Source: Athalassotoga saccharophila (lineage in GTDB: Bacteria > Thermotogota > Thermotogae > Mesoaciditogales > Mesoaciditogaceae). Taken from it: a DNA stretch of 64,000 nucleotides. The notes beneath the pieces are model-generated. The model had not been told where the DNA came from. It worked only from the letters and a program-made list of their open reading frames with translations, and did not search any database. This document shows positions 1 to 64,000 of the stretch, piece after piece. The first letter of the stretch is position 1. Each line of letters begins with the position of its first letter. The position numbers and the translations under genes are program-made. The stretch spans positions 589,501 to 653,500 of the forward strand of contig NZ_AP019551.1 in assembly GCF_009936215.1 (NCBI RefSeq). Reading direction: 5' to 3'.

Positions 1-17
1 TCTGATTTTTATAGATC

Positions 18-43
18 AACGGCCTTATTTGGGCCGTTTTTTT
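18..43 (+). terminator. Terminator or attenuator upstream of rplJ
   Basis: A 7-bp stem (AACGGCC/GGCCGTT, 7-nt loop) is followed by a run of seven Ts and ends about 15 bases before the rplJ start. It could end the preceding ribosomal-protein transcript or act as an attenuator in the L10 leader; too little upstream sequence is present to choose. Confidence 0.75.
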
Positions 44-57
44 AAAGGAGGTATGTC

Positions 58-582
58 ATGCTAAAACAGCAGAAATTTGAAATAGTAGACAAACTTACGT
101 CTTCTCTTTCGAAGTCAAATCTCATTCTCTTAACCGATTACAAGGGCATGAACGTTGAAACTATAAGCAAATTGAGAAGAGAACTTTCCAAAGTTAATGC
201 CGAATACACTGTAGTCAAGAACACGCTTTTGAAGATCTCTTTGAAGAATATGGGCATTTACGTTGATTCCATCGACGATCATCTTCAAGGAACAACGGCT
301 ATACTTTACACATCGGGAGATCCGGTCCTTGCGCTTAAAGGCTTTTACAAATTTTTGGACGAGAATGGCAATATTCCGGTTGTCAAGTCTGGATTTTTCG
401 AGAAGAAATTCATAACTGCAGAACAGGCAAAGGAATTCTCCAATTTGCCACCGAAAGAAGTTTTACTGGCACAACTTGTTGGCCAGATTCAGGCTCCTAT
501 CTATTCTTTGCACGCGGTTTTGTCTGGAACTTTGAGAAAGTTACTTTACGTTTTGGATGGAATAAGAGAAAAGAAATCTTGA
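58..582 (+). CDS. rplJ: 50S ribosomal protein L10
   Basis: Ribosomal stalk base protein L10, which anchors L7/L12 dimers on the large subunit and recruits translational GTPases. The 174-residue length and the N-terminal sequence, including the LTDYKGMNVETISKLR stretch around residues 25-40, fit the bacterial family. The ATG is preceded by AAAGGAGG at good spacing. It is the first gene of the rplJ-rplL-rpoB-rpoC cluster, and rplL follows after 22 bases. In this family L10 usually regulates its own operon by binding the leader; only the last 57 bases of that leader are in the window, so this cannot be checked here. Confidence 0.97.
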   Translation: MLKQQKFEIVDKLTSSLSKSNLILLTDYKGMNVETISKLRRELSKVNAEYTVVKNTLLKISLKNMGIYVDSIDDHLQGTTAILYTSGDPVLALKGFYKFLDENGNIPVVKSGFFEKKFITAEQAKEFSNLPPKEVLLAQLVGQIQAPIYSLHAVLSGTLRKLLYVLDGIREKKS

Positions 583-604
583 AAATATCATGGAGGTGTT
601 TTGA

Positions 605-1000
605 ATGACTAACGAAGAAATAATAAAGGCCATCGAAGAGATGAGTGTGGGCGATCTTGCAAAACTCGTAAAAGCCCTTGAGGAAAAATTTGGAGTGAGT
701 GCGGCAGCCCCTGTTGCGGTCGCTGCAGTTGCGGCAGCGCCGGCGGCAGACAGCAAGGGTGCGGCCAAAGCAGAAGAGAAGACCTCTTTCAACGTTTTGC
801 TTAAAGAAGCGGGAGACAAAAAACTTCAGGTTATAAAGGTTGTAAGGGAGATAACAAACCTTGGACTCAAAGAAGCGAAAGATCTCGTTGACAAGGCCGG
901 CGCTCCGGATGCTATAATCAAGCAAAACGCGACAAAAGAAGAGGCGGATCAGATAAAGGCCAAATTAGAAGAAGCGGGAGCGGTTGTAGAGTTAAAATAA
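605..1000 (+). CDS. rplL: 50S ribosomal protein L7/L12
   Basis: Stalk protein L7/L12, 131 residues. The N-terminal dimerisation helix (residues about 1-30) is followed by an Ala-rich hinge (about 35-60) and the C-terminal globular domain with the conserved run [20 protein letters not shown], which contacts EF-Tu and EF-G. The start has GGAGGTG seven bases upstream. It lies between rplJ and rpoB. A hairpin in the 137-base gap to rpoB probably reduces read-through, which would give the usual excess of L7/L12 over polymerase subunits. Confidence 0.98.
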
Positions 1001-1048
1001 TTTGATCCGTTTCTTTCGTACAAAAAATCATATTCAAATTGAAACCTA

Positions 1049-1087
1049 ACCTCATCGGAATTGTAAATATTCTGATGGGGTAGTTTT
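1049..1087 (+). terminator. Attenuator-like hairpin between rplL and rpoB
   Basis: A 13-bp stem (1049-1061 with 1069-1081, two G-U pairs, 7-nt loop) is followed by AG and four Ts only. The strong stem with a short U tract suggests partial termination, as at the rplL-rpoB boundary of other bacteria. Confidence 0.6.
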
Positions 1088-1137
1088 GCTTAAATATATT
1101 GAAGGGCATTTGCCTTTTAGAAAGGTCTGGTGAAAAG

Positions 1138-4100
1138 GTGGAAAAGAGAGAAAGATACTCTTATGGACGAATGAAAGACGCCATCGAAGTCCCTAACCTT
1201 ATATCCGTTCAGTTGGATTCTTACAAGGATTTTGTTGAAAACGGTATAATGGAAGTGCTGAAGAAATTTTCCCCGATAGAATCAAAGCCCCACAAAGCCG
1301 ATGTTAAAAAAAGTGAAAAAGGTTTTAGATTGGAATTCGTAAGATCAAGGACAGGTGATCCCAAGTACACCGAGGAAGAGTGCAGGCTAAAGGACACAAC
1401 CTACAGCGTGCCGCTTTACATAACCATTAGAATAAAAGACACGCATTCGAACGAAATAAAGGAAAGTGAAGCGCTTTTTGGTTACCTTCCGATAATGACA
1501 GATCGTGGCACCTTCATAATAAATGGTGCCGAAAGGGTTGTCGTCCACCAACTTGTCAGATCTCCTGGTGTGTATTTCGTTCGTGAATTCGAAGGTTCCG
1601 AAAGGATTCCAACTTTTTTTGCCCATTTTCTTCCCGAAAAAGGCGCGTGGCTTGAGATCCTTCTAAACACGAAAAAAGGGTTATTACAGGCAAGAATCGA
1701 TAGAAAGAAAAAGATAAAATTGCCAATTTTACTTAAAATTCTCGGATTTGTTACCCCTATGGAAATACTCAGAATCTACCCAATAACGGTAACGGCCGAT
1801 GAAGATGAATTGATCTTTAGGAAGGATTCCATTATTCTCGAAGACATAAAGGATCAATCTGGTAAAGTCGTGATAGAGGCCGGTCAGAAAATAAGCGAGG
1901 ATATGATTCCTGCTATCCTCGAGTCAAAGGTTCAAAATGTAACGATAGCCCATCCATACATGCAAAAGACAGTTGAAAATTTGGATGAGAACGAAAAGAT
2001 CATGACCTCTGACGATGCGTACATAGAATTCTTCAGAAAATTAAGGCCAGGAGAGATTCCGAGGATAAATGTGGCAAAAAGTTATTTTAACAGTCTCTAT
2101 TTTGATCCCGAGCATTACGATCTGACTGAAATTGGAAGAACGAAGATAAATGCAAAACTCGGTCTTAATTCAGATTCACGTGTTTTGACGAAAGATGACA
2201 TAATAGCCGCGATAAGGTATTTGATCGATATAGAAAATCATGAAGAGAGACTCGATACAAAGGATCACCTCGGAAATAAGAGGGTAAGAACGGCGGGAGA
2301 ATTGTTAAAACTTGAATTTGAAAGGGGCTTTTCAAGGGTTCAAAAGATGATAGAAGACAAACTCAACATGTACAATTCTCTCGACAAAATAAACATTCAA
2401 AGTCTTATAAATGTAAGGGCAGTTATGGCAACGCTCCAGCAATTTTTCGCCTCAAGCCAACTTTCACAATTCATGGATCAGGTAAATCCTCTTGCCGAAC
2501 TGACACATAAAAGAAGGATATCTGCCCTTGGTCCGGGTGGATTGAGAAGGGAAAGGGCGAGATTTGAAGTCAGAGACGTTCACCATTCCCATTACGGTCG
2601 TATGTGCCCAATAGAGACACCCGAAGGCGCGAATATAGGTCTTATAACCTCTATGGCCATCTTTGCCGAAATAGACAAATACGGATTTTTGAGAACGCCT
2701 TACAGGAAGGTCGAAAATGGCAGAATAACAGATAAAATCGATTACCTTATGGCCGACGAAGAAAGTAACTACAACATAGCGCCGGTCAACGTTAAGATAA
2801 ATCCAGACGGCACACTTGCAGATGAAAGAGTCTCCGTCAGGTTCATGGAAACTTACAGATACGTCGCAAGATCGGAAGTTGACTACATAGACATTTCATC
2901 GAGGCAGATAGTCAGTGTCTCTGCGGCGCTTATTCCATTTCTCGAAAATGACGATGCCAACAGAGCCTTGATGGGTTCTAACATGCAAAGGCAGGGAGTT
3001 CCTCTTGTGAAGCCTCAGGCTCCTTTGATAGGCACGGGAATGGAAAAATACGTTGCTCGAGACTCCGGACTCATAGTTATCGCGAAAAATTCGGGAAAGG
3101 TCAAGAAGGTTTCCTCGATGGAGATAATAGTCGAAAGAGATGACGGTAGTGGTGAAGATGTATACCATCTCATAAAATACTCAAGGACAAACCAAGACAC
3201 GTGTATAAATCAAATACCAATAGTTGATGTTGGCGAACACGTTGAAAAAGGTGATTGCATAGCGGATGGTCCCGCGACTGATATGGGCGAACTTGCCCTT
3301 GGAAGAAATGTGCTCGTTGCCTTTATGCCATGGGAAGGTTACAACTTCGAGGACGCAATAGTCATAAACCAGTCTCTCATAGAAGAGGATGCCTTTACAT
3401 CTGTTCACATAGAGGCATACGAAACGTACGCGCGAGAAACAAGGCTCGGACCCGAGGAAATAACGGCCGATATACCAAATGCCTCGAAGGAATTACTCAA
3501 AAACCTCGATGAGAACGGGATTGTAAGGGTAGGTTCTCTCGTTCACCCTAAAGACATTCTCGTCGGTAAGGTTACTCCAAAGGGAGACAGCGAATTGACG
3601 GCCGAAGAAAAGATAATGAGATCCATATTTGGAGAGAGAGGACGAGATGTCAAGGATACGTCCCTTAAACTTCCCCACGGTGTGGATGGAAGGGTCATAG
3701 GTGTTCACATATTTGAAAAGGGAGATATATCCGAGTTGGACTCGAGCATCAATAAGATGGTTAAAGTTTACGTTGCGACGAGAAAGCCCCTTGCCGTTGG
3801 CGACAAACTTGCCGGTCGCCATGGAAACAAGGGAGTCGTTTCCCGCATAGTGCCAAAAGAAGACATGCCATTCTTGCCTGACGGGACACCTGTTGAGATG
3901 ATATTAAGCCCTCTCGGCGTTCCTTCGAGGATGAACATAGGACAGGTGCTTGAAACTCACCTTGGATGGCTTGCAAAATTGAAGGGAATGTATTTTGCGA
4001 CGCCCGTTTTCGATGGTGCGAGAGAAGAGGATATCTTTACACCGCTTTACGAAGAGCGTAAAAAATATGGCCTTACAGAGGGAGATAATCCAGAATATCC

Positions 4101-4539
4101 AACCGGTAAGGTTGTTTTAAGAGATGGAAGAACGGGTGAACCTTTCAACAGCCCGGTTGTGGTGGGAGTCATGTACATGATGAAACTCATTCATATTGCC
4201 CAAGACAAGATTCACGCGAGATCGATAGGACCTTATTCTTTGATACATCAGCAGCCTCTCGGAGGAAAGGCCCAATTTGGAGGTCAGAGATTTGGAGAGA
4301 TGGAAGTCTGGGCTCTCGAAGCTCATGGAGCGGCCCATACCCTTCAGGAGATGCTGACGATAAAGTCTGACGATATTGAGGGAAGAAATGAGGCTTACAA
4401 GGCCATAATGAGAGGGAAAAACATACCTCTTTCGAATTTGCCCGAGAGTTTCAAAGTTCTTGTTAAAGAACTTCAAGGCCTTGCGCTTGACGTTAAGGTC
4501 TACGATGATCTCGGAAATGAAATCAAATTAGATCGTTAA
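1138..4539 (+). CDS. rpoB: RNA polymerase beta subunit
   Basis: Catalytic beta subunit of RNA polymerase. The rifampicin-pocket segment [16 protein letters not shown] followed by [11 protein letters not shown] is intact, with the Asp, His and Ser positions linked to rifampicin sensitivity unchanged. The active-site segments around [10 protein letters not shown] and the C-terminal [20 protein letters not shown] are present. I chose GTG 1138 (1133 residues), which has AAAGGT upstream and starts just before the conserved N-terminus; an in-frame TTG at 1099 would add 13 residues but has no good ribosome-binding site. rpoC follows 11 bases after the stop, behind a strong GGAGGGG. Confidence 0.97.
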
Positions 4540-4550
4540 GGAGGGGTAAA

Positions 4551-7500
4551 ATGGCAGAAGAAAGCCCCAAAATATTTTTAAGCCCTTCAAACAAAATAGG
4601 AAGGGTAGAAATAGGACTGGCCTCGCCCGAGACAATTTTACAATGGTCAAAGGGAGAGGTAAAAAAACCAGAAACTATAAATTATAGAACCTTCAAACCG
4701 GAGCCGGATGGTCTCTTTAGCGAACAGATCTTCGGACCTGTAAAAGATTATGAATGTGCATGCGGAAGGTACAAGGGCAAAAAATATGAAGGTACTACTT
4801 GCGAAAGGTGCGGTGTCACCGTTGAATCTAAAACGGCCCGAAGAAGAAGAATGGGTCACATATCCTTGGCCGTTCCGGTGGTTCATATATGGTATCTCAA
4901 AAACATACCCAACTACATCTCGATCCTTCTCGATATCTCTCCAAAGGATATAGAGCAGATAGTGTACTTTGGATCGAGAAGAACGGTCGAGACCGTTTAC
5001 ATGGTAACGGATCCCAAAAATACGAATTTTGACGTTGGAGACAAACTTTATGCCACGGAGTACAACATATACAAGGACAAACTCGATTTTGTCGTGGAAA
5101 ATTCTGTCAGAATTAAAAGTCCTCGTGGACCTATAAGATCCGAAATCGACGGAATTGTTTCTATAAAGAAAGAAAAAACCAATACGGATAGATTTTTAAC
5201 ATGGGTTACAGTCTCTCAATCTACAAGGGCCGAAAATTCCAAGAGTGAATCCTACACGATATATCGTGGAATGGAATTGAACGTAAAAAATGGCGAGATC
5301 GTCAAAAAGGGCGATCTTATAGCCAATGAATTGAAGGTCGAACCTTTTAAGGCTCCTTTCGATGGTACCTGCGAAATAGATGAAGTAACTTCAACGATAA
5401 GGGTGATACCTCTACCTACATCTAAATTTCAGCCTGTAGCCTATACACTTCCTTACGGGGTAAAGCCGACGGTCCAGAATGGTCAGAAAGTTAAAAAGGG
5501 GAAGGTACTAACAAGTAGCGCGCACTTTGATGCGATTCGGGCCGGAATGGACGGGGTTATCGTCTACGGCAAAAACCTTTCGGTAAGTCAAAAGGAAGAC
5601 GAGAAATTAGTTGCGAACTCGACGGATAAGATCGAGATAGTCGAGAAGGATCAGGTTCAAAGAATTGAAAGATCATATCCTTTATTCGAAGGTATAACGC
5701 CTTACGTCGAAGATGGTCAGGAGATAAAATCTGGCGACTACATAGCGGACAGATTCGTTTACGAGGATGAGGATCTTACCGTCTCAGAACTCGACATCTT
5801 CGAAAAGCATTATCCCGGTCAGTTCGAAAAGGAATTCGAAATAGAGAATGACAGGACAGTCGTCATGATAACGGACATTGCCGATGATGTTGCGGCCGAG
5901 ATAGGGAAAAAGGTTGGAGACGTCATCCTTGACAACGAATACGACGCTTACAAAGACATATATGGAGACAAGATACTCGCAGATGTGGGCGCATCGGCAA
6001 TAAAGAAATTGCTTCAAAAGATAGATCTTGGAGAGACCGAAAGCAAACTCGAGGCCGAACTTAAAAGTATTCCAGATTCAGCCTCGAACAAAAAGATGAA
6101 GATTTTAAAGAGATTGCACATCATAAGAAGTCTCATTGAGAGCAACCAAAGACCCGAATGGATGGTTCTCGATGTTGTTCCTGTAATCCCGCCAGATCTT
6201 AGACCTATGATTCAAATAGATGGCGGAAGATTCGCCACGACAGATTTGAACGATCTTTACAGAAGGGTCATAAATAGAAATAACAGGCTTAAAAAACTCA
6301 TTGAATTGAACGCGCCGGACATAATAATAAGAAATGAAAAACGTATGCTTCAGGAAGCGGTGGATTCCCTTATAGCAAATGGAAAGCGCGGAAAATCCGT
6401 TATGGATAAGTCAAACAGACCTTTGAAATCACTTACCGATTTGCTCAAGGGAAAGAGGGGAAGGTTTAGAAGAAACCTTCTTGGGAAGCGCGTCGATTAT
6501 TCCGGCCGCGCCGTTATAGTTGTGGGTCCTACACTTAGAATAGATCAATGTGGCATTCCAAAGAAGATGGCCATGGAACTCTTCAAACCCTTCGTCCTTC
6601 AAAAACTCGTCAAAAGCGATCCGGACAAATCTGCCAGAAAATGGGGCCGATTGATGATAGAAAGAGAGGTTCCGGAGGCTTGGGAAGTTCTCGAAGATGT
6701 CATAAAGGGTCATCCGGTTTTGCTAAACAGGGCTCCGACGCTTCACAGGGTAAGTATTCAGGCATTTGAACCAAAGTTAATAGAAGGAGATGCCATTCAG
6801 TTACATCCGCTCGTCTGTCCTCCCTTCAACGCCGACTTTGATGGAGACCAAATGGCAGTTCATATACCGCTTTCGGCGGCCGCGCAGGCAGAGGCAAAGT
6901 TCTTAATGCTTTCCAAATACAACACGATAAGCCCTGCAAATGGTCAGCCGCTTTCGATGCCGGGGAAGGATATAATCCTTGGAATGTATTACCTCACGAT
7001 GAAAGACGATAAATTGCCAAAATACAAAACAGTCTTTTCATCGGCCCAGGAAGCGATCCTTGCTTACGAAATGGGATACATAACGCTCCACACGCCAATA
7101 GACGTCATGATGAAATTCTCCTCTGGAGAAAAACTCGTAAAAGATACGACCGTTGGGCGCGTTATATTCAACGAAGGACTCTTTGAGGAATTGAGAGATT
7201 ACACAAAAACGTATGACAAAAAAGAGATAAAGAATATAGTCTCTAAATCCTTCAAGAGATTTGACATAGACGTTACGGCCGAAGTCTTGGACAGAATAAA
7301 GGACTTTGGATTTAAATACTCCACGATTTCTGGAGTTACCATATCGGTTAGAGATGTTCTCATATCCAATAAAAAGTATGAGATAATAAGACAATCTCAG
7401 GAAAAGATACAAATTGTCGAAGATGCATTTGAGAATGGGCTTATAAATCAGCAGCAAAGGTACGAACAGATAGTAAGAATATGGGAGGACGCGACAAAAG

Positions 7501-9551
7501 AGATTCAGGATGTAACCTATGCTGAACTTTCCAAAGACCTTTTCAATCCTGTCTTCATGATGGTAAGGTCGGGCGCAAGAGGAAGTATCGACCAGATAAA
7601 ACAAATTGCCGGTATGAGAGGATTGATGGCCGACCCATCGGGAAAGACCATAGAGGTACCTATACTTTCGAACTTCAGAGAGGGTCTAAATGTCATGGAA
7701 TACTTCATATCTACCCATGGCGCGAGGAAAGGTTCGGCAGACACGGCTTTAAGAACCTCTAACTCTGGATACCTTACAAGAAGGCTTGTCGACGTCGCCC
7801 AGTCTGTAACCGTCAAAGAGACCGACTGCGGTACCACGAATGGAATAGAATTGAAAACTTTGCGCGATGACGATGTTGTAATAGAAAAACTCGAAGATTC
7901 TCTCTTTGGGCGTGTACTTGCCGAAGACATAGTCAATCCGAAGACAAAAGAGGTCATTTACGAGCGCGATACGATGATGGAAGAAGAAGATGCCCACAAA
8001 GCCGTCGGTACAATAGAAGAAGTAGAAGTTTACAGGCAAGAAGAGATCGGTGTCGATTCAATAAACGATGTAAAAGATTACGCCGAGATCGCAGAAGATC
8101 TTTACGATGATGAAAAAGGTACGTTTTCTGGTGTGCCTTCGAAGTTGATATTCAAAAAGGGTGAACCTATCAAAAATACGGTGAATGCCTTAAAGAAATT
8201 AGGAGTCTCAAAGGTACTCGTTGACATCTATCCGTGCGTTGGAGGAGTAACGGTCTCGCCGGTTGTCGCAGCCGATGGAAAGCGTGAAGTAGCGACCTAC
8301 GAAGAGCGTGTAACTCCTGAAATTGCCAAAAAGTTTGTCAGAGAGCACATAGACACGGTGAGTTTGAGACCTTACATAAAGATAAGATCTCCTATGACTT
8401 GCGAACTTTCAAATGGAGTGTGCGAGAAGTGCTACGGAATGGATCTTTCAAACCACAGAATAGTTCACATTGGAGAAGCGATAGGCATAATAGCGGCTCA
8501 GTCCATAGGAGAGCCCGGTACACAGTTGACGATGAGAACCTTTCATACGGGCGGTATAGCGACAACGGGCGATATAACTCAGGGACTTCCAAGGGCCGAG
8601 GAACTCTTCGAGGCGAGAAAGAAACTAAAGGATGTCTCCGGCATCTTCAGCCACGTTTCTGGATACGTCAAACAGATTAAACAAGAAGAGAACAAGACTC
8701 TCAAGATATACATAGAAGATGACGATGGAAACCTTCACGATTACACCGTTCCAAAAAAGACACAGGTACGTGTGAGGGAAGGTCAGAGAGTCCTTGCCGG
8801 TACCCCTCTCACAACTGGCACTATAAGACCGAGAGATCTGCTCGAGAAGGTAAGTACCGAAAGTTCATTCCAGTACCTCTTGCGCGAGGTCAAGAGAGTT
8901 TACGCCGAGCAGGGTGTCGACATACACGATAAGCATTTCGAGGTCATAATAAAGCAGATGTTCAACAAGGTAGAGGTAACAGATGCCGGTGATACGAACA
9001 TACTGCCGGGCACATTGCTCTCTCTCGAAGAGGCCAAGAGGATAAATGAAGAGATAAGGAAAGAAAATTCAAGAGTCGAAGAAAACAGATCCAAGATCGT
9101 TGGTAAGGAACTCGTTTATTCTGTCAGCAGTTTGGACGAAAAGAACGAAGAAATAGCAAAAGCAGGGGATATTTTGACAGAAGAGATGGTAGCCAAAATG
9201 GTCGATAAGGGAATAAAATCTGTCACGGTCAAGATCGGAGACAAAAAGGAAAGGTACATAATAAATCCCAAAAATGAGATCCAGTACAAACAGAAATTGC
9301 TGAGGATAACTACGGCCTCACTTGAAAGTGAAGGATTTTTAAGTGCGGCTTCTTTCCAGCAAACTCCTCAAATTCTTGCCGAGGCGGCCGTCGAAGGCAG
9401 AGGAGACATGCTAAAGGGATTAAAAGAAAACGTGATAATAGGTCAATTGATCCCATCCGGAACAGGTCTTTCGGTTTACAACAATCTTCAGATAGAAGAA
9501 CACGCCATAGCAAAATCCAAAGAAGAGATAAAAAAGGAACAACAAGCATAA
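4551..9551 (+). CDS. rpoC: RNA polymerase beta-prime subunit
   Basis: Beta-prime subunit, 1666 residues. The N-terminal zinc site is C69/C71/C84/C87 and the catalytic metal motif NADFDGD is at residues 760-766. Compared with E. coli, roughly 330 extra residues lie between the zinc domain and the clamp (about residues 150-490), matching the sandwich-barrel-hybrid insertion known from Thermus and Thermotoga. Trigger-loop and C-terminal segments ([16 protein letters not shown]) are present. It is the last gene of its operon: a bidirectional terminator begins right at the stop codon and a convergent gene lies beyond. A lineage-typical housekeeping gene with no sign of damage. Confidence 0.98.
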
Positions 9552-9580
9552 AAAAGAGGCAGGAAACTGCCTCTTTTTTT
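9551..9580. terminator. Bidirectional terminator between rpoC and a convergent gene
   Basis: The stem AGAGGCAG/CTGCCTCT with a GAAA tetraloop has A-rich sequence on the left and T-rich on the right, so it can terminate both rpoC (+) and the gene ending at 9579 (-). It overlaps both stop codons. Confidence 0.9.
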
Positions 9581-10283
9581 ATGCGAGTTTTGTTCTCGTT
9601 ATCTCATCATTTTTTACGTATTCATTTATTTCTAAGGACAATTTGACGATAAGATAAAGCCAGTATACTCCGGCCGTTATTATCGTGAATATAACAACCA
9701 AGAAGATATTTCTCTGAGTTATCTGCGGCACGTCCTGCACATTTGGAAGACCTTTCATATTTCTAAGGTATGAATAAAGTCTCGACTTCGTTTTGTAGAT
9801 CGCAGAATAAGAAGAAAATATATGGTAAAGGTATATCAAAAGAAAGATGAATGCCAAGATTTCGAAGAGTGCCATGACTCCCATTTCAAATACGAATAAA
9901 ATCCCGATTATGTAGGAGATCATGTACGCCCAGAATGGCCATCCCTTTACCATCGCGTTTTTCAACTCTAACGAGGCCGTCTCTATCTCTGATTTCACCG
10001 ATAAGTCTTCTGTCTTTATCGTTGAGATCATCGATTGCGTGTTTAGGATATTTCTGTTCAACACGTCCATCCACTCTTTCAACACTATGAATTGAAAGAT
10101 CATGTTTATGAAATTTATTATCATGATAGTCACGTAATATCCCGAATTCGCATATGTAATATAAGCGCTTTGATTGTTGTAGGAATACATTATCTCTCCA
10201 ACTGCCGTGAAAAGGACGACAATAGAGATTAAAGTAAAGATTATCACCATAACCGCGAGTGTTACATTCACTCTTCCATCCAT
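9579..10283 (-). CDS. Membrane protein with a DUF4234-like C-terminal segment
   Basis: A 234-residue protein with several hydrophobic segments: about residues 8-30, 48-68, 115-150 as a pair, and 190-215. The last of these, around FLVVIFTIITAGVYWLYLIVK followed by a charged tail, resembles the small DUF4234 family of bacterial membrane proteins. The function is unknown. The ATG at 10283 has GGGGGAG upstream. It stands alone, convergent with rpoC and divergent from the ThrE-type pair, so it has its own promoter in the 83-base gap. No catalytic motif is visible. Confidence 0.7.
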   Translation of the reverse strand: MDGRVNVTLAVMVIIFTLISIVVLFTAVGEIMYSYNNQSAYITYANSGYYVTIMIINFINMIFQFIVLKEWMDVLNRNILNTQSMISTIKTEDLSVKSEIETASLELKNAMVKGWPFWAYMISYIIGILFVFEMGVMALFEILAFIFLLIYLYHIFSSYSAIYKTKSRLYSYLRNMKGLPNVQDVPQITQRNIFLVVIFTIITAGVYWLYLIVKLSLEINEYVKNDEITRTKLA

Positions 10284-10321
10284 TCTTCTCTCCCCCTTTT
10301 TAGAAGGCTCAATTTCTATTA

Positions 10322-10327
10322 TATAAT
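10322..10327 (+). promoter_or_regulatory. Candidate -10 element for the ThrE-type genes
   Basis: TATAAT occurs 40 bases before the ATG at 10367 in the divergent intergenic region. The -35 region is weak (TTTAGA at 17-bp spacing), so the call rests on the -10 alone. Confidence 0.4.
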
Positions 10328-10366
10328 AGATTAACCTTTAAATTGCCAAAAAGACGGGAGCGAAAT

Positions 10367-11131
10367 ATGGAAATAGAAATGGAAAGGGCCCTCGATTTCA
10401 TGACAGAGGTCGCCGCGTCTCTTATGAGTTACGGATCTCCTACTACAAGAACGGAGATATGGGTTACAAGAATTGGACAAAAACTCGGCTTTGAGGTTGA
10501 TATTGCCATAATTTACACGGTCATATACATCACCGTAAGGGACAAAGATGGCAATTTTAAAAGCATCACGAAAAGGGTCTTTAGTTTGCCTTCTGACTTT
10601 GAAAAATTCATGAGGGTAGATACACTTGTCAAGAAATTTGTCGATGGAAAAATTCAACTTGCCGAGGCCCATTTGGAGTTGAAAAAGATAATAAACGATC
10701 AAAGCACATATTCAATCTTTTTAAGACTCATTGCCGCCGCTCTAACGTGTGGTGGATTCGAATACATACTCGTTGGAGGTACGATGAGCGCAATCGCTTC
10801 AATGGTTCTCGGCGCCGTAGTTTACGCTGCCACAAACTACGTAAGGTTGCTTAACAACAGGTTTTTTCAGCAGTTCACATCTGGCATCATGATATCGATA
10901 GGATCATGGTTTTTGATCCATCTTTTCAAAGGTTCTACCTTAAGCGGTGTGGTTTCGGGATCGATAATGCTTTTTGTGCCGGGGTTACTCATAACAAATG
11001 GTTTTTCCGAGATCTCTCAGGCAAGTGTCATCTCGGGCACAATAAAAGAAAGTGAGGCAATGGCACTTTTGATAGCGCTTGTCTTTGGTATATTTGCCGG
11101 AACCGTCTTCGTGGGAGGCATGAACTTTTGA
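10367..11131 (+). CDS. Threonine/serine exporter family protein, N-terminal half (DUF1212)
   Basis: The soluble N-terminal region (about residues 1-115) holds the family hallmark of a small-residue stretch followed by Thr/Arg residues (SYGSPTTRTE). Five hydrophobic segments follow, from ALTCGGFEYIL onward. In many bacteria ThrE-like transporters are split into a large DUF1212 part and a small DUF3815 part; here the small partner overlaps by four bases. I use ATG 10367 with GGGAG seven bases upstream rather than the in-frame TTG at 10343, giving 254 residues. Export of amino acids or a related small molecule is inferred from the family; the substrate is not shown. Confidence 0.85.
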   Translation: MEIEMERALDFMTEVAASLMSYGSPTTRTEIWVTRIGQKLGFEVDIAIIYTVIYITVRDKDGNFKSITKRVFSLPSDFEKFMRVDTLVKKFVDGKIQLAEAHLELKKIINDQSTYSIFLRLIAAALTCGGFEYILVGGTMSAIASMVLGAVVYAATNYVRLLNNRFFQQFTSGIMISIGSWFLIHLFKGSTLSGVVSGSIMLFVPGLLITNGFSEISQASVISGTIKESEAMALLIALVFGIFAGTVFVGGMNF

Positions 11132-11559
11132 ATATAATTCTTAATTCCATAATCGCAGGCGTTGCAAGTGGAAGTTTTACCATCCTTTACAACGCGAGAT
11201 TTTCAGATGCAATAATTGCCGGCGGTATAGGCGCCATAGGATGGTACGTGTATTCCATTCTGATAGGATACGGAATGCTTACCGCTACACTCATAAGTGC
11301 ATTTACCATTGGCATTATTGGAAGAATTGTATCGAGAATAAGGCATATGCCATCCCAGCCATTGATAGTTGGAGGAATAGTTGTACTTGTTCCGGGTTTT
11401 ATGGCCTTTAAGGCAATGAACGCCTTTATCGTTGGAAAAAATACCGAAGGAACGACATTGATGCTTAACACCTTTCTTACTGCCGCTGCGATAGGAACGG
11501 GTCTTATAGTCGCTGTCGCGATCACGGCAATTATTTTTAGAATAAAGATAAGGAGGTAA
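11128..11559 (+). CDS. Threonine/serine exporter family protein, C-terminal half (DUF3815)
   Basis: A 143-residue, highly hydrophobic protein with four or five membrane segments and the conserved-looking loop MPSQPLIVGGIVVLVPG. It matches the small subunit that completes the ten-helix ThrE fold. Translation starts at TTG 11128, overlapping the stop of the large subunit (TTGA), with GGGAGG ten bases upstream, so the two halves are translationally coupled and probably form one transporter. Confidence 0.85.
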   Translation: MNIILNSIIAGVASGSFTILYNARFSDAIIAGGIGAIGWYVYSILIGYGMLTATLISAFTIGIIGRIVSRIRHMPSQPLIVGGIVVLVPGFMAFKAMNAFIVGKNTEGTTLMLNTFLTAAAIGTGLIVAVAITAIIFRIKIRR

Positions 11560-11561
11560 TC

Positions 11562-12164
11562 ATGGAAAAATTGACATTTCTAAGTGAAGACGGATTGAAA
11601 ATCGAGGCTGAAAAATTTGGAAATTCGGATCACGCGGTTATACTTGCCCATGGCAAGGCCTTTAACATGCAAAGTTGGGAAGACTTTGCGATATACCTTC
11701 AAAAGTCTGGATTTACGGCAATACCATTTAACTTTCGCGGATACGGAAATTCGGAATCAAAAGACACTAAATACGAATTAGACATCTCAGGGATAATAAA
11801 AACACTTGTGAAAAGTTACAGGCATGTTTCGCTCATTGGCGCAAGCATGGGAGGTGCTGCCGCCCTAAGGGCTCTCGAAATAAGCGCACCGATCGATGGA
11901 CTTGTGCTTTTGTCTCCGGCCGGATTGCCAAATGATTTCGCAAAATTGAAGGATAAAGCAAAAAAGTCCCTTGTCGTGATCTCGAAAGGGGATTTCGTTT
12001 TTGAAGTTGCCGAAAAAGTTGCGAAGTCTCTGCCTTTCGATACGGAAAAGGTTGTTTTCGATGGAAACTTACACGCGCAAAATCTCTTCAGAGATCCAAA
12101 GATAAAGGCCGAACTTGAATCTAAGATAGTTGACTTTTTGAAATCGGTGGCGGAGAAGCAATGA
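11562..12164 (+). CDS. Alpha/beta hydrolase
   Basis: A 200-residue serine hydrolase of the alpha/beta fold. The oxyanion-loop HG is at residues 30-31, the nucleophile elbow GASMGG at 93-98 (Ser95), and a likely catalytic His lies in GNLHAQN near the C-terminus with an acidic residue in SKGDFV. The protein is short and has no lid domain or signal peptide, so it is probably cytoplasmic. The start has AAGGAGG. Its stop overlaps the tldD start by four bases. The substrate cannot be predicted. Confidence 0.85.
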   Translation: MEKLTFLSEDGLKIEAEKFGNSDHAVILAHGKAFNMQSWEDFAIYLQKSGFTAIPFNFRGYGNSESKDTKYELDISGIIKTLVKSYRHVSLIGASMGGAAALRALEISAPIDGLVLLSPAGLPNDFAKLKDKAKKSLVVISKGDFVFEVAEKVAKSLPFDTEKVVFDGNLHAQNLFRDPKIKAELESKIVDFLKSVAEKQ

Positions 12165-13564
12165 AGGTGAAACTCTCAAAATTTCTCGAGGAAAAGATCC
12201 CAGATCTCGAAAAAATAGTCGAAAAATTATCTCAAAAATACAGATACGTTTCAATACTTGGAAATGACGTGCGTGGAAAACGCTACCTTGTTACTGAAGA
12301 CATAAAGATAACTGACAGCAACTGGAATGAGAGGGGTTTCGTCGTAAGGGTTTACAATGGCCTAAATTATTCTGAATACTCTTTTGATGAGATAGATGAT
12401 TCCGTTGTCGATTTTGTCAACGAAAGGGTCGTCGGAGAATTAGAAAAGTTCAAATCGGTACTCGAATCTCCTTTGATCGAAGAAGAGAAGGAAAATGGGA
12501 CATTCGAAGGAGAGGTTGAAATTCTGCCAGAAGAAATCGATGCCGGAAAAAAGATAAAGATACTATCTTCTTTAAGAGATCGCGCCTATTCGATCTCGAA
12601 CTCTCTTGCCAATTTCTGGGCAATATACGAAGAGGTCAATGTAAGCAAGATCTTTTTATCCGGCCAAAAGCATTTAAGCCAAAGTTATGTGTGGACTCAG
12701 GGCTACCTTCAGGCCATAGCCAGAAGAGATGAAAAGACGAAGTACTCATACGAAGGGTACTCTGGAATGAAGGGGGCCGAAATTCTTTACGAAATGGAAA
12801 AGGGCGTTGAAAAGGTTGTCAGGGAAGCCGAATCTCTCATCGATTCTACAAGTATAGAGCCGGGAGAGTACGATGTGATATGTTCGCCAGATGTCTCCGG
12901 TGTTATAGCCCACGAAGCCTTTGGACATGGAGTTGAGATGGACATGTTTGTCAAGGGCCGCGCCAAGGCCGTTGAATACCTTGGACGTGAAGTGGCATCA
13001 AAACTCGTTACAATGCACGATGGAGCCTCGGCCGCAAAGCAGGTGGCCTCTTACTTTTTCGACGATGAAGGAGTAATCGGAAAGGATACCGTTGTAATAG
13101 AGAAGGGCATATTAAAAAGTGGAATATCAGATCTCATCTCATCTTTGAGACTTGGAACGAGACCAACGGGAAATGGAAGAAGAGAGTCATTCGAGAGAAA
13201 GGCATATTCGAGGATGACCAACACATTCTTTGAGCCGGGAAATGACAGTTTGGAAGAGATGATCTCTTCGATAAAAGACGGCTATTTGCTCGAAAAAGTA
13301 TCGAGCGGAATGGAAGATCCGAAAAACTGGGGAATACAGTGCTGGATACTTTACGGCCGTGAGATAAAAGACGGGCACCTGACAGACAGGATAGTTTCCC
13401 CAATCCTTATGACAGGCTATGTACCAGATCTTTTAAAATCCATTTCTATGGTATCAAAAGATCTCGAATTATCTGGAACGGGAGCCTGCGGAAAGGGTCA
13501 CAAAGAATTCGTCAAGGTCTCCTCCGGAGGGCCTTACATAAAAGCGAGAGCGAGGTTAGGATGA
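12161..13564 (+). CDS. tldD: TldD-type metalloprotease subunit
   Basis: A 467-residue member of the TldD/PmbA (modulator of DNA gyrase) family. The zinc motif HEAFGH is at residues 251-256, the HExxxH signature that distinguishes the catalytic TldD subunit from its partner. The TldD-TldE heterodimer degrades or trims flexible peptides; in enterobacteria it matures microcins and removes the CcdA antitoxin. The partner gene overlaps it by four bases (ATGA) at 13561. Its cellular target here is unknown. A link with the nearby toxin-antitoxin island is conceivable but purely speculative. Confidence 0.93.
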   Translation: MKVKLSKFLEEKIPDLEKIVEKLSQKYRYVSILGNDVRGKRYLVTEDIKITDSNWNERGFVVRVYNGLNYSEYSFDEIDDSVVDFVNERVVGELEKFKSVLESPLIEEEKENGTFEGEVEILPEEIDAGKKIKILSSLRDRAYSISNSLANFWAIYEEVNVSKIFLSGQKHLSQSYVWTQGYLQAIARRDEKTKYSYEGYSGMKGAEILYEMEKGVEKVVREAESLIDSTSIEPGEYDVICSPDVSGVIAHEAFGHGVEMDMFVKGRAKAVEYLGREVASKLVTMHDGASAAKQVASYFFDDEGVIGKDTVVIEKGILKSGISDLISSLRLGTRPTGNGRRESFERKAYSRMTNTFFEPGNDSLEEMISSIKDGYLLEKVSSGMEDPKNWGIQCWILYGREIKDGHLTDRIVSPILMTGYVPDLLKSISMVSKDLELSGTGACGKGHKEFVKVSSGGPYIKARARLG

Positions 13565-14817
13565 TGATAGATTCTATAGCGGAATTGCTTTCTGCAAAAG
13601 TAGATGACTGGAAGATACTCGAAAGAATGGTAGATGGGAGAGAACTTTTCTTCATCAAAGACTCGCTCGATATGAACCGTGCAAAGCGCACTCACAAATT
13701 CTTTGTGACCATCTACAGTGACTTTGAAAAGGAAGGAAAACTCTACAGGGGATCATCGGATTTTACGATCTATCCCGGCATGAAAAAGGATGAAATAAAA
13801 TCCTTGATAGAAGAGAATATCTTTTCCTCCAAATTCGTAGAAAATCCTTACTATCCTGTCGTGAATGAAAAACATACGGTTTCAAAGATCGATCCTTCTG
13901 AGCCAGATTTAGACCGGATGATACAAGATTTCCCATTTAAATCAGAAGGTGTGTGGATAAATTCCTCCGAATTTTTCCTTAACCGTATCGAGGAAAGGAT
14001 CATAAACTCGAAAGGGATAGACGTTTCGAATAAGATGTACAGACTTTACGTTGAGATGATAACAACGGCAAAGTCAAAAGAAGAGGTCGAACTTTACTGG
14101 AGTTTTGAAAGATCGTACCCTTTGGTAAAAATGGAGATCGAAGAGGCCATGATGGCAACGCGCGATAGGGCAGAGGCGATCCCCACACCGGATGTAAAGG
14201 ACTTACCTGTCATCTTAAGTGGAGAATCCGTTGGAGAGTTTTTCAAATATCCACTCTACAAAACCTCTGGTCTTTACATTTACGAACATCTCTCCGATCT
14301 CAAAAAAGGAGATAGGATTAATGGCAACTTCACCATGTGGATAGATCCCCACGTTGAGGGATCTGCCTACTCTCTGAATTACGATGAGGATGGATTTTTG
14401 TGTAGAAAGGTAAAGATCATAGAAAATTCAACGGTTGTGAACATATGGGCCGATGTCAGATACGCGTATTATTTAGGAATAGAGCCTACAGGCCATCTTA
14501 CGAATTTCGTCGTCGAGTGTGGAAATGAATCTGAAAAGTCATTTGAAGATGGAAAGTACCTTAAAGTTCTTTCATTCTCAGACTTTCAAATGGATCCCGT
14601 AACCGGAGATTTTGGAGGAGAGATAAGGCTTGGGTGGTACGGCGATGGCAAAAAGAGAGTGGCCGTAACAGGTGGATCGATCTCGGGAAATATCACAAAG
14701 TGCGATTTTGTCCTTTCTTCTGAATATCAATTGACTGGAAATTTCAAAGGTCCAAAAAGTTTGAAGATAACGGGCGCGCAAGTCGGAGGAAAAAGGTCAA
14801 CACCCCACCACCTTTAG
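13561..14817 (+). CDS. tldE: TldE/PmbA-type protease partner subunit
   Basis: A 418-residue TldD/PmbA-family protein lacking the HExxxH zinc motif, consistent with the non-catalytic TldE subunit. The N-terminal and C-terminal family regions are recognisable, the latter with the GEIRLGWYGDGKK and SLKITGAQVGG stretches. The start overlaps tldD. The last seven codons (RSTPHHL) lie inside a folded-RNA-like sequence at 14797-14846 and look unlike a family C-terminus, so the original end may have been just after the GGK. It is the last gene of this run. Confidence 0.9.
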   Translation: MMIDSIAELLSAKVDDWKILERMVDGRELFFIKDSLDMNRAKRTHKFFVTIYSDFEKEGKLYRGSSDFTIYPGMKKDEIKSLIEENIFSSKFVENPYYPVVNEKHTVSKIDPSEPDLDRMIQDFPFKSEGVWINSSEFFLNRIEERIINSKGIDVSNKMYRLYVEMITTAKSKEEVELYWSFERSYPLVKMEIEEAMMATRDRAEAIPTPDVKDLPVILSGESVGEFFKYPLYKTSGLYIYEHLSDLKKGDRINGNFTMWIDPHVEGSAYSLNYDEDGFLCRKVKIIENSTVVNIWADVRYAYYLGIEPTGHLTNFVVECGNESEKSFEDGKYLKVLSFSDFQMDPVTGDFGGEIRLGWYGDGKKRVAVTGGSISGNITKCDFVLSSEYQLTGNFKGPKSLKITGAQVGGKRSTPHHL

Positions 14818-14846
14818 AGGTGAGGGCTTGTAAAAGCCCTTGTTGA
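14797..14846 (+). ncRNA. Three-way-junction-like hairpin cluster at the end of tldE
   Basis: An outer stem TCAACA/TGTTGA (14797-14802 with 14841-14846) encloses two hairpins: CACCT-TTAG-AGGTG (14809-14822) and AGGGCTT-GTAA-AAGCCCT (14823-14840). There is no strong T tract, so it is not a standard terminator. The shape recalls right-end/omega-RNA hairpins of IS200/IS605-type elements, but no transposase gene is present. It could also be an atypical terminator for tldE. Confidence 0.4.
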
Positions 14847-14849
14847 TTT

Positions 14850-14877
14850 GATACGTAGCGCATGGCACATGGCACGC
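14850..14877 (-). repeat. Short heptamer remnant on the minus strand
   Basis: Read on the minus strand, this is four heptamers in phase (GCGTGCC, ATGTGCC, ATGCGCT, ACGTATC) that resemble the GC-rich ACNNGCC units of the 41-48 kb island. The rest of the 14.82-15.10 kb gap has no intact ORF. Confidence 0.45.
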
Positions 14878-15048
14878 AAAAGAGATTAAGGATCAAAAGA
14901 CTATTCGGTTAAGTGAATTCATGTTAACTGACGGAAGAAGTGGTTAGCACAATCGTTAGATGGTAGCAAGATACATGTGTCTGCGAACTGGAAACAGTTA
15001 AAGAAACTGGAAAGTGCAAAAACATTGTTGATAGAACGGAAGGTGAAT

Positions 15049-15094
15049 GTGGCAATTCCTCTCCAACTTCTATAAGTTGGAGTATCCTTGCCAC
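15049..15094 (+). promoter_or_regulatory. Long interrupted hairpin directly before the diguanylate cyclase gene
   Basis: A 7-bp stem GTGGCAA/TTGCCAC, a symmetric 5x5 internal loop, a 9-bp stem CTCCAACTT/AAGTTGGAG and a 4-nt loop, ending seven bases before ATG 15102. There is no Shine-Dalgarno sequence between the hairpin and the start, and the only purine-rich stretch (TTGGAG) lies within the stem. It may control translation, or be the end structure of a lost mobile element. Confidence 0.5.
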
Positions 15095-15101
15095 AAGAAC
15101 G

Positions 15102-16415
15102 ATGAAGATTCTTATAGTAGACGACAGTGAATTTTGGCGGAAAATCCTTGGAGATATCTTCAAAGATCACGAAGTTGAATTCGCGGGAGATGGTCTGGAA
15201 GGGTATTTTAAAATTCACGAATTTTGTCCCGATCTTGTCATCTCCGATCTTGTCATGCCCGGTCTCAACGGATATTTGCTTTGCAGAATAGTGAAGAATA
15301 CCGAACTCAAAGACATACCATTCGTCATCATGACGGCCTCTTCCGATTCGATCGATAAGTTTTGGGGAAAGTATGCCGGCGCATCTGAATACATTCAAAA
15401 AGATTCCGAGGACGGGATAAAAAGGCTCAAAGATTACGTCGCATCTTTGAGGCCGATTCACGAATGCAAAAGATCGAAAGACGATTTCAAATCATCCTTC
15501 GAAAGGGCGCTTAATGGTTTGCTTGTCAAATCGACGATTGAAAATGAGATAAGGAAGTTCTTCATCCACATCGATGATATGAATTACGTTGTAAGGAAAA
15601 TCTTCGATTTTGTAAAATCGATGTTTGAAATAGACGATGGAATGATCCTTATCTTCAAGTCAGACTCTATGGATGTCTACACGAATTTTGAAAATTTTGA
15701 AGATAAAATGAAAAGGATATTCGAAAACCTAAAAACTCCCTCCAATCTCGAAAGAAGAATCACATACTTAGACAAAAAGATCTATGATAGCATCGACGAT
15801 ATGATTTGGGTCTTCCACCAAGACAGAAAGGAAAATGGCGCAATCTTTGTGGCAAGAAAGCGCGAATTTTCAAACAGCGAAAAAGAGATGTTTTCTAACG
15901 TTATGATCGAGGTAGAAAACCTTTTGAATGTAGGCCTAACCTTCGAAGTTTACAGACAATATTCATTCACAGACAAACTTACAGGTCTAAACAATTTAAG
16001 GGCTTTGAATGATTACCTTGATGAACTTTGGAAAAATCGGGAGGAATTTTTCTTTTGCATGATAGACATAGACAATTTTAAAAGGGTGAATGACACCTAT
16101 GGCCATGAAACGGGGAACAACGTACTTTCGGGAATAGGGAATATGATAAAGCATTTACCATCTGACCTTTTTTCGGCCAGATACGGAGGAGAAGAGATCG
16201 CGATAGTTTCGAAAAGAAAGGATCTTGTCGAGATCGTAGAATCTCTAAGATCGCGGATAGAATCTACCCATTTCGGACCGGTTAAGGTTACGATAAGTGC
16301 CGGCATCGCTTTATCGTCGGGTGCTAACAGTTATACCGAAGTTATAGAGATGGCAGACGCGGCCCTTTACCGTGCAAAACATGAAGGGAAAAATAGGGTC
16401 GTTGTCGCAAAATAA
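15102..16415 (+). CDS. Response regulator with a GGDEF (diguanylate cyclase) domain
   Basis: A 437-residue signalling protein. The N-terminal receiver domain (about 1-120) has the phosphoacceptor Asp49 in LVISDLVMPG. The middle region (about 130-280) looks like a degenerate GAF-type sensor. The C-terminal GGDEF domain has the active-site motif GGEE at residues 362-365 and the upstream MIDIDNFKRVNDTYGH, so it should make cyclic di-GMP. No RxxD inhibitory site is visible in the expected position. The ribosome-binding site is poor and overlain by the 15049-15094 hairpin. No histidine kinase is adjacent. Confidence 0.9.
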   Translation: MKILIVDDSEFWRKILGDIFKDHEVEFAGDGLEGYFKIHEFCPDLVISDLVMPGLNGYLLCRIVKNTELKDIPFVIMTASSDSIDKFWGKYAGASEYIQKDSEDGIKRLKDYVASLRPIHECKRSKDDFKSSFERALNGLLVKSTIENEIRKFFIHIDDMNYVVRKIFDFVKSMFEIDDGMILIFKSDSMDVYTNFENFEDKMKRIFENLKTPSNLERRITYLDKKIYDSIDDMIWVFHQDRKENGAIFVARKREFSNSEKEMFSNVMIEVENLLNVGLTFEVYRQYSFTDKLTGLNNLRALNDYLDELWKNREEFFFCMIDIDNFKRVNDTYGHETGNNVLSGIGNMIKHLPSDLFSARYGGEEIAIVSKRKDLVEIVESLRSRIESTHFGPVKVTISAGIALSSGANSYTEVIEMADAALYRAKHEGKNRVVVAK

Positions 16416-16441
16416 AGTATAATTTTGGTGGGGTGATGATT

Positions 16442-16765
16442 TTGAATTCTGCCGAAGAGATGGCTCAGGCGATAGACGAGATAACCTGTGAAATGACGGA
16501 AAATGTAAAAAATGGAAAGATCGAAAAGGTCTTTGAACTTATGAAAGTGCGGGAAAAACAAATCGAAATGTTGAAGAATTCCGATGGACGCATATCTCAG
16601 GCTACAACTTCAAAACTTTTGGATGATTTAAAAAAATTTGATGAAGAATACAAAAAACAGATGAAAGAAATAGACGAAAAGATCTCGAACATTTCGAAGG
16701 CCATAGAAATGCTTCAAAGTTATTCACAAGGCAAAAGTTCAAATATATTTGACGAAAGAAGGTAA
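16442..16765 (+). CDS. Small coiled-coil protein, possibly FliT-like
   Basis: A 107-residue, highly charged, mostly helical protein starting at TTG 16442, eight bases after GGGG of a GGGGTGAT ribosome-binding site; a TATAAT at 16418-16423 could be its -10. The stretch KVFELMKVREKQIEMLK resembles flagellar export chaperones of the FliT type, which are short helical bundles of similar length. The similarity is weak and no flagellar gene is adjacent, so the assignment is tentative. It ends a few bases before the aldolase start. Confidence 0.5.
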   Translation: MNSAEEMAQAIDEITCEMTENVKNGKIEKVFELMKVREKQIEMLKNSDGRISQATTSKLLDDLKKFDEEYKKQMKEIDEKISNISKAIEMLQSYSQGKSSNIFDERR

Positions 16766-16769
16766 AAAG

Positions 16770-17417
16770 ATGAAAGAGAGCATAATTTTGCTTGATGCCT
16801 GTCAGGAGATAATGGATCTTAGACTTGTATCGGGGACATGGGGAAATCTTTCTTTAAGACTTGAAAATGGCAATATACTCATAACCCCGAGCGGAATTCC
16901 TTACGACGCGATAAGGGAAGATGATCTTGTTATATGTGATAGATCCGGAAATGTCGTTGAGGGAAACCTTCCACCCTCGAGCGAATTGAAAATGCACGTG
17001 GCAATTTACTCCTCGAGAAAAGACGTTAACGCGATAGTTCATACCCACAGCCTTTACGCCTCGATAGCCTCGGCTATTTTCGACGAAGTTCAACTTCTCG
17101 TTGAAGACGTTGCCATGGTAATAGGTGGAAGGATAAGGGTTACATCTTACAGATATCCGGGCACTCAGGAACTCGCCGATGAGGTGGTCAAAGCACTTGG
17201 AGATAGAATGGCCGCCATAATCGCAAATCACGGTCAGGTCGCCGTAGGACCTACAATGGATGATGCGCTTCTTGCCGCCCAGATGTGTGAGAAGGCCTCT
17301 GAAATGTACGTTATAGCCTCTCAATACCCAAAGGTAAATGCCTTACCCGACTCAGACGTAAGATCCCTTTACGACAAATACGTTAACTCCTACAAAAAAT
17401 TGAGGGATCTCAAATGA
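16770..17417 (+). CDS. Class II aldolase/adducin family protein
   Basis: A 215-residue zinc aldolase of the fuculose-phosphate aldolase type. The metal ligands are visible as VHTHSL and as the His of ANHGQVAVG, with the SSELKMH stretch between. The start is ATG 16770 with AAGGT upstream. It overlaps the MTA/SAH deaminase gene by four bases, and two nucleoside phosphorylases lie downstream. This context fits a salvage aldolase that splits a 5-deoxy- or methylthio-ribulose phosphate, but no isomerase gene is present in the window, so the substrate remains open. Confidence 0.8.
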   Translation: MKESIILLDACQEIMDLRLVSGTWGNLSLRLENGNILITPSGIPYDAIREDDLVICDRSGNVVEGNLPPSSELKMHVAIYSSRKDVNAIVHTHSLYASIASAIFDEVQLLVEDVAMVIGGRIRVTSYRYPGTQELADEVVKALGDRMAAIIANHGQVAVGPTMDDALLAAQMCEKASEMYVIASQYPKVNALPDSDVRSLYDKYVNSYKKLRDLK

Positions 17418-18658
17418 GTTTAGTTCTCAAAAATGCCACGGTGATCGGAAAAGATATATCCCTGAAAAAGGCCGACATCTTTGTCGAGGGAGACAGAATC
17501 GTTGATTTTGCGATGGGAGATGAAGTAGACCTTGATGGGATGATCGTAATGCCCGGCCTTATCAACACACATACCCATGCCGCCATGACGCTTTTTAGAG
17601 GGATTGCCGAAGACGTCGATCTCAACGATTGGTTATTCAATTACATCTTTCCGAGAGAAGATAAACTTACCCCGGATGACGTGTACACGGGAAGTCTTGC
17701 GGGCTTTATGGAAATGGTTAGACACGGTATAACGACATTCGTTGACATGTATTTTCATGAAGACGCGATATACCAGGCCGCAAAAGACCTTGGAATAAGG
17801 GGAATCGTGGCACGCGGTCTTGCCGATACAGATGGAAAGGGAGATAGAAAACTTCTTCTTGCCGAGGATTTTGCAAAAAAGCATATCGATGATCCTCTCG
17901 TGAAGGGAGGGTTTGGACCTCACGCGATCTACACGTGTTCAATGCCTTACTTCAAAGATGTGGTGGACACGGCAAAAAAGTATCCTCTTCCTCTTACCTT
18001 TCATCTTCTCGAGTCTCCGGGAGAAAGAAAGGACTTTAAGAAAAACGGTATGGAAGCCGTTGATTTTTTGGATTCTATAGGTGCGTTTTACGAAAAGACA
18101 ATAATAGCCCACGGCACGCATCTCAATAAAAAAGAACTCGAATTGATTTCGAAAAGGGGATCGACGCTGTCTTACAATCCCTCTTCGAATGCTAAACTTG
18201 GAAATGGGATAGCGCCGATAATTCAGGCACTCGATTTGGGAGTTAACGTAACCTTTGGAACGGACTCTGCGGCTTCAAACAACGCCCTTAACATATTCAA
18301 TGAGATGAGGTTCGGAATTCTACTTCAAAGGGCGAAAGATCAGGATCCAACGATCATAAAGGTTGAAGAGGCGATAAAGATGGCGACATCGAATGCGAAA
18401 AAGGCATTGCCCTTCGATATAGGATCTCTCGAGGCTGGAATGCTTGCCGATTTGATCGTCATAGATCCACACGATATCTCGACAGTCCCATCTGATAAGA
18501 TACTTTCTCACATCGTTTATTCATTTGACACACCGGCCATAAAAAAGGTTATGATAGGTGGTAGGTGGATATACGATGAAGGTTTTATTACCGTCGATGA
18601 AAAGAAGGTGATAGAAGATTTCGAAAAAGTTTATACCGATCTTAATTCTCGTATTTGA
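17414..18658 (+). CDS. mtaD: 5'-methylthioadenosine/S-adenosylhomocysteine deaminase
   Basis: A 414-residue amidohydrolase of the TRZ/ATZ branch. The metal motif HTHAAM follows the conserved GLIN. Further metal or catalytic residues are in HLLES, AHGTHL and GTDSAASNN. It resembles the Thermotoga enzyme known to deaminate MTA and SAH, which recycles the by-products of SAM-dependent reactions. Start ATG 17414 overlaps the aldolase stop. The last 41 bases overlap the likely start of a downstream lipoprotein gene. Confidence 0.88.
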   Translation: MSLVLKNATVIGKDISLKKADIFVEGDRIVDFAMGDEVDLDGMIVMPGLINTHTHAAMTLFRGIAEDVDLNDWLFNYIFPREDKLTPDDVYTGSLAGFMEMVRHGITTFVDMYFHEDAIYQAAKDLGIRGIVARGLADTDGKGDRKLLLAEDFAKKHIDDPLVKGGFGPHAIYTCSMPYFKDVVDTAKKYPLPLTFHLLESPGERKDFKKNGMEAVDFLDSIGAFYEKTIIAHGTHLNKKELELISKRGSTLSYNPSSNAKLGNGIAPIIQALDLGVNVTFGTDSAASNNALNIFNEMRFGILLQRAKDQDPTIIKVEEAIKMATSNAKKALPFDIGSLEAGMLADLIVIDPHDISTVPSDKILSHIVYSFDTPAIKKVMIGGRWIYDEGFITVDEKKVIEDFEKVYTDLNSRI

Positions 18659-19118
18659 AACGCTTTTTTTGATGACAATTTTAAGCGGTTGTTTTTTGGA
18701 CAAATACAACATAAGTACTCTGAGAAACTTCATTCCATCGAATTACAAAGTTAAAACTTACGAGATAATTGTAAAGCCTTCTCAATTCATGGGGTACAGA
18801 TCAAAGGGAATAATAAGAAGTGTCTTTGCAACGTACGCTTCAACATCATCCACAGTCTCTCTCTATGCGGCAGAATTTCAAAGCACCTTCGAGATGCACG
18901 ATCTCTGGTACGCTTTTGCAAAAAAAGAGAGTGGCACGTGGAATGCGCTCAACAGCAGTTTATGGTGGTTTTCTGGAGAATTAAAAACTTCAAAATACTT
19001 AGCATGGTACACTCATTACACGATCTTCATTCTCAAATCTGAAGATCCCTCTGCGCTTTATCCCATCAAAGACCAGATTCAAAATTTCATGAATGTGTTT
19101 GGAGGCGCGAATAATTGA
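18618..19118 (+). CDS. Small lipoprotein of unknown function, probable ATT start
   Basis: With the first ATG at 18672, the protein would start in the middle of a lipoprotein signal. Reading back in frame gives K/R-rich then hydrophobic residues (SKKFIPILILVFETLFLM) before the lipobox LSGC, which is a complete signal peptide. The only start-like codon between the upstream stop and this segment is ATT 18618, which sits nine bases after a good AAGGTGAT-type ribosome-binding site inside the mtaD 3' end. Mature protein of about 140 residues, aromatic-rich, unknown family. Its stop overlaps the next radical SAM gene by four bases. Confidence 0.65.
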   Translation: MSKKFIPILILVFETLFLMTILSGCFLDKYNISTLRNFIPSNYKVKTYEIIVKPSQFMGYRSKGIIRSVFATYASTSSTVSLYAAEFQSTFEMHDLWYAFAKKESGTWNALNSSLWWFSGELKTSKYLAWYTHYTIFILKSEDPSALYPIKDQIQNFMNVFGGANN

Positions 19119-20101
19119 TATACAGGGAACTTTCTCCTTATCTCAAAGAAAAATACGGCGCGAGAGTCCAGAGAATATCGATATCGTACTTCAGAACCTG
19201 TCCCAACAGGGACGGTACGGCTGGATTTGGTGGCTGTACCTTTTGCGAGGAAACGGGAAGTGGATTTGGAAATAAATTCAGGAACTTGGATGTCCACACT
19301 CAGGTCGTAGAAGGCATGAAGATCGCGCGACAAAAGTACAAAGCCGAAAAATTCATGGCTTACTTTCAGTCATTTACAAATACCTACGGTCCGCTTGAAG
19401 AACTCGAAGAAGTTTACAAAGCATCTTTGATCGAAGATGTCGTGGCGCTCGACATCTCTACAAGACCAGATGCCTTCTCCGAGGAGATAGCACAAATGAT
19501 CAAGCAGATCTCGGATGAAAGGCACGTTGATATCTTCATCGAATTTGGCCTTGAATCGATAAATGAGAATACGCTTGTATACATAAACCGTGGCCATTCG
19601 GTAGGCGAGTTCATAGACGCCGTTCTTAGAGCCAAAAGGTACAACTTTGAAGTTATTGCCCACGTTATTTTAGATCTTCCAACTGACACAATCGAAGACG
19701 AGATAGGATGTGCGAAGATCCTTTCTGCCTTAAAGGTAAATGGCGTAAAGATGCATTCTCTTTACATAGTCAAAGGCACAAAGATGGGAAGGGATTACAT
19801 CGATGGAAAATTAAAACCATTCGGTGCCGATGAATACATAAAAAGGGCCCGCGCATTTCTTTCCTACCTCGATCCCGCCATCGTTATACACAGGATAATA
19901 TCCACGCCTCCGCAAGACGCGCTTTACTCGATAGGATTGACCTACGCCGAGGCGAAAAAATCAATAGAGGAAGAGATGATTAAGAACTCCGAATATCAGG
20001 GAGTGAAATTCGATTACCTTAATGGGGGTAACTGGAGAAAAAAATTTGTCGAAAGGAGAAATTCAGATGGATTACGTTCAGATGGTCAAAGAATCAGTTG
20101 A
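19115..20101 (+). CDS. TIGR01212-family radical SAM protein
   Basis: A 328-residue radical SAM enzyme. Cluster-binding cysteines lie in FRTCPNRDG and GGCTFCEE near residues 30-45. The segments DISTRPDAF, EFGLESINENTL and HVILDLPTDT are typical of this family. A member in Bacillus (YtqA/MnmL) acts in wobble-uridine modification of tRNA, so a tRNA-modification role is plausible here. Start ATA/ATG context: translation overlaps the lipoprotein stop. Its last 35 bases overlap the first nucleoside phosphorylase gene. Confidence 0.82.
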   Translation: MIYRELSPYLKEKYGARVQRISISYFRTCPNRDGTAGFGGCTFCEETGSGFGNKFRNLDVHTQVVEGMKIARQKYKAEKFMAYFQSFTNTYGPLEELEEVYKASLIEDVVALDISTRPDAFSEEIAQMIKQISDERHVDIFIEFGLESINENTLVYINRGHSVGEFIDAVLRAKRYNFEVIAHVILDLPTDTIEDEIGCAKILSALKVNGVKMHSLYIVKGTKMGRDYIDGKLKPFGADEYIKRARAFLSYLDPAIVIHRIISTPPQDALYSIGLTYAEAKKSIEEEMIKNSEYQGVKFDYLNGGNWRKKFVERRNSDGLRSDGQRIS

Positions 20102-20900
20102 TTTTTTAAAGAATAGGGTGAGATCAAATCCAAAAGTGGCGATTGTACTTGGATCTGGCCTTTCTGTCATAAAGGAAAGCCTCACCGATCAGATCAAGAT
20201 AAAATATTCAGAAATTCCACATTTCCCGGTCTCGACGGCGCCCGGTCACGCTGGAGAGTTGATCTTTGGAAAATGGAAGGGTATCGATACGGTCCTTATG
20301 AATGGAAGGTTCCACTTTTACGAGGGATATTCCATGAAGGAAGTAACGATGGCAATAAGGGTCTTTCAAATGATGGGAATAAAATACCTTTTCCTGACCA
20401 ACGCGGCCGGCGGTCTAAATCACACATTTGAGCCGGGCCATCCAATGATAATAACAGATCATATAAATTTCATGGGAGACAACCCGCTCATAGGAAAAAA
20501 CATAGATGAGTGGGGAGTAAGATTTCCTGACATGTCCGAGGCTTACAATTCAAAACTCATCTCGATGGCCGAAGAGGCGGCAAAGGAATTGATCATCCCC
20601 TATTACAAGGGTGTGTACGTCGCCGTTTCCGGTCCTTCATTCGAAACGCCGGCCGAATTGAGAATGTTTAGATTTCTCGGAGCGGACGCGGTTGGTATGT
20701 CAACAGTGCCAGAGGTAATAGTCGCAAATCACGGCGGAATAAAGGTCCTTGCCATCTCGGCTATAACGGACAGGGCCATACCGGAGGGATTGAAGCCTCT
20801 TACCGCCCAAGAGGTTTTGGAGGTCGCAAATAGAACCGGAATTCAGATCGCGAAGATTTTCGAAGCGGTCATAGAGAACCTTGGAGAGGAATTGAAATGA
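20067..20900 (+). CDS. Purine nucleoside phosphorylase family protein, likely 6-aminopurine (MTAP-like)
   Basis: A 277-residue trimeric-type purine nucleoside phosphorylase. Phosphate-site LGSGLS, STAPGHAGEL and the NGRFHFYEGY and GPSFETPAELR motifs are all present. In the base-specificity loop it has ITDR with Asp235 where classical PNP has Asn; an Asp at this place is typical of MTA phosphorylase and favours 6-aminopurines. Start ATG 20067 with AAAGGAG, overlapping the previous gene. It is followed by a paralogue sharing a four-base overlap. Adenosine or MTA phosphorolysis is therefore inferred. Confidence 0.85.
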   Translation: MDYVQMVKESVDFLKNRVRSNPKVAIVLGSGLSVIKESLTDQIKIKYSEIPHFPVSTAPGHAGELIFGKWKGIDTVLMNGRFHFYEGYSMKEVTMAIRVFQMMGIKYLFLTNAAGGLNHTFEPGHPMIITDHINFMGDNPLIGKNIDEWGVRFPDMSEAYNSKLISMAEEAAKELIIPYYKGVYVAVSGPSFETPAELRMFRFLGADAVGMSTVPEVIVANHGGIKVLAISAITDRAIPEGLKPLTAQEVLEVANRTGIQIAKIFEAVIENLGEELK

Positions 20901-21703
20901 TAGAAGAGAGCGTTGAATTTCTAAAATCAAGGATTGGAAAGGTTGATGTTGCCGTAATACTCGGATCCGGCCTTGGAAAACTTGCCTATGAAGTGGAAGA
21001 GGCGGTAAGAATTCCTTACTCTCAAATACCCAACTTTTTGAGATCGACGGCTCCGGGCCATGCTGGAGAACTCGTGTATGGGAGAGTAAGCGGAAAGTAC
21101 GTGCTTCTTATGAATGGACGCTTTCACATGTACGAGGGGTACAAACCCCGCGACATAGTCTATCCAGTAGAGGTTATGAAGATGATCGGGATAAAAAAAC
21201 TCATCGTCACTAACGCGGCTGGCGGAATAAAACTTTCGTTCAAGCCCGGCCAACTCGTTTTCATAAAGGACATAATAAATCTTTCTTTCAGAAATCCTCT
21301 TATTGGCCCCAACGATGAAAAGGTGGGACCAAGATTTCCCGATATGTCCTCGCCACTTTCTACCGCATGGATCGAGAAGGCCAATGACGCGATTTACGAA
21401 AGCATGAAAGAAAGACTCGAAAGCGGTACATACGCATCGATGTTAGGGCCGAGTTATGAAACTCCCGCAGAGATAAGGATGCTAAGAAAGATCGGGGCGG
21501 ACATGGTCGGAATGTCGACCGTTCCCGAGATAATAAAGGCCAATCATGTCGGCATTGAAACTCTCGGAATCTCCTGTGTTACGAACATGGCCGCCGGCGT
21601 TCTTCCCCAACCTCTTTCTGAAAAAGAAGTCCTTGAAGTTGCAAACAGCGTATCTAAACGTTTCATATCGATCGTTAAGATAATAATCGAGAAAACATGC
21701 TGA
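20897..21703 (+). CDS. Purine nucleoside phosphorylase, likely 6-oxopurine specific
   Basis: A 268-residue paralogue of the preceding gene, with the same LGSGLG, STAPGHAGEL, NGRFHMYEGY and GPSYETPAEIR motifs. Its specificity loop is VTNM with Asn230, the residue that recognises the O6/N7 face of hypoxanthine and guanine in inosine/guanosine phosphorylases. Together with the Asp-bearing neighbour, this suggests a tandem duplication followed by division of substrates. The start overlaps the upstream gene (ATGA), and the next gene begins nine bases after its stop. Confidence 0.87.
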   Translation: MIEESVEFLKSRIGKVDVAVILGSGLGKLAYEVEEAVRIPYSQIPNFLRSTAPGHAGELVYGRVSGKYVLLMNGRFHMYEGYKPRDIVYPVEVMKMIGIKKLIVTNAAGGIKLSFKPGQLVFIKDIINLSFRNPLIGPNDEKVGPRFPDMSSPLSTAWIEKANDAIYESMKERLESGTYASMLGPSYETPAEIRMLRKIGADMVGMSTVPEIIKANHVGIETLGISCVTNMAAGVLPQPLSEKEVLEVANSVSKRFISIVKIIIEKTC

Positions 21704-21712
21704 GGTGATACC

Positions 21713-23017
21713 ATGAGAGCGTACGATGTTATTTTGAAAAAAAGAGATGGCCATGAACTTTCAAAAGAAGAGATAGAATTCATGGTAAATGGTTTTGTAA
21801 AGGGTGAAATACCCGATTACCAGATGGCCGCCTTTTTGATGGCAGTCTATTTCAGGCACATGAATGCCGAAGAAAGATACAACCTTACAGAAACAATGGC
21901 CAGATCTGGCGATACCATAGATCTTTCCTTTATTCCGGGCATTAAGGTTGACAAACATTCTACCGGAGGCGTTGGAGACAAGACGACCCTTGTCCTCGCA
22001 CCAATGGTTGCGTCCTGTGGCCTTCCAGTCGCGAAGATGTCCGGCCGCGGATTGGGACACACGGGAGGAACGGTTGATAAACTCGAATCGATCCCGGGCT
22101 TTAGGACGGCTTTAAGCGAGGAAGAATTCAAAAAATGTGTGAAAGAACATCTCATAGCGGTAGTCGGACAAACCGCAAATTTGGCACCTGCCGACAAAAA
22201 GATATACGCGCTTAGAGATGTTACGGCCACAGTTGACGAGATATCGTTGATATCCTCGAGCATAATGAGCAAAAAACTTGCCGCCGGTGCAGATGCCATC
22301 GTTTTGGATGTGAAGGTGGGATCCGGAGCCTTCATGAAGGATATAGCATCGGCAACGGATCTTGCGCGCGCCATGGTAGACATAGGGAAAAGACACGGAA
22401 AATCTATGGTCGCACTTATAACTGACATGGATAAACCTCTCGGGCGCACAGTCGGAAACGCGATAGAGGTAGAAGAGGCAATAGAGACACTTAAGGGAAA
22501 TGGACCTGACGATCTTGAAGAACTCTGCATCGAACTCGGAGCCCAGATGCTAAAACTCGGAAAGATAAGCGACAACCTTTCTCAGGCAAGAAAGATGCTT
22601 AAGGAATCGATATCTTCTGGAAAGGCCCTTGAAAAAATGCGCGAGATGATAATCGCTCAGGGTGGAGATCCTCGCGTTGTCGATGATACCTCTTTGCTTG
22701 GTATATCAAAAAAGACATACGATTTAAAGTGTGAAAGTGCTGGCTACGTTGGAGGAATGGATGCCGAGAAGATAGGAATAGCCTCGATGAAGTTGGGAGC
22801 GGGCCGTGAAAAGAAAGAAGACGTCATAGATTTGTCCGTCGGAATAAGACTCAACAAAAAGACGGGAGATGAAGTAAAGCCAAAAGATGTGCTTTGTACT
22901 CTCTACTACAATTCCGAAGAGAAACTTCAGGAGGCCATAAAACTCGTAAAAGAATCTTACAGAATTTCGAAGACCAAACCAAAAAAGGTGGAGATAGTGC
23001 ACGGTGTCGTTGATTAA
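21713..23017 (+). CDS. pdp: Pyrimidine-nucleoside phosphorylase
   Basis: A 434-residue enzyme that cleaves uridine or thymidine with phosphate. The phosphate-binding motif KHSTGGVGDKTTL is followed by SGRGLGHTGGTVDKLE, the family signature. Length and the C-terminal domain are normal. GAGGTGAT stands before the ATG. It continues the nucleoside-salvage operon after two purine nucleoside phosphorylases. The name deoA would fit equally if thymidine is the main substrate. The next gene starts 14 bases inside its 3' end. Confidence 0.93.
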   Translation: MRAYDVILKKRDGHELSKEEIEFMVNGFVKGEIPDYQMAAFLMAVYFRHMNAEERYNLTETMARSGDTIDLSFIPGIKVDKHSTGGVGDKTTLVLAPMVASCGLPVAKMSGRGLGHTGGTVDKLESIPGFRTALSEEEFKKCVKEHLIAVVGQTANLAPADKKIYALRDVTATVDEISLISSSIMSKKLAAGADAIVLDVKVGSGAFMKDIASATDLARAMVDIGKRHGKSMVALITDMDKPLGRTVGNAIEVEEAIETLKGNGPDDLEELCIELGAQMLKLGKISDNLSQARKMLKESISSGKALEKMREMIIAQGGDPRVVDDTSLLGISKKTYDLKCESAGYVGGMDAEKIGIASMKLGAGREKKEDVIDLSVGIRLNKKTGDEVKPKDVLCTLYYNSEEKLQEAIKLVKESYRISKTKPKKVEIVHGVVD

Positions 23018-24554
23018 AGGGTACATCTTGCTTTTTATCGTCTTTCCGGTATTTGTATTCGCCTCATCTCTTTACGTAGTTGACGGACAAAATATCACGA
23101 GAATTTCAGATCTAATTTACTGGAAAGGTAATCCATTTGTTCAATTGAAAAAAGTGGCGGACTTTTGGAATATCAAATGGTCTGTAAAAGATGGAATGGG
23201 CGTCGCGGAGTGGAATAACAATTTCATATCCTTCAACACATCAAGCGGAGAAGGGCTCTACGATGCCATTTACGCGCTTTCAAATGCCGCAAGCAATGCA
23301 AACAACCCTTTGATATCGGTCGCGAGCCTTTCCATGTTACTCGGCGCAAATTATACTCAAGAGACAGATGGCATCTTCATGATAAAAAGGCCACCAGCGC
23401 TTGAAATAAATGGCGCGATACTTTACGGACATCAATTCACGATCTTTTTCAATGCGATCCCGCCAGATGAAACGGTTAAAGTCTCTCGAAGCGGGATATT
23501 AACGGACATAAAGGTCTTTCCCGTCAAATTTTCCCCGAATTACGTCCATCCAAACTCTCCCCTTGTTGTCGAAAGAGACGGGAATTTTTCCGTCGAGTAC
23601 CTTGTAACGTTCTACTCCACATTGACTGTGAAAACATCGACCGGCACACCAACCTTGCCAGTTCAAAATGCCGAGATGATAGATTTTGGAAATGGCATTC
23701 TTTACAAAACCTCAGTCTCTACGTTGCTTTCGGGAAAAGTTCTTCGTTTGAAGATGATCGAAATTCCTTCATCGGCGAATTTGAAGGTTATTAAATCTTC
23801 TGGCACGACGACGATATCTTTGCTTGGAAATAGCAATATAGCCATTGTCGGGTTTGAATCATCCACTCCTTTAATATATGCAAATGATCGTCTTTACGGT
23901 GTGCCATCTAACGGATCGCCTCTTTTGACATGGAATGGACAAAAATTTGATATAATTGAAACAGATCAGGTCATAACGGTTAACATAGGAAACATACCAT
24001 TTGTAATAGACGGTATAAATTCAAATTCCGGTAATGTGATTCTTTACACAGCCGGACAGGAAATTTCAAATTCTCCAAACAGGCTTTACGTTCAGATAAA
24101 AGATGGGCGGGTTATATCGACGGATTACATTCCAAGGGCAAATGGTTATGTCCTCTCGATAAATAAAAGTTCTACGATTTTTTGGAATGACGTAAAAATA
24201 GGTCAAATCGTCAATTTCTTTTTACCATTTTACATACAAAATTCGATCTTTGCAATTCAGGGCAAAACTTTGATGATTCAAAATTCGTCTAAAATGCCAT
24301 TATTGAATTCGATAAATTCCAAGGATTTTTATGTCATAGCGGCTAAAGGTGAAAAACTTTATTTCATCTACGTTGAAGGAGAACAGGATCTTGGAATGGT
24401 TTCAGACATACTCTTGAATATGGGCTTTTCAGATGCTTTCTATCTTGGTGAAAATGTATTCATGATTGTCGATGGGAAGATCGTCAATGGCAATCTTGGT
24501 GTCGGTCTATTCTGGATTGAAATCGATAAAACAACTGGAGGTGTTGACAGGTGA
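23004..24554 (+). CDS. Exported protein of unknown function
   Basis: A 516-residue protein starting at GTG 23004, which overlaps pdp. Residues about 5-22 form a signal peptide (YILLFIVFPVFVFASS). The first 120 residues resemble the copper-amine-oxidase N-terminal-like fold found in many envelope proteins (GQNITRISDLIYWKGNPFVQL). The C-terminal 80 residues, with an alternating strand-helix pattern and GMVSDILLNMGFSDAFYL, faintly recall phosphodiester-glycosidase (NAGPA) domains, but the acidic Gly-rich signature is missing. It overlaps the EF-G-like gene by four bases. No function is assigned. Confidence 0.6.
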   Translation: MSLIKGYILLFIVFPVFVFASSLYVVDGQNITRISDLIYWKGNPFVQLKKVADFWNIKWSVKDGMGVAEWNNNFISFNTSSGEGLYDAIYALSNAASNANNPLISVASLSMLLGANYTQETDGIFMIKRPPALEINGAILYGHQFTIFFNAIPPDETVKVSRSGILTDIKVFPVKFSPNYVHPNSPLVVERDGNFSVEYLVTFYSTLTVKTSTGTPTLPVQNAEMIDFGNGILYKTSVSTLLSGKVLRLKMIEIPSSANLKVIKSSGTTTISLLGNSNIAIVGFESSTPLIYANDRLYGVPSNGSPLLTWNGQKFDIIETDQVITVNIGNIPFVIDGINSNSGNVILYTAGQEISNSPNRLYVQIKDGRVISTDYIPRANGYVLSINKSSTIFWNDVKIGQIVNFFLPFYIQNSIFAIQGKTLMIQNSSKMPLLNSINSKDFYVIAAKGEKLYFIYVEGEQDLGMVSDILLNMGFSDAFYLGENVFMIVDGKIVNGNLGVGLFWIEIDKTTGGVDR

Positions 24555-26608
24555 TCGCTGTCGAGAAGAAAAGAGTCATTGCATTCATAGGTCATAACGG
24601 AAGCGGGAAGACAACCCTGTGTGAGTCTATACTTTTCAACAATAAAGTTACAGAAAGAATGGGAAGTGTAGATCAGGGAAATACCGTCATGGATTTTGAT
24701 CCCGTCGAGATTGAAAGAAAAACGAGTATAAACGCGTCAATCGCCACTTTTGAAAAGGAAGGATACAGGTACTTTTTGATCGATACGCCGGGATTTTCAG
24801 ATTTCATAGGAGAGGTAATCCTTACGACATTAGTCGCAGACAACGTGTGTTCTGTTTTGGATTCGGCGAGTGGCGTTGAGGTCCAGACGGAGAAGACTTG
24901 GAGAATAGCCCAGGATTACAAAAAACCAATGATGATCTTTGTAAATGGCATAGATAAAGAGTTTTCCAATTTTGATAAAGCCGTTGAACAGTCCAAGAAA
25001 CTCGCGAAGAAAAACGTCGCCGTTATCAATTTTCCTCTCGAAGAAGGTCTGAAAGTCAAAGGCATCGTTGATGTTATATCCCAGAAGGCATATCTTTATT
25101 CCGGAGATAAGGTTTCCGTCTCTGATGTACCGCCAGAGTTAAAAGAAAAGACTCAAAAATACAGAACCGAATTGATAGAGGCGGCCGTCGAACAGGATGA
25201 AGGCCTTATGGAAAAGTACCTGTCAGATCAGCCTATAGACAATGCCGATCTACTCAAAGCGCTCTCAAAAGGATACAGGGAAAACCAAATCGTACCTGTT
25301 TTTTGTGGTTCTGCAATAAAGAGAATTGGAGTAAATGAATTCATGGAAGGTCTCCAGAAATTTGGAGCCTCTCCTCTCGATGTTCCTCTGAAATTGGAAG
25401 GAGAGATAAAACCCGACGCATCTGGACCTTTTGCCGCTCTGATCTTCAAGGTTACAGTAGATCCTTTCATAGGAAAATTAACATACGTTAAAGTCTTAAG
25501 AGGTCAGATAAAGGCCGGGGACACGATATACAACGGCACGACACAGTCAAGTGAAAGGATAAACCATCTTTACGTGCCATTTGGCAAGAAACAAAATGAA
25601 GTTCCAGAACTTTCAGTCGGTGACATAGGAGCCGTTCCGAAACTAAAAGACAGCAAAGTTGGAGATTTTCTAAGTGATATTGCAAATCAAGTAAGCGCGA
25701 AAAAGATATACCAGTTCCCCGATCCGATGATATCGAAATCGGTAAAGGCCAAAAACGCGGCCGAAATAGACAAGATAACGAATGGACTTACAAGGCTTGC
25801 AGAGTCAGATCCAACCTTCCACATGGAATTCAATCCAGAAACTTCAGAAATAGTCATATCGGGAATAGGAAATGTCCATCTTGAGGCCACCCTTGAGAAA
25901 TTGAAGAAAAACTTTGGAGTTGAGGTAGAACTTGGAAAGCCTAAGATAGCCTATCGAGAGACGATAACGAAAAAATCGAATGCAGAATACAAACACAAAA
26001 AACAAACGGGAGGTCATGGCCAGTACGGTCACGTTAAAATAGAACTCGAACCGCTCGAGAGGGGAAAGGGATTTGAATTCGTGGACAAAATCTTCGGTGG
26101 TGCCATACCGAAAAACTTCATTCCTTCAGTTGAAAAGGGTATAAGAGAGGCTCTAAAATCTGGAGTACTTGGTGGGTACCCTGTCGACGATGTGAGGGTG
26201 ATTTTGTACGACGGATCATACCATGAAGTTGACTCTTCGGATATAGCCTTCCAGATAGCGGCTATTCAGGCATTCAAAATAGGAATGCAAAATGGCAATC
26301 CGACGCTTTTGGAGCCTATAATGAGCGTTGAGATTTACGTTCCAGACAAGTACGCCGGCGACATAATGGGAGATGTTAACTCCATGCGCGGGAGAATTCA
26401 GGGGATGGAATCTGGTGAGAATGGATATCAGGTCATAAAGGCCGAAATTCCTCTTGCCGAAGTCCTTGATTTCTCTTCTAAATTGAATTCGATGACGAGC
26501 GGTCAGGGATATTTCACCATGAAATTTTCAAGATACGAAGAGGTGCCAAGAAACCTTCAGGACAAGATAATTCAGGAAAGGAAGGCCGAACTGGCGGCAA
26601 ACAAATAA
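24551..26608 (+). CDS. EF-G-like translational GTPase (second fusA-type factor)
   Basis: A 685-residue paralogue of elongation factor G. The P-loop GHNGSGKT is at residues 14-21 and G3 is DTPGF. The base-recognition motif is NGID instead of NKxD, which is unusual. Domains II to V follow, including the domain-IV stretch HKKQTGGHGQYGHV. Thermotoga has a similar second EF-G. Possible roles are recycling or a stress-related function; canonical EF-G would be encoded elsewhere with the str operon. Start GTG 24551 overlaps the upstream gene. A strong hairpin follows its stop. Confidence 0.85.
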   Translation: MIAVEKKRVIAFIGHNGSGKTTLCESILFNNKVTERMGSVDQGNTVMDFDPVEIERKTSINASIATFEKEGYRYFLIDTPGFSDFIGEVILTTLVADNVCSVLDSASGVEVQTEKTWRIAQDYKKPMMIFVNGIDKEFSNFDKAVEQSKKLAKKNVAVINFPLEEGLKVKGIVDVISQKAYLYSGDKVSVSDVPPELKEKTQKYRTELIEAAVEQDEGLMEKYLSDQPIDNADLLKALSKGYRENQIVPVFCGSAIKRIGVNEFMEGLQKFGASPLDVPLKLEGEIKPDASGPFAALIFKVTVDPFIGKLTYVKVLRGQIKAGDTIYNGTTQSSERINHLYVPFGKKQNEVPELSVGDIGAVPKLKDSKVGDFLSDIANQVSAKKIYQFPDPMISKSVKAKNAAEIDKITNGLTRLAESDPTFHMEFNPETSEIVISGIGNVHLEATLEKLKKNFGVEVELGKPKIAYRETITKKSNAEYKHKKQTGGHGQYGHVKIELEPLERGKGFEFVDKIFGGAIPKNFIPSVEKGIREALKSGVLGGYPVDDVRVILYDGSYHEVDSSDIAFQIAAIQAFKIGMQNGNPTLLEPIMSVEIYVPDKYAGDIMGDVNSMRGRIQGMESGENGYQVIKAEIPLAEVLDFSSKLNSMTSGQGYFTMKFSRYEEVPRNLQDKIIQERKAELAANK

Positions 26609-26627
26609 GGCAGGCCTTGCCTGCCTT
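26607..26627. terminator. Hairpin between the EF-G-like gene and convergent tRNA-Ala
   Basis: A perfect 9-bp stem AAGGCAGGC/GCCTGCCTT with a 3-nt loop. It has no T run on the plus side and only a short TTATTTG on the minus side. It probably serves both converging transcripts, although without a classical U tract. Confidence 0.6.
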
Positions 26628-26630
26628 ACA

Positions 26631-26706
26631 TGGTGGAGCCGATGGGATTTGAACCCACGACCTCTTCCTTGCGAAGGAAGCGCGCTCCCAACTGCGCCAC
26701 GACCCC
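26631..26706 (-). tRNA. tRNA-Ala (anticodon CGC)
   Basis: On the minus strand the 76-nt sequence folds into a full cloverleaf: acceptor GGGGTCG/CGGCTCC with the G3-U70 wobble that identifies alanine tRNA, anticodon arm CTTCC-TTCGCAA-GGAAG, T arm GTGGG-TTCAAAT-CCCAT, and an encoded CCA end. The anticodon CGC reads GCG codons. Confidence 0.96.
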
Positions 26707-26782
26707 GGATACTTTCTTAGTTTAGCATATAAGATCGCTAACGGTCAAGATTTGGAATGTATTTGAGAAGGGAGAGATCAAA

Positions 26783-27295
26783 TTGAAAATTCAGTACAAA
26801 GCGAGAAATGTCGAGATCAGCGATGCGATGAAGAATTACTTCGAGAAAAAAGTCGAAAAGATAGAAAGAATAGTGGACGATCCTTCGGCCGATATAGAAG
26901 TGAAGTTCGAAAAAGAACGCGAAAGGAGCATCGTGGAGGCAACGCTAAAACTCAGGTCCATAATAATAAGGGCCAAAGAGACGACGACGGATTTTTACGC
27001 CTCGATAGATGGCTGTATAGACACGATAGAAAAACGTTTCAAAAGACTTAAAGAGAGATACACAACGCTCAAGAGAGAAAAGGTCCAGCCTCAGGTCAAA
27101 GAAGTGGAGGAAGAAGAACAAAAGGTTGTTAAGATCAAAAAGTTCGTTCTCTCTCCAATAGATATCAACGAGGCAATAGTCGAGATGGAAATGCTTGGTC
27201 ACCAGTTTTTCGTCTTTAGGAATGTCGAAGATGGACAGATAAATGTGCTTTACAAGAGGGAAGATGGAAATTACGGTCTGATAATTCCACAGTAA
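26783..27295 (+). CDS. hpf: Ribosome hibernation promoting factor, long form
   Basis: 170 residues with two parts: an N-terminal S30AE domain (about 1-95, MKIQYKARNVEISDAMKNYF) that binds the decoding region of idle ribosomes, and a C-terminal dimerisation domain (about 115-170, KIKKFVLSPIDINEAIVEM, GHQFFVFRN) that joins 70S particles into 100S dimers. The linker is acidic and Lys/Glu-rich. Start TTG 26783 with GGGAG upstream. It is a single gene with its own leader and a terminator about 100 bases downstream. Confidence 0.93.
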   Translation: MKIQYKARNVEISDAMKNYFEKKVEKIERIVDDPSADIEVKFEKERERSIVEATLKLRSIIIRAKETTTDFYASIDGCIDTIEKRFKRLKERYTTLKREKVQPQVKEVEEEEQKVVKIKKFVLSPIDINEAIVEMEMLGHQFFVFRNVEDGQINVLYKREDGNYGLIIPQ

Positions 27296-27397
27296 CTTAT
27301 CAAAGTTGGTGAATTTAGCGAACGGATTAAATGATGTAAAAAAAGCAAATCTGAAATTAGACAGAAAATAAGGTAAATTCTGAAATTAACGATATTT

Positions 27398-27439
27398 AAG
27401 AGCAAATAAGCGTATAAATCGCGAGTTTGCTCTTTTTTT
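27398..27439 (+). terminator. Terminator in the hpf-hup gap
   Basis: A 9-bp stem AAGAGCAAA/TTTGCTCTT with a 19-nt loop, followed by a T run. The 100 bases between hpf and this stem are AT-rich, with a direct repeat of TCTGAAATTA, and hold no credible ORF. Confidence 0.8.
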
Positions 27440-27476
27440 CTATGATATTTAGCGTTTTTACAGTAATAAAGGATAT

Positions 27477-27505
27477 TTGACAACTTTCAAATTTTGTTGT
27501 ATATT
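27477..27505 (+). promoter_or_regulatory. Sigma-A promoter of hup
   Basis: TTGACA at 27477-27482, a 17-bp spacer and TATATT at 27500-27505, about 76 bases upstream of the hup start. The match and spacing are strong. Confidence 0.8.
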
Positions 27506-27581
27506 TAAGCAATACGTAAAATATGCTTGATTTTAGCGATAATTATGGACATTTCCAACATCCGATGAAAGGGGGAACAAC

Positions 27582-27854
27582 ATGAACAAGAAGGAACTGA
27601 TCGATAAGGTAGCGGAAGAGACGGGATATCACAAGAAAGAGATCAAAGACGTAGTCGAGGGAGTTCTTACCAGCATAACAAAGGCGCTTGCCGATGGTGA
27701 AAAAGTTCAACTCGTGGGATTCGGAACATTTGAGGTTGTCAAGAGATCTGCTCGCGAGGGAAGAAATCCACAGACTGGTAAGAAGATAAAGATAGCAGAA
27801 AGAAAAGTTCCGAAATTCCGCCCTGGAAAAGCGTTTAAGGAAGAAGTGAAATGA
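27582..27854 (+). CDS. hup: DNA-binding protein HU
   Basis: A 90-residue histone-like protein. The N-terminal helices (MNKKELIDKVAEETGYHKKE), the beta arms and the conserved GFGTFEV and GRNPQTGKKI segments around residues 45-62 are all present. Dimers bend DNA and compact the nucleoid. GGGGG precedes the ATG. The gene is monocistronic between its own promoter and a strong terminator that starts next to its stop codon. Confidence 0.97.
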   Translation: MNKKELIDKVAEETGYHKKEIKDVVEGVLTSITKALADGEKVQLVGFGTFEVVKRSAREGRNPQTGKKIKIAERKVPKFRPGKAFKEEVK

Positions 27855-27879
27855 AAAACGCGCCGTCACGGCGCGTTTT
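27855..27879 (+). terminator. Terminator after hup
   Basis: An 11-bp perfect stem AAAACGCGCCG/CGGCGCGTTTT with the 3-nt loop TCA, starting directly after the stop codon. Confidence 0.9.
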
Positions 27880-27887
27880 CAATCGAG

Positions 27888-28085
27888 ATGCTTATATTTG
27901 TCATAATCATAGTTGGAATAACCTCTCTTATATCCCTTATCTGGAATGTCCATGTCTTTCGGCACTTCGAAAGAGATAAAAGGATAGAAGGAAAGATATC
28001 CCTTATAATCTACATCTCTTTAAGTGTTTTTGGTGTCGCATTCTCTGCTTTTTTACTTTTTGTCATCCTTTTTATGTATCCTTGA
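27888..28085 (+). CDS. Small membrane protein, two predicted helices
   Basis: A 65-residue protein with hydrophobic segments at about 2-20 and 40-62 joined by a charged loop (RHFERDKRIEGK). The ATG at 27888 lies nine bases after the hup terminator and has only a weak ribosome-binding site (CGAG). Its last 33 bases overlap the convergent AIM24-like gene. No family recognised; it may not be expressed. Confidence 0.45.
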   Translation: MLIFVIIIVGITSLISLIWNVHVFRHFERDKRIEGKISLIIYISLSVFGVAFSAFLLFVILFMYP

Positions 28086-28622
28086 CTGAAAGTAAATATT
28101 TCCTCCTCCGTCGAAGGCGTAAAATGATCTCTCGTCATTTTCGAGAAGGTAGGGCTTGTAATTGAGAGAAGGCTCGAAGGCCAAAATATTTTCCTCGTCG
28201 ATAAAGGTCGTTGAGGAGATCCATTTTTTGTAAATGATGCCATTCGCGCAAAGGAATATGCCACCTTTTCCGGTTACCTTGAAAAGAAGATCTTCATCTT
28301 CGGAGAAAAATTCTCTTGCCCCTCCCCATTTATCGTCTATTGTAAGATCTCCATGGAACGCCAACAATGCAGACGAATTAACGTAGATCGTCTGGCCGGC
28401 AACATCTATGTACGATATGTCTCCGTAAAATGGAGATAATACAAGCAACTCTGAAGGATAGGTCTCAACGTAAAAAAGATAAAAATCGCCCGCCTTCCAT
28501 TTGGCGTTGATATCAAATGCAAAGACTGATTTGGGACGCACAAAAAAACGATCCCCAATCTCCAAAGAGACTCTTAGAATCGGATAATAAGGCTTTCCCG
28601 TTATCTCGTATTTCATAGGCAT
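28053..28622 (-). CDS. AIM24-family protein
   Basis: A 189-residue all-beta protein. The beginning, MKYEITGKPYYPILRVSLE, and the later GDISYIDVAG, VNSSALLAF and GGIFLCANG stretches fit the AIM24/TIGR00266 family, which has a TRAP-like beta fold. The molecular function of the family in bacteria is unclear. It stands alone on the minus strand, convergent with the 65-residue membrane protein and divergent from the peroxiredoxin gene. Confidence 0.72.
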   Translation of the reverse strand: MPMKYEITGKPYYPILRVSLEIGDRFFVRPKSVFAFDINAKWKAGDFYLFYVETYPSELLVLSPFYGDISYIDVAGQTIYVNSSALLAFHGDLTIDDKWGGAREFFSEDEDLLFKVTGKGGIFLCANGIIYKKWISSTTFIDEENILAFEPSLNYKPYLLENDERSFYAFDGGGNIYFQSRIHKKDDKK

Positions 28623-28688
28623 ATCCTTTCAAATACGTTCTTTATTTATTATACCAAACAAAGTTCGAATTCCGAATGATCGACAAAC

Positions 28689-28712
28689 GGCGCGTAACGG
28701 GTGGCATGTAGG
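28689..28712 (-). repeat. Heptamer remnant upstream of the peroxiredoxin gene
   Basis: Read on the minus strand it contains ACATGCC, ACCCGTT and ACGCGCC in phase, matching the GC-rich heptamer class of the 41-48 kb island. No coding sequence is visible in 28.63-28.83 kb. Confidence 0.4.
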
Positions 28713-28789
28713 AAAAGCAATAAATTAAAGTGAATTGAGTATATTACAAATATTCAAAATTTCTTTATTTGTTTGTAACTATTTATGGA

Positions 28790-28811
28790 TATAATAAAAA
28801 TGAAAATCATT
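28790..28811 (+). promoter_or_regulatory. Promoter -10 with overlapping operator-like palindrome for peroxiredoxin
   Basis: TATAAT at 28790-28795 is followed at 28799-28811 by AATGA-AAA-TCATT, an inverted repeat that would cover the transcription start. Its position suits a repressor. The sequence is loosely similar to Fur/PerR-type sites, but the regulator is not identified. Confidence 0.5.
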
Positions 28812-28837
28812 AGCATTAAATAAAAGGAGGGTTTAAA

Positions 28838-29479
28838 ATGGAAGAAGTAAGAATACCTTTAATAGGAGAAAAGGCGCCGGAATTTGAGGCCGTAACGACT
28901 AAGGGGAAGATAAAACTGTCTGACTTTTTGGGGAAATGGGTGGTGCTATTTTCGCATCCGGCAGATTTCACGCCAGTCTGCACAACTGAATTTGCGGCCT
29001 TCGCCGAAAAACAGGAAGAATTTAAAAAGCGTAACGTCCAACTTATAGGACTTTCCATCGACAGCGTTTATTCTCACATAGCATGGATAAGAGAGATTCA
29101 AAAATACTTCGGATTCAAAGTTGAGTTCCCGGTTATCGCAGACCTTGACATGAATGTCGCCCATCTTTACGGCATGATCCATCCCGGAAGCGGAAAGACC
29201 TCGACCGTTAGAACTGTCTTTGTCATAGATGACAAGGGTATCGTCAGGGCGATATTGTACTATCCAGCCACGAATGGAAGAAATATAGACGAAATCTTAA
29301 GGCTTGTAGACGCGCTCCAGTACACGGACAAACACGGGGTGGCTACTCCGGCAAACTGGAAGGTTGGCGAGAAGGTAATAGTTCCAACTCCTCTCACGGT
29401 AGACGATGCCGAAAAGAGGATGAAAGAAGATTACGAAAAGGTAGATTGGTTCTTAGCGTTCAAGAAATATGAAAAGTAA
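28838..29479 (+). CDS. Peroxiredoxin, 1-Cys (Prx6) type
   Basis: A 213-residue thiol peroxidase. The active-site segment [14 protein letters not shown] contains the peroxidatic Cys48, which is the only cysteine in the protein, so the usual C-terminal resolving cysteine is missing. The C-terminal [17 protein letters not shown] extension is typical of Prx6-like enzymes from thermophiles. AAAGGAGGG precedes the start. A strong terminator follows, then an Nramp-type manganese transporter gene 42 bases on, suggesting a peroxide-defence neighbourhood. Confidence 0.93.
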
Positions 29480-29481
29480 GG

Positions 29482-29509
29482 ATGAGGCGCCCGCGCGCCT
29501 CATTTTTTT
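29482..29509 (+). terminator. Terminator after the peroxiredoxin gene
   Basis: A 9-bp stem ATGAGGCGC/GCGCCTCAT with loop CCGC, followed by seven Ts. It ends 12 bases before the transporter start, so some read-through may feed the transporter gene. Confidence 0.88.
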
Positions 29510-29521
29510 AGGAGTGAGAAT

Positions 29522-30808
29522 ATGGAAAACATCATGAAAAAAATGGATCAAAAAACGATTGCTCGCGGTCAAATGGTGCTAAATCACACCGAAAAACGGC
29601 GCGGTTTTGCAAGGCTTTTGCCATTTTTGGGTCCTGCATTCATAGCCTCAGTCGCGTACGTCGACCCCGGGAATTTCGCGACGAATATACAAGGTGGCGC
29701 GACCTTCGGATATGAACTTCTGTGGGTCATACTCTGGGCCAATTTGATGGCAATGTTCATTCAGGCGCTTTCATCAAAACTCGGTATAGCGACGGGGAAA
29801 AATCTTGCGACTTTGATAAGCGAAAGATATCCAAAAGGTTTTGTTTGGTTTTACTGGATTCAGACCGAAATTATAGCGATCTTTACGGATCTGGCCGAAT
29901 TCTTAGGAGCGTCTATCGCTTTTCAATTGTTACTCGGAGTCCCTCTATTTGTCGGGGCGATACTGTCCGGAATCGCGACGATCTTCATTCTCTTCTTTCA
30001 GGATTACGGATTCAGGCCATTTGAGATCATCATAACGCTTCTTTTGAGTGTCATAGCCTTTTCTTACGTAACGGAGATATTCATAAGCAAGCCCAACGGT
30101 TTTGGAGTTTTGGGAGGAACCCTGATTCCAAAATTTTCAGGTCCAGAAAGCGTGTACATGGCGGCCGGCATCCTCGGGGCCACGGTAATGCCCCACGTCA
30201 TATATTTGCATTCTGCCCTGACGGAGAATCGAATAAAGGCGCAAAATGAAGACCAGTTGAAAAGATTGCACAAATTCAATCTTTTAGATGTCTTGATTGC
30301 CATGGGCATAGCGGGCTTTGTGAATATGGCGATGCTCATGATGGCGGCCTCAACCTTTCATTTTACAGGTCATCAGGATGTATCAAGCATATCGACTGCC
30401 TACATGACTCTCATTCCTCTGCTTGGCGGGGCGGCCGGATTTGTCTTTGCCATATCTCTGCTTGCCTCCGGTCTTTCTTCATCGGCAGTCGGGACTATGT
30501 CCGGACAGGTTCTCATGCAGAGTTTTGTCAAATTCAAAATACCGATATGGATAAGAAGGATCGTGACGATGATTCCATCCTTTATCGTGATCTTTTTGGG
30601 AATAAATCCTACAAATGTCCTTGTCTTTAGCCAGGTTGTGCTCAGTTTTGGCATAGTCTTTGCGCTTGTGCCCCTTATTCAATTTACAAGGGATAAAACT
30701 TTGATGGGCAAACTTGCAAATGGAAGGTTTACAAATATTTTGAGTTGGATGATAGCATCGTCTGTAATAGCGCTGAATGCCTTTTTGATAATCAGTCAAT
30801 TCATTTAG
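29522..30808 (+). CDS. mntH: Nramp-family divalent metal transporter
   Basis: A 428-residue membrane protein with about eleven helices. The metal-binding signature of helix 1 (DPGNFATN) and the MPH of helix 6 (ATVMPHVIYLHS) are both present, as needed for proton-coupled Mn(II)/Fe(II) uptake. Start ATG 29522 with AGGAG seven bases before the start. It follows a 1-Cys peroxiredoxin. Manganese import would support peroxide resistance, which is an inference from context. Downstream genes are flagellar. Confidence 0.9.
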   Translation: MENIMKKMDQKTIARGQMVLNHTEKRRGFARLLPFLGPAFIASVAYVDPGNFATNIQGGATFGYELLWVILWANLMAMFIQALSSKLGIATGKNLATLISERYPKGFVWFYWIQTEIIAIFTDLAEFLGASIAFQLLLGVPLFVGAILSGIATIFILFFQDYGFRPFEIIITLLLSVIAFSYVTEIFISKPNGFGVLGGTLIPKFSGPESVYMAAGILGATVMPHVIYLHSALTENRIKAQNEDQLKRLHKFNLLDVLIAMGIAGFVNMAMLMMAASTFHFTGHQDVSSISTAYMTLIPLLGGAAGFVFAISLLASGLSSSAVGTMSGQVLMQSFVKFKIPIWIRRIVTMIPSFIVIFLGINPTNVLVFSQVVLSFGIVFALVPLIQFTRDKTLMGKLANGRFTNILSWMIASSVIALNAFLIISQFI

Positions 30809-30852
30809 GAATTCATTCCATCGGCAAAGAAAGATCATTCGGAGGCGATAAT

Positions 30853-31166
30853 ATGTTTCAAAACATAGATCTTCTAAAGAGTGCCATGGACGTTTCAACT
30901 CTGACAACTCAGGTTATAGCAAATAACATCGCAAATGCCGACACACCCAATTTCAAGGCGAGTTACGTCATGATGAAAGTTTCGGATAAAAAGATAGAGC
31001 CTGAATTTACACGGATTATTCGACATCCATAAGCAATGATGGAAACAACGTCGATGTAAACCAGCAAATGGCGATCCTTGCCCAAAACACGATAAGGTAT
31101 GAAACCTTGACGATGCTTGCCTCGATGAATTTCAAAAGATACGCCGACGTTTTAAAGACCGTGTGA
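30853..31166 (+). pseudogene. flgB: Flagellar basal-body rod protein FlgB, frameshifted
   Basis: The N-terminal part from ATG 30853 (QVIANNIANADTPNFKA) is a clear FlgB rod signature, but this frame stops at 31030-31032. The C-terminal part (DYSTSISNDGNNVDVNQQM to the stop at 31164) continues in the -1 frame, overlapping from about 31005. One base is missing near GAATTTACACGG. The joined product is only about 104 residues, shorter than most FlgB. FlgB is required for the rod, and flgC and fliE downstream are intact, so a sequencing error or a recent mutation is likely. Confidence 0.85.
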
Positions 31167-31176
31167 GGTGATATGA

Positions 31177-31590
31177 GTGTCTATCTTTAGCGCCATAGAT
31201 ATATCGTCTTCTGGAATGACGGCCCAGCAGTTGAGAGTTGACATAATCTCCAACAACATAGCCAATGCCAACACAACTCAAACGCCCGAGGGTGGACCTT
31301 ACAGAAAAGAAATACCGATCTTCGCCGAACAGTTCAAAAATACCTCCAATGGCGTAGAACCTGCAGGTGTGGCAGTCGTAAAAATTGCCCAGGACAATTC
31401 TCCCTTTAAATTGGTCTACGATCCATCTAATCCTGCGGCAAACAAAGACGGGTACGTTGAAATGCCAAATGTTAATGTTTTGAGAGAAATGGTCGATATG
31501 ATAGATGCACAGAGAAATTACGAGGCAAATGCCACCGTCATAAATGACGCAAAGACGATGGCAAATGCAGCGCTTCAGATAGGGAAGTGA
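31177..31590 (+). CDS. flgC: Flagellar basal-body rod protein FlgC
   Basis: A 137-residue proximal rod protein. The N-terminal RVDIISNNIANANT motif and the C-terminal helix with VNVLREMVDMIDAQRNYEANAT are diagnostic. Start GTG 31177, with GAGGTGAT about ten bases upstream; the nearer ATG is in a different frame and stops at once. It follows flgB by ten bases and precedes fliE by five, the standard flgB-flgC-fliE order. Confidence 0.95.
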   Translation: MSIFSAIDISSSGMTAQQLRVDIISNNIANANTTQTPEGGPYRKEIPIFAEQFKNTSNGVEPAGVAVVKIAQDNSPFKLVYDPSNPAANKDGYVEMPNVNVLREMVDMIDAQRNYEANATVINDAKTMANAALQIGK

Positions 31591-31595
31591 TGTAA

Positions 31596-31889
31596 ATGGT
31601 TAATCCTGTAAACCCCATAAATCCGATAGGACCGATCTCTGGATCTTCAACCTCATCCCAGTCTTCAGGGCCTGACTTTAAAAAGGTCCTTACCGACGCC
31701 ATAAACACGGTCAACTCGACCGTCGAAAAGGCAGATCAAATGACCGCGGATTTTGCAACTGGAAAGACTTCAGACATACACGCGGTCATAATTCAGGCAG
31801 AGAAGGCCGACATAATGTTGCAACTGACGACGGATATCACGAACAAAATAGTCAACGCTTACGAAGAGATAATGAGGATGCAAATTTAG
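31596..31889 (+). CDS. fliE: Flagellar hook-basal body complex protein FliE
   Basis: A 97-residue protein joining the MS ring to the rod. The N-terminal third is Pro/Ser-rich and variable. The C-terminal helix, with DIHAVIIQAEKADIMLQLTT and the terminal YEEIMRMQI, is characteristic. The stop overlaps the convergent mutL stop by four bases. No further flagellar genes follow in the window. Confidence 0.93.
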   Translation: MVNPVNPINPIGPISGSSTSSQSSGPDFKKVLTDAINTVNSTVEKADQMTADFATGKTSDIHAVIIQAEKADIMLQLTTDITNKIVNAYEEIMRMQI

Positions 31890-33550
31890 CGGCCAAAGAA
31901 CCTGTCAAGTCTTTTTAACTCTATCGAATAGACCAGCGGTCTTCCATGAGGGCAAGACCATACTTTTAATTTGTCTATATCCGAAAGCAACTGCTTTATC
32001 TCGATGTCAGATATTCTTTCTCCGGTCTTTACGGCCATCTTGCAAGCGAGATCGGCAAAGAATTCCTCCTTCGGATCTCGCGCGAACGAAATTCTGAAAT
32101 TCTCTATCGTCGATATAAAGGTCTCCTTCCAGTCTTCTATCTTAAATGAAGGCACGCTCACAAGGAAACCGTCTTTGAATTCGAACCCAAAGGATCTTAT
32201 CTCCTCTTTGTGATCTTCGAAGGTTTCCATCTGGATCTTATTCAATTCTATCCGAATTGGATCGACCAAATTCTGAGAAGAGATCTTCGTCGATTTTATC
32301 CTGTCAAAAATTATCCTCTCGTGCGCTGCGTGAATGTCTATTATGTAAATGGCCGTCTCGCTATATGTTACGAGGTATCTTCCCTTGACAATTCCCATCA
32401 CGTGGGTCTCGGACAAACTCTCTCTTGTCTGGGACATTTCGAATTTCGTCATGTCAAAGTCAAAACTCTCACTTTCAAATTTCTCGAACTTCGTCTTTGG
32501 ACTTTCCTCCGCGCTTTGCTGGTAAGAGGAAATGGTATCTGTGAACTTTGGACTTTCGATCGTGGGAATTTTGAAGATATCGGGAGAGGCAAGAGATTCT
32601 TTTATTACCCCGGCGACGATTCCGAATATCCTTGACTGATCGCTGAACTTCACCTCTAACTTCTGTGGATGGACATTGACATCTATTGTTTGAGGCGGAA
32701 CCTCTACAAAGATCACAGCCATTGGAAATTCGCCCTTTTTAAGGTGCTCGGCATATCCCGCTTCGATGGCCTTCATCAAAAAAGGACTCTTTACATATCT
32801 TCCGTTCACGAAGATGACCTCGCTCAATCTATTCTGGCGCCCAACGTCAGGAGCGCTTATAAACCCGTGAATTCTCATGCCACCAGCGTTTTTGTCGATG
32901 GGGATAAGATCGTAATTTCCAAAGATCATCTTTATTCTATCCTCAAGCGTCATGTTGTCTGTGATCTTGTAAATACTCTCTCCGTCTCTTGAAAGTTCGA
33001 TCGCGATTCTTGAAGAGAGAATGAATTTCTCGACTATCTCGGTTACCATTCTCGCCTCGACCGATGTCGAACTCAAAAACTTCCTTCTTGCCGGCACGTT
33101 GAAGAAAAGATCGATCACACTTACCCTTGTTCCTTTTGACTTCGAGACGGGATATGTCTCTCCGACTATACCGCCGATCACCTCTATCGCGTATCCTGTG
33201 CCATTATCTGAATTCGCGCTTTCTATTTTCATTTTAGAGACGGCCGCGATAGAAGAAATCGCCTCTCCGCGAAATCCAAAGGTTGTTAGGTTGAAGATGT
33301 CGTCAAAATTTTTGATCTTCGATGTCGTGTGTGGAAGGACGACCATCTTGAGATCATCCTCGGTCATTCCATCTCCATCGTCCTCGACGGTTATCAAAGA
33401 CTTTCCACCGTTGGATATAGAGATCTTAACCTTAGAAGCGTGAGCATCTATCGCGTTTTCGATGAGTTCCTTTACAACTGAAGAAGGATGATCCACAACC
33501 TCTCCCGCCGCTATTCTCCTTACAACCTCATCTGGTAACCTTACTATCAT
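31886..33550 (-). CDS. mutL: DNA mismatch repair protein MutL
   Basis: A 554-residue protein. The GHKL ATPase motifs are ELIENAIDAHA (catalytic Glu31), DDGDGM and the GFRGEA box. The C-terminal region has the endonuclease-type elements: DIHAAHERI (a variant of DQHAxxER), ACKMAVKTGE and CPHGRP near the end. A nicking MutL is therefore likely, as in bacteria without MutH. It lies downstream of rlmB with a 23-base overlap. The linker is moderately short. Confidence 0.94.
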   Translation of the reverse strand: MIVRLPDEVVRRIAAGEVVDHPSSVVKELIENAIDAHASKVKISISNGGKSLITVEDDGDGMTEDDLKMVVLPHTTSKIKNFDDIFNLTTFGFRGEAISSIAAVSKMKIESANSDNGTGYAIEVIGGIVGETYPVSKSKGTRVSVIDLFFNVPARRKFLSSTSVEARMVTEIVEKFILSSRIAIELSRDGESIYKITDNMTLEDRIKMIFGNYDLIPIDKNAGGMRIHGFISAPDVGRQNRLSEVIFVNGRYVKSPFLMKAIEAGYAEHLKKGEFPMAVIFVEVPPQTIDVNVHPQKLEVKFSDQSRIFGIVAGVIKESLASPDIFKIPTIESPKFTDTISSYQQSAEESPKTKFEKFESESFDFDMTKFEMSQTRESLSETHVMGIVKGRYLVTYSETAIYIIDIHAAHERIIFDRIKSTKISSQNLVDPIRIELNKIQMETFEDHKEEIRSFGFEFKDGFLVSVPSFKIEDWKETFISTIENFRISFARDPKEEFFADLACKMAVKTGERISDIEIKQLLSDIDKLKVWSCPHGRPLVYSIELKRLDRFFGR

Positions 33551-34256
33551 TTCTCATCTCCATGGCCTTAAAAAGTATCACCGCCGCGCTGACCGAGACA
33601 TTCAAAGAATCCATCTCTCGCGCCATCGGAATCGAGACTTTATCATCACACTTTTCGGCGACAAGCCTTCTTATACCCTTTCCTTCATTTCCAAAGACGA
33701 AGGCGATCGGCCCTTTGAAGTCCATCGAAAAATAAGGCTTTCCTTCCATCATCGCCGCGTAGACCCAGATATTTCTCTCCTTTAAGATTTCTATCGTTCT
33801 TGCGATATTCACCTCGATACAGATAGGCATTCTGAATGCGTAACCTGCCGAAGATTTGAGAACGGCAGGCGTTACATGAACGCTTCCGTCTTTTGGAATT
33901 ATTATAAGATCAACTCCGGCGCCGTATGCCGTTCTTATTATCGCGCCAAAATTTTGGGGATCCTGGACCTGATCGAGAATCACGATGAATGGATCATGGT
34001 CTATACCATCGAGTGTCTTGATGGTGTCGGAATAAAGAAAATCTTTTATCTTTGCGGCGATTCCCTGATGATCCCTGGAATGGGCAATCTCGTCTATCTT
34101 TCTATCGTCTAAAATTTCGATCCTGATATTTCTTTTTTCTATCTCGTCTCTCAATCTCTTCATTTCGGAAGAATTCACGTCCGAGATGAATACCTTAGAT
34201 ATATGAATACCGATCTTTAAAGCCTCTTCGATCACATTTCTTCCATAAATTATCAC
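33528..34256 (-). CDS. rlmB: SpoU-family rRNA 2'-O-methyltransferase (RlmB-like)
   Basis: A SPOUT methyltransferase of about 242 residues. The N-terminal RNA-binding domain begins with YGRNVIEEAL. The C-terminal knot carries the three SpoU motifs: DQVQDPQNFGAIIRTA, FGNEGKGI and SIPMAREMDSLNVSVSAAV. RlmB-type enzymes methylate a guanosine of the 23S rRNA peptidyl-transferase region. I prefer GTG 34256, eight bases after GAGG, over the upstream GTG 34265, which overlaps that site. It leads the mutL gene. Confidence 0.9.
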   Translation of the reverse strand: MIIYGRNVIEEALKIGIHISKVFISDVNSSEMKRLRDEIEKRNIRIEILDDRKIDEIAHSRDHQGIAAKIKDFLYSDTIKTLDGIDHDPFIVILDQVQDPQNFGAIIRTAYGAGVDLIIIPKDGSVHVTPAVLKSSAGYAFRMPICIEVNIARTIEILKERNIWVYAAMMEGKPYFSMDFKGPIAFVFGNEGKGIRRLVAEKCDDKVSIPMAREMDSLNVSVSAAVILFKAMEMRNDSKVTR

Positions 34257-34344
34257 AAAATCCACCTCGACCCATTATACACCAAAATGGCGGATAGATC
34301 GGTATAATTGACAAATCAAACCACCTCAGATGTACACATTTCTC

Positions 34345-34373
34345 TTGCTTTACATTCTTTGATATGCTATACT
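34345..34373 (+). promoter_or_regulatory. Promoter of the tRNA-Leu gene
   Basis: TTGCTT (34345-34350), a 17-bp spacer and TATACT (34368-34373), about 70 bases before the mature tRNA 5' end. Confidence 0.65.
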
Positions 34374-34443
34374 ATTAACAACTATGGAAAAAACGGGAAA
34401 ATCGACCTGCTTGACGATAAAATCAATGATATAAAAAATCTGA

Positions 34444-34531
34444 GCCGAGGTGGTGGAATTGGCAGACACGCAAGATTCAGGTTCTTGTGGGCGCATAGCC
34501 CATGCGGGTTCAAGTCCCGCCCTCGGCACCA
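34444..34531 (+). tRNA. tRNA-Leu (anticodon CAG)
   Basis: An 88-nt type II tRNA: acceptor GCCGAGG/CCTCGGC, anticodon arm CAAGA-TTCAGGT-TCTTG, a long variable arm, T arm GCGGG-TTCAAGT-CCCGC, and an encoded CCA end. The anticodon CAG reads CUG. Confidence 0.96.
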
Positions 34532-34561
34532 ACTTTTTGTGTTTGATTTTCAAAAAAACCG

Positions 34562-34590
34562 TTGACAAATAAGGTTTTTAAGTATATAAT
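34562..34590 (+). promoter_or_regulatory. Strong sigma-A promoter of the giant lipoprotein gene
   Basis: A perfect TTGACA (34562-34567), a 17-bp spacer and a perfect TATAAT (34585-34590). Transcription should start near 34597, leaving a leader of about 125 bases. Confidence 0.88.
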
Positions 34591-34633
34591 TTCTTGAAAG
34601 AGTTTTTATCTCCCGAAAAGGGGGTTAGACAGT

Positions 34634-34726
34634 ATGCAATATGTTTTTTCAAAAAATCAAAATGTAATTACATCTCGAAGGGAGGTGTTTTCCTGCAACC
34701 CACAGGGTAAGCAGGAGAATGAATGA
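34634..34726 (+). CDS. Leader ORF (30 codons) coupled to the giant lipoprotein
   Basis: ATG 34634 has GGGGG nine bases upstream and reads 30 codons to TGA 34724, which overlaps the lipoprotein ATG 34723 (ATGA). The peptide (begins MQYVFSKNQNV) has no known similarity. Within it, TCCTGC (34691-34696) can pair with GCAGGA (34711-34716), covering the main gene's Shine-Dalgarno sequence, so translating the leader could open that hairpin. Confidence 0.55.
   Translation: MQYVFSKNQNVITSRREVFSCNPQGKQENE
34691..34716 (+). promoter_or_regulatory. Hairpin covering the lipoprotein ribosome-binding site
   Basis: TCCTGC pairs with GCAGGA around an inner CCC-ACA-GGG, placing most of the AGGAG site in a stem. 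A second strong SD-like GGGAGGTG lies at 34680-34687, with no start codon at proper spacing. Confidence 0.5.
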
Positions 34727-37700
34727 GTAAAAAGATTTTAGGTCTCGTTGTCTCCGTGGCCCTGCTTATGGTTGTGCTGTCCGGCTGTTTCCTCTTGCCG
34801 CAGATAGACACATTTACGCCGCTTGTAACGATCGTTTCACCGGCGCCAAGCCAGACCATAACAGTGCCAACATCCACAAGTTCTACCAATGTAACAGTCA
34901 CAGCAACAGTCCTGGCTCACAGCCCGATCCAGTCCGTTCAGGTTTCGCTTGTTCAAAATGGACAGAATTATGGTACATTTAACATGAGCGGTGCCTTCGG
35001 GCAGAATACTGGGTCATTTAGTTACACATTTACCAATCTGCCAGTTGGAAGTTATTATTTAACGGTTACTGCTCAGAGCGGAGCAAAGACTCCGGGAAGC
35101 GCTTCCCAGAAGTTCACAATCGCTTCGGCCCAACCCGTAACCCCGCCATCGACAAAGTACGCAGCGCCGGTTGTTAGCCTTATCAACGTTGCCCCGAATT
35201 ATCAGGGCAAATACTACGTTGCACAGTCTCCTATAACCTTCAGCGCGACAGTTACCAACCCGAACAAAGTTGGGCAGGTTGCTGTGTGGGCAAGTGTTAA
35301 CGGTCAGACAATTCAGCCAAACAACAACGCCAATCCATACACATTTACATGGACACCATCTTCAACCGGAACATACACGCTTTATGTCAACGCTACAGTT
35401 ACAATAGGCGCATCGACAGTTTCCGGATCTAACTCCGTCGTTATCAAGGTGCCATACATTTCTCCTGCTGTCAACAGTGTAAACACGCCTTCAAGACTTG
35501 TTATGGCAACAACGACTCCTGCATCCTTCACATTCACAACAACTCCAGGAGTTAGCGCATACCTTTCTATAAATGGTGGATCAGCCGCAACATACACATC
35601 TCAAAGCCCAATAGCCAATGTCAAACTTCTTCCAAACCAGTGGAATACTTTGACATTGACATTCAAAGATCCATGGGGATACACGATCCAGACTGCGGTT
35701 GCTACAGTGCTCGGAGTTCAGACATCTAATCCTGCCAACACTCCATACGTCTTCTTAATAGACAAAGCGGGACACGTTGTCAACACCAATGACTGGATAT
35801 CAATACCTGCCGGATCTAATCTTGATCTTTACGGATACATCCAGGCCGGATCCCAGCCTATCACATCTTTCAATCTTACACAGCAGTACTTCACAAGCAA
35901 GATGTTAACAACATCTATAGCCGGACCCGGAACAGTTTTGTCTGGAAGTTATCCAACTCCACAAAATATAGTTCCTATCAAATTGCTTGCATATCTCTTT
36001 AATCCACAGGTCGCTCCAAATCATGCTTATGTGACATTTAGCATAAATGTTAACAACACATCAATTGCCTTCTTAAGATACGATGTTTCTCCTGTGACGG
36101 CTGCTCCTGTTGTAACTCTTAGTTCAACCGGAACATACGAAGGAGTTCCCGCTCAAGTTACAGTCAACGTTAACTCTTTACAGCCGATAACTGGTATAAC
36201 ACTTGGAGTGCCGGTTAAGGTTAATTCTCCATTCACAGGATATTCAACGACAACGGCATACAGTAATGCACAAAACGGAACGAATTCGATGAGTTTTACC
36301 TATAACCTCATTGAGCCTGTAAGCGCAGTTCAGGCCAATGGCGCGAATGCTTACGGATTTGTTTACGGAAGTCAGAATTACAAAGTTGCGTTCTACGGTC
36401 CATCCGGAATATACACAATAGGCGCGACAGTTGCTGGAATTGCCAACATGACAACTTATGCGACGACAAATTACGCAGTTCAGGCCGACACATCTGCTCC
36501 TACAGTTAAAGTTACATACGCCGGATCCTCCGTTTCGATATCTGGCATTTCAATACCGGTGTACTACGGACCGATGACGATTGAAGCCACGGTCAACGAT
36601 GATCATGCCATATACTGGGCAATGATGACATCTCCTGCCACAGCATTCCTTGTCTATCCAAATAACAGTAACATAGCCAACTATGGTCAGAGAGCAACAA
36701 CGATAACGGCAAAAGTGTCATTTACACAGCCCGGGACTTACAACGCTTACATAATAGCCTCAGATAAACACTTCGATCCGACAACATTCACTCTTAACCA
36801 GACAGTTCTTGGAACTGGAAACACCGTTAGAACTCCAAATTATCCAGTTCTCTACTCCAATGTTGCACCTCAGGCAACGGCAATTGGCGGACAGTACCAG
36901 CAGACCGTTAACACCGAAAAATACGCGTTTGCAGTTTCCGCTAAGGATAACGTTGGTGGGTACAGTTTGCTTTCTCCAACGGCATTCGTAAGACTCGTTC
37001 CTATAAAAAATTCAAATGCCACGACAGTTACATTGACCGCGACATTTGGAACAACGCTTCCACAGCAGCCCAACTATTACTCTGCGACAATAAGCACGTA
37101 TGGCCTGACCAACCAGACACAGTATAATGTCTGGATAGGCGTCAAAGACCTCATCTACGATGCACTTGCCGCTCAAGGCGCACCACAGTCTTTGCTCAGT
37201 CAACATATCACATGGGTTAACTGGGGAATCATAACGGTTGATCTTGTGTATCCAAATGTTACACTCTCTGCCGGTACACAATATCAGCCTCTTTCTGCAA
37301 CTCCGACGACAGTTTCTACAACGGTCTTCAGAGTTGATATCAACAACGACCCAGACTTCCCATGGGGACAGTTTGCAGAGAATAATTACAACCAGTTGCT
37401 CAATTACATAAACGTTCAGGTTGGCAACGCGATCAATGGATTCAACACGGCCGCCTACGTCATACCGCTTCAGGTAACCCAGACATCCACACAGTCAGGA
37501 TACTTCCTCTTTGCAATTCCTGGACTTTACCAGAACGTTGGAATGACGAATCAGGTTGCAACCCAGACGATACAGGTCTCCGTCTACAATTCAATACAGC
37601 CAGAGAAGTCTATATTCGGTCAGATTGTAAGGACAGTCATTCCACAAATACCATTCACAGTCTCCATCTCTGGAGTTGGCGTGACCAGCACGGCAAATGG

Positions 37701-40700
37701 CATGGCCGCAACACCGGTTATCAACACCACCGGTACTTACACGTTGCCTGTAACAATTTCTGGCCTCACACCGAATCCACAGCCCAACATGACATTGACC
37801 TTCATGGTCAACAATACGCCAGCCTTAACTGTACAGGCAGCCAATGGAACATATAACGTACCAGTTCCGACACCTGCTGGCACTGCATTGACAAGCGTTA
37901 GGGTGCTTTACGCTCCGTCATATTATCAGGTACCGGGTGCCGCGAGAGTTAATGTGCAGTCCTTCAACATTCCGTCAACATACCAGTACTTCAGATACTT
38001 CTCTACATTCTACACACTCGGCGACAACATAACCCCATCTGCCACATTGACACTCAATGGTGTAAGCATAAATGGACAGGCAACGGTTTTGACGAAACCA
38101 TTCAATTACACCTATTCAATAAATGGCGTCCTCTATTACCTGCATGATTTGGCAGTTACGTCCAAATTTGCAACAGGTAACAACACAACAATAAGCGGAG
38201 TCGTTAACTTCTCCTCTTACTCAACATCTACAACAACTGTCGCAACAACGACTCTGAAGGCAACGTCATTGCTCTCATCCCTTGGATTTGAACAGGGCAG
38301 CAAGTGGACGATATCCAAACTCTCAACAAAGACATTCTCGATGCCTGGAGTCTACAATATATCCTTTACAGGAAATGATCCAAGACTTGGAACCACGACA
38401 GTTAGCGCAACTGTTGCATTCGATCCATACGCGCCTGTCATCTCCGGTGTAAAACTCAATGGAAATGCAGTTCCTAACGTTACATCCGGACTCGTTCCTG
38501 TCATAGCCAACGGCAACACGATAAGCGCAGTCGCGACGGATTACGCAGGAGTACAGTCTGCTAAGATATCCGTTGTGGAACTTATAGACAATGCGGCAAC
38601 ATCTTACGCAATGACGAATCACTTTGGTCTGAAGGCCTTCACGGCAACTGCACAGGCCAATGTAACATTACCAACCGTCTTTGCTCCGCAATATCAGAAC
38701 CTGCCATATGAGGTTACATTCTACGCAACCAACGTGGCCGGTCTCGGTGCGCAGCCTGTTACAAGGCTCTTTGTGACCAACGTCGATCACAGCCCGAAGA
38801 TACTTAACATAAAAGCAGTTGCTCCAAATCAGGCAGTTGTAACGTTGTCCGAGCCTATGTGGGTTAACGGCTTCAAAGCCTTCACGGCAAATTCTGCAAC
38901 TTACGGCGGAACAATAACCTCTACCAACATATCGCCAGTTACAGTGCTTGCCAATTATCAGGGCTATGGAATAGCCGCTCAATTCACAGTTACATTCGGA
39001 TACAACGTCTGGACACCTTCACAAGTTGGCAATTCTGTCTTCACCGACCTTTCCAACGTCCAACTCTCATCGAGCATATCGACTTACGTGCCAATAGTTG
39101 ATCTTGCTGGAAACACATTCGCAATGCCAATCAACACAACAACACCACCAACACTTTTCGTAAGCCCGACATCAACGGTTGTTGGAAAAGGTTGGAATGT
39201 AACATTCACAGTTAACGCAACAAGCGCCGCTGGAATTAAAGAAGTAGTTGGCAGTTTCAATGGCCAGACTAAATATGTCTATGGACCAACCGGTTCAATG
39301 ACATTCGTTGCTCCAACTGTCAGCGGAACTTACACGGCATCCTTCACAGCACAAGACGAATCTGTCAACCAGAACAAGACGACGGTAACGGCTCTTGTCT
39401 ACGTCAACACTGCTGCCCCATCTCTTACATTGACAGCGCCTGCAACGGTTGGATCTGGTATGTCATTTACCGCAACAGTTAAGGCAACGGTTGGAGATCC
39501 ACATGGAAGCAATGTTATAAAATCTGTTGCTGTCTATTACGGAACACAAAAATTTGTCGCAGTCCAGTCAACAACTAACCCAGCATCTTGGACAGCATCT
39601 GTTACCTTAACAGGTAACCAATATGAGACTCTAACCGCCATTGCAACAGACCTTTACGGAAACAGTGCATCGAAATCTACTTCTGTTTACGTTGATGATC
39701 AGGCGCCGACAATAACTGTAACGTTAATTGGCGGCACTGGATCTACATTGTCACCATACACGTTGACCACTGGTTCGTCCGTTACTCTGTATACTTCAAG
39801 TCTATCAGGACTTTCTGGAACTATAACTGTCGTTGACAATTCCAAGATGCCTGTTACCGCGATTGCAACAGAATCTACTACTCATTCGACAAAACTTACG
39901 TTCACAACAACATCAGGTGCATCAGTTGCGACCTTTAAAGCGACAGGAACTGTTAATGGTCATTTGCAATACACGATTAAGGCTTCTTCAACGGATCATT
40001 TCGGCCACAACGCAACATATCTTGCGACATTCACACTTGTGGTAGATACGCAAGGTCCAACAGTTGCTGCAACGGCACCAACAACAGAACTTAGCACTAC
40101 TTCTACTTATGCGTCGGTGACTTACAAAGCATATGATGATATAAGTGGCATAGTCGGCAATCAGGCAACGTTAACCATAACATCTAAAGTTGCAGGAACA
40201 TCACCGATAACTCTTTATGAAAATTCAACTACTGCATCAAAGACGATCAACGTTCTTCCTAATTTGTTGGCCAATGGTTTTGCCGGTAAGTCTGGAAGCG
40301 CTACGGTAACTGTTACTGCCAAGAGTAATTCCGGTGTCCTTAGGTCAACGACAAATTCCGGTAATGTGATCAACTTCAATTTCACATTCAATATCACGAA
40401 TGTTCAACGATTAACTACATCCGGATCGCCAGTTGTCATAACATTTAACACTGTTGCTAAAGCCAATAGCAGTTTCACACCATCAAATGTCTACTTTGTC
40501 AATACAAGCAATGGCATTACATATCAAGCATCGGCAATAGTTGTTCCAACGGGCACAACCAAAGTTGCAACAATTACTCAGTTCTCAATTCTTGGATCCA
40601 ATGCGCTTGTGACATCTCAGAATCTACCGAGTGGTTCCTACAAAGTTTACGTTTCTAACATAGTGGGTGCTACTCCAACGACAAATAATGCACAAGTTGC

Positions 40701-40731
40701 GAATAGTCCATATTCCGGTTCAATACAATAA
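34723..40731 (+). CDS. Giant surface lipoprotein with Ig-like repeats
   Basis: 2002 residues. The N-terminus is a lipoprotein signal (VALLMVVLSGCF, lipobox Cys at about residue 23). The rest is rich in Thr, Ser, Asn and Val and poor in Lys and Glu, unlike neighbouring proteins. It consists of many beta-sandwich segments of roughly 90-110 residues with endings such as TYTLYVNATV, TYTASFTAQD and DTSAPTVKV, typical of bacterial Ig-like or cadherin-like domains. No enzyme domain or sortase motif is visible. A structural envelope or adhesive role is inferred. The gene has its own strong promoter, a coupled leader ORF and a strong terminator, suggesting high, controlled expression. Confidence 0.85.
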   Translation: MSKKILGLVVSVALLMVVLSGCFLLPQIDTFTPLVTIVSPAPSQTITVPTSTSSTNVTVTATVLAHSPIQSVQVSLVQNGQNYGTFNMSGAFGQNTGSFSYTFTNLPVGSYYLTVTAQSGAKTPGSASQKFTIASAQPVTPPSTKYAAPVVSLINVAPNYQGKYYVAQSPITFSATVTNPNKVGQVAVWASVNGQTIQPNNNANPYTFTWTPSSTGTYTLYVNATVTIGASTVSGSNSVVIKVPYISPAVNSVNTPSRLVMATTTPASFTFTTTPGVSAYLSINGGSAATYTSQSPIANVKLLPNQWNTLTLTFKDPWGYTIQTAVATVLGVQTSNPANTPYVFLIDKAGHVVNTNDWISIPAGSNLDLYGYIQAGSQPITSFNLTQQYFTSKMLTTSIAGPGTVLSGSYPTPQNIVPIKLLAYLFNPQVAPNHAYVTFSINVNNTSIAFLRYDVSPVTAAPVVTLSSTGTYEGVPAQVTVNVNSLQPITGITLGVPVKVNSPFTGYSTTTAYSNAQNGTNSMSFTYNLIEPVSAVQANGANAYGFVYGSQNYKVAFYGPSGIYTIGATVAGIANMTTYATTNYAVQADTSAPTVKVTYAGSSVSISGISIPVYYGPMTIEATVNDDHAIYWAMMTSPATAFLVYPNNSNIANYGQRATTITAKVSFTQPGTYNAYIIASDKHFDPTTFTLNQTVLGTGNTVRTPNYPVLYSNVAPQATAIGGQYQQTVNTEKYAFAVSAKDNVGGYSLLSPTAFVRLVPIKNSNATTVTLTATFGTTLPQQPNYYSATISTYGLTNQTQYNVWIGVKDLIYDALAAQGAPQSLLSQHITWVNWGIITVDLVYPNVTLSAGTQYQPLSATPTTVSTTVFRVDINNDPDFPWGQFAENNYNQLLNYINVQVGNAINGFNTAAYVIPLQVTQTSTQSGYFLFAIPGLYQNVGMTNQVATQTIQVSVYNSIQPEKSIFGQIVRTVIPQIPFTVSISGVGVTSTANGMAATPVINTTGTYTLPVTISGLTPNPQPNMTLTFMVNNTPALTVQAANGTYNVPVPTPAGTALTSVRVLYAPSYYQVPGAARVNVQSFNIPSTYQYFRYFSTFYTLGDNITPSATLTLNGVSINGQATVLTKPFNYTYSINGVLYYLHDLAVTSKFATGNNTTISGVVNFSSYSTSTTTVATTTLKATSLLSSLGFEQGSKWTISKLSTKTFSMPGVYNISFTGNDPRLGTTTVSATVAFDPYAPVISGVKLNGNAVPNVTSGLVPVIANGNTISAVATDYAGVQSAKISVVELIDNAATSYAMTNHFGLKAFTATAQANVTLPTVFAPQYQNLPYEVTFYATNVAGLGAQPVTRLFVTNVDHSPKILNIKAVAPNQAVVTLSEPMWVNGFKAFTANSATYGGTITSTNISPVTVLANYQGYGIAAQFTVTFGYNVWTPSQVGNSVFTDLSNVQLSSSISTYVPIVDLAGNTFAMPINTTTPPTLFVSPTSTVVGKGWNVTFTVNATSAAGIKEVVGSFNGQTKYVYGPTGSMTFVAPTVSGTYTASFTAQDESVNQNKTTVTALVYVNTAAPSLTLTAPATVGSGMSFTATVKATVGDPHGSNVIKSVAVYYGTQKFVAVQSTTNPASWTASVTLTGNQYETLTAIATDLYGNSASKSTSVYVDDQAPTITVTLIGGTGSTLSPYTLTTGSSVTLYTSSLSGLSGTITVVDNSKMPVTAIATESTTHSTKLTFTTTSGASVATFKATGTVNGHLQYTIKASSTDHFGHNATYLATFTLVVDTQGPTVAATAPTTELSTTSTYASVTYKAYDDISGIVGNQATLTITSKVAGTSPITLYENSTTASKTINVLPNLLANGFAGKSGSATVTVTAKSNSGVLRSTTNSGNVINFNFTFNITNVQRLTTSGSPVVITFNTVAKANSSFTPSNVYFVNTSNGITYQASAIVVPTGTTKVATITQFSILGSNALVTSQNLPSGSYKVYVSNIVGATPTTNNAQVANSPYSGSIQ

Positions 40732-40755
40732 GTAGGCTTTAATTAGTAACTATGG

Positions 40756-40787
40756 AACAACCCCGCCACGCGCGGGGTTGTTTTTTT
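40756..40787 (+). terminator. Terminator after the giant lipoprotein gene
   Basis: An 11-bp stem AACAACCCCGC/GCGGGGTTGTT with a 5-nt loop and a run of Ts. Confidence 0.93.
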
Positions 40788-40835
40788 ATAATGCTTTTTG
40801 TCTTTGCCGATTACCGATCACGCGTTACTCATAAC

Positions 40836-41048
40836 GGTCTTGATCACGCATCATTGTTTTATTTTTGCCATAGGCTACTTTTTGAATCCCTAATCTCTAT
40901 TCACTAATGTCTATTTCTTTTTTGCCACAACCTACCCGCCATTTTTCAATTTTCCATTTTCAATTCTCAATTTTTTCTACCCGCCACGTGCCACCAGCCA
41001 CCTGCCATTTTTAATTGTCCATTATCAATTCTCAATTGTCAATTCTTT
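40836..41048 (+). repeat. Heptamer tract 1, several unit classes
   Basis: Four CTA-type heptamers in phase at 40886-40913 (ATCCCTA, ATCTCTA, TTCACTA, ATGTCTA) are followed at 40923-41048 by alternating GC-rich ACNNGCC and AT-rich ATTNTCA heptamers. A less regular stretch before them (ATCACGC, GTTACTC) may be a fourth class. It marks the left edge of the toxin-antitoxin island, and no ORF is present. Confidence 0.75.
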
Positions 41049-41102
41049 AGGTAGGATCTTTAATATGATATATTGTATAATAAATTTTAGGAGGTGGAAG
41101 AG

Positions 41103-41369
41103 GTGAAATTCATTACAAGCAAAGAGATCAGAAACAATCCGGCCGCGCTTTGGTCGGAGGATGAAACTGTTATAATGGTCAACGGTAAACCCAAGGCGAT
41201 AGTTCTAAAAGCAGAAGATGACATAGAAGAACAAATTAGAAATATAAAAAGATTAAGAGCTCAAACGGCTCTTGAAAAATTGCGCTTTTATTCTGTTAAA
41301 AAAGGGCTTGATCTTTTGTCAGATGAAGAAATAATAAATGAAATTGAGAAGATAAAAAAAGAGATATGA
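41103..41369 (+). CDS. Antitoxin of a PIN toxin module (Phd/YefM-like)
   Basis: An 88-residue protein. The N-terminal FITSKEIRNNPAALW and IMVNGKPKAIVLK stretches resemble Phd/YefM-type DNA-binding antitoxins; the C-terminal half is helical and charged, as expected for the toxin-binding part. GTG 41103 is chosen because AGGAGG (41089-41094) sits eight bases before it and overlaps the alternative GTG 41094. A TATAAT lies at 41076-41081. It overlaps the PIN gene by four bases. It probably represses its own operon. Confidence 0.75.
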   Translation: MKFITSKEIRNNPAALWSEDETVIMVNGKPKAIVLKAEDDIEEQIRNIKRLRAQTALEKLRFYSVKKGLDLLSDEEIINEIEKIKKEI

Positions 41370-41761
41370 ACGTCGTACTTGATACCAACGTTCTAATTTC
41401 AGGAATAATAAATCCAAAAGGTATTCCGGCAGATATATTGAACTTCGTTTTAAATGGTAGATTAATTTTAAATCTTGATGCAAGAATACTAATCGAGTAC
41501 GATAGAGTTTTGAGAAGCCCAAAATTTGATTTTCCAAAAATTTACACGGAAGCGCTTTTGCAATTTATTGAGAGTGAGTCTGTTTTGATCACTCCAGAAC
41601 CAATAAAAGCGGATCTTCTTGATCCTTCAGATCTTTCTTTCATAGAAGTCGCCATTTACAGAGATATTCCCTTAATAACTGGTAATATCAAGCACTTTCA
41701 AAATATAAAGAATCTTAAAGTGTATTCTCCAAAAGATTTTTTGGAAAAATTCAACATTTGA
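41366..41761 (+). CDS. PIN-domain toxin (VapC-like ribonuclease)
   Basis: A 131-residue PIN protein. Acidic active-site residues are recognisable in VVLDTNVLISG (Asp6), the IEYDRVL helix and DPSDLSFIEVA; the later LITGNIKHF motif is typical of the COG1569 branch of toxin PIN domains. PIN toxins cleave tRNA or rRNA in a Mg-dependent way. Its start overlaps the antitoxin stop (ATGA). All key residues are in place, so the module looks functional. Confidence 0.88.
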   Translation: MNVVLDTNVLISGIINPKGIPADILNFVLNGRLILNLDARILIEYDRVLRSPKFDFPKIYTEALLQFIESESVLITPEPIKADLLDPSDLSFIEVAIYRDIPLITGNIKHFQNIKNLKVYSPKDFLEKFNI

Positions 41762-41826
41762 CCCCCATTTAGAATCGATCTTGCCTTCCATCATCAGGGT
41801 GATTATGTAAAATCCATATCAAATTT

Positions 41827-42003
41827 TTCAATTGTCCATTTTCAATTCTCAATTGTCCATTTTTCTACCCGCCACGAGCCACACACCACCCGCCATTTTT
41901 AATTGTCCATTTTCAATTCTCAATTGTCAATTTTTTTCCACCCTCTACGTGCCACAAGCCACCTGCTACCCGCCATTTTCATGTTATAATGAATCGGGGT
42001 GAT
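41827..42003 (+). repeat. Heptamer tract 2 ending in a promoter and ribosome-binding site
   Basis: Two rounds of AT-rich heptamers (ATTGTCC, ATTTTCA and ATTCTCA types) followed by GC-rich heptamers (ACCCGCC, ACGAGCC, ACGTGCC types), phased with only small slips at the poly-T bridges. The last ATTTTCA runs straight into TGTTATAAT and GGGGTGAT. It fills the 41.76-42.00 kb gap. Confidence 0.9.
41982..42003 (+). promoter_or_regulatory. Repeat-borne extended -10 and SD for the RelE module
   Basis: TG-T-TATAAT (TATAAT at 41985-41990) is followed four bases later by CGGGGTGAT. The expected transcription start falls at the SD itself, so the leader would be only about ten bases. Confidence 0.7.
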
Positions 42004-42007
42004 GAAA

Positions 42008-42208
42008 TTGGCCAAAAATCAAAGAGTCGATATTCGTTATTTTATAGATAAACTTGACGATGAAGATAAAGAGAAATTGTCGTTCTTTGTTGAAGAACTC
42101 TTAAAAAATGAAAAATACAAAAAATTGAGGGAAGAAATAGAAGATAGACGCGAAGAAATAAAGACAGGTCATATCCTATCTCATAAGGATTTTTGGGATG
42201 GAGTTTGA
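42008..42208 (+). CDS. Small antitoxin paired with a RelE-family toxin
   Basis: A 66-residue, strongly charged helical protein from TTG 42008, eight bases after the GGGG of the repeat-borne SD; this matches the SD-start spacing of the other repeat-driven genes. The RREEIKTGHILSHKDFWDG tail is typical of RelB-like antitoxins, which wrap around the toxin. No clear DNA-binding fold is visible. It overlaps the toxin gene by 11 bases. Confidence 0.72.
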   Translation: MAKNQRVDIRYFIDKLDDEDKEKLSFFVEELLKNEKYKKLREEIEDRREEIKTGHILSHKDFWDGV

Positions 42209-42455
42209 GATTTTTTACGCTAAAAGTGTCAAAAAAGATATTTTGAGGATTGACAGGAAAGATCTTACAAAAATAAAAGAACAAATAGAATTGTTAAAAT
42301 ATTTCCCCAACTTACCTAACCTGAAAAAGCTCTCTTCTCATCCTCTTGCAGATTACCGATTAAGAGTAGGAAATTACAGAGTGCTTTTTGATGTTGATTG
42401 GAAAAAGAAAAAAATTTACATATTAAAAATAGGAAACAGAGAAGATGTTTATTGA
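42198..42455 (+). CDS. RelE/ParE-family toxin
   Basis: An 85-residue protein with the compact RelE fold pattern: two N-terminal helices, then strands ending in ADYRLRVGNYRVLFDVD and the C-terminal IGNREDVY, corresponding to the HRxxVY signature of the family. RelE toxins cut mRNA in the ribosomal A site, while ParE relatives poison gyrase; the RLRVGNYRVLF motif favours the RelE side. Start ATG 42198 lies inside the antitoxin 3' end. Confidence 0.85.
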   Translation: MEFEIFYAKSVKKDILRIDRKDLTKIKEQIELLKYFPNLPNLKKLSSHPLADYRLRVGNYRVLFDVDWKKKKIYILKIGNREDVY

Positions 42456-42493
42456 CGTTTTTTGATTTAAAAATTTCAACTTTTCATTTCCCA

Positions 42494-42604
42494 TCGCCCA
42501 TTTTCAATTGTCCATTTTCAATTGTCAATTTTTCATTGTCGTATTCCACCCGCTACGAGCCACACACCACCCGCCATTTTCATGTTATAATGAGTCGAGG
42601 TGAT
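42494..42604 (+). repeat. Heptamer tract 3 ending in a promoter and ribosome-binding site
   Basis: AT-rich heptamers (ATTTTCA, ATTGTCC and ATTGTCA types) followed by ACCCGCT, ACGAGCC and ACACACC types, then ATTTTCA and the TGTTATAAT/GAGGTGAT end. No ORF fits this gap. Confidence 0.88.
42583..42604 (+). promoter_or_regulatory. Repeat-borne extended -10 and SD for the MNT gene
   Basis: TG-T-TATAAT (TATAAT 42586-42591), then GAGGTGAT at 42597-42604, three bases before ATG 42608. Confidence 0.7.
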
Positions 42605-42607
42605 GTG

Positions 42608-42892
42608 ATGAATAAAGTTGATTTTATAAGATCACAGATACTTCCTGTATTTAAAAAATATAACGTGAAAAGAGCCGGAATTTTTGGATCTGTTGCAAGA
42701 GGAGAAGATAACATTCAAAGCGATGTCGATATTCTGATAGAATTAGATGATAATCTGAGTTTGTTCGATTATATAAGAATGAAATTGGAAATAGAGGAAA
42801 TTCTTGGCAAAAGCGTAGATCTTGTCGAGTATAATGCCATAAAACCTTCAATAAAGAACAAAATTTTGGAAGAAGAAATTAGGATCTTATGA
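42608..42892 (+). CDS. Minimal nucleotidyltransferase (MntA-like antitoxin)
   Basis: A 94-residue nucleotidyltransferase with the core motif GIFGSVARGE and SDVDILIEL, the GSx10DxD metal site of the MNT family, and a further acidic residue in VDLVEY. MntA proteins neutralise HEPN ribonucleases (HepT) by AMPylating them. The start ATG 42608 follows the repeat-borne GAGGTGAT. Its stop overlaps (ATGA) the start of a HEPN gene that has been cut to 19 codons, so it lacks its partner here. Confidence 0.88.
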   Translation: MNKVDFIRSQILPVFKKYNVKRAGIFGSVARGEDNIQSDVDILIELDDNLSLFDYIRMKLEIEEILGKSVDLVEYNAIKPSIKNKILEEEIRIL

Positions 42893-42948
42893 GAGATCAA
42901 AAATTGTATTTGATTGATATAGCGAAAAGCATTCAGTATATCAAATGA
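42889..42948 (+). pseudogene. Truncated HEPN (HepT/DUF86) toxin gene
   Basis: ATG 42889, overlapping the MNT stop, reads MRDQKLYLIDIAKSIQYIK and then TGA. This matches the first helix of DUF86/HEPN toxins, which usually run to about 110-140 residues and carry a catalytic RxxxxH later. The coding match ends just where heptamer tract 4 begins, so the catalytic part has been lost. A remnant rather than a real small protein. Confidence 0.75.
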
Positions 42949-42954
42949 AACTTT

Positions 42955-43087
42955 GCTACAACCTACCTGCCACCTGCTACCCGCCATTTTCAATTGTCCA
43001 TTCTCAATTCTCAATTGTCAATTTTTTTCCACCCGCCACGTGCCACCTGCCACCCGCCATTTTCATGTTATAATGAATCGGGGTGAT
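42955..43087 (+). repeat. Heptamer tract 4 ending in a promoter and ribosome-binding site
   Basis: The cleanest tract: GC heptamers (ACCTGCC, ACCTGCT, ACCCGCC), five AT heptamers, a T-rich bridge, four more GC heptamers and ATTTTCA before the promoter. Apart from a three-base slip at the bridge, everything is in 7-nt phase. Confidence 0.92.
43066..43087 (+). promoter_or_regulatory. Repeat-borne extended -10 and SD for hicBA copy 1
   Basis: TG-T-TATAAT (TATAAT 43069-43074) and GGGGTGAT (43080-43087), three bases before ATG 43091. Confidence 0.7.
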
Positions 43088-43090
43088 TTG

Positions 43091-43303
43091 ATGAGAGTAT
43101 TTACGGTTGTAATAGAAAAGGACGAAGATGGTTATTATGCCTATTGTCCTCAATTGCAGGGATGCTATTCGCAGGGCGATAATTATGAAGAAGCCCTTGA
43201 AAATATAAAAGATGCCATTAAACTTCATATCGAAGATAGAATTGAAAATAATGAACAAATACCCTTTGTTGATTCTGTAACTTTGACGACTGTTGAGATA
43301 TGA
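43091..43303 (+). CDS. hicB: HicB-family antitoxin, copy 1
   Basis: A 70-residue HicB with the degraded-RNase-H-like core: FTVVIEKDEDGYYAYCPQLQGC, then a helix with EEALENIKDAIKLHI. It binds and blocks HicA. No C-terminal DNA-binding domain is attached, so autoregulation would need another route. The start follows the repeat-borne SD. It overlaps hicA by four bases. Confidence 0.88.
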   Translation: MRVFTVVIEKDEDGYYAYCPQLQGCYSQGDNYEEALENIKDAIKLHIEDRIENNEQIPFVDSVTLTTVEI

Positions 43304-43524
43304 GTGTTTTTCCTGTTGTAACTCCTGATGAAGCAATTAGAGTTATAAAAAATTATGGTTTCACTTTATCCCGTCAAAGTGGAAGTCATATGATTTTCAA
43401 AAATAAACTAAACAAAAGAATAACAATTCCCTATCATGCCGGTAAGACCCTGCATCCAAAGATAGTAAAAAGTATAATTGAAACACTTGAAATCTCTATT
43501 GATGAATTTAAAGAAAACTTGTAA
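43300..43524 (+). CDS. hicA: HicA-family mRNA interferase toxin, copy 1
   Basis: A 74-residue dsRBD-like toxin. The catalytic His lies in SRQSGSHMIFKN, and the later TIPYHAGKTLHPKIVKSII is the family signature. HicA cleaves mRNA independently of ribosomes. It begins inside the hicB stop (ATGA), and all motifs are intact. Followed by heptamer tract 5. Confidence 0.9.
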   Translation: MSVFPVVTPDEAIRVIKNYGFTLSRQSGSHMIFKNKLNKRITIPYHAGKTLHPKIVKSIIETLEISIDEFKENL

Positions 43525-43535
43525 AAAAAACAACG

Positions 43536-43640
43536 GTTTTCATTGTCCATTTTCCATTCTCAATTGTCAATTTTTCCACCCGCCACGTGCCACCTGCTAC
43601 CCGCCATTTTCAATTGTCAATTCTTCCTGTGTTATAATCG
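43536..43640 (+). repeat. Heptamer tract 5
   Basis: AT heptamers, a bridge, GC heptamers (ACCCGCC, ACGTGCC, ACCTGCT types), and a short second AT block that degenerates into the promoter of the DUF433 module. Confidence 0.88.
43630..43638 (+). promoter_or_regulatory. Extended -10 for the DUF433/DUF5615 module
   Basis: TG-T-TATAAT (TATAAT 43633-43638). Unlike the others it is followed by a longer leader of about 34 bases, with an AGGAG ribosome-binding site. Confidence 0.6.
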
Positions 43641-43672
43641 ATTTGAATGATTACGTCATCAACGAGGAGTGA

Positions 43673-44295
<623 letters not shown>

Positions 44296-44332
44296 AATCT
44301 TTTACTTATCTGCCGAAAACTTCTAAACCATC

Positions 44333-44516
44333 AGACATTTTCCATTCTCAATTTTTTCCACCCGCCACGAGCCATACACCACCCGCCATTTTTCATTGTC
44401 CATTTTCCATTGTCAATTTTTTCTACCCTCTACGTGTTGCCTGCTACCCGCCATTTTTCATTGTCCATTTTCAATTGTCAATTTTTTCCACCCGCCACGA
44501 GCTACCTGCTGTTTTG
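44333..44516 (+). repeat. Heptamer tract 6, three rounds
   Basis: Three AT-block/GC-block rounds in phase, with T6 bridges between them. It ends without a promoter, beside the 3' end of a minus-strand module. It fills the 44.30-44.53 kb gap. Confidence 0.88.
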
Positions 44517-44534
44517 GTGGTATATATTTCACCG

Positions 44535-44801
44535 TTACGCCAAATTTTTAGGTTTTATTAACTTCTTTGATTTGCCTTTCTTGCTTGCATTTAAAATGGT
44601 TATTCCTACAATTTCGCCTTTTTCGTATCTTATTATGGTATCATCATCCGTGAGTTCCGAATCATCAGCATGACTTGGTTTTTTGAAATTGATGTACAAA
44701 ACATCGGCTTCTTTATCATAAGAAGTCCAAATTCTTGAATATGGTATTGACAAAAGATCAGGCACGATATCTAATATTTTTTTCATTTCTTTCGTTGCCA
44801 T
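44535..44801 (-). CDS. DUF2283 family protein, probable antitoxin
   Basis: An 88-residue protein with the DUF2283 core: SYDKEADVLYINFKKP, followed by DDDTIIRYEKGEIVGITILNAS. Members are often the second gene of two-gene toxin-antitoxin-like modules. It starts 19 bases inside the upstream nuclease-like gene, so translation is coupled. It ends next to heptamer tract 6. Confidence 0.75.
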   Translation of the reverse strand: MATKEMKKILDIVPDLLSIPYSRIWTSYDKEADVLYINFKKPSHADDSELTDDDTIIRYEKGEIVGITILNASKKGKSKKLIKPKNLA

Positions 44802-45094
44802 ATTTTTCGCCTCTTTTCAAGTTGACGTTTTCTTTTGGTGAAAAAAGCGGTAATCACAAAACCGTCTTTTAGATTCGTTTCTTTATATACGCATACCAAA
44901 TATTTCCCTTCTTCTATCTCACGCGTAGCGATATGTTCACCAAGTTTTCCTTCATAAATCACATCTGGTTCTTCTATAGTTTCAAGAACGTCATAATAGT
45001 AACCGGCCATTTCCGAGTGTTCTTCAGTGATATGAAACCATCTTTCATCTGTCAATCTTATAGGAACACCATTTTTGGATCTGACATTATTCAT
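44783..45094 (-). CDS. RelE/barnase-like nuclease-fold protein (PBECR/DUF4258 type), probable toxin
   Basis: A 103-residue basic protein. RLTDERWFHITEEHSEM with paired His residues, then GKYLVCVYKETN and FVITAFFTKR, resembles the PBECR/BECR nuclease folds annotated near DUF2283 proteins. Catalytic residues are not certain. On the minus strand, AGAGGT precedes the ATG and TGATATAAT (45148-45156 on the map) is a likely promoter. With the DUF2283 gene it forms the only inverted two-gene module of the island. Confidence 0.62.
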   Translation of the reverse strand: MNNVRSKNGVPIRLTDERWFHITEEHSEMAGYYYDVLETIEEPDVIYEGKLGEHIATREIEEGKYLVCVYKETNLKDGFVITAFFTKRKRQLEKRRKIWQRKK

Positions 45095-45147
45095 AAGGTA
45101 CCTCTTTGAAACATTTTTGAGATGCGGTTAAATTGACTTTCATTTTC

Positions 45148-45156
45148 ATTATATCA
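45148..45156 (-). promoter_or_regulatory. Extended -10 for the minus-strand nuclease/DUF2283 module
   Basis: On the minus strand TG-A-TATAAT, about 55 bases before the start at 45094; this is outside the heptamer repeat. Confidence 0.55.
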
Positions 45157-45165
45157 TTTAGTGTG

Positions 45166-45233
45166 TCATTTTTTCCACCCGCCACAAGCCACCTGCTACC
45201 CGCCATTTTCATGTTATAATGAATCGGGGTGAT
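45166..45233 (+). repeat. Heptamer tract 7 ending in a promoter and ribosome-binding site
   Basis: A short tract with a bridge, then four GC heptamers (ACCCGCC, ACAAGCC, ACCTGCT types), ATTTTCA and the promoter end identical to tracts 2 and 4. Confidence 0.87.
45212..45233 (+). promoter_or_regulatory. Repeat-borne extended -10 and SD for hicBA copy 2
   Basis: TG-T-TATAAT (TATAAT 45215-45220) and GGGGTGAT (45226-45233), four bases before TTG 45238. Confidence 0.7.
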
Positions 45234-45237
45234 AAAA

Positions 45238-45459
45238 TTGGAGAGCCTTAATTACAGGATATTTTTAAGGAAAGAGCCTGAAGGAGGATATACAGTTATC
45301 GTTCCATCTCTTCCGGGATGTGTAACTTTTGGGAATACGATAGATGAGTCGATAAAAATGGCACGTGAAGCGATAAAACTTTACTTAGAATCTCTTAAGG
45401 CTCATGGAGAGCAGATTCCAAACGAAGAAAATATTCTCGAGTATACACTTACTCTATGA
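45238..45459 (+). CDS. hicB: HicB-family antitoxin, copy 2
   Basis: A 73-residue HicB: NYRIFLRKEPEGGYTVIVPSL, PGCVTFGNTIDESIKMAREAI and a short tail. TTG 45238 is used because the repeat-borne SD is eight bases before it. It is clearly divergent from copies 1 and 3, so it was not made by a recent local duplication. It overlaps hicA by four bases. Confidence 0.87.
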   Translation: MESLNYRIFLRKEPEGGYTVIVPSLPGCVTFGNTIDESIKMAREAIKLYLESLKAHGEQIPNEENILEYTLTL

Positions 45460-45668
45460 GCAAGTTTCTGTCCGTAAATTCGAAAAGAATAATAGAAATA
45501 CTTGAAAAAAATGGATTTGTTCTTGATAGAGTGAAAGGCTCTCATAGAATTTACTTTAATGAAAAGACAAAGAGGAGAGTTGTTGTTCCATTTCATAAAG
45601 TGGATCTTCCAATCGGTACTTTGCTTGAGATTCTGAAAGAGGCTGGCATATCGAGAGATGAACTGTAA
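45456..45668 (+). CDS. hicA: HicA-family mRNA interferase toxin, copy 2
   Basis: A 70-residue toxin. The catalytic region is LDRVKGSHRIYFNE, followed by VVVPFHKVDLPIGTLLEILKEAGI. The protein looks intact. Coupled to hicB through ATGA and followed by heptamer tract 8. Confidence 0.9.
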   Translation: MSKFLSVNSKRIIEILEKNGFVLDRVKGSHRIYFNEKTKRRVVVPFHKVDLPIGTLLEILKEAGISRDEL

Positions 45669-45680
45669 AAATAGTTAAAG

Positions 45681-45752
45681 AATTGTCCATTTTCAATTCT
45701 CAATTGTCAATTTTTTCCACCCGCCACGAGCCACAAGCCACCCGCCGTTTTT
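45681..45752 (+). repeat. Heptamer tract 8
   Basis: One AT block (ATTGTCC, ATTTTCA, ATTCTCA types), a T6 bridge and GC heptamers ACCCGCC, ACGAGCC, ACAAGCC types, without a promoter end. It lies beside the 3' end of the minus-strand ATPase gene. Confidence 0.87.
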
Positions 45753-45770
45753 AGAGGAGACATTTTGAGC

Positions 45771-47162
45771 CTAATATATCGAATCGAAGATTTTAAAAAG
45801 GTGCACGTTTTTATTCTCCCGAGCATAGTTTATCAACTCTTGTGAAAATGATGATTTTGAATAAATCAAAAATTCTGGTTTGGAAGTTAAATCAAAGTGT
45901 TTTTCGACTTTTTTTAAAAGATCGAACAAAATCTTAATATCGACAATCTTGTTGGTGTATTTGCATTCTCCGAATAAAGCTGGCTTTCCGCTTTTATCAA
46001 TCCCGACTATGTCTATTTCGTCATCTCCGTTCCACCATCGCCCTATTTTCAAAATTTCATGGTCAAAATATCTTTCAGATGCCAAAGCCGTTGCATTTTG
46101 CCTTGCCAACTCTTCGTAGACCAAACTTACGTGCTTTATGAATTCATCCTTAAACTTTTGAACAACGTATCCTATATTTCCAATTTCAAGGAAACTTCTA
46201 TTCGGATAAACGAATTTAAACCAAAAAGAGATGAAATTGTCTTTTAAGAAGTAAAGACCTTTTTTGCTTTTTTCAGGATTGATTTCAGTTATCGGGACAT
46301 CTCTGTAAAGCAGATCCATCTGGGCGAGTATGCTCAGGTAATAGCCAAGAGAGTTCTGTCCGACTTCCATTTTTGATGCTATTTCAGAAAGTTTATGGCT
46401 TCCATTTGCGATTGTTTTAAGTATTGAAAAGTACACTCCTATCTCTTTAAATTCTTTTCTAAGAAGAAAATATGGCTCTTCATACAAAAAACCGTTTTTG
46501 TCGAAAATGTGCTTTGATACATTTTCTTCCACCGTTCTTTCTATGTCAAAGACTTCTACGTATTTTGGAACACCACCTGTAACTGAGTAAAATTCAATGA
46601 TTTCTTCTATATTTTTGTCCTCGAAAAAACTTTTATAGTTTTCAAAGTTCAAGGGTTTCAAGTTGATCTGAGATGTTCTTCTTCCGTAAAGAGGGCTTGT
46701 GTAATTGAGAGTTTCTGCATACATCATGTTTATTATAGAACCACAAAGTATGAGCATGACTTTTCTTTTACTTAAAATTTCATCCCATATCTTTTGAATG
46801 ATGGAAGAAATGGATTTGTTTCCGGTGACAAGATACTGGTATTCGTCTATAACTATAACCATCTTTTGATCTCCGAATGAAATTAGATCGAAAATGTCGT
46901 ACCATGAAAGTCTGTTTTCAGGTCTTAAAACCCCAAGTTTGGTTTTTTCATAAGCAACCTCTTGAAACTGTTTAAGATTTGATTCTTCGCTTTCTTCGGT
47001 GGCAAGGAAATAAATTGATTTTTTGTTTTCAATAAACTTTTGAAGCAGCGTTGTTTTGCCAACCCGCCTTCTGCCGTATATGATGTAAAGATTGCTTTCG
47101 TTTGATGAAAAATCTGCTTCCATCCTTTTTAGTTCTGATTCTCTTCCGACAAAGGAAAACAT
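45771..47162 (-). CDS. Archaeal-type ATPase with a DUF234 nuclease-like domain
   Basis: A 463-residue P-loop protein. Walker A is YGRRRVGKTTLL (about 29-40), Walker B MVIVIDEYQYL (about 101-111), and GSIINMM is a sensor-like motif; a winged-helix region follows. The C-terminal DUF234 part has EIDIVGI followed by FGECKY, a PD-(D/E)xK-like nuclease pattern. Such ATPases occur in mobile, TA-like or defence contexts, but their function is not well known. On the minus strand TGCTATAAT and GGGAGGAG precede the start. It breaks the row of two-gene modules. Confidence 0.8.
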   Translation of the reverse strand: MFSFVGRESELKRMEADFSSNESNLYIIYGRRRVGKTTLLQKFIENKKSIYFLATEESEESNLKQFQEVAYEKTKLGVLRPENRLSWYDIFDLISFGDQKMVIVIDEYQYLVTGNKSISSIIQKIWDEILSKRKVMLILCGSIINMMYAETLNYTSPLYGRRTSQINLKPLNFENYKSFFEDKNIEEIIEFYSVTGGVPKYVEVFDIERTVEENVSKHIFDKNGFLYEEPYFLLRKEFKEIGVYFSILKTIANGSHKLSEIASKMEVGQNSLGYYLSILAQMDLLYRDVPITEINPEKSKKGLYFLKDNFISFWFKFVYPNRSFLEIGNIGYVVQKFKDEFIKHVSLVYEELARQNATALASERYFDHEILKIGRWWNGDDEIDIVGIDKSGKPALFGECKYTNKIVDIKILFDLLKKVEKHFDLTSKPEFLIYSKSSFSQELINYARENKNVHLFKIFDSIY

Positions 47163-47191
47163 TTCTATTACTCCTCCCGTGCTTTTAAAAA

Positions 47192-47200
47192 ATTATAGCA
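47192..47200 (-). promoter_or_regulatory. Extended -10 for the ATPase gene
   Basis: On the minus strand TG-C-TATAAT, with a palindrome AACTATAATAGTT at about 47203-47215 just upstream that could be an operator. Confidence 0.55.
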
Positions 47201-47285
47201 TAAACTATAATAGTTAAGACTATAAAAATGAGGATCTTTAATTCGATCCCGCATTACGTGCGGTATTACGAGAGAGTGTCTATCT

Positions 47286-47482
47286 TTTCCACCCCCTACG
47301 TGCTACCTTCTGTTTTTAATTGTCCATTTTCAATTCTCAATTGTCCATTTTTCCACCCGCTACGTGCCACAAGTCACCTGCTGTCTTTAATTGTCCATTT
47401 TCCATTCTCAATTGTCAATTCTTTTCCACCCGCCACGAGCCACAAGCCACCCGCCATTTTGTTGTATAATGAATCGAGGTGG
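47286..47482 (+). repeat. Heptamer tract 9, three rounds, ending in a promoter
   Basis: GC and AT blocks alternate three times, with units such as ACGTGCT, ATTGTCC, ACAAGTC and ACGAGCC. The last GC block leads through ATTTTGT into TGTATAAT and GAGGTGGT. It fills the 47.17-47.48 kb gap. Confidence 0.88.
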
Positions 47483-47483
47483 T
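47464..47483 (+). promoter_or_regulatory. Repeat-borne -10 and SD for hicBA copy 3
   Basis: TATAAT (47465-47470) directly after a G of TTG, then GAGGTGGT at 47476-47483, three bases before ATG 47487: a slightly decayed version of the common end. Confidence 0.6.
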
Positions 47484-47486
47484 TTG

Positions 47487-47693
47487 ATGAGAGCATTTAC
47501 CGTTTTGATTGAAAAGGATGAAGATGATTGGCTTGTTGGAAAGGTTGTCGAACTTCCAGGCTGTTTTACTCAAGCAAAAACTCTTGATGAATTGATGGGC
47601 AGAATGCGTGAGGCCATAGAAGGATACCTTGAGGTTGAAGATATTTCAAATGAAAAGATAGAATTCGTAGGCGTTCAAGAGATAGCCTTATGA
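47487..47693 (+). CDS. hicB: HicB-family antitoxin, copy 3
   Basis: A 68-residue HicB starting MRAFTVLIEKDEDD, very like copy 1 at its N-terminus (MRVFTVVIEKDEDG), then LVGKVVELPGCFTQAKTLDELMGRM when read in pieces. Its coupled hicA is frameshifted, so this antitoxin may now stand alone. Regulated by the repeat-borne promoter. Confidence 0.87.
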   Translation: MRAFTVLIEKDEDDWLVGKVVELPGCFTQAKTLDELMGRMREAIEGYLEVEDISNEKIEFVGVQEIAL

Positions 47694-47919
47694 GTCCACA
47701 ATTACCAAGGATTTCTGACTCCGATATGGTTGCTTTTCTCAAACTAAAAGGCTTTTCCGTTGTAAGAATACGCGGAAGTCATCATGTACTTAAAACAACA
47801 ATGGAAAAATTGTTGTCGTACCAGTTCACTTAAAAGAAACTCTTGGTCCAGGGATTATAGTGGCAATTTTGAGACAATCAGAAATTTCGATGAAAGAATA
47901 CATAGGCTTCTTTTCTTAA
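47690..47919 (+). pseudogene. hicA: HicA toxin gene, frameshifted (copy 3)
   Basis: ATG 47690 reads a normal HicA N-terminus up to VRIRGSHHVLK, then goes out of frame near 47795 and stops at 47833-47835. From the same place the -1 frame continues as NNGKIVVVPVHLKETLGPG and ends at 47919 with EYIGFFS, the missing C-terminal half. One base has been lost around TTAAAACAACAATGG. No good slippery heptamer is present in frame, so inactivation or a sequence error is more likely than programmed frameshifting. Confidence 0.83.
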
Positions 47920-47926
47920 TTCCTTT

Positions 47927-47972
47927 CCGTCCACTACCCGCCACGAGCCACCTGCCATTTTCATGTTATAAT
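47927..47972 (+). repeat. Heptamer tract 10, short, with a promoter end
   Basis: Three GC heptamers (ACTACCC-type start, ACGAGCC, ACCTGCC), ATTTTCA and TGTTATAAT. It is the last tract and borders the core operon. Confidence 0.8.
47964..47972 (+). promoter_or_regulatory. Repeat-borne extended -10 upstream of the 48-61 kb gene run
   Basis: TG-T-TATAAT (TATAAT 47967-47972), 28 bases before ATG 48000, where GGAGG (47991-47995) is the ribosome-binding site. It is the only promoter-like sequence I can find before this operon. Confidence 0.6.
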
Positions 47973-47999
47973 TAATTGATTTTAATTTATGGAGGATAT

Positions 48000-48773
48000 A
48001 TGATAGCCGTTATAACAGATCACGGATCGGATGATCTATTCATGGGTGTTTTAAAGGGCAATTTCTCTTATTTGCTTCCGAAGGAGGAGATCATAGAGGT
48101 TACGCGCCCAATAAGTTTTGGGGATTCTTATGTCGCCTCGTGCATAGCCGAACGTCTTGCGTGCCATTTGCCAAAATCGACCATTTTTATGATAGTTGTC
48201 GATGGTCAAAATGAGAGTGCAAGAAGACCTGTTGGGCTTCGCACAAAAGATGACAGGATCTTTATAGGCTTTGATAATGGTACCTTTACACTTCCAATAG
48301 AAAGATTTGGATTGAAACAGATAAGGGAAATAGATGTTCCTGAGGTCAAATTTTCCCTTTCTTTTACGAGATCTGTCCTTGATATCCTTATTCCCGTTGC
48401 CGTCGATCTTTCGAAAGGAAGAAATTTTGAGAGTATAGGAAGTATATACATGACTTTTTACGATCTCAAGCACAAAAGGGCAGGAATAGTCGATGGAAAA
48501 ATAAAAGGAGAGGTTGCTTTTATAAACGAACGCGGAGATATTTCTACGAATATACCTTTTGATTATCTCGAAAAGATGGGTCTTTCTCAGGAGGATAAAC
48601 TCAAGATCAACGGCAAATTATCAAGTATATCTCTCGATAGAAGGGCCGGACGAAAAAATGAACTCATCGTTTGCGAAGGACTGGGTGGATACGTCGAGAT
48701 AACGTCCCGGTATTCCCGGGCGGGAGAGATTTTGAATCTTCCGTCAAGATCAGAGATAGTCTTGGAGGTTTGA
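48000..48773 (+). CDS. SAM hydrolase (S-adenosyl-L-methionine hydroxide adenosyltransferase, DUF62)
   Basis: A 257-residue enzyme of the fluorinase-like fold that uses water to split SAM into adenosine and methionine. The start AVITDHGSDDLFMGVLKG and the later FIGFDNGTFTLPIERFG, ADLSKGR-like and GEVAFINERGDISTNIP stretches follow the family. ATG 48000 with GGAGG five bases upstream. It is the first gene of a 12-gene run; the next gene starts four bases after its stop. Adenosine made here could feed the purine phosphorylases at 20-22 kb, which is an inference. Confidence 0.85.
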   Translation: MIAVITDHGSDDLFMGVLKGNFSYLLPKEEIIEVTRPISFGDSYVASCIAERLACHLPKSTIFMIVVDGQNESARRPVGLRTKDDRIFIGFDNGTFTLPIERFGLKQIREIDVPEVKFSLSFTRSVLDILIPVAVDLSKGRNFESIGSIYMTFYDLKHKRAGIVDGKIKGEVAFINERGDISTNIPFDYLEKMGLSQEDKLKINGKLSSISLDRRAGRKNELIVCEGLGGYVEITSRYSRAGEILNLPSRSEIVLEV

Positions 48774-48776
48774 ACT

Positions 48777-50126
48777 TTGAAGATATGGCCATTTTCGAGA
48801 AGTGAAAGTTCGACCACATACGGCACGGTCATTTCGATCTTTCTCATGGCTTTGATAGGATTTATAGAGGTTTTCATTTACGTGCTTTTTTACCCCCCAC
48901 CTCTTCAGTACTGGCTTATAATGATCTCGATGGATCTTGTTATTTATTTTGCCTCCTCTATCTTTCTTTTCCAATTTTTAAGCGAACCTTTGATCCAACT
49001 TTTAAACAGGGTAAAGCATACTTCCATAACTCTTAATCCAGTCCCGCAGAAGGGGTTAAGGGGCGAGTTTGGCGAGATTTTAAGAGACGTTGACAGGCTT
49101 GCCGAGACTTTGAAAAGGGAAAGGGAAGGTTTGCTTGAGACCTACAGCGAATACAGAAATATAGTCGAATCTCTCGACGAAGGCATTCTTACAGTCGATG
49201 AAAACAAAGACATAGCGACTATGAACAAGGGACTCGAGAGGATCTTTTCGACAACGCGAGGCCAGTGGAAGGGAAGACAGTTCGAGGAGTTTTTGCGCTT
49301 CTACGGTATTATCCTTGATGAGACCAAAAATGTCGTTAGGGTCAAAACTCTCGATAAAAGGCTTATCTTTCAGGAGATACCCATGAATACCTCTCACTCT
49401 TTGATGCTTTACATCTTCGAAGATATAACGGCTCTTTCGAATCTCGAAAAGGCCCTCGGGCGGGCCGAGCAACTCGCCCTTCTCGGTAAGATGACGGCCT
49501 CTATAGCCCACGAGATAAAGACCCCTCTCGCTTCTATGAAACTTTCGGTCCAGTTGCTCAAAAGACAGACAGAAGGCATTTCAGACGAGGCACGCGAGAC
49601 TCTCGATATTCTCGACAAAGAGATAAGAAGACTTGAGGAGAGATCGATGCAATTTCTAACCTTTTCGAAGACTACCTACGATCTAAAGCCACTTAACGTT
49701 GTAGATGTGCTGGAAGAGTCTATAAAACTTGCGCGCATAAGGGCAAGGGAGAGGGGAATATCTATAGAATTTACAAAGTTGACAGACAAACTCGTGATTG
49801 AAGGAGATGACAACGCCCTTAATTCTGCCTTTTTAAATGTGCTTGTCAATGCGATGGACGCATCGAGGGACAATGAAAAGATAGAGGTCAAAATCGAGAA
49901 GATGAAAAATTATGCGCTTATTACATTCACAGATCATGGAAGTGGAATTCCACCCGATTATATGGATTATCTTTTTGAGCCATTTTTCACGCTTAAGACC
50001 AATGGAACGGGACTTGGCATGAGTATAGTCAGAAGGGTTGTCAATTCTCATGGCGGAAGGGTTGAGGTTAAAAGTCAAAAGGAAGTTGGCACGAGTGTTA
50101 TTATAAGGTTGCCGCTTTCGAGGTGA
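48777..50126 (+). CDS. Sensor histidine kinase (NtrB-like)
   Basis: A 449-residue membrane kinase. Two helices (about 15-38 and 46-70) are separated by a very short loop. A HAMP-like linker and a PAS domain (about 125-230) follow. The phosphoacceptor His245 is in ASIAHEIKTPLASMKLS. The N box (NVLVNAMDAS) and G boxes (DHGSGIP, GTGLGMSIVRRVV) are intact. TTG 48777 has GGAGG eight bases upstream. It pairs with the sigma-54 response regulator right after it. Confidence 0.93.
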   Translation: MKIWPFSRSESSTTYGTVISIFLMALIGFIEVFIYVLFYPPPLQYWLIMISMDLVIYFASSIFLFQFLSEPLIQLLNRVKHTSITLNPVPQKGLRGEFGEILRDVDRLAETLKREREGLLETYSEYRNIVESLDEGILTVDENKDIATMNKGLERIFSTTRGQWKGRQFEEFLRFYGIILDETKNVVRVKTLDKRLIFQEIPMNTSHSLMLYIFEDITALSNLEKALGRAEQLALLGKMTASIAHEIKTPLASMKLSVQLLKRQTEGISDEARETLDILDKEIRRLEERSMQFLTFSKTTYDLKPLNVVDVLEESIKLARIRARERGISIEFTKLTDKLVIEGDDNALNSAFLNVLVNAMDASRDNEKIEVKIEKMKNYALITFTDHGSGIPPDYMDYLFEPFFTLKTNGTGLGMSIVRRVVNSHGGRVEVKSQKEVGTSVIIRLPLSR

Positions 50127-50130
50127 TTTT

Positions 50131-51462
50131 ATGGCGAGAATTCTTGTGATTGAAGATGATTTGAGCCTTAACAAACTCGTCTGTCGATCTCTCGATCTCG
50201 ATGGTCATTCCGTCAAAAGTGTCAAGACAAAGTCGGACGCTTTAAAAGAGATCGAGAACAACTCTTACGATCTCGTCCTTCTCGATCTTATGCTCCCAGA
50301 TGGAAATGGAATGGACCTAATCGAGAGGATAGTGAGAGATTCTGCCGTTATAGTGATAAGTGCCCATGCAGATGTCAACATGGCCGTCAAAGCCGTTCAG
50401 ATGGGCGCTTTCAATTTCATTCCAAAGCCATTCGAACTTGAAAATCTAACGATAGAGGTAAATCGCGCGCTTGAGACGAGAAGCCTTAAACTCGAAAATA
50501 TCTCGCTAAAACTTCCAACCAAGATAGTTGGCGAGAGTCCCTCGATAAGGAAGTTAAGGGATATGATTCAAATCGTCGCGTCGAGAGATGTGCCGGTCTT
50601 TATAACGGGCGAATCCGGTACCGGAAAGGAACTCGTCGCGAGATCTATCTGGGAGTTGAGCACGAGATCGAAAAGTCCATTCGTCGCAGTTAATTGCGGG
50701 GCTATTCCCGAAGACCTTTTCGAATCCGAACTTTTTGGATACGAGCGTGGAGCCTTTACCGGCGCGAACACCTCAAAGCCCGGAAAGTTCGAGATGGCAG
50801 ATGGAGGTGTCATCTTTCTCGACGAGATAGGAGAATTACCAAAGAATGTGCAGGTCAAATTGCTTCGTGTGCTTGAAAATTCGCAAATCGAAAGGCTTGG
50901 AGGCGTTGAGCCTATACACATAAATGTGCGCGTCTTATCCGCGACGAACAGAAATATCGAAGAGGAGGTCAAAGCCGGGAATTTCAGGGACGATCTTTAT
51001 TACAGGATAAATGTTGTCAGGATAGAGGTTCCTCCTTTAAGGGATAGAATCGAGGATATTCCACTTTTGGCCGATTATTTCGCGAAACTTTACTCAAAGC
51101 AGATGCAGGTCGAATACAGGCCATTTTCTCAAAAGGCTTTGAATTTTTTGAAGTCCTACCCATTTCCCGGAAATATAAGGGAATTGCAGAACATAGTTAA
51201 ATCTGCCCTTATATTCGCGAGGGGAAAGGAGATAGAGATAGAGGATCTCTCGAATCAAATTCAGGACGTGGAGAAGAATTACGTGAAGATTCAGATAGGA
51301 GAAAGTCTCGAATCGGCCGAGAGGAAGATAATCGAGGCGACTTTGGAGTATTTCAACGGAAATAAAACTCAGGCCGCAAAGGCGCTCAATATAGGGCTTA
51401 GCACACTGCACAACAAATTGAATCAATGGAGGGAAGACAGTGAAGATCAAAGTTCTGGATAA
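50131..51462 (+). CDS. Sigma-54-dependent response regulator (NtrC family)
   Basis: 443 residues: a receiver domain with Asp52 ([11 protein letters not shown]), an AAA+ domain with Walker A GESGTGKE from residue 160 and the sigma-54 contact loop GAFTGA at 207-212, and a C-terminal Fis-type helix-turn-helix ([20 protein letters not shown]). It should activate sigma-54 promoters after phosphorylation by the adjacent kinase. Target genes are not visible. Its last 23 bases overlap thyX. Confidence 0.95.
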
Positions 51463-52063
51463 GGGTTATGTCGAGATGGTGGACCTTCTCGGAGGAGATA
51501 TGGCCGCCGTCAGATCTGCGAGGATTTCTTACATGTCCAAATCGGATCCGCGAAGGGACGAAAAACTCATAGAACTGCTTGCCAAACTCGGTCATGAATC
51601 TCCATTTGAACATATAGTCTTTACCTTTTACATCAAGGCACCGATCTTTGTTGCCAGACAATGGATGCGCCACAGAATCGCGAGCATCAATGAAAGATCC
51701 GGAAGGTTTACCGAATTTGAAGAAGAGTTCTACGTGCCTGATCCAGAAAGAAGCGACAACAACACGGACATGATGCGCGAGGCTATGGAAGGCTCGTTCC
51801 GCGTTTACAAAGAATTGATCTCGAAGGGCGTCAAAAAGGAGGTTGCGAGGATGGTTTTGCCTCTCAGCCTTTATACCGAATGGTACTGGACTGTCAACGC
51901 GAGAAGCCTTATGAATTTTTTGAATCAGAGGGCAGATTCGCACGCTCAGTACGAGATCCAAAGGTACGCGATAGCCGTTGCCGAATGTTTTAAGAATGCG
52001 TGTCCTCTTACTTATAATGCTTTTTTAAAGCATATTTATAAAGGTAATTTATTGGAGGCCTGA
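51440..52063 (+). CDS. thyX: Flavin-dependent thymidylate synthase
   Basis: A 207-residue FAD enzyme that makes dTMP from dUMP with methylene-tetrahydrofolate. The ThyX motif [14 protein letters not shown] spans residues 77-90, matching RHRx7S. GTG 51440 with GGAGGGA upstream lies inside the response-regulator 3' end. Followed by rnc two bases after its stop. Confidence 0.96.
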
Positions 52064-52065
52064 TT

Positions 52066-52755
52066 TTGGACAAAAGAGTCGAGGAGATTTTAAAGATATT
52101 GGACATAAACAAAGAATTGCCCTTTCCAGATCTTTTCATGGTTGCGATAACACATAGTTCTTACGCGAATGAAAACAGGGTTGAGTCTTACGAAAGACTT
52201 GAATTTCTCGGCGACGCGCTTGTCGGACTTGTCATAGCCCACAACGCCTTCGAACTTTTCAAAGACATAAACGAGGGCGAACTTGCAAAGATAAAGGCAG
52301 TCGTCGGCAGTGAGAAGGTACTCGCCGAGGTTAGCAAAGAGATAGGCCTTTCTAAACTCGTCCTCGTTGGAAAGAGTTTGAGTTCGGCCTCGGCAGGAGA
52401 ACTCGATTCGATCTACGCCGACACATTTGAATCTGTGATGGCCGCGGTCTTTTTAAATCTTGGCTTTGATGAGACCGAAGAGATGATATCGCGCCTTTTG
52501 AATGAGAAGATATTGGAAGTCATAGAGAAAAAATTGTTTTTCGATTACAAGACCGCACTGCAGGAATATACTCAAAGTAAGTTCATGAACCTTCCCGAAT
52601 ACGTGCTTATCGAAGAAAGTGGCCCTCCTCACAGAAGAAATTACGTATTCGAAGTCAGGATAAATGGAGAGGTTTACGGCAGAGGATACGGAAGATCTAA
52701 AAAAGAGGCCGAACAGGTGGCCGCGAAGATGGCGTACAAGAGGCTGAAAGAATGA
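52066..52755 (+). CDS. rnc: Ribonuclease III
   Basis: 229 residues. The signature ERLEFLGDALVG has catalytic Glu46 and Asp50; the second acidic pair lies in YADTFESVMAAVF. The C-terminal double-stranded-RNA-binding domain runs from about residue 160 (DYKTALQEYTQ) to the end. It processes rRNA precursors and other duplex RNA. TTG 52066 with GGAGG upstream. The order rnc - radical SAM - smc is found in other bacteria. Confidence 0.96.
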   Translation: MDKRVEEILKILDINKELPFPDLFMVAITHSSYANENRVESYERLEFLGDALVGLVIAHNAFELFKDINEGELAKIKAVVGSEKVLAEVSKEIGLSKLVLVGKSLSSASAGELDSIYADTFESVMAAVFLNLGFDETEEMISRLLNEKILEVIEKKLFFDYKTALQEYTQSKFMNLPEYVLIEESGPPHRRNYVFEVRINGEVYGRGYGRSKKEAEQVAAKMAYKRLKE

Positions 52756-53723
52756 AGGTTATTCCCATCTTTTTTCCAAATGCCGGATGCAAGCACAGAT
52801 GCGTCTTTTGCAACGAATGGATGGCGACGATGAAGACCATTCCCGTCTCCATCGAGGATGAGGTGGTAAATGCCTGCCGGATTTACCATGCCGATGAAGA
52901 TTCAGAAATAGGCCTTTACGGCGGGACCTTCACGGCAATGGAAAACTGGAGGGAGATTTTAAAGACAGTCCACGATGTGGCATTAAGAGTCGGGGTAAAA
53001 GGTATAAGAATATCAACAAGGCCGGACGAGATAAAGGATGTAGACTTTCTCGTCGATAATGGTGTCATGCATGTTGAAATTGGCGCTCAATCGATGGTCG
53101 AGAGGGTGCTTGTGGCATCGAAGAGAAATCACACGGCCGAAGATGTTGTAGTTGCGGCAAGAAGATTGAAGGAGGCGGGAATAAAAGTCTCAATCCATCT
53201 TATGACAGGCCTTCCGAATGATTCGAAAAGGGACGATATATATTCGGCCTTCGAGGTTGCCAAACTCCGTCCAGATAGCGTGAGAATCCATCCTACTCTC
53301 GTTTTGAAAAATACCGAACTTGAAAGGCTCTTTCTTTCCGGTGATTATGTCCCTCAAACTCTCGACGATGCCGTGGATGTGGTCTCCGATATGATAACCA
53401 TATTCAAAAATGATAAAATACAGATAGAAAGAATCGGGATGTATCAAGATAGCGAAACGATCGTCAATGTTGTGGCAGGGCCTTATCATCCGGCCTTTGG
53501 AGAGATGGCGCTCTCGGCTATGTACAAAAAATTCATAGATTCGGTCGGAGCGTTGGGTGTATGCGGACCGAAAAATATGAGATCGCAGATAATAGGAAGA
53601 AACAGGATAAAGATACCATTCGAAGAGAGTGAATATGTCTGTGCCATTGTCAGGAATAAGCGCGTTTATTTCGATGATTGGGCCGAACTTTACGTGTCAA
53701 GGCTCGGGGAGTTGATCGGGTGA
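52752..53723 (+). CDS. Elp3-like radical SAM protein
   Basis: A 323-residue radical SAM protein with the CxxxCxxC cluster motif in NAGCKHRCVFCNEW near the N-terminus. ISTRPDEI, VEIGAQSM and HLMTGLPND are typical of the Elp3/COG1243-like group. Unlike Elp3 it has no acetyltransferase domain. It is regularly found between rnc and smc, but its substrate is not known. The start overlaps rnc, and the stop overlaps the smc start. Confidence 0.85.
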   Translation: MKVIPIFFPNAGCKHRCVFCNEWMATMKTIPVSIEDEVVNACRIYHADEDSEIGLYGGTFTAMENWREILKTVHDVALRVGVKGIRISTRPDEIKDVDFLVDNGVMHVEIGAQSMVERVLVASKRNHTAEDVVVAARRLKEAGIKVSIHLMTGLPNDSKRDDIYSAFEVAKLRPDSVRIHPTLVLKNTELERLFLSGDYVPQTLDDAVDVVSDMITIFKNDKIQIERIGMYQDSETIVNVVAGPYHPAFGEMALSAMYKKFIDSVGALGVCGPKNMRSQIIGRNRIKIPFEESEYVCAIVRNKRVYFDDWAELYVSRLGELIG

Positions 53724-56700
53724 GACTTGTAAGACTCGAGATAGAAGGATTTAAATCTTTTGGAACGCACGTGAGTTTTGAGATAAAAAATGGAATAGTT
53801 TCAATAGTGGGCCCGAATGGATCGGGAAAGTCTAACATCGTCGACGCGATAAGATGGCTTTTTGGAGAGAGGGCCAATTCCAAGTTGAGAATGTCCGAGA
53901 CGGCCGATGTGCTCTATTTTGGATCGAATTCTATGAAAAGGGCCGAAAGGGCGTGGGTAAAGGCCGTATTTGAAGAAGATGGAAAGGAAATATCCGTCGA
54001 GAGGATCTACCAGTCAGACGGTAAGAATACCTATTTGCTTAACGGCGCGGTTGCGCGACTTAAGGATGTAGAGGAACTTTTCTTCGGAACAGGGACGGGA
54101 AAGGATTTTTATTCTATAGTTGGTCAGGGGGAGATATCCAACCTCGTTAACTCTTCTCCCATCCAGATAAAATCTCTCGTTGAAGAGGCGGCCGGTGTCT
54201 TGATATACAAAGAGAGGAAGAATGAAGCCCTTATGAAGTTGAAAGAGGTGAATGAAAATCTCGATCAACTCAAAGTCGTTATGGACGAGGTAGATCACAC
54301 TATGAGATCTTTAAATCTCAAGGCAAAGAGGGCTCAAAAGTACAAAGAATATGAAGAGATAATAAATGAAAGAAAGAGAAAATACTTTGGCCATCTTTTG
54401 AGCGTTTATAACAAAAAGCACGAGGAAATCAAATTAAGAATCGCCGAATATAACCAAAAGATCGAGGAGAACCAAAAGGCATTATTCGGTCTTGAGGTTG
54501 AAGGATCGAAGTTGAGAGAGTATTCATCGAGCGCTCAGGAAGACATAAACAAATTCGAAAGCGAGATGGAAAGTTACAGACAGAGAGAAAGGACGCTTTC
54601 CGATCTTAAAGATTCGATATCTTCGGCCCTTTCGACGTTGAGATCTTCTTACGTCGAGATTGGAACGAAGAAAGACGGTATGAAGGCCGAGGTAGAAAGG
54701 AGCCAGACAAGACTTGAGGAGTTAAACAGGTTGATTTCGAGCCTAAGATCGGAAGAGGAAGAGATTTCTCGCCAACTCTCAGATGCCCAGCAACGTTACA
54801 ATTCCATCACCGAGGAGATAAGCAAAGACCAGAAAAAGAGGGCCGCGATAGAGAGCAAGATATCAGAACTTACGAAGGAGAGAAATTCAAAAGAGGTTGA
54901 GAGGGCGAAGGCATTCGAAAATTACAAGGACCTCGATCAAAGGATAAGTGTTCTAAATGCCCAGATCGAAGAGAAAAAAGCCACTGCGTCAAGATTACAG
55001 GCAGATCTTGATAAATTCTCAAAAGAAGAGTCAGAATTTCTATCAAGTGTTGAGTATAAAAACAAAAAACTCCAAGAAATAGACGAAGAAAGGAAAAAAC
55101 TCGAAGAAAATTCTAAAAATCTCCGCCAAAGAAAGAATACACTCTCTTCGAAGATCTTCGAATTGAAATCGAGGTACGATCTGCTTTCAAACAATGTGGA
55201 AAGTTATGCCGGGTATTCAAACGCGACAAGAAGCGTCATGAATGCGAAGATAGACGGCGTTGTTGATGTTGTCGCGAACATGATAAATGTGCCGGCAGAC
55301 ATCGAGGTTGCCGTCTCTGTCCTTCTTGGCAACAGGGTTCAGAATATAGTCGTCAAAAATTCAGACGTGGCCAAAAAATGCGTTCAATTTTTGAAAGAAA
55401 ACAATGCCGGACGGACAACCTTTATCCCTCTCGATATGATAGATATGAGAGAGCCCCCAATCCAGCCATCTGTGATCTCATTTAAAGGGGTCGTCGGTTA
55501 CGCCTTCAAACTCGTCAAAGGGATAAAAGGGTACGAAAATCTCGTGAACTTTCTTTTTGGATCTGACCTTATCGTCAAAACTTTAGATGATGCCATAGCC
55601 TTAAGGGATCATTTCAATTTCAAATACAGAATAGTGAGTTTGGAAGGAGAGATAATCTCGCAATCGGGCACGATAACTGGCGGAAGCCTTGAAAAATCCG
55701 AAAGAGTCGATCTTATATCCAACAGAAGGCTTTTGAAGGAGATGCAGTCTCAGATAATCGAACTTTCTGAGGAATTAAAAAAGATAGAGGATGAGATAAA
55801 CCTTTCATCTCAAAGAATCGAGGATCTTCTCGATGATAGAAGAAAGATAGAATCCTCCCTTTTGAAAGAGAATATATCTCTTAACAATTCGCGCGGAAAC
55901 AAGAACGCGATAATTTCTAAACTTGCCGAACTTCAAAGAGAAGTCAACAATCTCGAAAAGATGAGATCGGACTATTCCAACAGGATGGAAAAGGATCAAA
56001 AGATAGTGTCCGAAGCGGAAGATAGGATAAGAAAGATAGATTCCGAACTTTCTGAACTTGAACTCGTCAAGAAGAATGACTCGACCGAGGATATAAGAAG
56101 AAGGCAGGAGATGGAAAAGGTTCAGGAAGAGATAATAGATTTGAAGATGAAATTGAATTCCGTAAGGGAACGCTTTGGCGGGTATTCCAACGAAAAATCA
56201 AGAGTTGTAGCAAGAATTGAGGAACTCTCTTCAAATATATCGTCTATAGAGTCTGAAATTCAGCGCACAATTCAGGATATGGCATCAAAGGAAGAAAGGT
56301 TAAAGAACATAGAGAAAGAACTCGAATCCGTAAGAAGAGACGAGAAGGATCTGTTCGAGAAGGCAAAAAATGTCAAGGGAGACAGAGAAGAGGTTTTGAA
56401 AAAGATGGAAGAGATAGAGAATCTCATCGCGCAAAAAAGAGACGAGATCTCTTCTTTGAGAGAACTTCTTCACTCTGCCGACGTTGAGAGGGTATCGGCC
56501 GAATCTTCGATCAATCAGGCGATGGCAGAATTCCAAAAGTGCAACGGCTCTGGGGATGACATCATTGAAGTGGACGATCAGACCTTCCAGAGTCTCGGCA
56601 ACGATATAGAGGAATACGAAAGGAAGATGAAGTTCTTAGGGCCTGTCGATCTCTCCTCGATAGAGGAATATACAGCCGTCGAGAAAAGATTCAACGAACT

Positions 56701-57250
56701 TTCTGCCCAACGCGCGGATCTTGAAAATTCTTACAATTCCCTTCAGGATGTTATAAAAAAGACGGACGAGGAGGCAAGGAAGAGACTCATCTCGACGATG
56801 GAATTGTTGAATGAGAATTTCAGCCGTATGATATCTGTTCTCTTTTCAGAGGGTACCGGCATGATGTCCTTTACCGAAGGCTTTGACATTCTCGATGCCC
56901 CTGTTGAGATAAACGTCAAATTGCCGGGCAAAAAGATACAAAAACTTTACACGATGTCCGGAGGAGAAAAGTCTCTCGTTGGAATTGCCTTTATCTTCTC
57001 TTTGCTCATGATAAATCCGAGTTCTTTCTACGTCCTCGATGAGGTAGACGCGGCCTTGGACGATTTCAGCACTCAAAGATTCATAAATTTGCTCGAGGAA
57101 TATTCTAAAGTTGCCACATTTATAGTCATAACGCACAACAAATTCATAATGGAGAGGGCAGATACCCTTTACGGAATAACGATGATGGACGGTGTATCTA
57201 CGATAATACCGGTTGAACTTTCAGAATTTTCTGATTCGAAGGTGGAATGA
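53720..57250 (+). CDS. smc: Chromosome segregation ATPase SMC
   Basis: 1176 residues. Walker A GPNGSGKS is at 31-38; two long coiled coils flank a hinge (about 495-670, with GVVDVVANMINV); the signature TMSGGEKSL is at about 1078 and Walker B VLDEVDAALDD at about 1103. The rod-shaped dimer compacts and segregates DNA with ScpA/ScpB. GTG 53720 overlaps the upstream stop and begins MRLVRLEIEGFKSFG, the canonical start; longer readings upstream are not justified. Confidence 0.97.
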   Translation: MRLVRLEIEGFKSFGTHVSFEIKNGIVSIVGPNGSGKSNIVDAIRWLFGERANSKLRMSETADVLYFGSNSMKRAERAWVKAVFEEDGKEISVERIYQSDGKNTYLLNGAVARLKDVEELFFGTGTGKDFYSIVGQGEISNLVNSSPIQIKSLVEEAAGVLIYKERKNEALMKLKEVNENLDQLKVVMDEVDHTMRSLNLKAKRAQKYKEYEEIINERKRKYFGHLLSVYNKKHEEIKLRIAEYNQKIEENQKALFGLEVEGSKLREYSSSAQEDINKFESEMESYRQRERTLSDLKDSISSALSTLRSSYVEIGTKKDGMKAEVERSQTRLEELNRLISSLRSEEEEISRQLSDAQQRYNSITEEISKDQKKRAAIESKISELTKERNSKEVERAKAFENYKDLDQRISVLNAQIEEKKATASRLQADLDKFSKEESEFLSSVEYKNKKLQEIDEERKKLEENSKNLRQRKNTLSSKIFELKSRYDLLSNNVESYAGYSNATRSVMNAKIDGVVDVVANMINVPADIEVAVSVLLGNRVQNIVVKNSDVAKKCVQFLKENNAGRTTFIPLDMIDMREPPIQPSVISFKGVVGYAFKLVKGIKGYENLVNFLFGSDLIVKTLDDAIALRDHFNFKYRIVSLEGEIISQSGTITGGSLEKSERVDLISNRRLLKEMQSQIIELSEELKKIEDEINLSSQRIEDLLDDRRKIESSLLKENISLNNSRGNKNAIISKLAELQREVNNLEKMRSDYSNRMEKDQKIVSEAEDRIRKIDSELSELELVKKNDSTEDIRRRQEMEKVQEEIIDLKMKLNSVRERFGGYSNEKSRVVARIEELSSNISSIESEIQRTIQDMASKEERLKNIEKELESVRRDEKDLFEKAKNVKGDREEVLKKMEEIENLIAQKRDEISSLRELLHSADVERVSAESSINQAMAEFQKCNGSGDDIIEVDDQTFQSLGNDIEEYERKMKFLGPVDLSSIEEYTAVEKRFNELSAQRADLENSYNSLQDVIKKTDEEARKRLISTMELLNENFSRMISVLFSEGTGMMSFTEGFDILDAPVEINVKLPGKKIQKLYTMSGGEKSLVGIAFIFSLLMINPSSFYVLDEVDAALDDFSTQRFINLLEEYSKVATFIVITHNKFIMERADTLYGITMMDGVSTIIPVELSEFSDSKVE

Positions 57251-59067
57251 TGTACGAGAGAAAATTCATAAGGAATATATCTATAATAGCGCACATAGAT
57301 CACGGCAAATCTACTTTGGCCGACAGAATACTCGAAATGACGCATTCAGTCGATCTCAGAAAGATGAGGGATCAATACCTCGACAGCATGGAAATTGAAA
57401 GAGAAAGAGGTATCACTATAAAGGCCCAGCCTGTAAAGGTTATGTACGATTCGGTTGACGGAAACAGGTACGAGATAAATTTGATAGACACGCCCGGCCA
57501 CGTCGATTTCACCTATGAAGTATCGCGAAGCCTTGCGGCGTGCGAGGGAGTGATTCTCCTTGTCGATGCGACTCAAGGAGTGGAGGCCCAGACGATAGCC
57601 AATGCTTATTTAGCGATAGACAACGGCCTTGAGATAGTTACCGCGATAAACAAGATAGACATGCCAAACGCGAATATAGAAGAAACTCAAAGAGAACTTT
57701 ACGATACGCTTGGAATAAAGCCAGAAGAGACGCTTCTTGTGAGTGCAAAGACCGGACAGGGAGTAAGAGAACTCATAGAAGAGGTTATAAAACGCGTGCC
57801 GCCTCCCTCCGGAAGTGAAAAAGATACCTTGCGTGCGCTTATCTTTGGCGCAAATTACGATCCTTACAAGGGAGCCGTTGCGCACATCAAGGTAGTCGAT
57901 GGAAAGGTTTCAAAGGGCGATCTTGTAAGAATGATGTCTTCGGGCCAGTCTCACGAGGTATCTGAAGTGGGAATCTTTGCGCCAGATTTGTATCCAACGG
58001 ACTCTCTTTCTTCGGGAGAGGTTGGCTACATCGCGGCAAATATGAAGGAGGTTTCTCAGGCACGGCTTGGGGACACGATAACTCTCAATTCAAATCCCGC
58101 AACGAAACCTTTGCCCGGATACAAAGAGATGAAGGCCGTCGTGTACGCCGGAATATACCCATCTGATCCTCAAGATTACGATAACCTCAGGAAGGCCATC
58201 GAAAGATATAAATTGAATGATGCCGCCTTTGTCTTCGAGCCAGACAATTCGGCCGCTCTCGGTTTTGGATTTAGATGCGGTTTTCTTGGTCTTCTTCACA
58301 TGGAGATAGTCATCGAAAGGCTTGAGGACGAATACGATCTTGACATTATAGCGACGGCTCCAAATGTCATATACGAAATAGTGATGGCAGACGGGAGCGT
58401 TAAAAGATTTACAGATCCTTCCAAAATCCCGCCGGAAGGGACATATATTGAAATAAGAGAGCCATACGTGAATTTGACCTTGATAACTCCTGTCGATTCT
58501 ATGGGCGATCTTGTGAATTTCATTCAAAATGAAAAGAGGGGAGAATTCGTCTCGACTGAAAATGCCGGTAAAAACAGGGTTACCCTCCACTTCAAAATGC
58601 CAATGGGAGAGATGATCTTTGACTTTTTCGACAAGATAAAGGCCATAAGCCATGGATATGCCTCCATGGATTACGAAATAGACGAGTACAGAAAGTCAGA
58701 TTTAGTCGTGATAGGAATTCTTGTTAACAAAGAGCGTGTTGAGGCTCTCGATACCGTCGTTCACGCCTCAAAGGCCTACAACGTCGCGAAGGCTCTTGTC
58801 GAGAGCATAGCCGAAAGTATACCGAGACATCAATTTGAGATCCCAATTCAGGCGACGGCCCATGGAAGAATAATAGCAAGAGCCACGGTAAATCCATTCA
58901 GAAAGGATGTACTCGCGAAATGTTACGGAGGTGATGTTACAAGGAAGATGAAATTGCTCAAAAAGCAAAAAGAGGGAAAGAAGCGCATGAAGATGCTTGG
59001 AAGTGTTGAGATTCCGAAGGAGACATTCCTTTCAATTCTTAGCATAGGAAAGGAGAATAAAAATTGA
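57247..59067 (+). CDS. lepA: Elongation factor 4 (LepA)
   Basis: A 606-residue translational GTPase. G1 is AHIDHGKST, G3 DTPGHVDF, G4 NKIDMP; the C-terminal domain, with RMKMLGSVEIPKE near the end, is unique to LepA. It acts in ribosome assembly and initiation. The start overlaps smc by four bases and the stop overlaps the next gene, so it is fully embedded in the operon. Confidence 0.97.
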   Translation: MMYERKFIRNISIIAHIDHGKSTLADRILEMTHSVDLRKMRDQYLDSMEIERERGITIKAQPVKVMYDSVDGNRYEINLIDTPGHVDFTYEVSRSLAACEGVILLVDATQGVEAQTIANAYLAIDNGLEIVTAINKIDMPNANIEETQRELYDTLGIKPEETLLVSAKTGQGVRELIEEVIKRVPPPSGSEKDTLRALIFGANYDPYKGAVAHIKVVDGKVSKGDLVRMMSSGQSHEVSEVGIFAPDLYPTDSLSSGEVGYIAANMKEVSQARLGDTITLNSNPATKPLPGYKEMKAVVYAGIYPSDPQDYDNLRKAIERYKLNDAAFVFEPDNSAALGFGFRCGFLGLLHMEIVIERLEDEYDLDIIATAPNVIYEIVMADGSVKRFTDPSKIPPEGTYIEIREPYVNLTLITPVDSMGDLVNFIQNEKRGEFVSTENAGKNRVTLHFKMPMGEMIFDFFDKIKAISHGYASMDYEIDEYRKSDLVVIGILVNKERVEALDTVVHASKAYNVAKALVESIAESIPRHQFEIPIQATAHGRIIARATVNPFRKDVLAKCYGGDVTRKMKLLKKQKEGKKRMKMLGSVEIPKETFLSILSIGKENKN

Positions 59068-59684
59068 AATTCTCTATCGAACTTAAGATATTGATTGGTT
59101 TTCTTGCTGGAGCCGTTATTTTGTGGCTCATTTTTGCACTCGGAGATACCACGGGAAATACTATAAATAACGTCTTTCTTACGAATGGACGTGCAAACAT
59201 AGAAAACATAGATCCAATATACACGAATGCCATGATAAATGCCAAAACATACGGACTTGTCAATCAAAATATAGAGCCTTCCGTCATACCTGAATTGTTC
59301 TTTGCAACTTACATCGGCACGAATGTCAAGAGTATAAAGATTTTGTCTCAAAAGAGCATAGGCTCGACTGAAATTGCCAATATCTTTTCCAATTACACCT
59401 TTGTCACAAACTCCACAATCGAGATCATGAAAAAATACGGCATAGTCCAGACGGCAAATGCTTCTTCGCTTAATTCGAATTTCCAAAATTACAACGTCGC
59501 GTCCATCCAGTCGATGCTTGCGGAAAGGGAAAAGATACCGCAATTTGCCGCCTACGATTACACGATAGAGATCACGGCCAATCGAGTCGAAAAAGTTCAT
59601 GTTATAGTCATGAGGGCCCTTTCATCGGCCATGGGACAGCCTTACAAGCATTTAAGATGGGTGGTAAGTTACGTATACCATTGA
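59064..59684 (+). CDS. Membrane-anchored protein of unknown function
   Basis: A 206-residue protein starting at TTG 59064, within the lepA stop. One N-terminal helix (about 6-27, ILIGFLAGAVILWLIFAL) anchors an otherwise soluble, Asn-rich domain. I recognise no family. Position in a dense operon suggests a real gene. The preceding site GGAGAAT supports the start. Confidence 0.6.
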   Translation: MKFSIELKILIGFLAGAVILWLIFALGDTTGNTINNVFLTNGRANIENIDPIYTNAMINAKTYGLVNQNIEPSVIPELFFATYIGTNVKSIKILSQKSIGSTEIANIFSNYTFVTNSTIEIMKKYGIVQTANASSLNSNFQNYNVASIQSMLAEREKIPQFAAYDYTIEITANRVEKVHVIVMRALSSAMGQPYKHLRWVVSYVYH

Positions 59685-59688
59685 TGAG

Positions 59689-60321
59689 ATGGTAAAAATT
59701 CAAAAGCAGATCTCTGAAAAGATCGTGGTAAAACCTCTCGATTTTGTTCCGAAGAGAATAGGTGGATTCGATCTTTCATATCCGAAAAAGGACATCGCTT
59801 TGGCCGTATGCGTCATTTTAAGTTATCCCGATCTCGAATTGATCGAAATGAAATGGTCGGCCTCCAAAATAGATCTTCCTTACATTCCGACCTTTCTCTC
59901 TTTCAGAGAAGGGCCGGCGATAGAAAAGGTTTACGGTATGATCGAAGAAAAGCCAGATTTGCTCTTTTTCGATGGTCAGGGAATAGCGCATCCGAGAGGC
60001 GTTGGAATAGCCTCGTACATGGCTTTGAAATTTAACAAGCCTTCCATAGGCGTGGCAAAATCGCATCTTTTTGGCACATACAAAGATCCGGGCAAATTGA
60101 AAGGAGATTTTGAATACATCTACAACGGATCTCAGGTTATAGGCGTGGTCTTAAGAACGAAAGACAACGTGAAGCCTTTATTTGTTTCGCCGGGAAGTTT
60201 TGTCGATTTCAAAGATTGCGTTGATTACACGTTGAATACCTGCAAAGGGTACAGATTGCCCGAGCCCACAAGGCTTGCGGATATGTACACGAAGAAATTA
60301 AGAAAAGAGATGATACTTTGA
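59689..60321 (+). CDS. nfi: Endonuclease V
   Basis: A 210-residue deoxyinosine-repair nuclease. Catalytic acidic residues are Asp28 in IGGFDLSY, Glu74 in SFREGP and Asp95 in FFDGQGIAHPRG; the Lys of VAKSHLFG is also conserved. It nicks DNA near deaminated adenine, a frequent lesion at high temperature. The stop overlaps the next gene. Confidence 0.94.
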   Translation: MVKIQKQISEKIVVKPLDFVPKRIGGFDLSYPKKDIALAVCVILSYPDLELIEMKWSASKIDLPYIPTFLSFREGPAIEKVYGMIEEKPDLLFFDGQGIAHPRGVGIASYMALKFNKPSIGVAKSHLFGTYKDPGKLKGDFEYIYNGSQVIGVVLRTKDNVKPLFVSPGSFVDFKDCVDYTLNTCKGYRLPEPTRLADMYTKKLRKEMIL

Positions 60322-60605
60322 GCAAAGAAGATTGGGAAAGAGAGAAAAAGATTTTGAAGGGGTCTTCAAATCAGATATTTGAAGTCTCCGCGATATGGGG
60401 AGAGGTTTTGATATGGATGTTCCTCTTCCTTCTTGCCTATTCCGAAATAATACTTTTCGGATCTTTCGAAAAGAATTTGCTCAAGATCGTGATCGTCGCC
60501 ATAATAATGGCCGGACTTGTCTATCTCGGTGTCTTTTTGATAATCAGATCAAGGAGACATTTAAAGAAGGTGATAGGAGATGGAGACGACCCAGACGACG
60601 AATAG
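60318..60605 (+). CDS. Small membrane protein with two helices
   Basis: A 95-residue protein from TTG 60318, coupled to nfi. Two hydrophobic helices (about 28-46 and 53-74) are followed by a basic stretch (RSRRHLKK) and an acidic tail (GDGDDPDDE). No family recognised. It overlaps the next gene by 26 bases. Confidence 0.55.
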   Translation: MSKEDWEREKKILKGSSNQIFEVSAIWGEVLIWMFLFLLAYSEIILFGSFEKNLLKIVIVAIIMAGLVYLGVFLIIRSRRHLKKVIGDGDDPDDE

Positions 60606-60852
60606 AAGGCTTGGCGTCGTCGCGATAGTAATTAAAAATCGAGAGGAGTCTTATTCGCAAGTCAACGAGATTCTTCACGATTATGCAAATATAATAGTCG
60701 GAAGAATGGGAATTCCCTACAAAGACAGAAATATATCGATTATATCTGTAATTGTCGACGGAACAACGGATGAAATAGGAGCGATGACGGGGAAATTGGG
60801 AAGAATAATGGGCGTCTCTGTAAAAAGCATGCTTGCATCTATTGATAAATGA
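60580..60852 (+). CDS. Iron-only hydrogenase system regulator (TM1266-like)
   Basis: A 90-residue ferredoxin-like-fold protein. RRLGVVAIVIKNREESYSQV, HDYANIIVGRMG and GVSVKSMLAS are typical of the small family found near [FeFe]-hydrogenase maturation genes in Thermotoga and Firmicutes. No hydrogenase gene lies in the window, so the link here rests on the family only. It ends the operon just before a strong terminator. Confidence 0.82.
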   Translation: METTQTTNRRLGVVAIVIKNREESYSQVNEILHDYANIIVGRMGIPYKDRNISIISVIVDGTTDEIGAMTGKLGRIMGVSVKSMLASIDK

Positions 60853-60870
60853 CGGATAACTTTACGAAGA

Positions 60871-60900
60871 AAATCCCCGGCGGATTGCCGGGGATTTGTT
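60871..60900. terminator. Bidirectional terminator, copy A
   Basis: An 11-bp stem AAATCCCCGGC/GCCGGGGATTT with a 5-nt loop, with T-rich sequence on both sides in the respective directions. It ends the 48-61 kb run (+) and the barrel gene ending at 60901 (-). Confidence 0.92.
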
Positions 60901-61896
60901 TTAGAAGGAGAACTGATATGAAATGTACCCTGTCGTATCGTTATTCATGTTGTCTACTAAGAATTTTATCGTGAGGTAATCTGTAGCGGAGTAACTTAGA
61001 CCAAATTGCGATTCGCTGTATCCGGAATTTGTGCTCCAGAGCAGATCTGCCCAGTAAGACCATTTGTCTCCCATAGATCCGGCGAGTTCACCGAGCATAC
61101 CGCTTCCGCCGTTAGGGAAGTTCCCGTTGTAATAGAGGCCTGTAAGACTTGTACTGTTAGAGAATAGATCGAATTTTACCTTACCCCCAGCAACCCACGA
61201 TTGTAATCCAGATGAAGCGGTCATATTAACACCGGCATAAAGCGTACCAAAATCAAAGGCTGCCTGACCGCCAATGTTGAACTTTGAAAAGTTATTCTGC
61301 GCCGCAAAGATCATGTTAACGGGAGAGAAATTTGCAGATCCGACAAAATAAGCAGAAAGAGGAGAACCTGCACTTGTCGTGTTAATGGCACTTATCAAAT
61401 TGAAATTCGGAATCTTTGCATCAAGCGCGAGGTAATTCATTCTGCTGCCACTTCCAGCGTAAAAAATAGAAGTCCCGTTGTAATTGAGGTAATCGAGGGC
61501 TTTTCGAATTCTGAAAACTCCTAATCTTGATGAAAGTGTTAAATCACCCATTTTTGGTAGCGTATACGATCCGTAATACTGGAATGAAGAAGAAGATGGC
61601 GCACCACCAAGAGGTCCCGGTGTATTTCCATAGTACCACGCGGCAAAATCAAAACCGCCAAAATTGTACTCGGCCCATATTCCCATATCGGGCTTTAAAG
61701 TACCCGCGTTAAGGTCAAAATCATATTGTACCTGAGCCCACACGCTCAATTTTGGAATGGCATTTACCTGTTTTTGAAGTTGATTGAGAAGTTTTGTAAC
61801 ATCTGCAGGTGGATTGGTCGTTTCAGAAGTGTCGGCGAAAACCGCAAAAGTCAACACCACGATCAACACAAGTACACCAAAGATGACTTTCTTCAT
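60901..61896 (-). CDS. Outer-membrane beta-barrel protein 1
   Basis: A 331-residue protein with a signal peptide (GVLVLIVVLTFAVFA, cleavage after FA about residue 21), a short periplasmic helix (TKLLNQLQKQVNAIPKL), and then alternating amphipathic strands rich in Tyr, Trp, Gly and Asn. It ends in an aromatic C-terminal strand (YISYQFSF), the usual barrel-insertion signal. Such genes beside an Omp-alpha gene in Thermotogales encode toga proteins (OmpB-type), a likely identity. The start has GGGGGG upstream within a structured leader. Confidence 0.75.
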   Translation of the reverse strand: MKKVIFGVLVLIVVLTFAVFADTSETTNPPADVTKLLNQLQKQVNAIPKLSVWAQVQYDFDLNAGTLKPDMGIWAEYNFGGFDFAAWYYGNTPGPLGGAPSSSSFQYYGSYTLPKMGDLTLSSRLGVFRIRKALDYLNYNGTSIFYAGSGSRMNYLALDAKIPNFNLISAINTTSAGSPLSAYFVGSANFSPVNMIFAAQNNFSKFNIGGQAAFDFGTLYAGVNMTASSGLQSWVAGGKVKFDLFSNSTSLTGLYYNGNFPNGGSGMLGELAGSMGDKWSYWADLLWSTNSGYSESQFGLSYSATDYLTIKFLVDNMNNDTTGYISYQFSF

Positions 61897-61908
61897 ACTT
61901 TACCCCCC

Positions 61909-61997
61909 GTTAAAAAATTTTTTGAACCTTTGATACCTTGAAACAGAAGATCTTTACGTTTATCTTCTGTTAGATACTAAAATTCAAAAAATTTAAC
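61909..61997 (-). promoter_or_regulatory. Nested inverted repeats in the leader of barrel gene 1
   Basis: The outer arms (61909-61926 and 61983-61997, GTTAAA...TTTTTTGAA type) enclose a 9-bp perfect hairpin ACAGAAGAT/ATCTTCTGT (61943-61970). The outer arm ends directly at the GGGGGG ribosome-binding site. Confidence 0.5.
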
Positions 61998-62012
61998 CCC
62001 TTAATTTTTTTT

Positions 62013-62023
62013 GATCACCTCCC
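62013..62023 (-). promoter_or_regulatory. Isolated strong SD-like sequence in the same leader
   Basis: On the minus strand GGGAGGTGATC, fully complementary to the 16S 3' end, lies about 120 bases before the gene with no start codon at normal spacing. Confidence 0.4.
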
Positions 62024-62072
62024 TTATATCCCCCGCCCGCAAGGGAAAATGAAGAGATTTTTATTTGAATAT

Positions 62073-62103
62073 ATCATATCACAAATGTATGTACTTTGAT
62101 CAA
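62073..62103 (-). promoter_or_regulatory. Candidate promoter of barrel gene 1
   Basis: On the minus strand TTGATC, then an extended -10 TG-A-TATGAT at 19-bp spacing; the match is moderate. Confidence 0.4.
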
Positions 62104-62120
62104 CATTCATGAAATAAAGA

Positions 62121-62150
62121 AAATCCCCGGCCGATCGCCGGGGATTTGTT
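62121..62150 (-). terminator. Terminator copy B after barrel gene 2
   Basis: The same 11-bp stem as the 60871 terminator (AAATCCCCGGC/GCCGGGGATTT), with loop CGATC and near-identical flanks, ending in TTTTCTTT on the minus strand. Confidence 0.9.
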
Positions 62151-62160
62151 TTGTATTTTT

Positions 62161-63114
62161 TTAGAATGCGTTAACTGTGAAGGAAGATGTAACTGCAAGA
62201 CCTGTGCTTGAACTATAGGAAGGATTAAGTGACCAAGTTACATTTCCCTTTGTGTTAGGAACATTGCCAGAAAGTGTCACGCCGGCTGACCATGCGGAAG
62301 AACTGTAAGAGGCGCTGAGGCTTCCAGTTGCTCCCATAACTGTGAAGAGATTATTTGCTGTCAATCCAAGTTTAAGTGTGCTGAAATTCATGTTCGTAAC
62401 AACTGCATTGACTTCGGTATTGCTGCCAAGATCAAACCAGCCCGTCAATGTTGAAGTGTTGGCATATTCGACTCCGAGTTGGTTACCATTCATATTCGCA
62501 GCAGCACCGACTGTCCATGAAGAAAGAGAACCAGAAGCAAATTGAGCCATTCCAAAAACATTGGCAGGGCCAACTCCGACATTTGCTCCTGCGTAGTAAG
62601 TTGCAGCGCTAAGATTTCCCAATGTTGAATTCATTCCACCATAGACATGGGCAGGGCCCACAGGGGCATCGGCAAATAAACCAAGAGCAGAAGAAGTTGC
62701 CAATCCGCTTGATTGAACATAAAGGTTAAACGCAGAAGATGTGTATTCTAATCCATGGTTGTAAGCAGAACCGGAATAAGAAAAACTTAATGCTCCTGTT
62801 CCGTTAACATTGCTTCCACCAAAAACTGTTTCACCAAATGTTGGACCAGCGTAGCCGGTTACTAAGGAAAGATTTGTCATCAAAGGAATCGTGAGGTAGA
62901 AATCAGAAAGTCCCCATGGAGAAAGACTTGCACTGAAGTTGTAATCCGTTCCCGCCGCGCTAACGCTCAAAGAGGGAGAAACCGTTACACAATTGGTCTG
63001 GAATGGGTAAATATTCCAACTTATAGAACCGCTTCCAGAGAAACTTAAGGCTGCAAACGACGCAACCGCGAGAATAGCGATCGCAACTACCGACAACACC
63101 AATACCTTTTTCAT
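62161..63114 (-). CDS. Outer-membrane beta-barrel protein 2
   Basis: A 317-residue protein with a signal peptide (VVAIAILAVASFA, cut near residue 21). The rest is Ser/Gly/Asn-rich amphipathic strands with repeated VGPANVFG- and APVGPAHVYG-like hairpins, ending in SSFTVNAF with a terminal Phe. It is similar in plan to barrel protein 1, but the sequences are clearly different. The ATG overlaps the stop of a 24-codon leader ORF. It lies just downstream of the Omp-alpha-like gene, as OmpB does in Thermotoga. Confidence 0.75.
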   Translation of the reverse strand: MKKVLVLSVVAIAILAVASFAALSFSGSGSISWNIYPFQTNCVTVSPSLSVSAAGTDYNFSASLSPWGLSDFYLTIPLMTNLSLVTGYAGPTFGETVFGGSNVNGTGALSFSYSGSAYNHGLEYTSSAFNLYVQSSGLATSSALGLFADAPVGPAHVYGGMNSTLGNLSAATYYAGANVGVGPANVFGMAQFASGSLSSWTVGAAANMNGNQLGVEYANTSTLTGWFDLGSNTEVNAVVTNMNFSTLKLGLTANNLFTVMGATGSLSASYSSSAWSAGVTLSGNVPNTKGNVTWSLNPSYSSSTGLAVTSSFTVNAF

Positions 63115-63185
63115 GCTTTAAAGCCCCCTTCTAAAAGAATTTTGAAAGTTGATAAAAATAGATTTCCAATCAAACCGTTATGCAC
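63111..63185 (-). CDS. Leader ORF (24 codons) coupled to barrel gene 2
   Basis: On the minus strand GTG 63185 has GGGAGGTGG upstream (63193-63201) and reads 24 codons to TGA (63113-63111), which overlaps the ATG of the barrel gene (ATGA). The peptide begins MHNGLIGNLFLS and has no known family. It parallels the leader ORF of the giant lipoprotein. Confidence 0.5.
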   Translation of the reverse strand: MHNGLIGNLFLSTFKILLEGGFKA

Positions 63186-63253
63186 TTTCCCTACCACCTC
63201 CCATTTTACCTGATGCTCGCCCGTCAGGAAGGAGTTTTATTACAAATTCATGC

Positions 63254-64000
63254 TTAACGATTTGGATACCAGTAATACCACACAAAATAGAGCAATAATC
63301 CAAGTGTCGCAGTTCCGATGGCCACTCCGGCAGCGCCTATCCATGTCGCGGTTGTAGCCTTATCGTTAACTGTCTTTATCTCGCTTTCGAGAGTTGCTTT
63401 GGTGTTACTTATCTGATTTGTGAGTTCCGTTCTCGTGTTGTTAAGATCGTTTCTGAGGAAACTTATCTGATTGTCGAGATAATTTCTCGTTGTTTCGAGT
63501 TGGGTTGTGAGAACCTGAATGTCATTTGCCTCTTTTGCGCTGAGATTGTTGAGAGCCGCTGTAAGAGAGGCGATATCTGTCGTATTTTTGACAACCTGCT
63601 GGTTGACAAGATCTATCTTCTTGTAAAGGAACATTGCGTTGTCATTTATCATCTGGGTCAATCTATTCGTCGTGGAAGCAACCTGTGTTTTAAACTCTGC
63701 CAAAGAATTTTGCAGACCGTTCACACTTTGCGTTAAACCCGCTATTTCCTTGTTCATGTTGGCAATCATCTGGTTATTGACATTTGCAAGGATCAATGCC
63801 TTATTCGCGGTATCAGAAGCCAGTGCCGTTGCCTTCTTTAACTGTTCTATGACAGTTGTCAAAATAGCAACCTGGTTTTCAAGCGTTACAACGATGGAAT
63901 TTGTAGATGTGAGGTTCTGTTTGAGTGTGTTGACAACATCTTGAAGTGCCTGAAGGTCGCTTGTTTTTGCCAGAGATGGATTTTGTTCGATGTAGTTGAT
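63254..64000 (-). CDS. Omp-alpha-like coiled-coil envelope protein, 3' part
   Basis: The reading frame is open from the window edge to the stop at 63254, so at least 248 residues belong to a larger protein whose start lies outside. It is almost entirely heptad coiled coil (LTQSVNGLQNSLAEF, NTRTELTNQISNTKATLE) and ends in one hydrophobic helix (WIGAAGVAIGTATLGLLLYF) plus a short aromatic-basic tail. This is the architecture of Thermotoga Omp-alpha, where an N-terminal SLH domain and a long spacer link the cell body to the toga. The SLH part would be upstream of the window. Confidence 0.8.
   Translation of the reverse strand: MNYIEQNPSLAKTSDLQALQDVVNTLKQNLTSTNSIVVTLENQVAILTTVIEQLKKATALASDTANKALILANVNNQMIANMNKEIAGLTQSVNGLQNSLAEFKTQVASTTNRLTQMINDNAMFLYKKIDLVNQQVVKNTTDIASLTAALNNLSAKEANDIQVLTTQLETTRNYLDNQISFLRNDLNNTRTELTNQISNTKATLESEIKTVNDKATTATWIGAAGVAIGTATLGLLLYFVWYYWYPNR

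Follow-up and report, generated by a model that had tools for sequence, protein, structure and literature searches.

A conserved, structured leader of a giant lipoprotein gene in Athalassotoga saccharophila with the anatomy of both a coupled leader ORF and a split ribosome-binding site

In the leader of E. coli iraD, a short open reading frame (ORF27) is translationally coupled to the gene under the control of CsrA (PMC5574718). Split ribosome-binding sites have been described for genes 25 and 38 of phage T4, in which a hairpin shortens the distance between the Shine–Dalgarno (SD) sequence and the AUG from 27 to 11 nt and from 22 to 5 nt, respectively (PMC3014915). The thrS leader of E. coli also has a split site, and the 30S subunit accommodates a long hairpin between its parts (PMC3936740). 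The locus described here precedes a giant surface lipoprotein gene of Athalassotoga saccharophila NAS-01 (order Mesoaciditogales, Thermotogota), a member of a hot-spring family, and was studied within a window of 64,000 nt, the whole stretch of DNA that was analysed. By analogy, it looks like a new example of these translation-control devices of E. coli and phage T4, and the anatomies of the coupled ORF and of the split site are both present.

The likeness to iraD ORF27 lies in a short leader ORF (27 aa in iraD, 30 here) with its own SD and a stop overlapping the start codon of the gene, and in a downstream SD sequestered by structure. The locus differs from iraD in that the ORF contains a second, invariant SD, in that frame and peptide vary between relatives, and in that coupling and a regulator are only putative here. 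T4 genes 25 and 38 share with it a strong SD that is too distant and an intervening hairpin, predicted here to reduce 37–41 nt to 1–7 nt; however, this hairpin is long, holds an SD of its own and sits in a leader ORF, and the gene is bacterial and chromosomal rather than a phage gene. Like thrS (PMC3936740), it is a bacterial leader with a long hairpin between the parts of the 30S binding site. The upstream part is a single-stranded domain in thrS and a second strong SD here, and no leader ORF is described for thrS in the passage cited. The features, all on the + strand, are as follows.

34444 to 34531, + strand: tRNA-Leu (CAG), the upstream neighbour in 8/8 relatives
34562 to 34590, + strand: promoter TTGACA-17-TATAAT, 12/12 consensus, with the same hexamers in 8/8
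34610 to 34624, + strand: hairpin 1 (CTCCC-GAAAA-GGGGG), which carries the leader SD
34616 to 34624, + strand: SD of the leader ORF, AAAAGGGGG, 9 nt before the ATG; duplex -11.5 kcal/mol
34634 to 34726, + strand: leader ORF, 30 codons, MQYVFSKNQNVITSRREVFSCNPQGKQENE; its TGA stop overlaps the lipoprotein ATG
34670 to 34688, + strand: hairpin 2 (ACATCTC / GAGGTGT; 34670–34676 with 34682–34688), which encloses SD1
34677 to 34687, + strand: SD1, GAAGGGAGGTG, invariant in 8/8; duplex with the anti-SD core -12.9 kcal/mol
34689 to 34718, + strand: hairpin 3 (TTTCCTGC / GCAGGAGA plus inner ACCC / GGGT), which holds SD2 and lies between SD1 and the AUG
34713 to 34717, + strand: SD2 (AGGAG), the SD next to the lipoprotein start, held closed by hairpin 3; it is weaker than SD1, and genomes G001 and G002 have an eroded form
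34723 to 40731, + strand: lipoprotein, 2002 aa, with a signal peptide with LSGC lipobox and bacterial Ig-like domain matches

The giant lipoprotein was found in eight of the ten family genomes and the leader in the same eight; the protein was not found in G003 and G009, both of which are incomplete metagenome-assembled genomes (MAGs). Three of the eight belong to the genus Athalassotoga (G000, the host, G001 and G002) and five to other genera (leaders L004 to L008), and all comparative counts refer to these eight related genomes only. In every one of them, tRNA-Leu(CAG), promoter, leader and gene form one neighbourhood, with the tRNA (34444–34531 in the window) ahead of the lipoprotein promoter. 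A match to the leader in G010 (L011) was rejected as an ordinary SD ahead of the ATG of another gene. Two lipoprotein paralogues of the host genome, one on plasmid contig C2 (L049) and one on the chromosome near 1,182,600 (L050), have an ordinary SD immediately ahead of the ATG and lack a leader of this kind. They are large lipoproteins of 1380 and 1332 aa, their signal peptides are nearly identical, and they share a repeat-like region with residues about 1523–1831 of the window lipoprotein.

The strong consensus promoter claimed by the first-pass annotation is borne out: shuffled sequences yield 1.6 promoter-like sites, and the only perfect one is that at 34562–34590, from which transcription would start at about 34597. 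A consensus promoter followed by a structured leader would also suit a role of the structures chiefly in mRNA stability for an abundant surface protein, with the ORF as a by-product, and abundant surface-layer mRNAs are known to have long structured leaders. This explanation is quite improbable: the conserved structure adjoins the start codon and not the 5' end, and between the transcription start and SD1 the degree of structure is unremarkable (z -1.7 to +0.8).

Hairpin 1 takes another form in the five leaders of other genera, CTAACC-AAAGG-GGGTTAG followed by TTTTTT (with a G-T variant once, in L005). Together with its T run, at L004:1470–1493 and at the same place in L005 to L008, it resembles an intrinsic terminator between promoter and gene, and it also bears the SD of the leader ORF and extends into its TTG start. 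An attenuator at this hairpin is possible in L004 to L008, judging from these motifs. In the window the T run is displaced. About 25–50 nt 5' of hairpin 1, all five leaders conserve another strong SD-like stretch, AAGGAGGG, and short ORFs that begin from it stop at a TAA within hairpin 1 in some of them, not all.

The first-pass annotation overlooked a second, stronger SD in the leader, SD1, with GGGAGGTG at 34680–34687. SD1 lies 46–50 nt upstream of the lipoprotein start. It is what a split site calls for, a strong and conserved SD too far from the AUG, since the GGAGG–AUG spacing is 37–41 nt. Its duplex of -12.9 kcal/mol is the same in all eight genomes, versus -10.3, -7.4 (this genome) and -5.1 kcal/mol (G001 and G002) for SD2, and none of the 22 window genes that were scored has an SD as strong (best -12.4). 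SD1 and the 5' arm of hairpin 3 form the most conserved stretch of the leader, with 19 of 20 nt invariant across the eight genomes. Within the phylum, this 20-nt core, GAAGGGAGGTG[CT]TTTCCTGC, was found in the family only, and two-mismatch matches elsewhere are isolated. A match in a Sedimentisphaerales MAG, from another phylum, was set aside as likely chance, as we estimate that about one is expected for this 20-mer in 257 Gb.

Hairpin 3 lies between SD1 and the AUG. The stretch GCAGGAG (34711–34717), which holds SD2, pairs with TTTCCTGC (34689–34696) inside the leader ORF, and the earlier claim that the lipoprotein SD is enclosed in a hairpin formed within that ORF holds in all eight relatives. 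The predicted unpaired probability of SD2 is 0.13 at 37 °C and 0.15 at 55 °C in this genome, and just 0.13–0.16 over this range in 8/8. The energy of the hairpin alone lies far outside the range of chance (z = -5.2 relative to dinucleotide shuffles, 0/300 of which were as good; -3.6 to -5.2 across the eight genomes). It comprises 13–16 bp, its base is flush with SD1 and it ends 1–4 nt before the AUG. Folding is predicted to leave 1–7 unpaired nt between GGAGG and AUG and would thereby bring SD1 to a functional spacing, and the pairing is conserved. Hairpin pairing is kept in 94% of cells versus 44–59% when the partner is slid, and of the 11 columns that vary in the arms, nine retain pairing (binomial P 0.0003–0.013 for a transition bias of 2–8). 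Nine additional pair types occur in the hairpins, every one a one-sided wobble change; compensatory double changes are absent among the eight genomes. In G001 and G002, SD2 is eroded to GCAGGGAAA, which still pairs with TTTTCCTGC, so that the helix is kept.

A hairpin-enclosed SD is the usual anatomy of an RNA thermometer, in which heat would open hairpin 3 and expose SD2, and the host is a thermophile with a growth temperature of 55 °C (PMC7163026). We consider such a thermometer highly improbable, because hairpin 3 is predicted to stay closed at 55–60 °C in all eight genomes.

The leader ORF starts with the ATG at 34634 and ends with the TGA at 34724–34726, which overlaps the lipoprotein ATG at 34723–34725, exactly as the first-pass annotation placed it, and it has its own SD. 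Taken alone, such a coupled 30-codon ORF in one genome is unremarkable and not beyond chance. About 30–50% (0.3–0.5) of sequences with a shuffled or randomly phased upstream part give one, because any open frame other than that of the lipoprotein must stop in ATGAGTAA; only its recurrence in all eight relatives raises its weight. In each of them an ORF runs from the homologous start site to +4 or +8 of the lipoprotein ATG, with ATG as start codon in Athalassotoga, TTG in other genera and a G-rich SD 8–9 nt before. The anatomy of a coupled leader ORF of the iraD/uof type, with SD, start, stop at the downstream start and a downstream SD sequestered within the ORF, is thus found in 8/8. Among the five other-genus genomes, the start-to-core distance (36, 36, 39, 42 and 39, including the final G of the TTG that precedes AAGGG) and the SD1-to-ATG distance (47, 47, 47, 50 and 50) vary by multiples of three throughout. 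G002 has one base fewer than G001 and G000 and uses another frame, yet this is also open onto the lipoprotein start codon.

Conservation of the frame in relatives had been named as a check in the first-pass annotation, and it does not hold. The invariant core is read in frames that differ between and within clades (RREVFSC in G000 and G001, EGRCFPA in G002, KGGVFL/KGGAFL in other genera), and the leader peptide is not conserved. Third codon positions vary no more than first or second ones (9, 9 and 6). When neutral evolution was simulated, with hand-set branch lengths and indel rates based on observed distances, all frames stayed open with a probability of about 0.05 in the five other-genus genomes, about 0.25 in the three Athalassotoga ones and about 0.01 jointly; 1.8% of column shuffles are without any stop. 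Translation of the leader is suggested by these patterns, and it is unlikely that the peptide itself matters. An N-terminal extension of the lipoprotein, or a frameshift into it, was rejected, as its frame is interrupted by stops a short way upstream in Athalassotoga and by a TGA ahead of SD1 in other genera. A mini-ORF after SD1 (CTG CAA CCC ACA GGG TAA/TGA in Athalassotoga, longer elsewhere) has good spacing to it, but its end varies between clades and a rare start codon is needed; its use is a minor possibility.

These data bear on pure coupling, in which hairpin 3 would be opened only by ribosomes from the leader ORF, which would then initiate anew at the overlapping AUG, and SD1 would be incidental or slow the leader ribosome. 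The 8/8 ends of an SD-bearing ORF at +4 or +8, despite the frame change in G002, speak for it, as do start-to-core and across-loop lengths that, in five genomes, differ by nothing but multiples of three, the low share of stop-free column shuffles and an architecture like that of iraD ORF27 (PMC5574718). Simulated odds of 0.05 and 0.25 and the absent codon-position signal weaken it. Coupling alone also leaves unexplained why SD1 is invariant and stronger than SD2, and why SD2 eroded in G001 and G002 with the pairing retained, and a split site alone leaves the 8/8 ORF ends unexplained. Pure coupling is therefore somewhat unlikely, and we favour a composite of both, at a probability of about 0.45. 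The lipoprotein start would be fed from upstream, through SD1 over a spacer in folded form, and the leader ORF would clear hairpin 2 and/or bring in ribosomes by coupling.

Hairpin 2 (ACATYTY with GAGGTGT across genomes) closes SD1 tightly in Athalassotoga (unpaired 0.15) and weakly in most other genomes (0.4–0.6; 0.2 in G005). It is also where a trans-acting regulator, such as CsrA or another protein or ligand, could bind to switch the leader, hairpin 1 being another candidate site. CsrA is encoded in seven of the ten family genomes, including the host, and works through such an ORF in iraD (PMC5574718); AGGGA at the hairpin 2 loop matches a GGA-type motif, and the invariant SD1 with its flanks could be a protein site. 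However, any SD inherently contains GGA, CsrA was not found in the leader-bearing G001 and G002, and no family of the Rfam 15 covariance models came near the gathering score, let alone above the cut-off, at the leader. A CsrA-type regulator is possible but unsupported, and control by any such factor is improbable.

The elements, their conservation and their pairing can be read in the DNA itself; the use of SD1 across the hairpin, translation of the leader, reinitiation and any regulation are what we infer from them. In the favoured composite, the leader would serve the giant lipoprotein gene as a conserved, structured region for translation initiation. Hairpin 3 would lock SD2 while folding away the stretch from SD1 to the AUG, and a 30S subunit at SD1 could then reach the AUG with hairpin 3 left unopened, as in a split ribosome-binding site. 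Hairpin 2 could close SD1, tightly or loosely depending on the genome, and ribosomes on the leader ORF would open hairpin 2, then hairpin 3, and might reinitiate at the AUG. The output of lipoprotein would thus be supplied by the upstream sites and not by SD2. In footprint folding, the nucleotides under the ribosome were made unpaired by hand, so that geometric compatibility is all that it shows. There, a leader ribosome immediately upstream of SD1 increases the accessibility of SD1 from 0.15 to 0.65–0.83 in the Athalassotoga-genus genomes with hairpin 3 still folded, and a ribosome that terminates at the overlap frees both SD2 and the AUG.

Several points count against the composite. An unpaired spacing of 1–3 nt requires some fraying of the hairpin 3 base, SD1 itself is shut by hairpin 2 in Athalassotoga, and the odds of an open leader ORF are not far from chance. 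In addition, the spacer hairpins of T4 are smaller than hairpin 3. As for translational coupling as first proposed, the locked SD2 and the ORF ends on the lipoprotein start in 8/8, even after a 1-nt indel, stand, and the conservation of a single frame does not. A strict need for leader ribosomes is not supported, because initiation could proceed from the invariant SD1, across the looped-out hairpin, even if the leader were not translated.

If the composite is true, this leader would provide a natural bacterial example, conserved across the family, of a long hairpin between SD and start codon that is accommodated without being opened, in the setting of a giant surface protein gene of a deep-branching thermophile. 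The eight natural variants, with an eroded SD2, the frame change of G002 and a loose or tight hairpin 2, make both modes separable. If the ordinary explanation applies, the locus would still be a clean example of leader-ORF coupling beyond model bacteria.

Follow-up and report, generated by a model that had tools for sequence, protein, structure and literature searches.

Ten tracts of phased heptamers separate the small gene modules of a defence-type island in Athalassotoga saccharophila, and we propose, with a probability of about two in three, that they act as seams in an array of cassettes exchanged by homologous recombination between tracts. The tracts lie in a window of 64,000 nucleotides (the whole stretch of DNA analysed) and are members of a larger set of intergenic repeats, likewise phased in heptamers, that is dispersed through the genomes of the genus, with about 45-60 copies in this one. 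Biologists have known of heptamer repeats for decades, from several phyla, and no role has been agreed for them. That such tracts provide portable homology, through which toxin-antitoxin and CRISPR modules can be swapped with no integrase involved, is now a testable statement, and if it holds in general it would offer a simple route for assembling defence islands.

Phased heptamer tracts and the modules between them

A chain model divides the repeats of the window into 10 tracts, which span 40925-47961, measure 28-188 bp, lie without exception on the + strand, and comprise 151 units, 87 of an AT-rich A type (CMATTNT) and 64 of a GC-rich G type (CYACNNG). The nine intervals between them contain small toxin-antitoxin or defence-type modules, listed here with the tracts and the basis of each assignment.

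40886..40913, +, four contiguous CTA-ending heptamers of tract 1, ATCCCTA ATCTCTA TTCACTA ATGTCTA (sequence)
40925..41046, +, tract 1, 11 A and 6 G units (autocorrelation, chain model)
41094..41761, +, module 1, small antitoxin-like ORF and PIN-domain toxin, PF13470 (domain match)
41821..41979, +, tract 2, 13 A and 9 G units (autocorrelation, chain model)
41982..42003, +, extended -10 and Shine-Dalgarno motif after tract 2 (motif search)
41999..42455, +, module 2, small ORF and ParE/RelE-family toxin, PF05016 (domain match)
42470..42580, +, tract 3, 11 A and 4 G units (autocorrelation, chain model)
42608..42892, +, module 3, MntA-like nucleotidyltransferase (domain match)
42956..43063, +, tract 4, 7 A and 8 G units (autocorrelation, chain model)
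43092..43524, +, module 4, HicB and HicA, PF15919 and PF07927 (domain match)
43540..43624, +, tract 5, 8 A and 4 G units (autocorrelation, chain model)
43679..44295, +, module 5, DUF433 and DUF5615 (domain match)
44328..44515, +, tract 6, 15 A and 11 G units, between convergent genes (chain model)
44535..45094, -, module 6, PBECR2 (RelE-like nuclease) and DUF2283 (domain match)
45167..45209, +, tract 7, 2 A and 4 G units (chain model)
45229..45668, +, module 7, HicB and HicA (domain match)
45680..45751, +, tract 8, 6 A and 4 G units (autocorrelation, chain model)
45771..47162, -, module 8, ATPase_2 / DUF234 protein (domain match)
47289..47460, +, tract 9, 13 A and 11 G units (autocorrelation, chain model)
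47487..47919, +, module 9, HicB (domain match) and HicA-like gene (reading of the sequence)
47934..47961, +, tract 10, 1 A and 3 G units (autocorrelation, chain model)
48000..48773, +, SAM_HAT, flanking core gene and synteny anchor

Two of the modules are decayed: the gene after the MntA-like one in module 3 is a 19-codon stub that stops just short of tract 4, and the HicA-like frame of module 9 reads as broken. The extended -10 and Shine-Dalgarno motif (TGTTATAATNAATYGRGGTGAT) stands immediately after its tract, outside the tract proper, and has similar copies at 42583, 43066, 45212 and 47462, which makes five matches against 0 expected.

The sequence-only reading held that these repeats are not random low-complexity DNA, and the counts bear this out. 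Contiguous runs of at least three strict heptamers occur 22 times on the + strand of the window, always inside 40947-47961, and not once on its - strand, while order-3 Markov shuffles of the window contain a mean of 0.0 such chains. Autocorrelation, which that reading had proposed as a check, peaks at lag 7 in 10/10 tracts (z 2.2 to 6.7 against shuffles), with the lowest scores in the two shortest. The two unit classes do share a single register as claimed, and its slips are mostly of 1-3 T where an AT block meets a GC block, with one slip that reads 'cgtatt'. The additional heptamer class ending in CTA is likewise there in tract 1, as the four units listed above.

In the usual arrangement an AT block is followed by a T bridge, a GC block of four units and CCATTTT, after which the series restarts. 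The order of GC units (CYACCCG, CCACGWG, CCACNNG, CYACCCG) is conserved among the window tracts, from which we take the tracts to be copies of a super-unit of ~65-70 bp. Positional entropy of the aligned GC blocks inside the window was not significant (p 0.10), because the unit order is itself conserved across tracts. Exact matches common to the window tracts reach 53 nt and are mostly of 15-36 nt, and in tract 6 a 65 bp super-unit occurs ~2.7 times in tandem. The tract region has no match to an Rfam covariance model, and folding of the ten tracts gave nothing notable (fold z between -0.9 and 0.7). All ten face the + direction, even where the adjoining genes (the DUF2283/PBECR2 pair, the ATPase gene) are on the - strand, in keeping with the earlier claim that tract orientation is indifferent to gene direction.

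Cassettes shared and reordered between species

Three of the window modules, VapBC, HicAB and PBECR2/DUF2283, are also found with tracts between them in a sister species, G010, at the end of one of its contigs (C3, locus L108). DNA identity to these tract-bounded copies is 92.6% for module 1, 95.6% for module 6 and 93.7% for module 7, compared with 74.8% for SAM_HAT, the core gene next to the island, and on the strength of these identities the three modules were probably exchanged after the two species split. The G010 copies stand in a different order and at a different place, next to dnaJ, and each has kept the orientation relative to the tracts that it has in the window. Blocks of homology between the two genomes start and stop within tracts. 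Among the seams, each type of which has few examples, stretches of 40-75 bp match two different partner tracts, and tract 7 is chimeric, its two parts corresponding to distinct tracts of G010.

A filled and an empty version of one site can be compared directly. At 52087-53250 the A. saccharophila genome has a tract, a gene for 302 amino acids and a second tract, where the syntenic locus of a genus mate, G008, has one tract and no gene, with 86% identity on either side. The insert is bounded at both ends by an exact direct repeat of 48 nt; the lone G008 tract is of the AT type only and unlike both A. saccharophila tracts in sequence, and the cargo gene (52192) has no Pfam match over its cut-off. 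Cassette borders fall within shared repeats, and a filled site has one repeat and the cargo more than an empty one, as would be expected of exchange by homologous recombination.

The site before SAM_HAT also varies between relatives. In G008 a HicBA pair different from those of the window stands directly before SAM_HAT, with a tract and the promoter motif of the window ahead of it and a short AT tract remnant behind it; G010 has a short AT remnant only, and G009 has neither tract nor cassette at this site. A 1.4 kb segment of G008 (L095/L111/L131) may be inverted, but contig breaks leave this ambiguous.

Distribution of the tract family

A sequence profile built from a trimmed alignment of 15 tracts, applied with a cut-off of E up to 0.01, gave 61 matches in the A. 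saccharophila genome, 28, 12 and 38 in three genus mates, and 1-6 in each of four other family members. Matches thus occur in 7/9 family members (Mesoaciditoga relatives) besides the genome of the window (1-38 each), most of these relatives being draft MAGs whose contigs break at tracts. This is the genome-wide search that the sequence-only reading had called for, and it shows that tract sign varies by locus, no single orientation holding outside the window. With the strict pattern, 103 genomes of the phylum yielded matches in the family and only isolated ones elsewhere. Several tract positions between conserved genes are common to more than one species (A. saccharophila and G008 near 1350k; these two and G010 near 1881k and 1883k; G008 and G010), so the tract family is older than these species, and many tracts stand singly between conserved genes with no cassette.

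Tracts also border CRISPR arrays. Each of five arrays has a tract at its trailer end, two of the five have another on the far side of the leader, and all of these face the same way. The heptamer phase of the trailer element (~141 bp) extends over additional word classes, and at two loci the element is present in three tandem copies. In the genomes G011 and G012, tracts occupy the intergenic gaps of a rhamnose-synthesis operon, several of them as heptamer pairs inverted about a loop. In G012 one gene copy has AT-class tracts and the other GC-class tracts at identical junctions, which suggests that a tract may keep its place while its content is replaced.

One scan of ~85,000 species genomes with the composite pattern, from which records of or very near the genome of the window may be excluded by design, returned three loci: one in Mesoaciditoga sp. 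ARK-11, one in a Chloroflexi MAG and one in a Bacteroidales MAG. The loci in the MAGs assigned to Chloroflexi and Bacteroidales have both word classes on one strand and in one register, as in the window, and by our own estimate chance would produce well under one such match. The phased classes and their common orientation had been recognized from the window sequence; the tracts as module borders, the movement of cassettes, the CRISPR borders and the composite in two other phyla add to that interpretation.

Relation to known repeat systems

Heptameric intergenic repeats are known as STRR and GGGGAYT in cyanobacteria, TAACTGA in Beggiatoaceae and GGGAATC in Xanthomonas, and a role in gene rearrangement has been suggested for them (PMC4679880, PMC4692102). 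The likeness to STRR drawn by the sequence-only reading stands as regards the kind of repeat, for the tracts described here are likewise 7-nt tandem repeats, intergenic, dispersed over many genomic loci, assembled from mixed heptamers and sometimes arranged as inverted pairs. It does not extend to the words: the published Beggiatoaceae, Nostoc and Xanthomonas heptamers (TAACTGA, GGGGAYT, GGGAATC) are absent as tandem pairs from both strands of the window. Here, unlike in those systems, units of two classes alternate within a single register with bridges of T, and toxin-antitoxin and CRISPR modules that were exchanged between species have the tracts as their borders. The open-access literature yielded no description of such repeats in Thermotogota, in agreement with what the earlier reading had supposed, and as far as the searched literature goes the two-class composite, its occurrence in this phylum and its border role at exchanged modules are new.

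The island also resembles integron arrays with toxin-antitoxin cassettes, in which small modules stand in rows between same-facing repeats and cassettes are gained, lost and reordered. The sites here, however, are mosaics of 28-188 bp, no attC core pairs (RYYYAAC/GTTRRRY) were found in or around the ten tracts, and an integron integrase (TIGR02249) scores over the cut-off in 0/10 genomes of the family, the assembly of the window being an estimated 92% complete. An integron reading of the array is not supported. Neisserial mosaic repeat arrays (NIME/dRS3) and similar arrays are intergenic and are thought to promote homologous recombination of adjoining genes; by their general description they are akin to the tracts, with longer units than phased heptamers.

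Tracts as probable seams for homologous recombination

If a cassette consists of a small gene pair, mostly toxin-antitoxin, together with one tract, and often brings its own extended -10 promoter and Shine-Dalgarno sequence right after that tract, then homologous recombination between two tracts, on the same chromosome or between the chromosome and incoming DNA, would insert, delete or reorder the genes in between and leave their orientation relative to the tracts unchanged. We infer that RecA-dependent homologous recombination is the agent and the tract the sequence recognised. Since the tracts are similar to one another and are direct repeats, such recombination would move genes without reorienting them, and many same-facing tracts would therefore come to stand around genes of either strand. 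Same-facing repeats, modules that are reordered but not reoriented, and seams inside repeats are each what homologous recombination between direct repeats predicts. The tracts could also be passengers, travelling with cassettes that something else moves.

A rival explanation is a dedicated recombinase or element of an unrecognised kind, which would move the cassettes with the tract as its site; cassettes between direct repeats, toxin-antitoxin cargo and constant site orientation work as in an integron array. It would also have room for a bias that plain recombination does not predict: counted by halves of the main contig from dnaA, tracts are 9+/2- in one half and 2+/12- in the other (Fisher p 0.0012; p 0.009 with CRISPR loci counted once). 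We nevertheless consider it unlikely, because the tracts lack attC cores and a fold, no integron integrase scores over the cut-off in the family or matches near the island, and the seams lie at variable points within tracts and not at one base. That the tracts are regulatory, acting as promoter, enhancer or 5' leader repeats of the downstream gene, as was proposed for the TAACTGA repeats of Beggiatoaceae (PMC4679880), is improbable. Most window tracts do lie directly upstream of an operon pointing the same way, the shared -10 and Shine-Dalgarno motif comes after five of them, and those of G011 and G012 fill gaps within an operon; yet the genes on either side of tracts 6 and 8 are convergent, roughly one tract in two outside the window points away from the next gene, others sit at CRISPR trailer ends, the promoter motif is outside the tract, and the shared, reordered cassettes would be left unexplained.

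The same cassettes weigh against the least probable of these explanations, in which the tracts are satellite DNA, selfish or born of slippage, grown in intergenic gaps with an incidental toxin-antitoxin neighbourhood. Earlier authors, as cited in PMC4679880, suggest that 7 nt may be a length favouring polymerase slippage, and the ~65 bp tandem super-units of tract 6 are a local duplication. Slippage nonetheless fails to explain why the same two classes and register recur at dozens of loci, why cassettes are shared and reordered with seams in tracts, or why a common promoter motif follows the tract.

No replication link is claimed for the difference between contig halves, because fourfold-site GC skew of the main contig, which starts at the dnaA start codon, gives no clear origin or terminus, and no DnaA box cluster of the T. 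maritima type was found near dnaA. Titration of DnaA by CYAC units has no support, and S23/IVP proteins are ruled out as drivers of the tracts, the A. saccharophila genome having many tracts and 0 such genes.

A further and rather unlikely reading is that a dedicated, unrecognised system makes the tracts by writing mosaics of heptamers in 7-nt register into junctions of its choice, moves defence cassettes (toxin-antitoxin and CRISPR) between them, and occurs in at least three phyla with the same classes, strand and register. Hints in its direction are the composites in Chloroflexi and Bacteroidales, the AT class in one gene copy and the GC class in the other at the G012 rhamnose junctions, and the orientation of tracts by halves counted from dnaA.

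Tracts and CRISPR arrays in the Athalassotoga genome

Five CRISPR arrays with the repeat GTTTTCATTCCTCAAAGGTAGGATAGAAAC lie between 1160k and 1546k of the Athalassotoga saccharophila genome (coordinates local to each examined locus):

L088:5239-6704, CRISPR locus
L091:5309-5404, CRISPR locus
L092:5348-6894, CRISPR locus
L093:5474-5604, CRISPR locus
L094:5274-5397, CRISPR locus

Their leaders, about 430 bp long, are near-identical from array to array. All five also have in common a roughly 141-bp trailer element that is composed of many heptamer classes and stands in three tandem copies at two of the five loci. When all tract loci on the main contig are considered, orientation is unequal between the contig halves (9+/2− vs 2+/12−), these halves being counted from the contig start at dnaA; they may not match the true origin and terminus.

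Two genes within the window are decayed toxins: the one following the MntA-like nucleotidyltransferase is a 19-codon stub (42889-42948) that ends just 5' of tract 4, and the other is a HicA-like gene whose reading frame is disrupted (47690-47919).

Tracts in other genomes

In two relatives, every junction between rhamnose-synthesis genes holds a tract (L098 and L099 in G012, L100 in G011). G012 has two copies of the cluster, one with AT-class tracts and the other with GC-class tracts, and several of these tracts are inverted heptamer pairs with a loop between them. The two-class composite seen in the window also occurs in a Chloroflexi MAG (L166:3501-3606) and in a Bacteroidales MAG (L168:3324-3470), where it is intergenic and consists of two super-units in tandem.

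Genome G028 (family f6; L009) carries about 20 genes for four-helix S23/IVP proteins. It has a single GC-class heptamer tract, near C8:21955, with one such gene on each side. At the start of a viral contig that carries transposable-phage-like genes lies a mixed heptamer tract (L169:1-250) containing TAGCAAG units and GAAATTT/GAAACGC runs.
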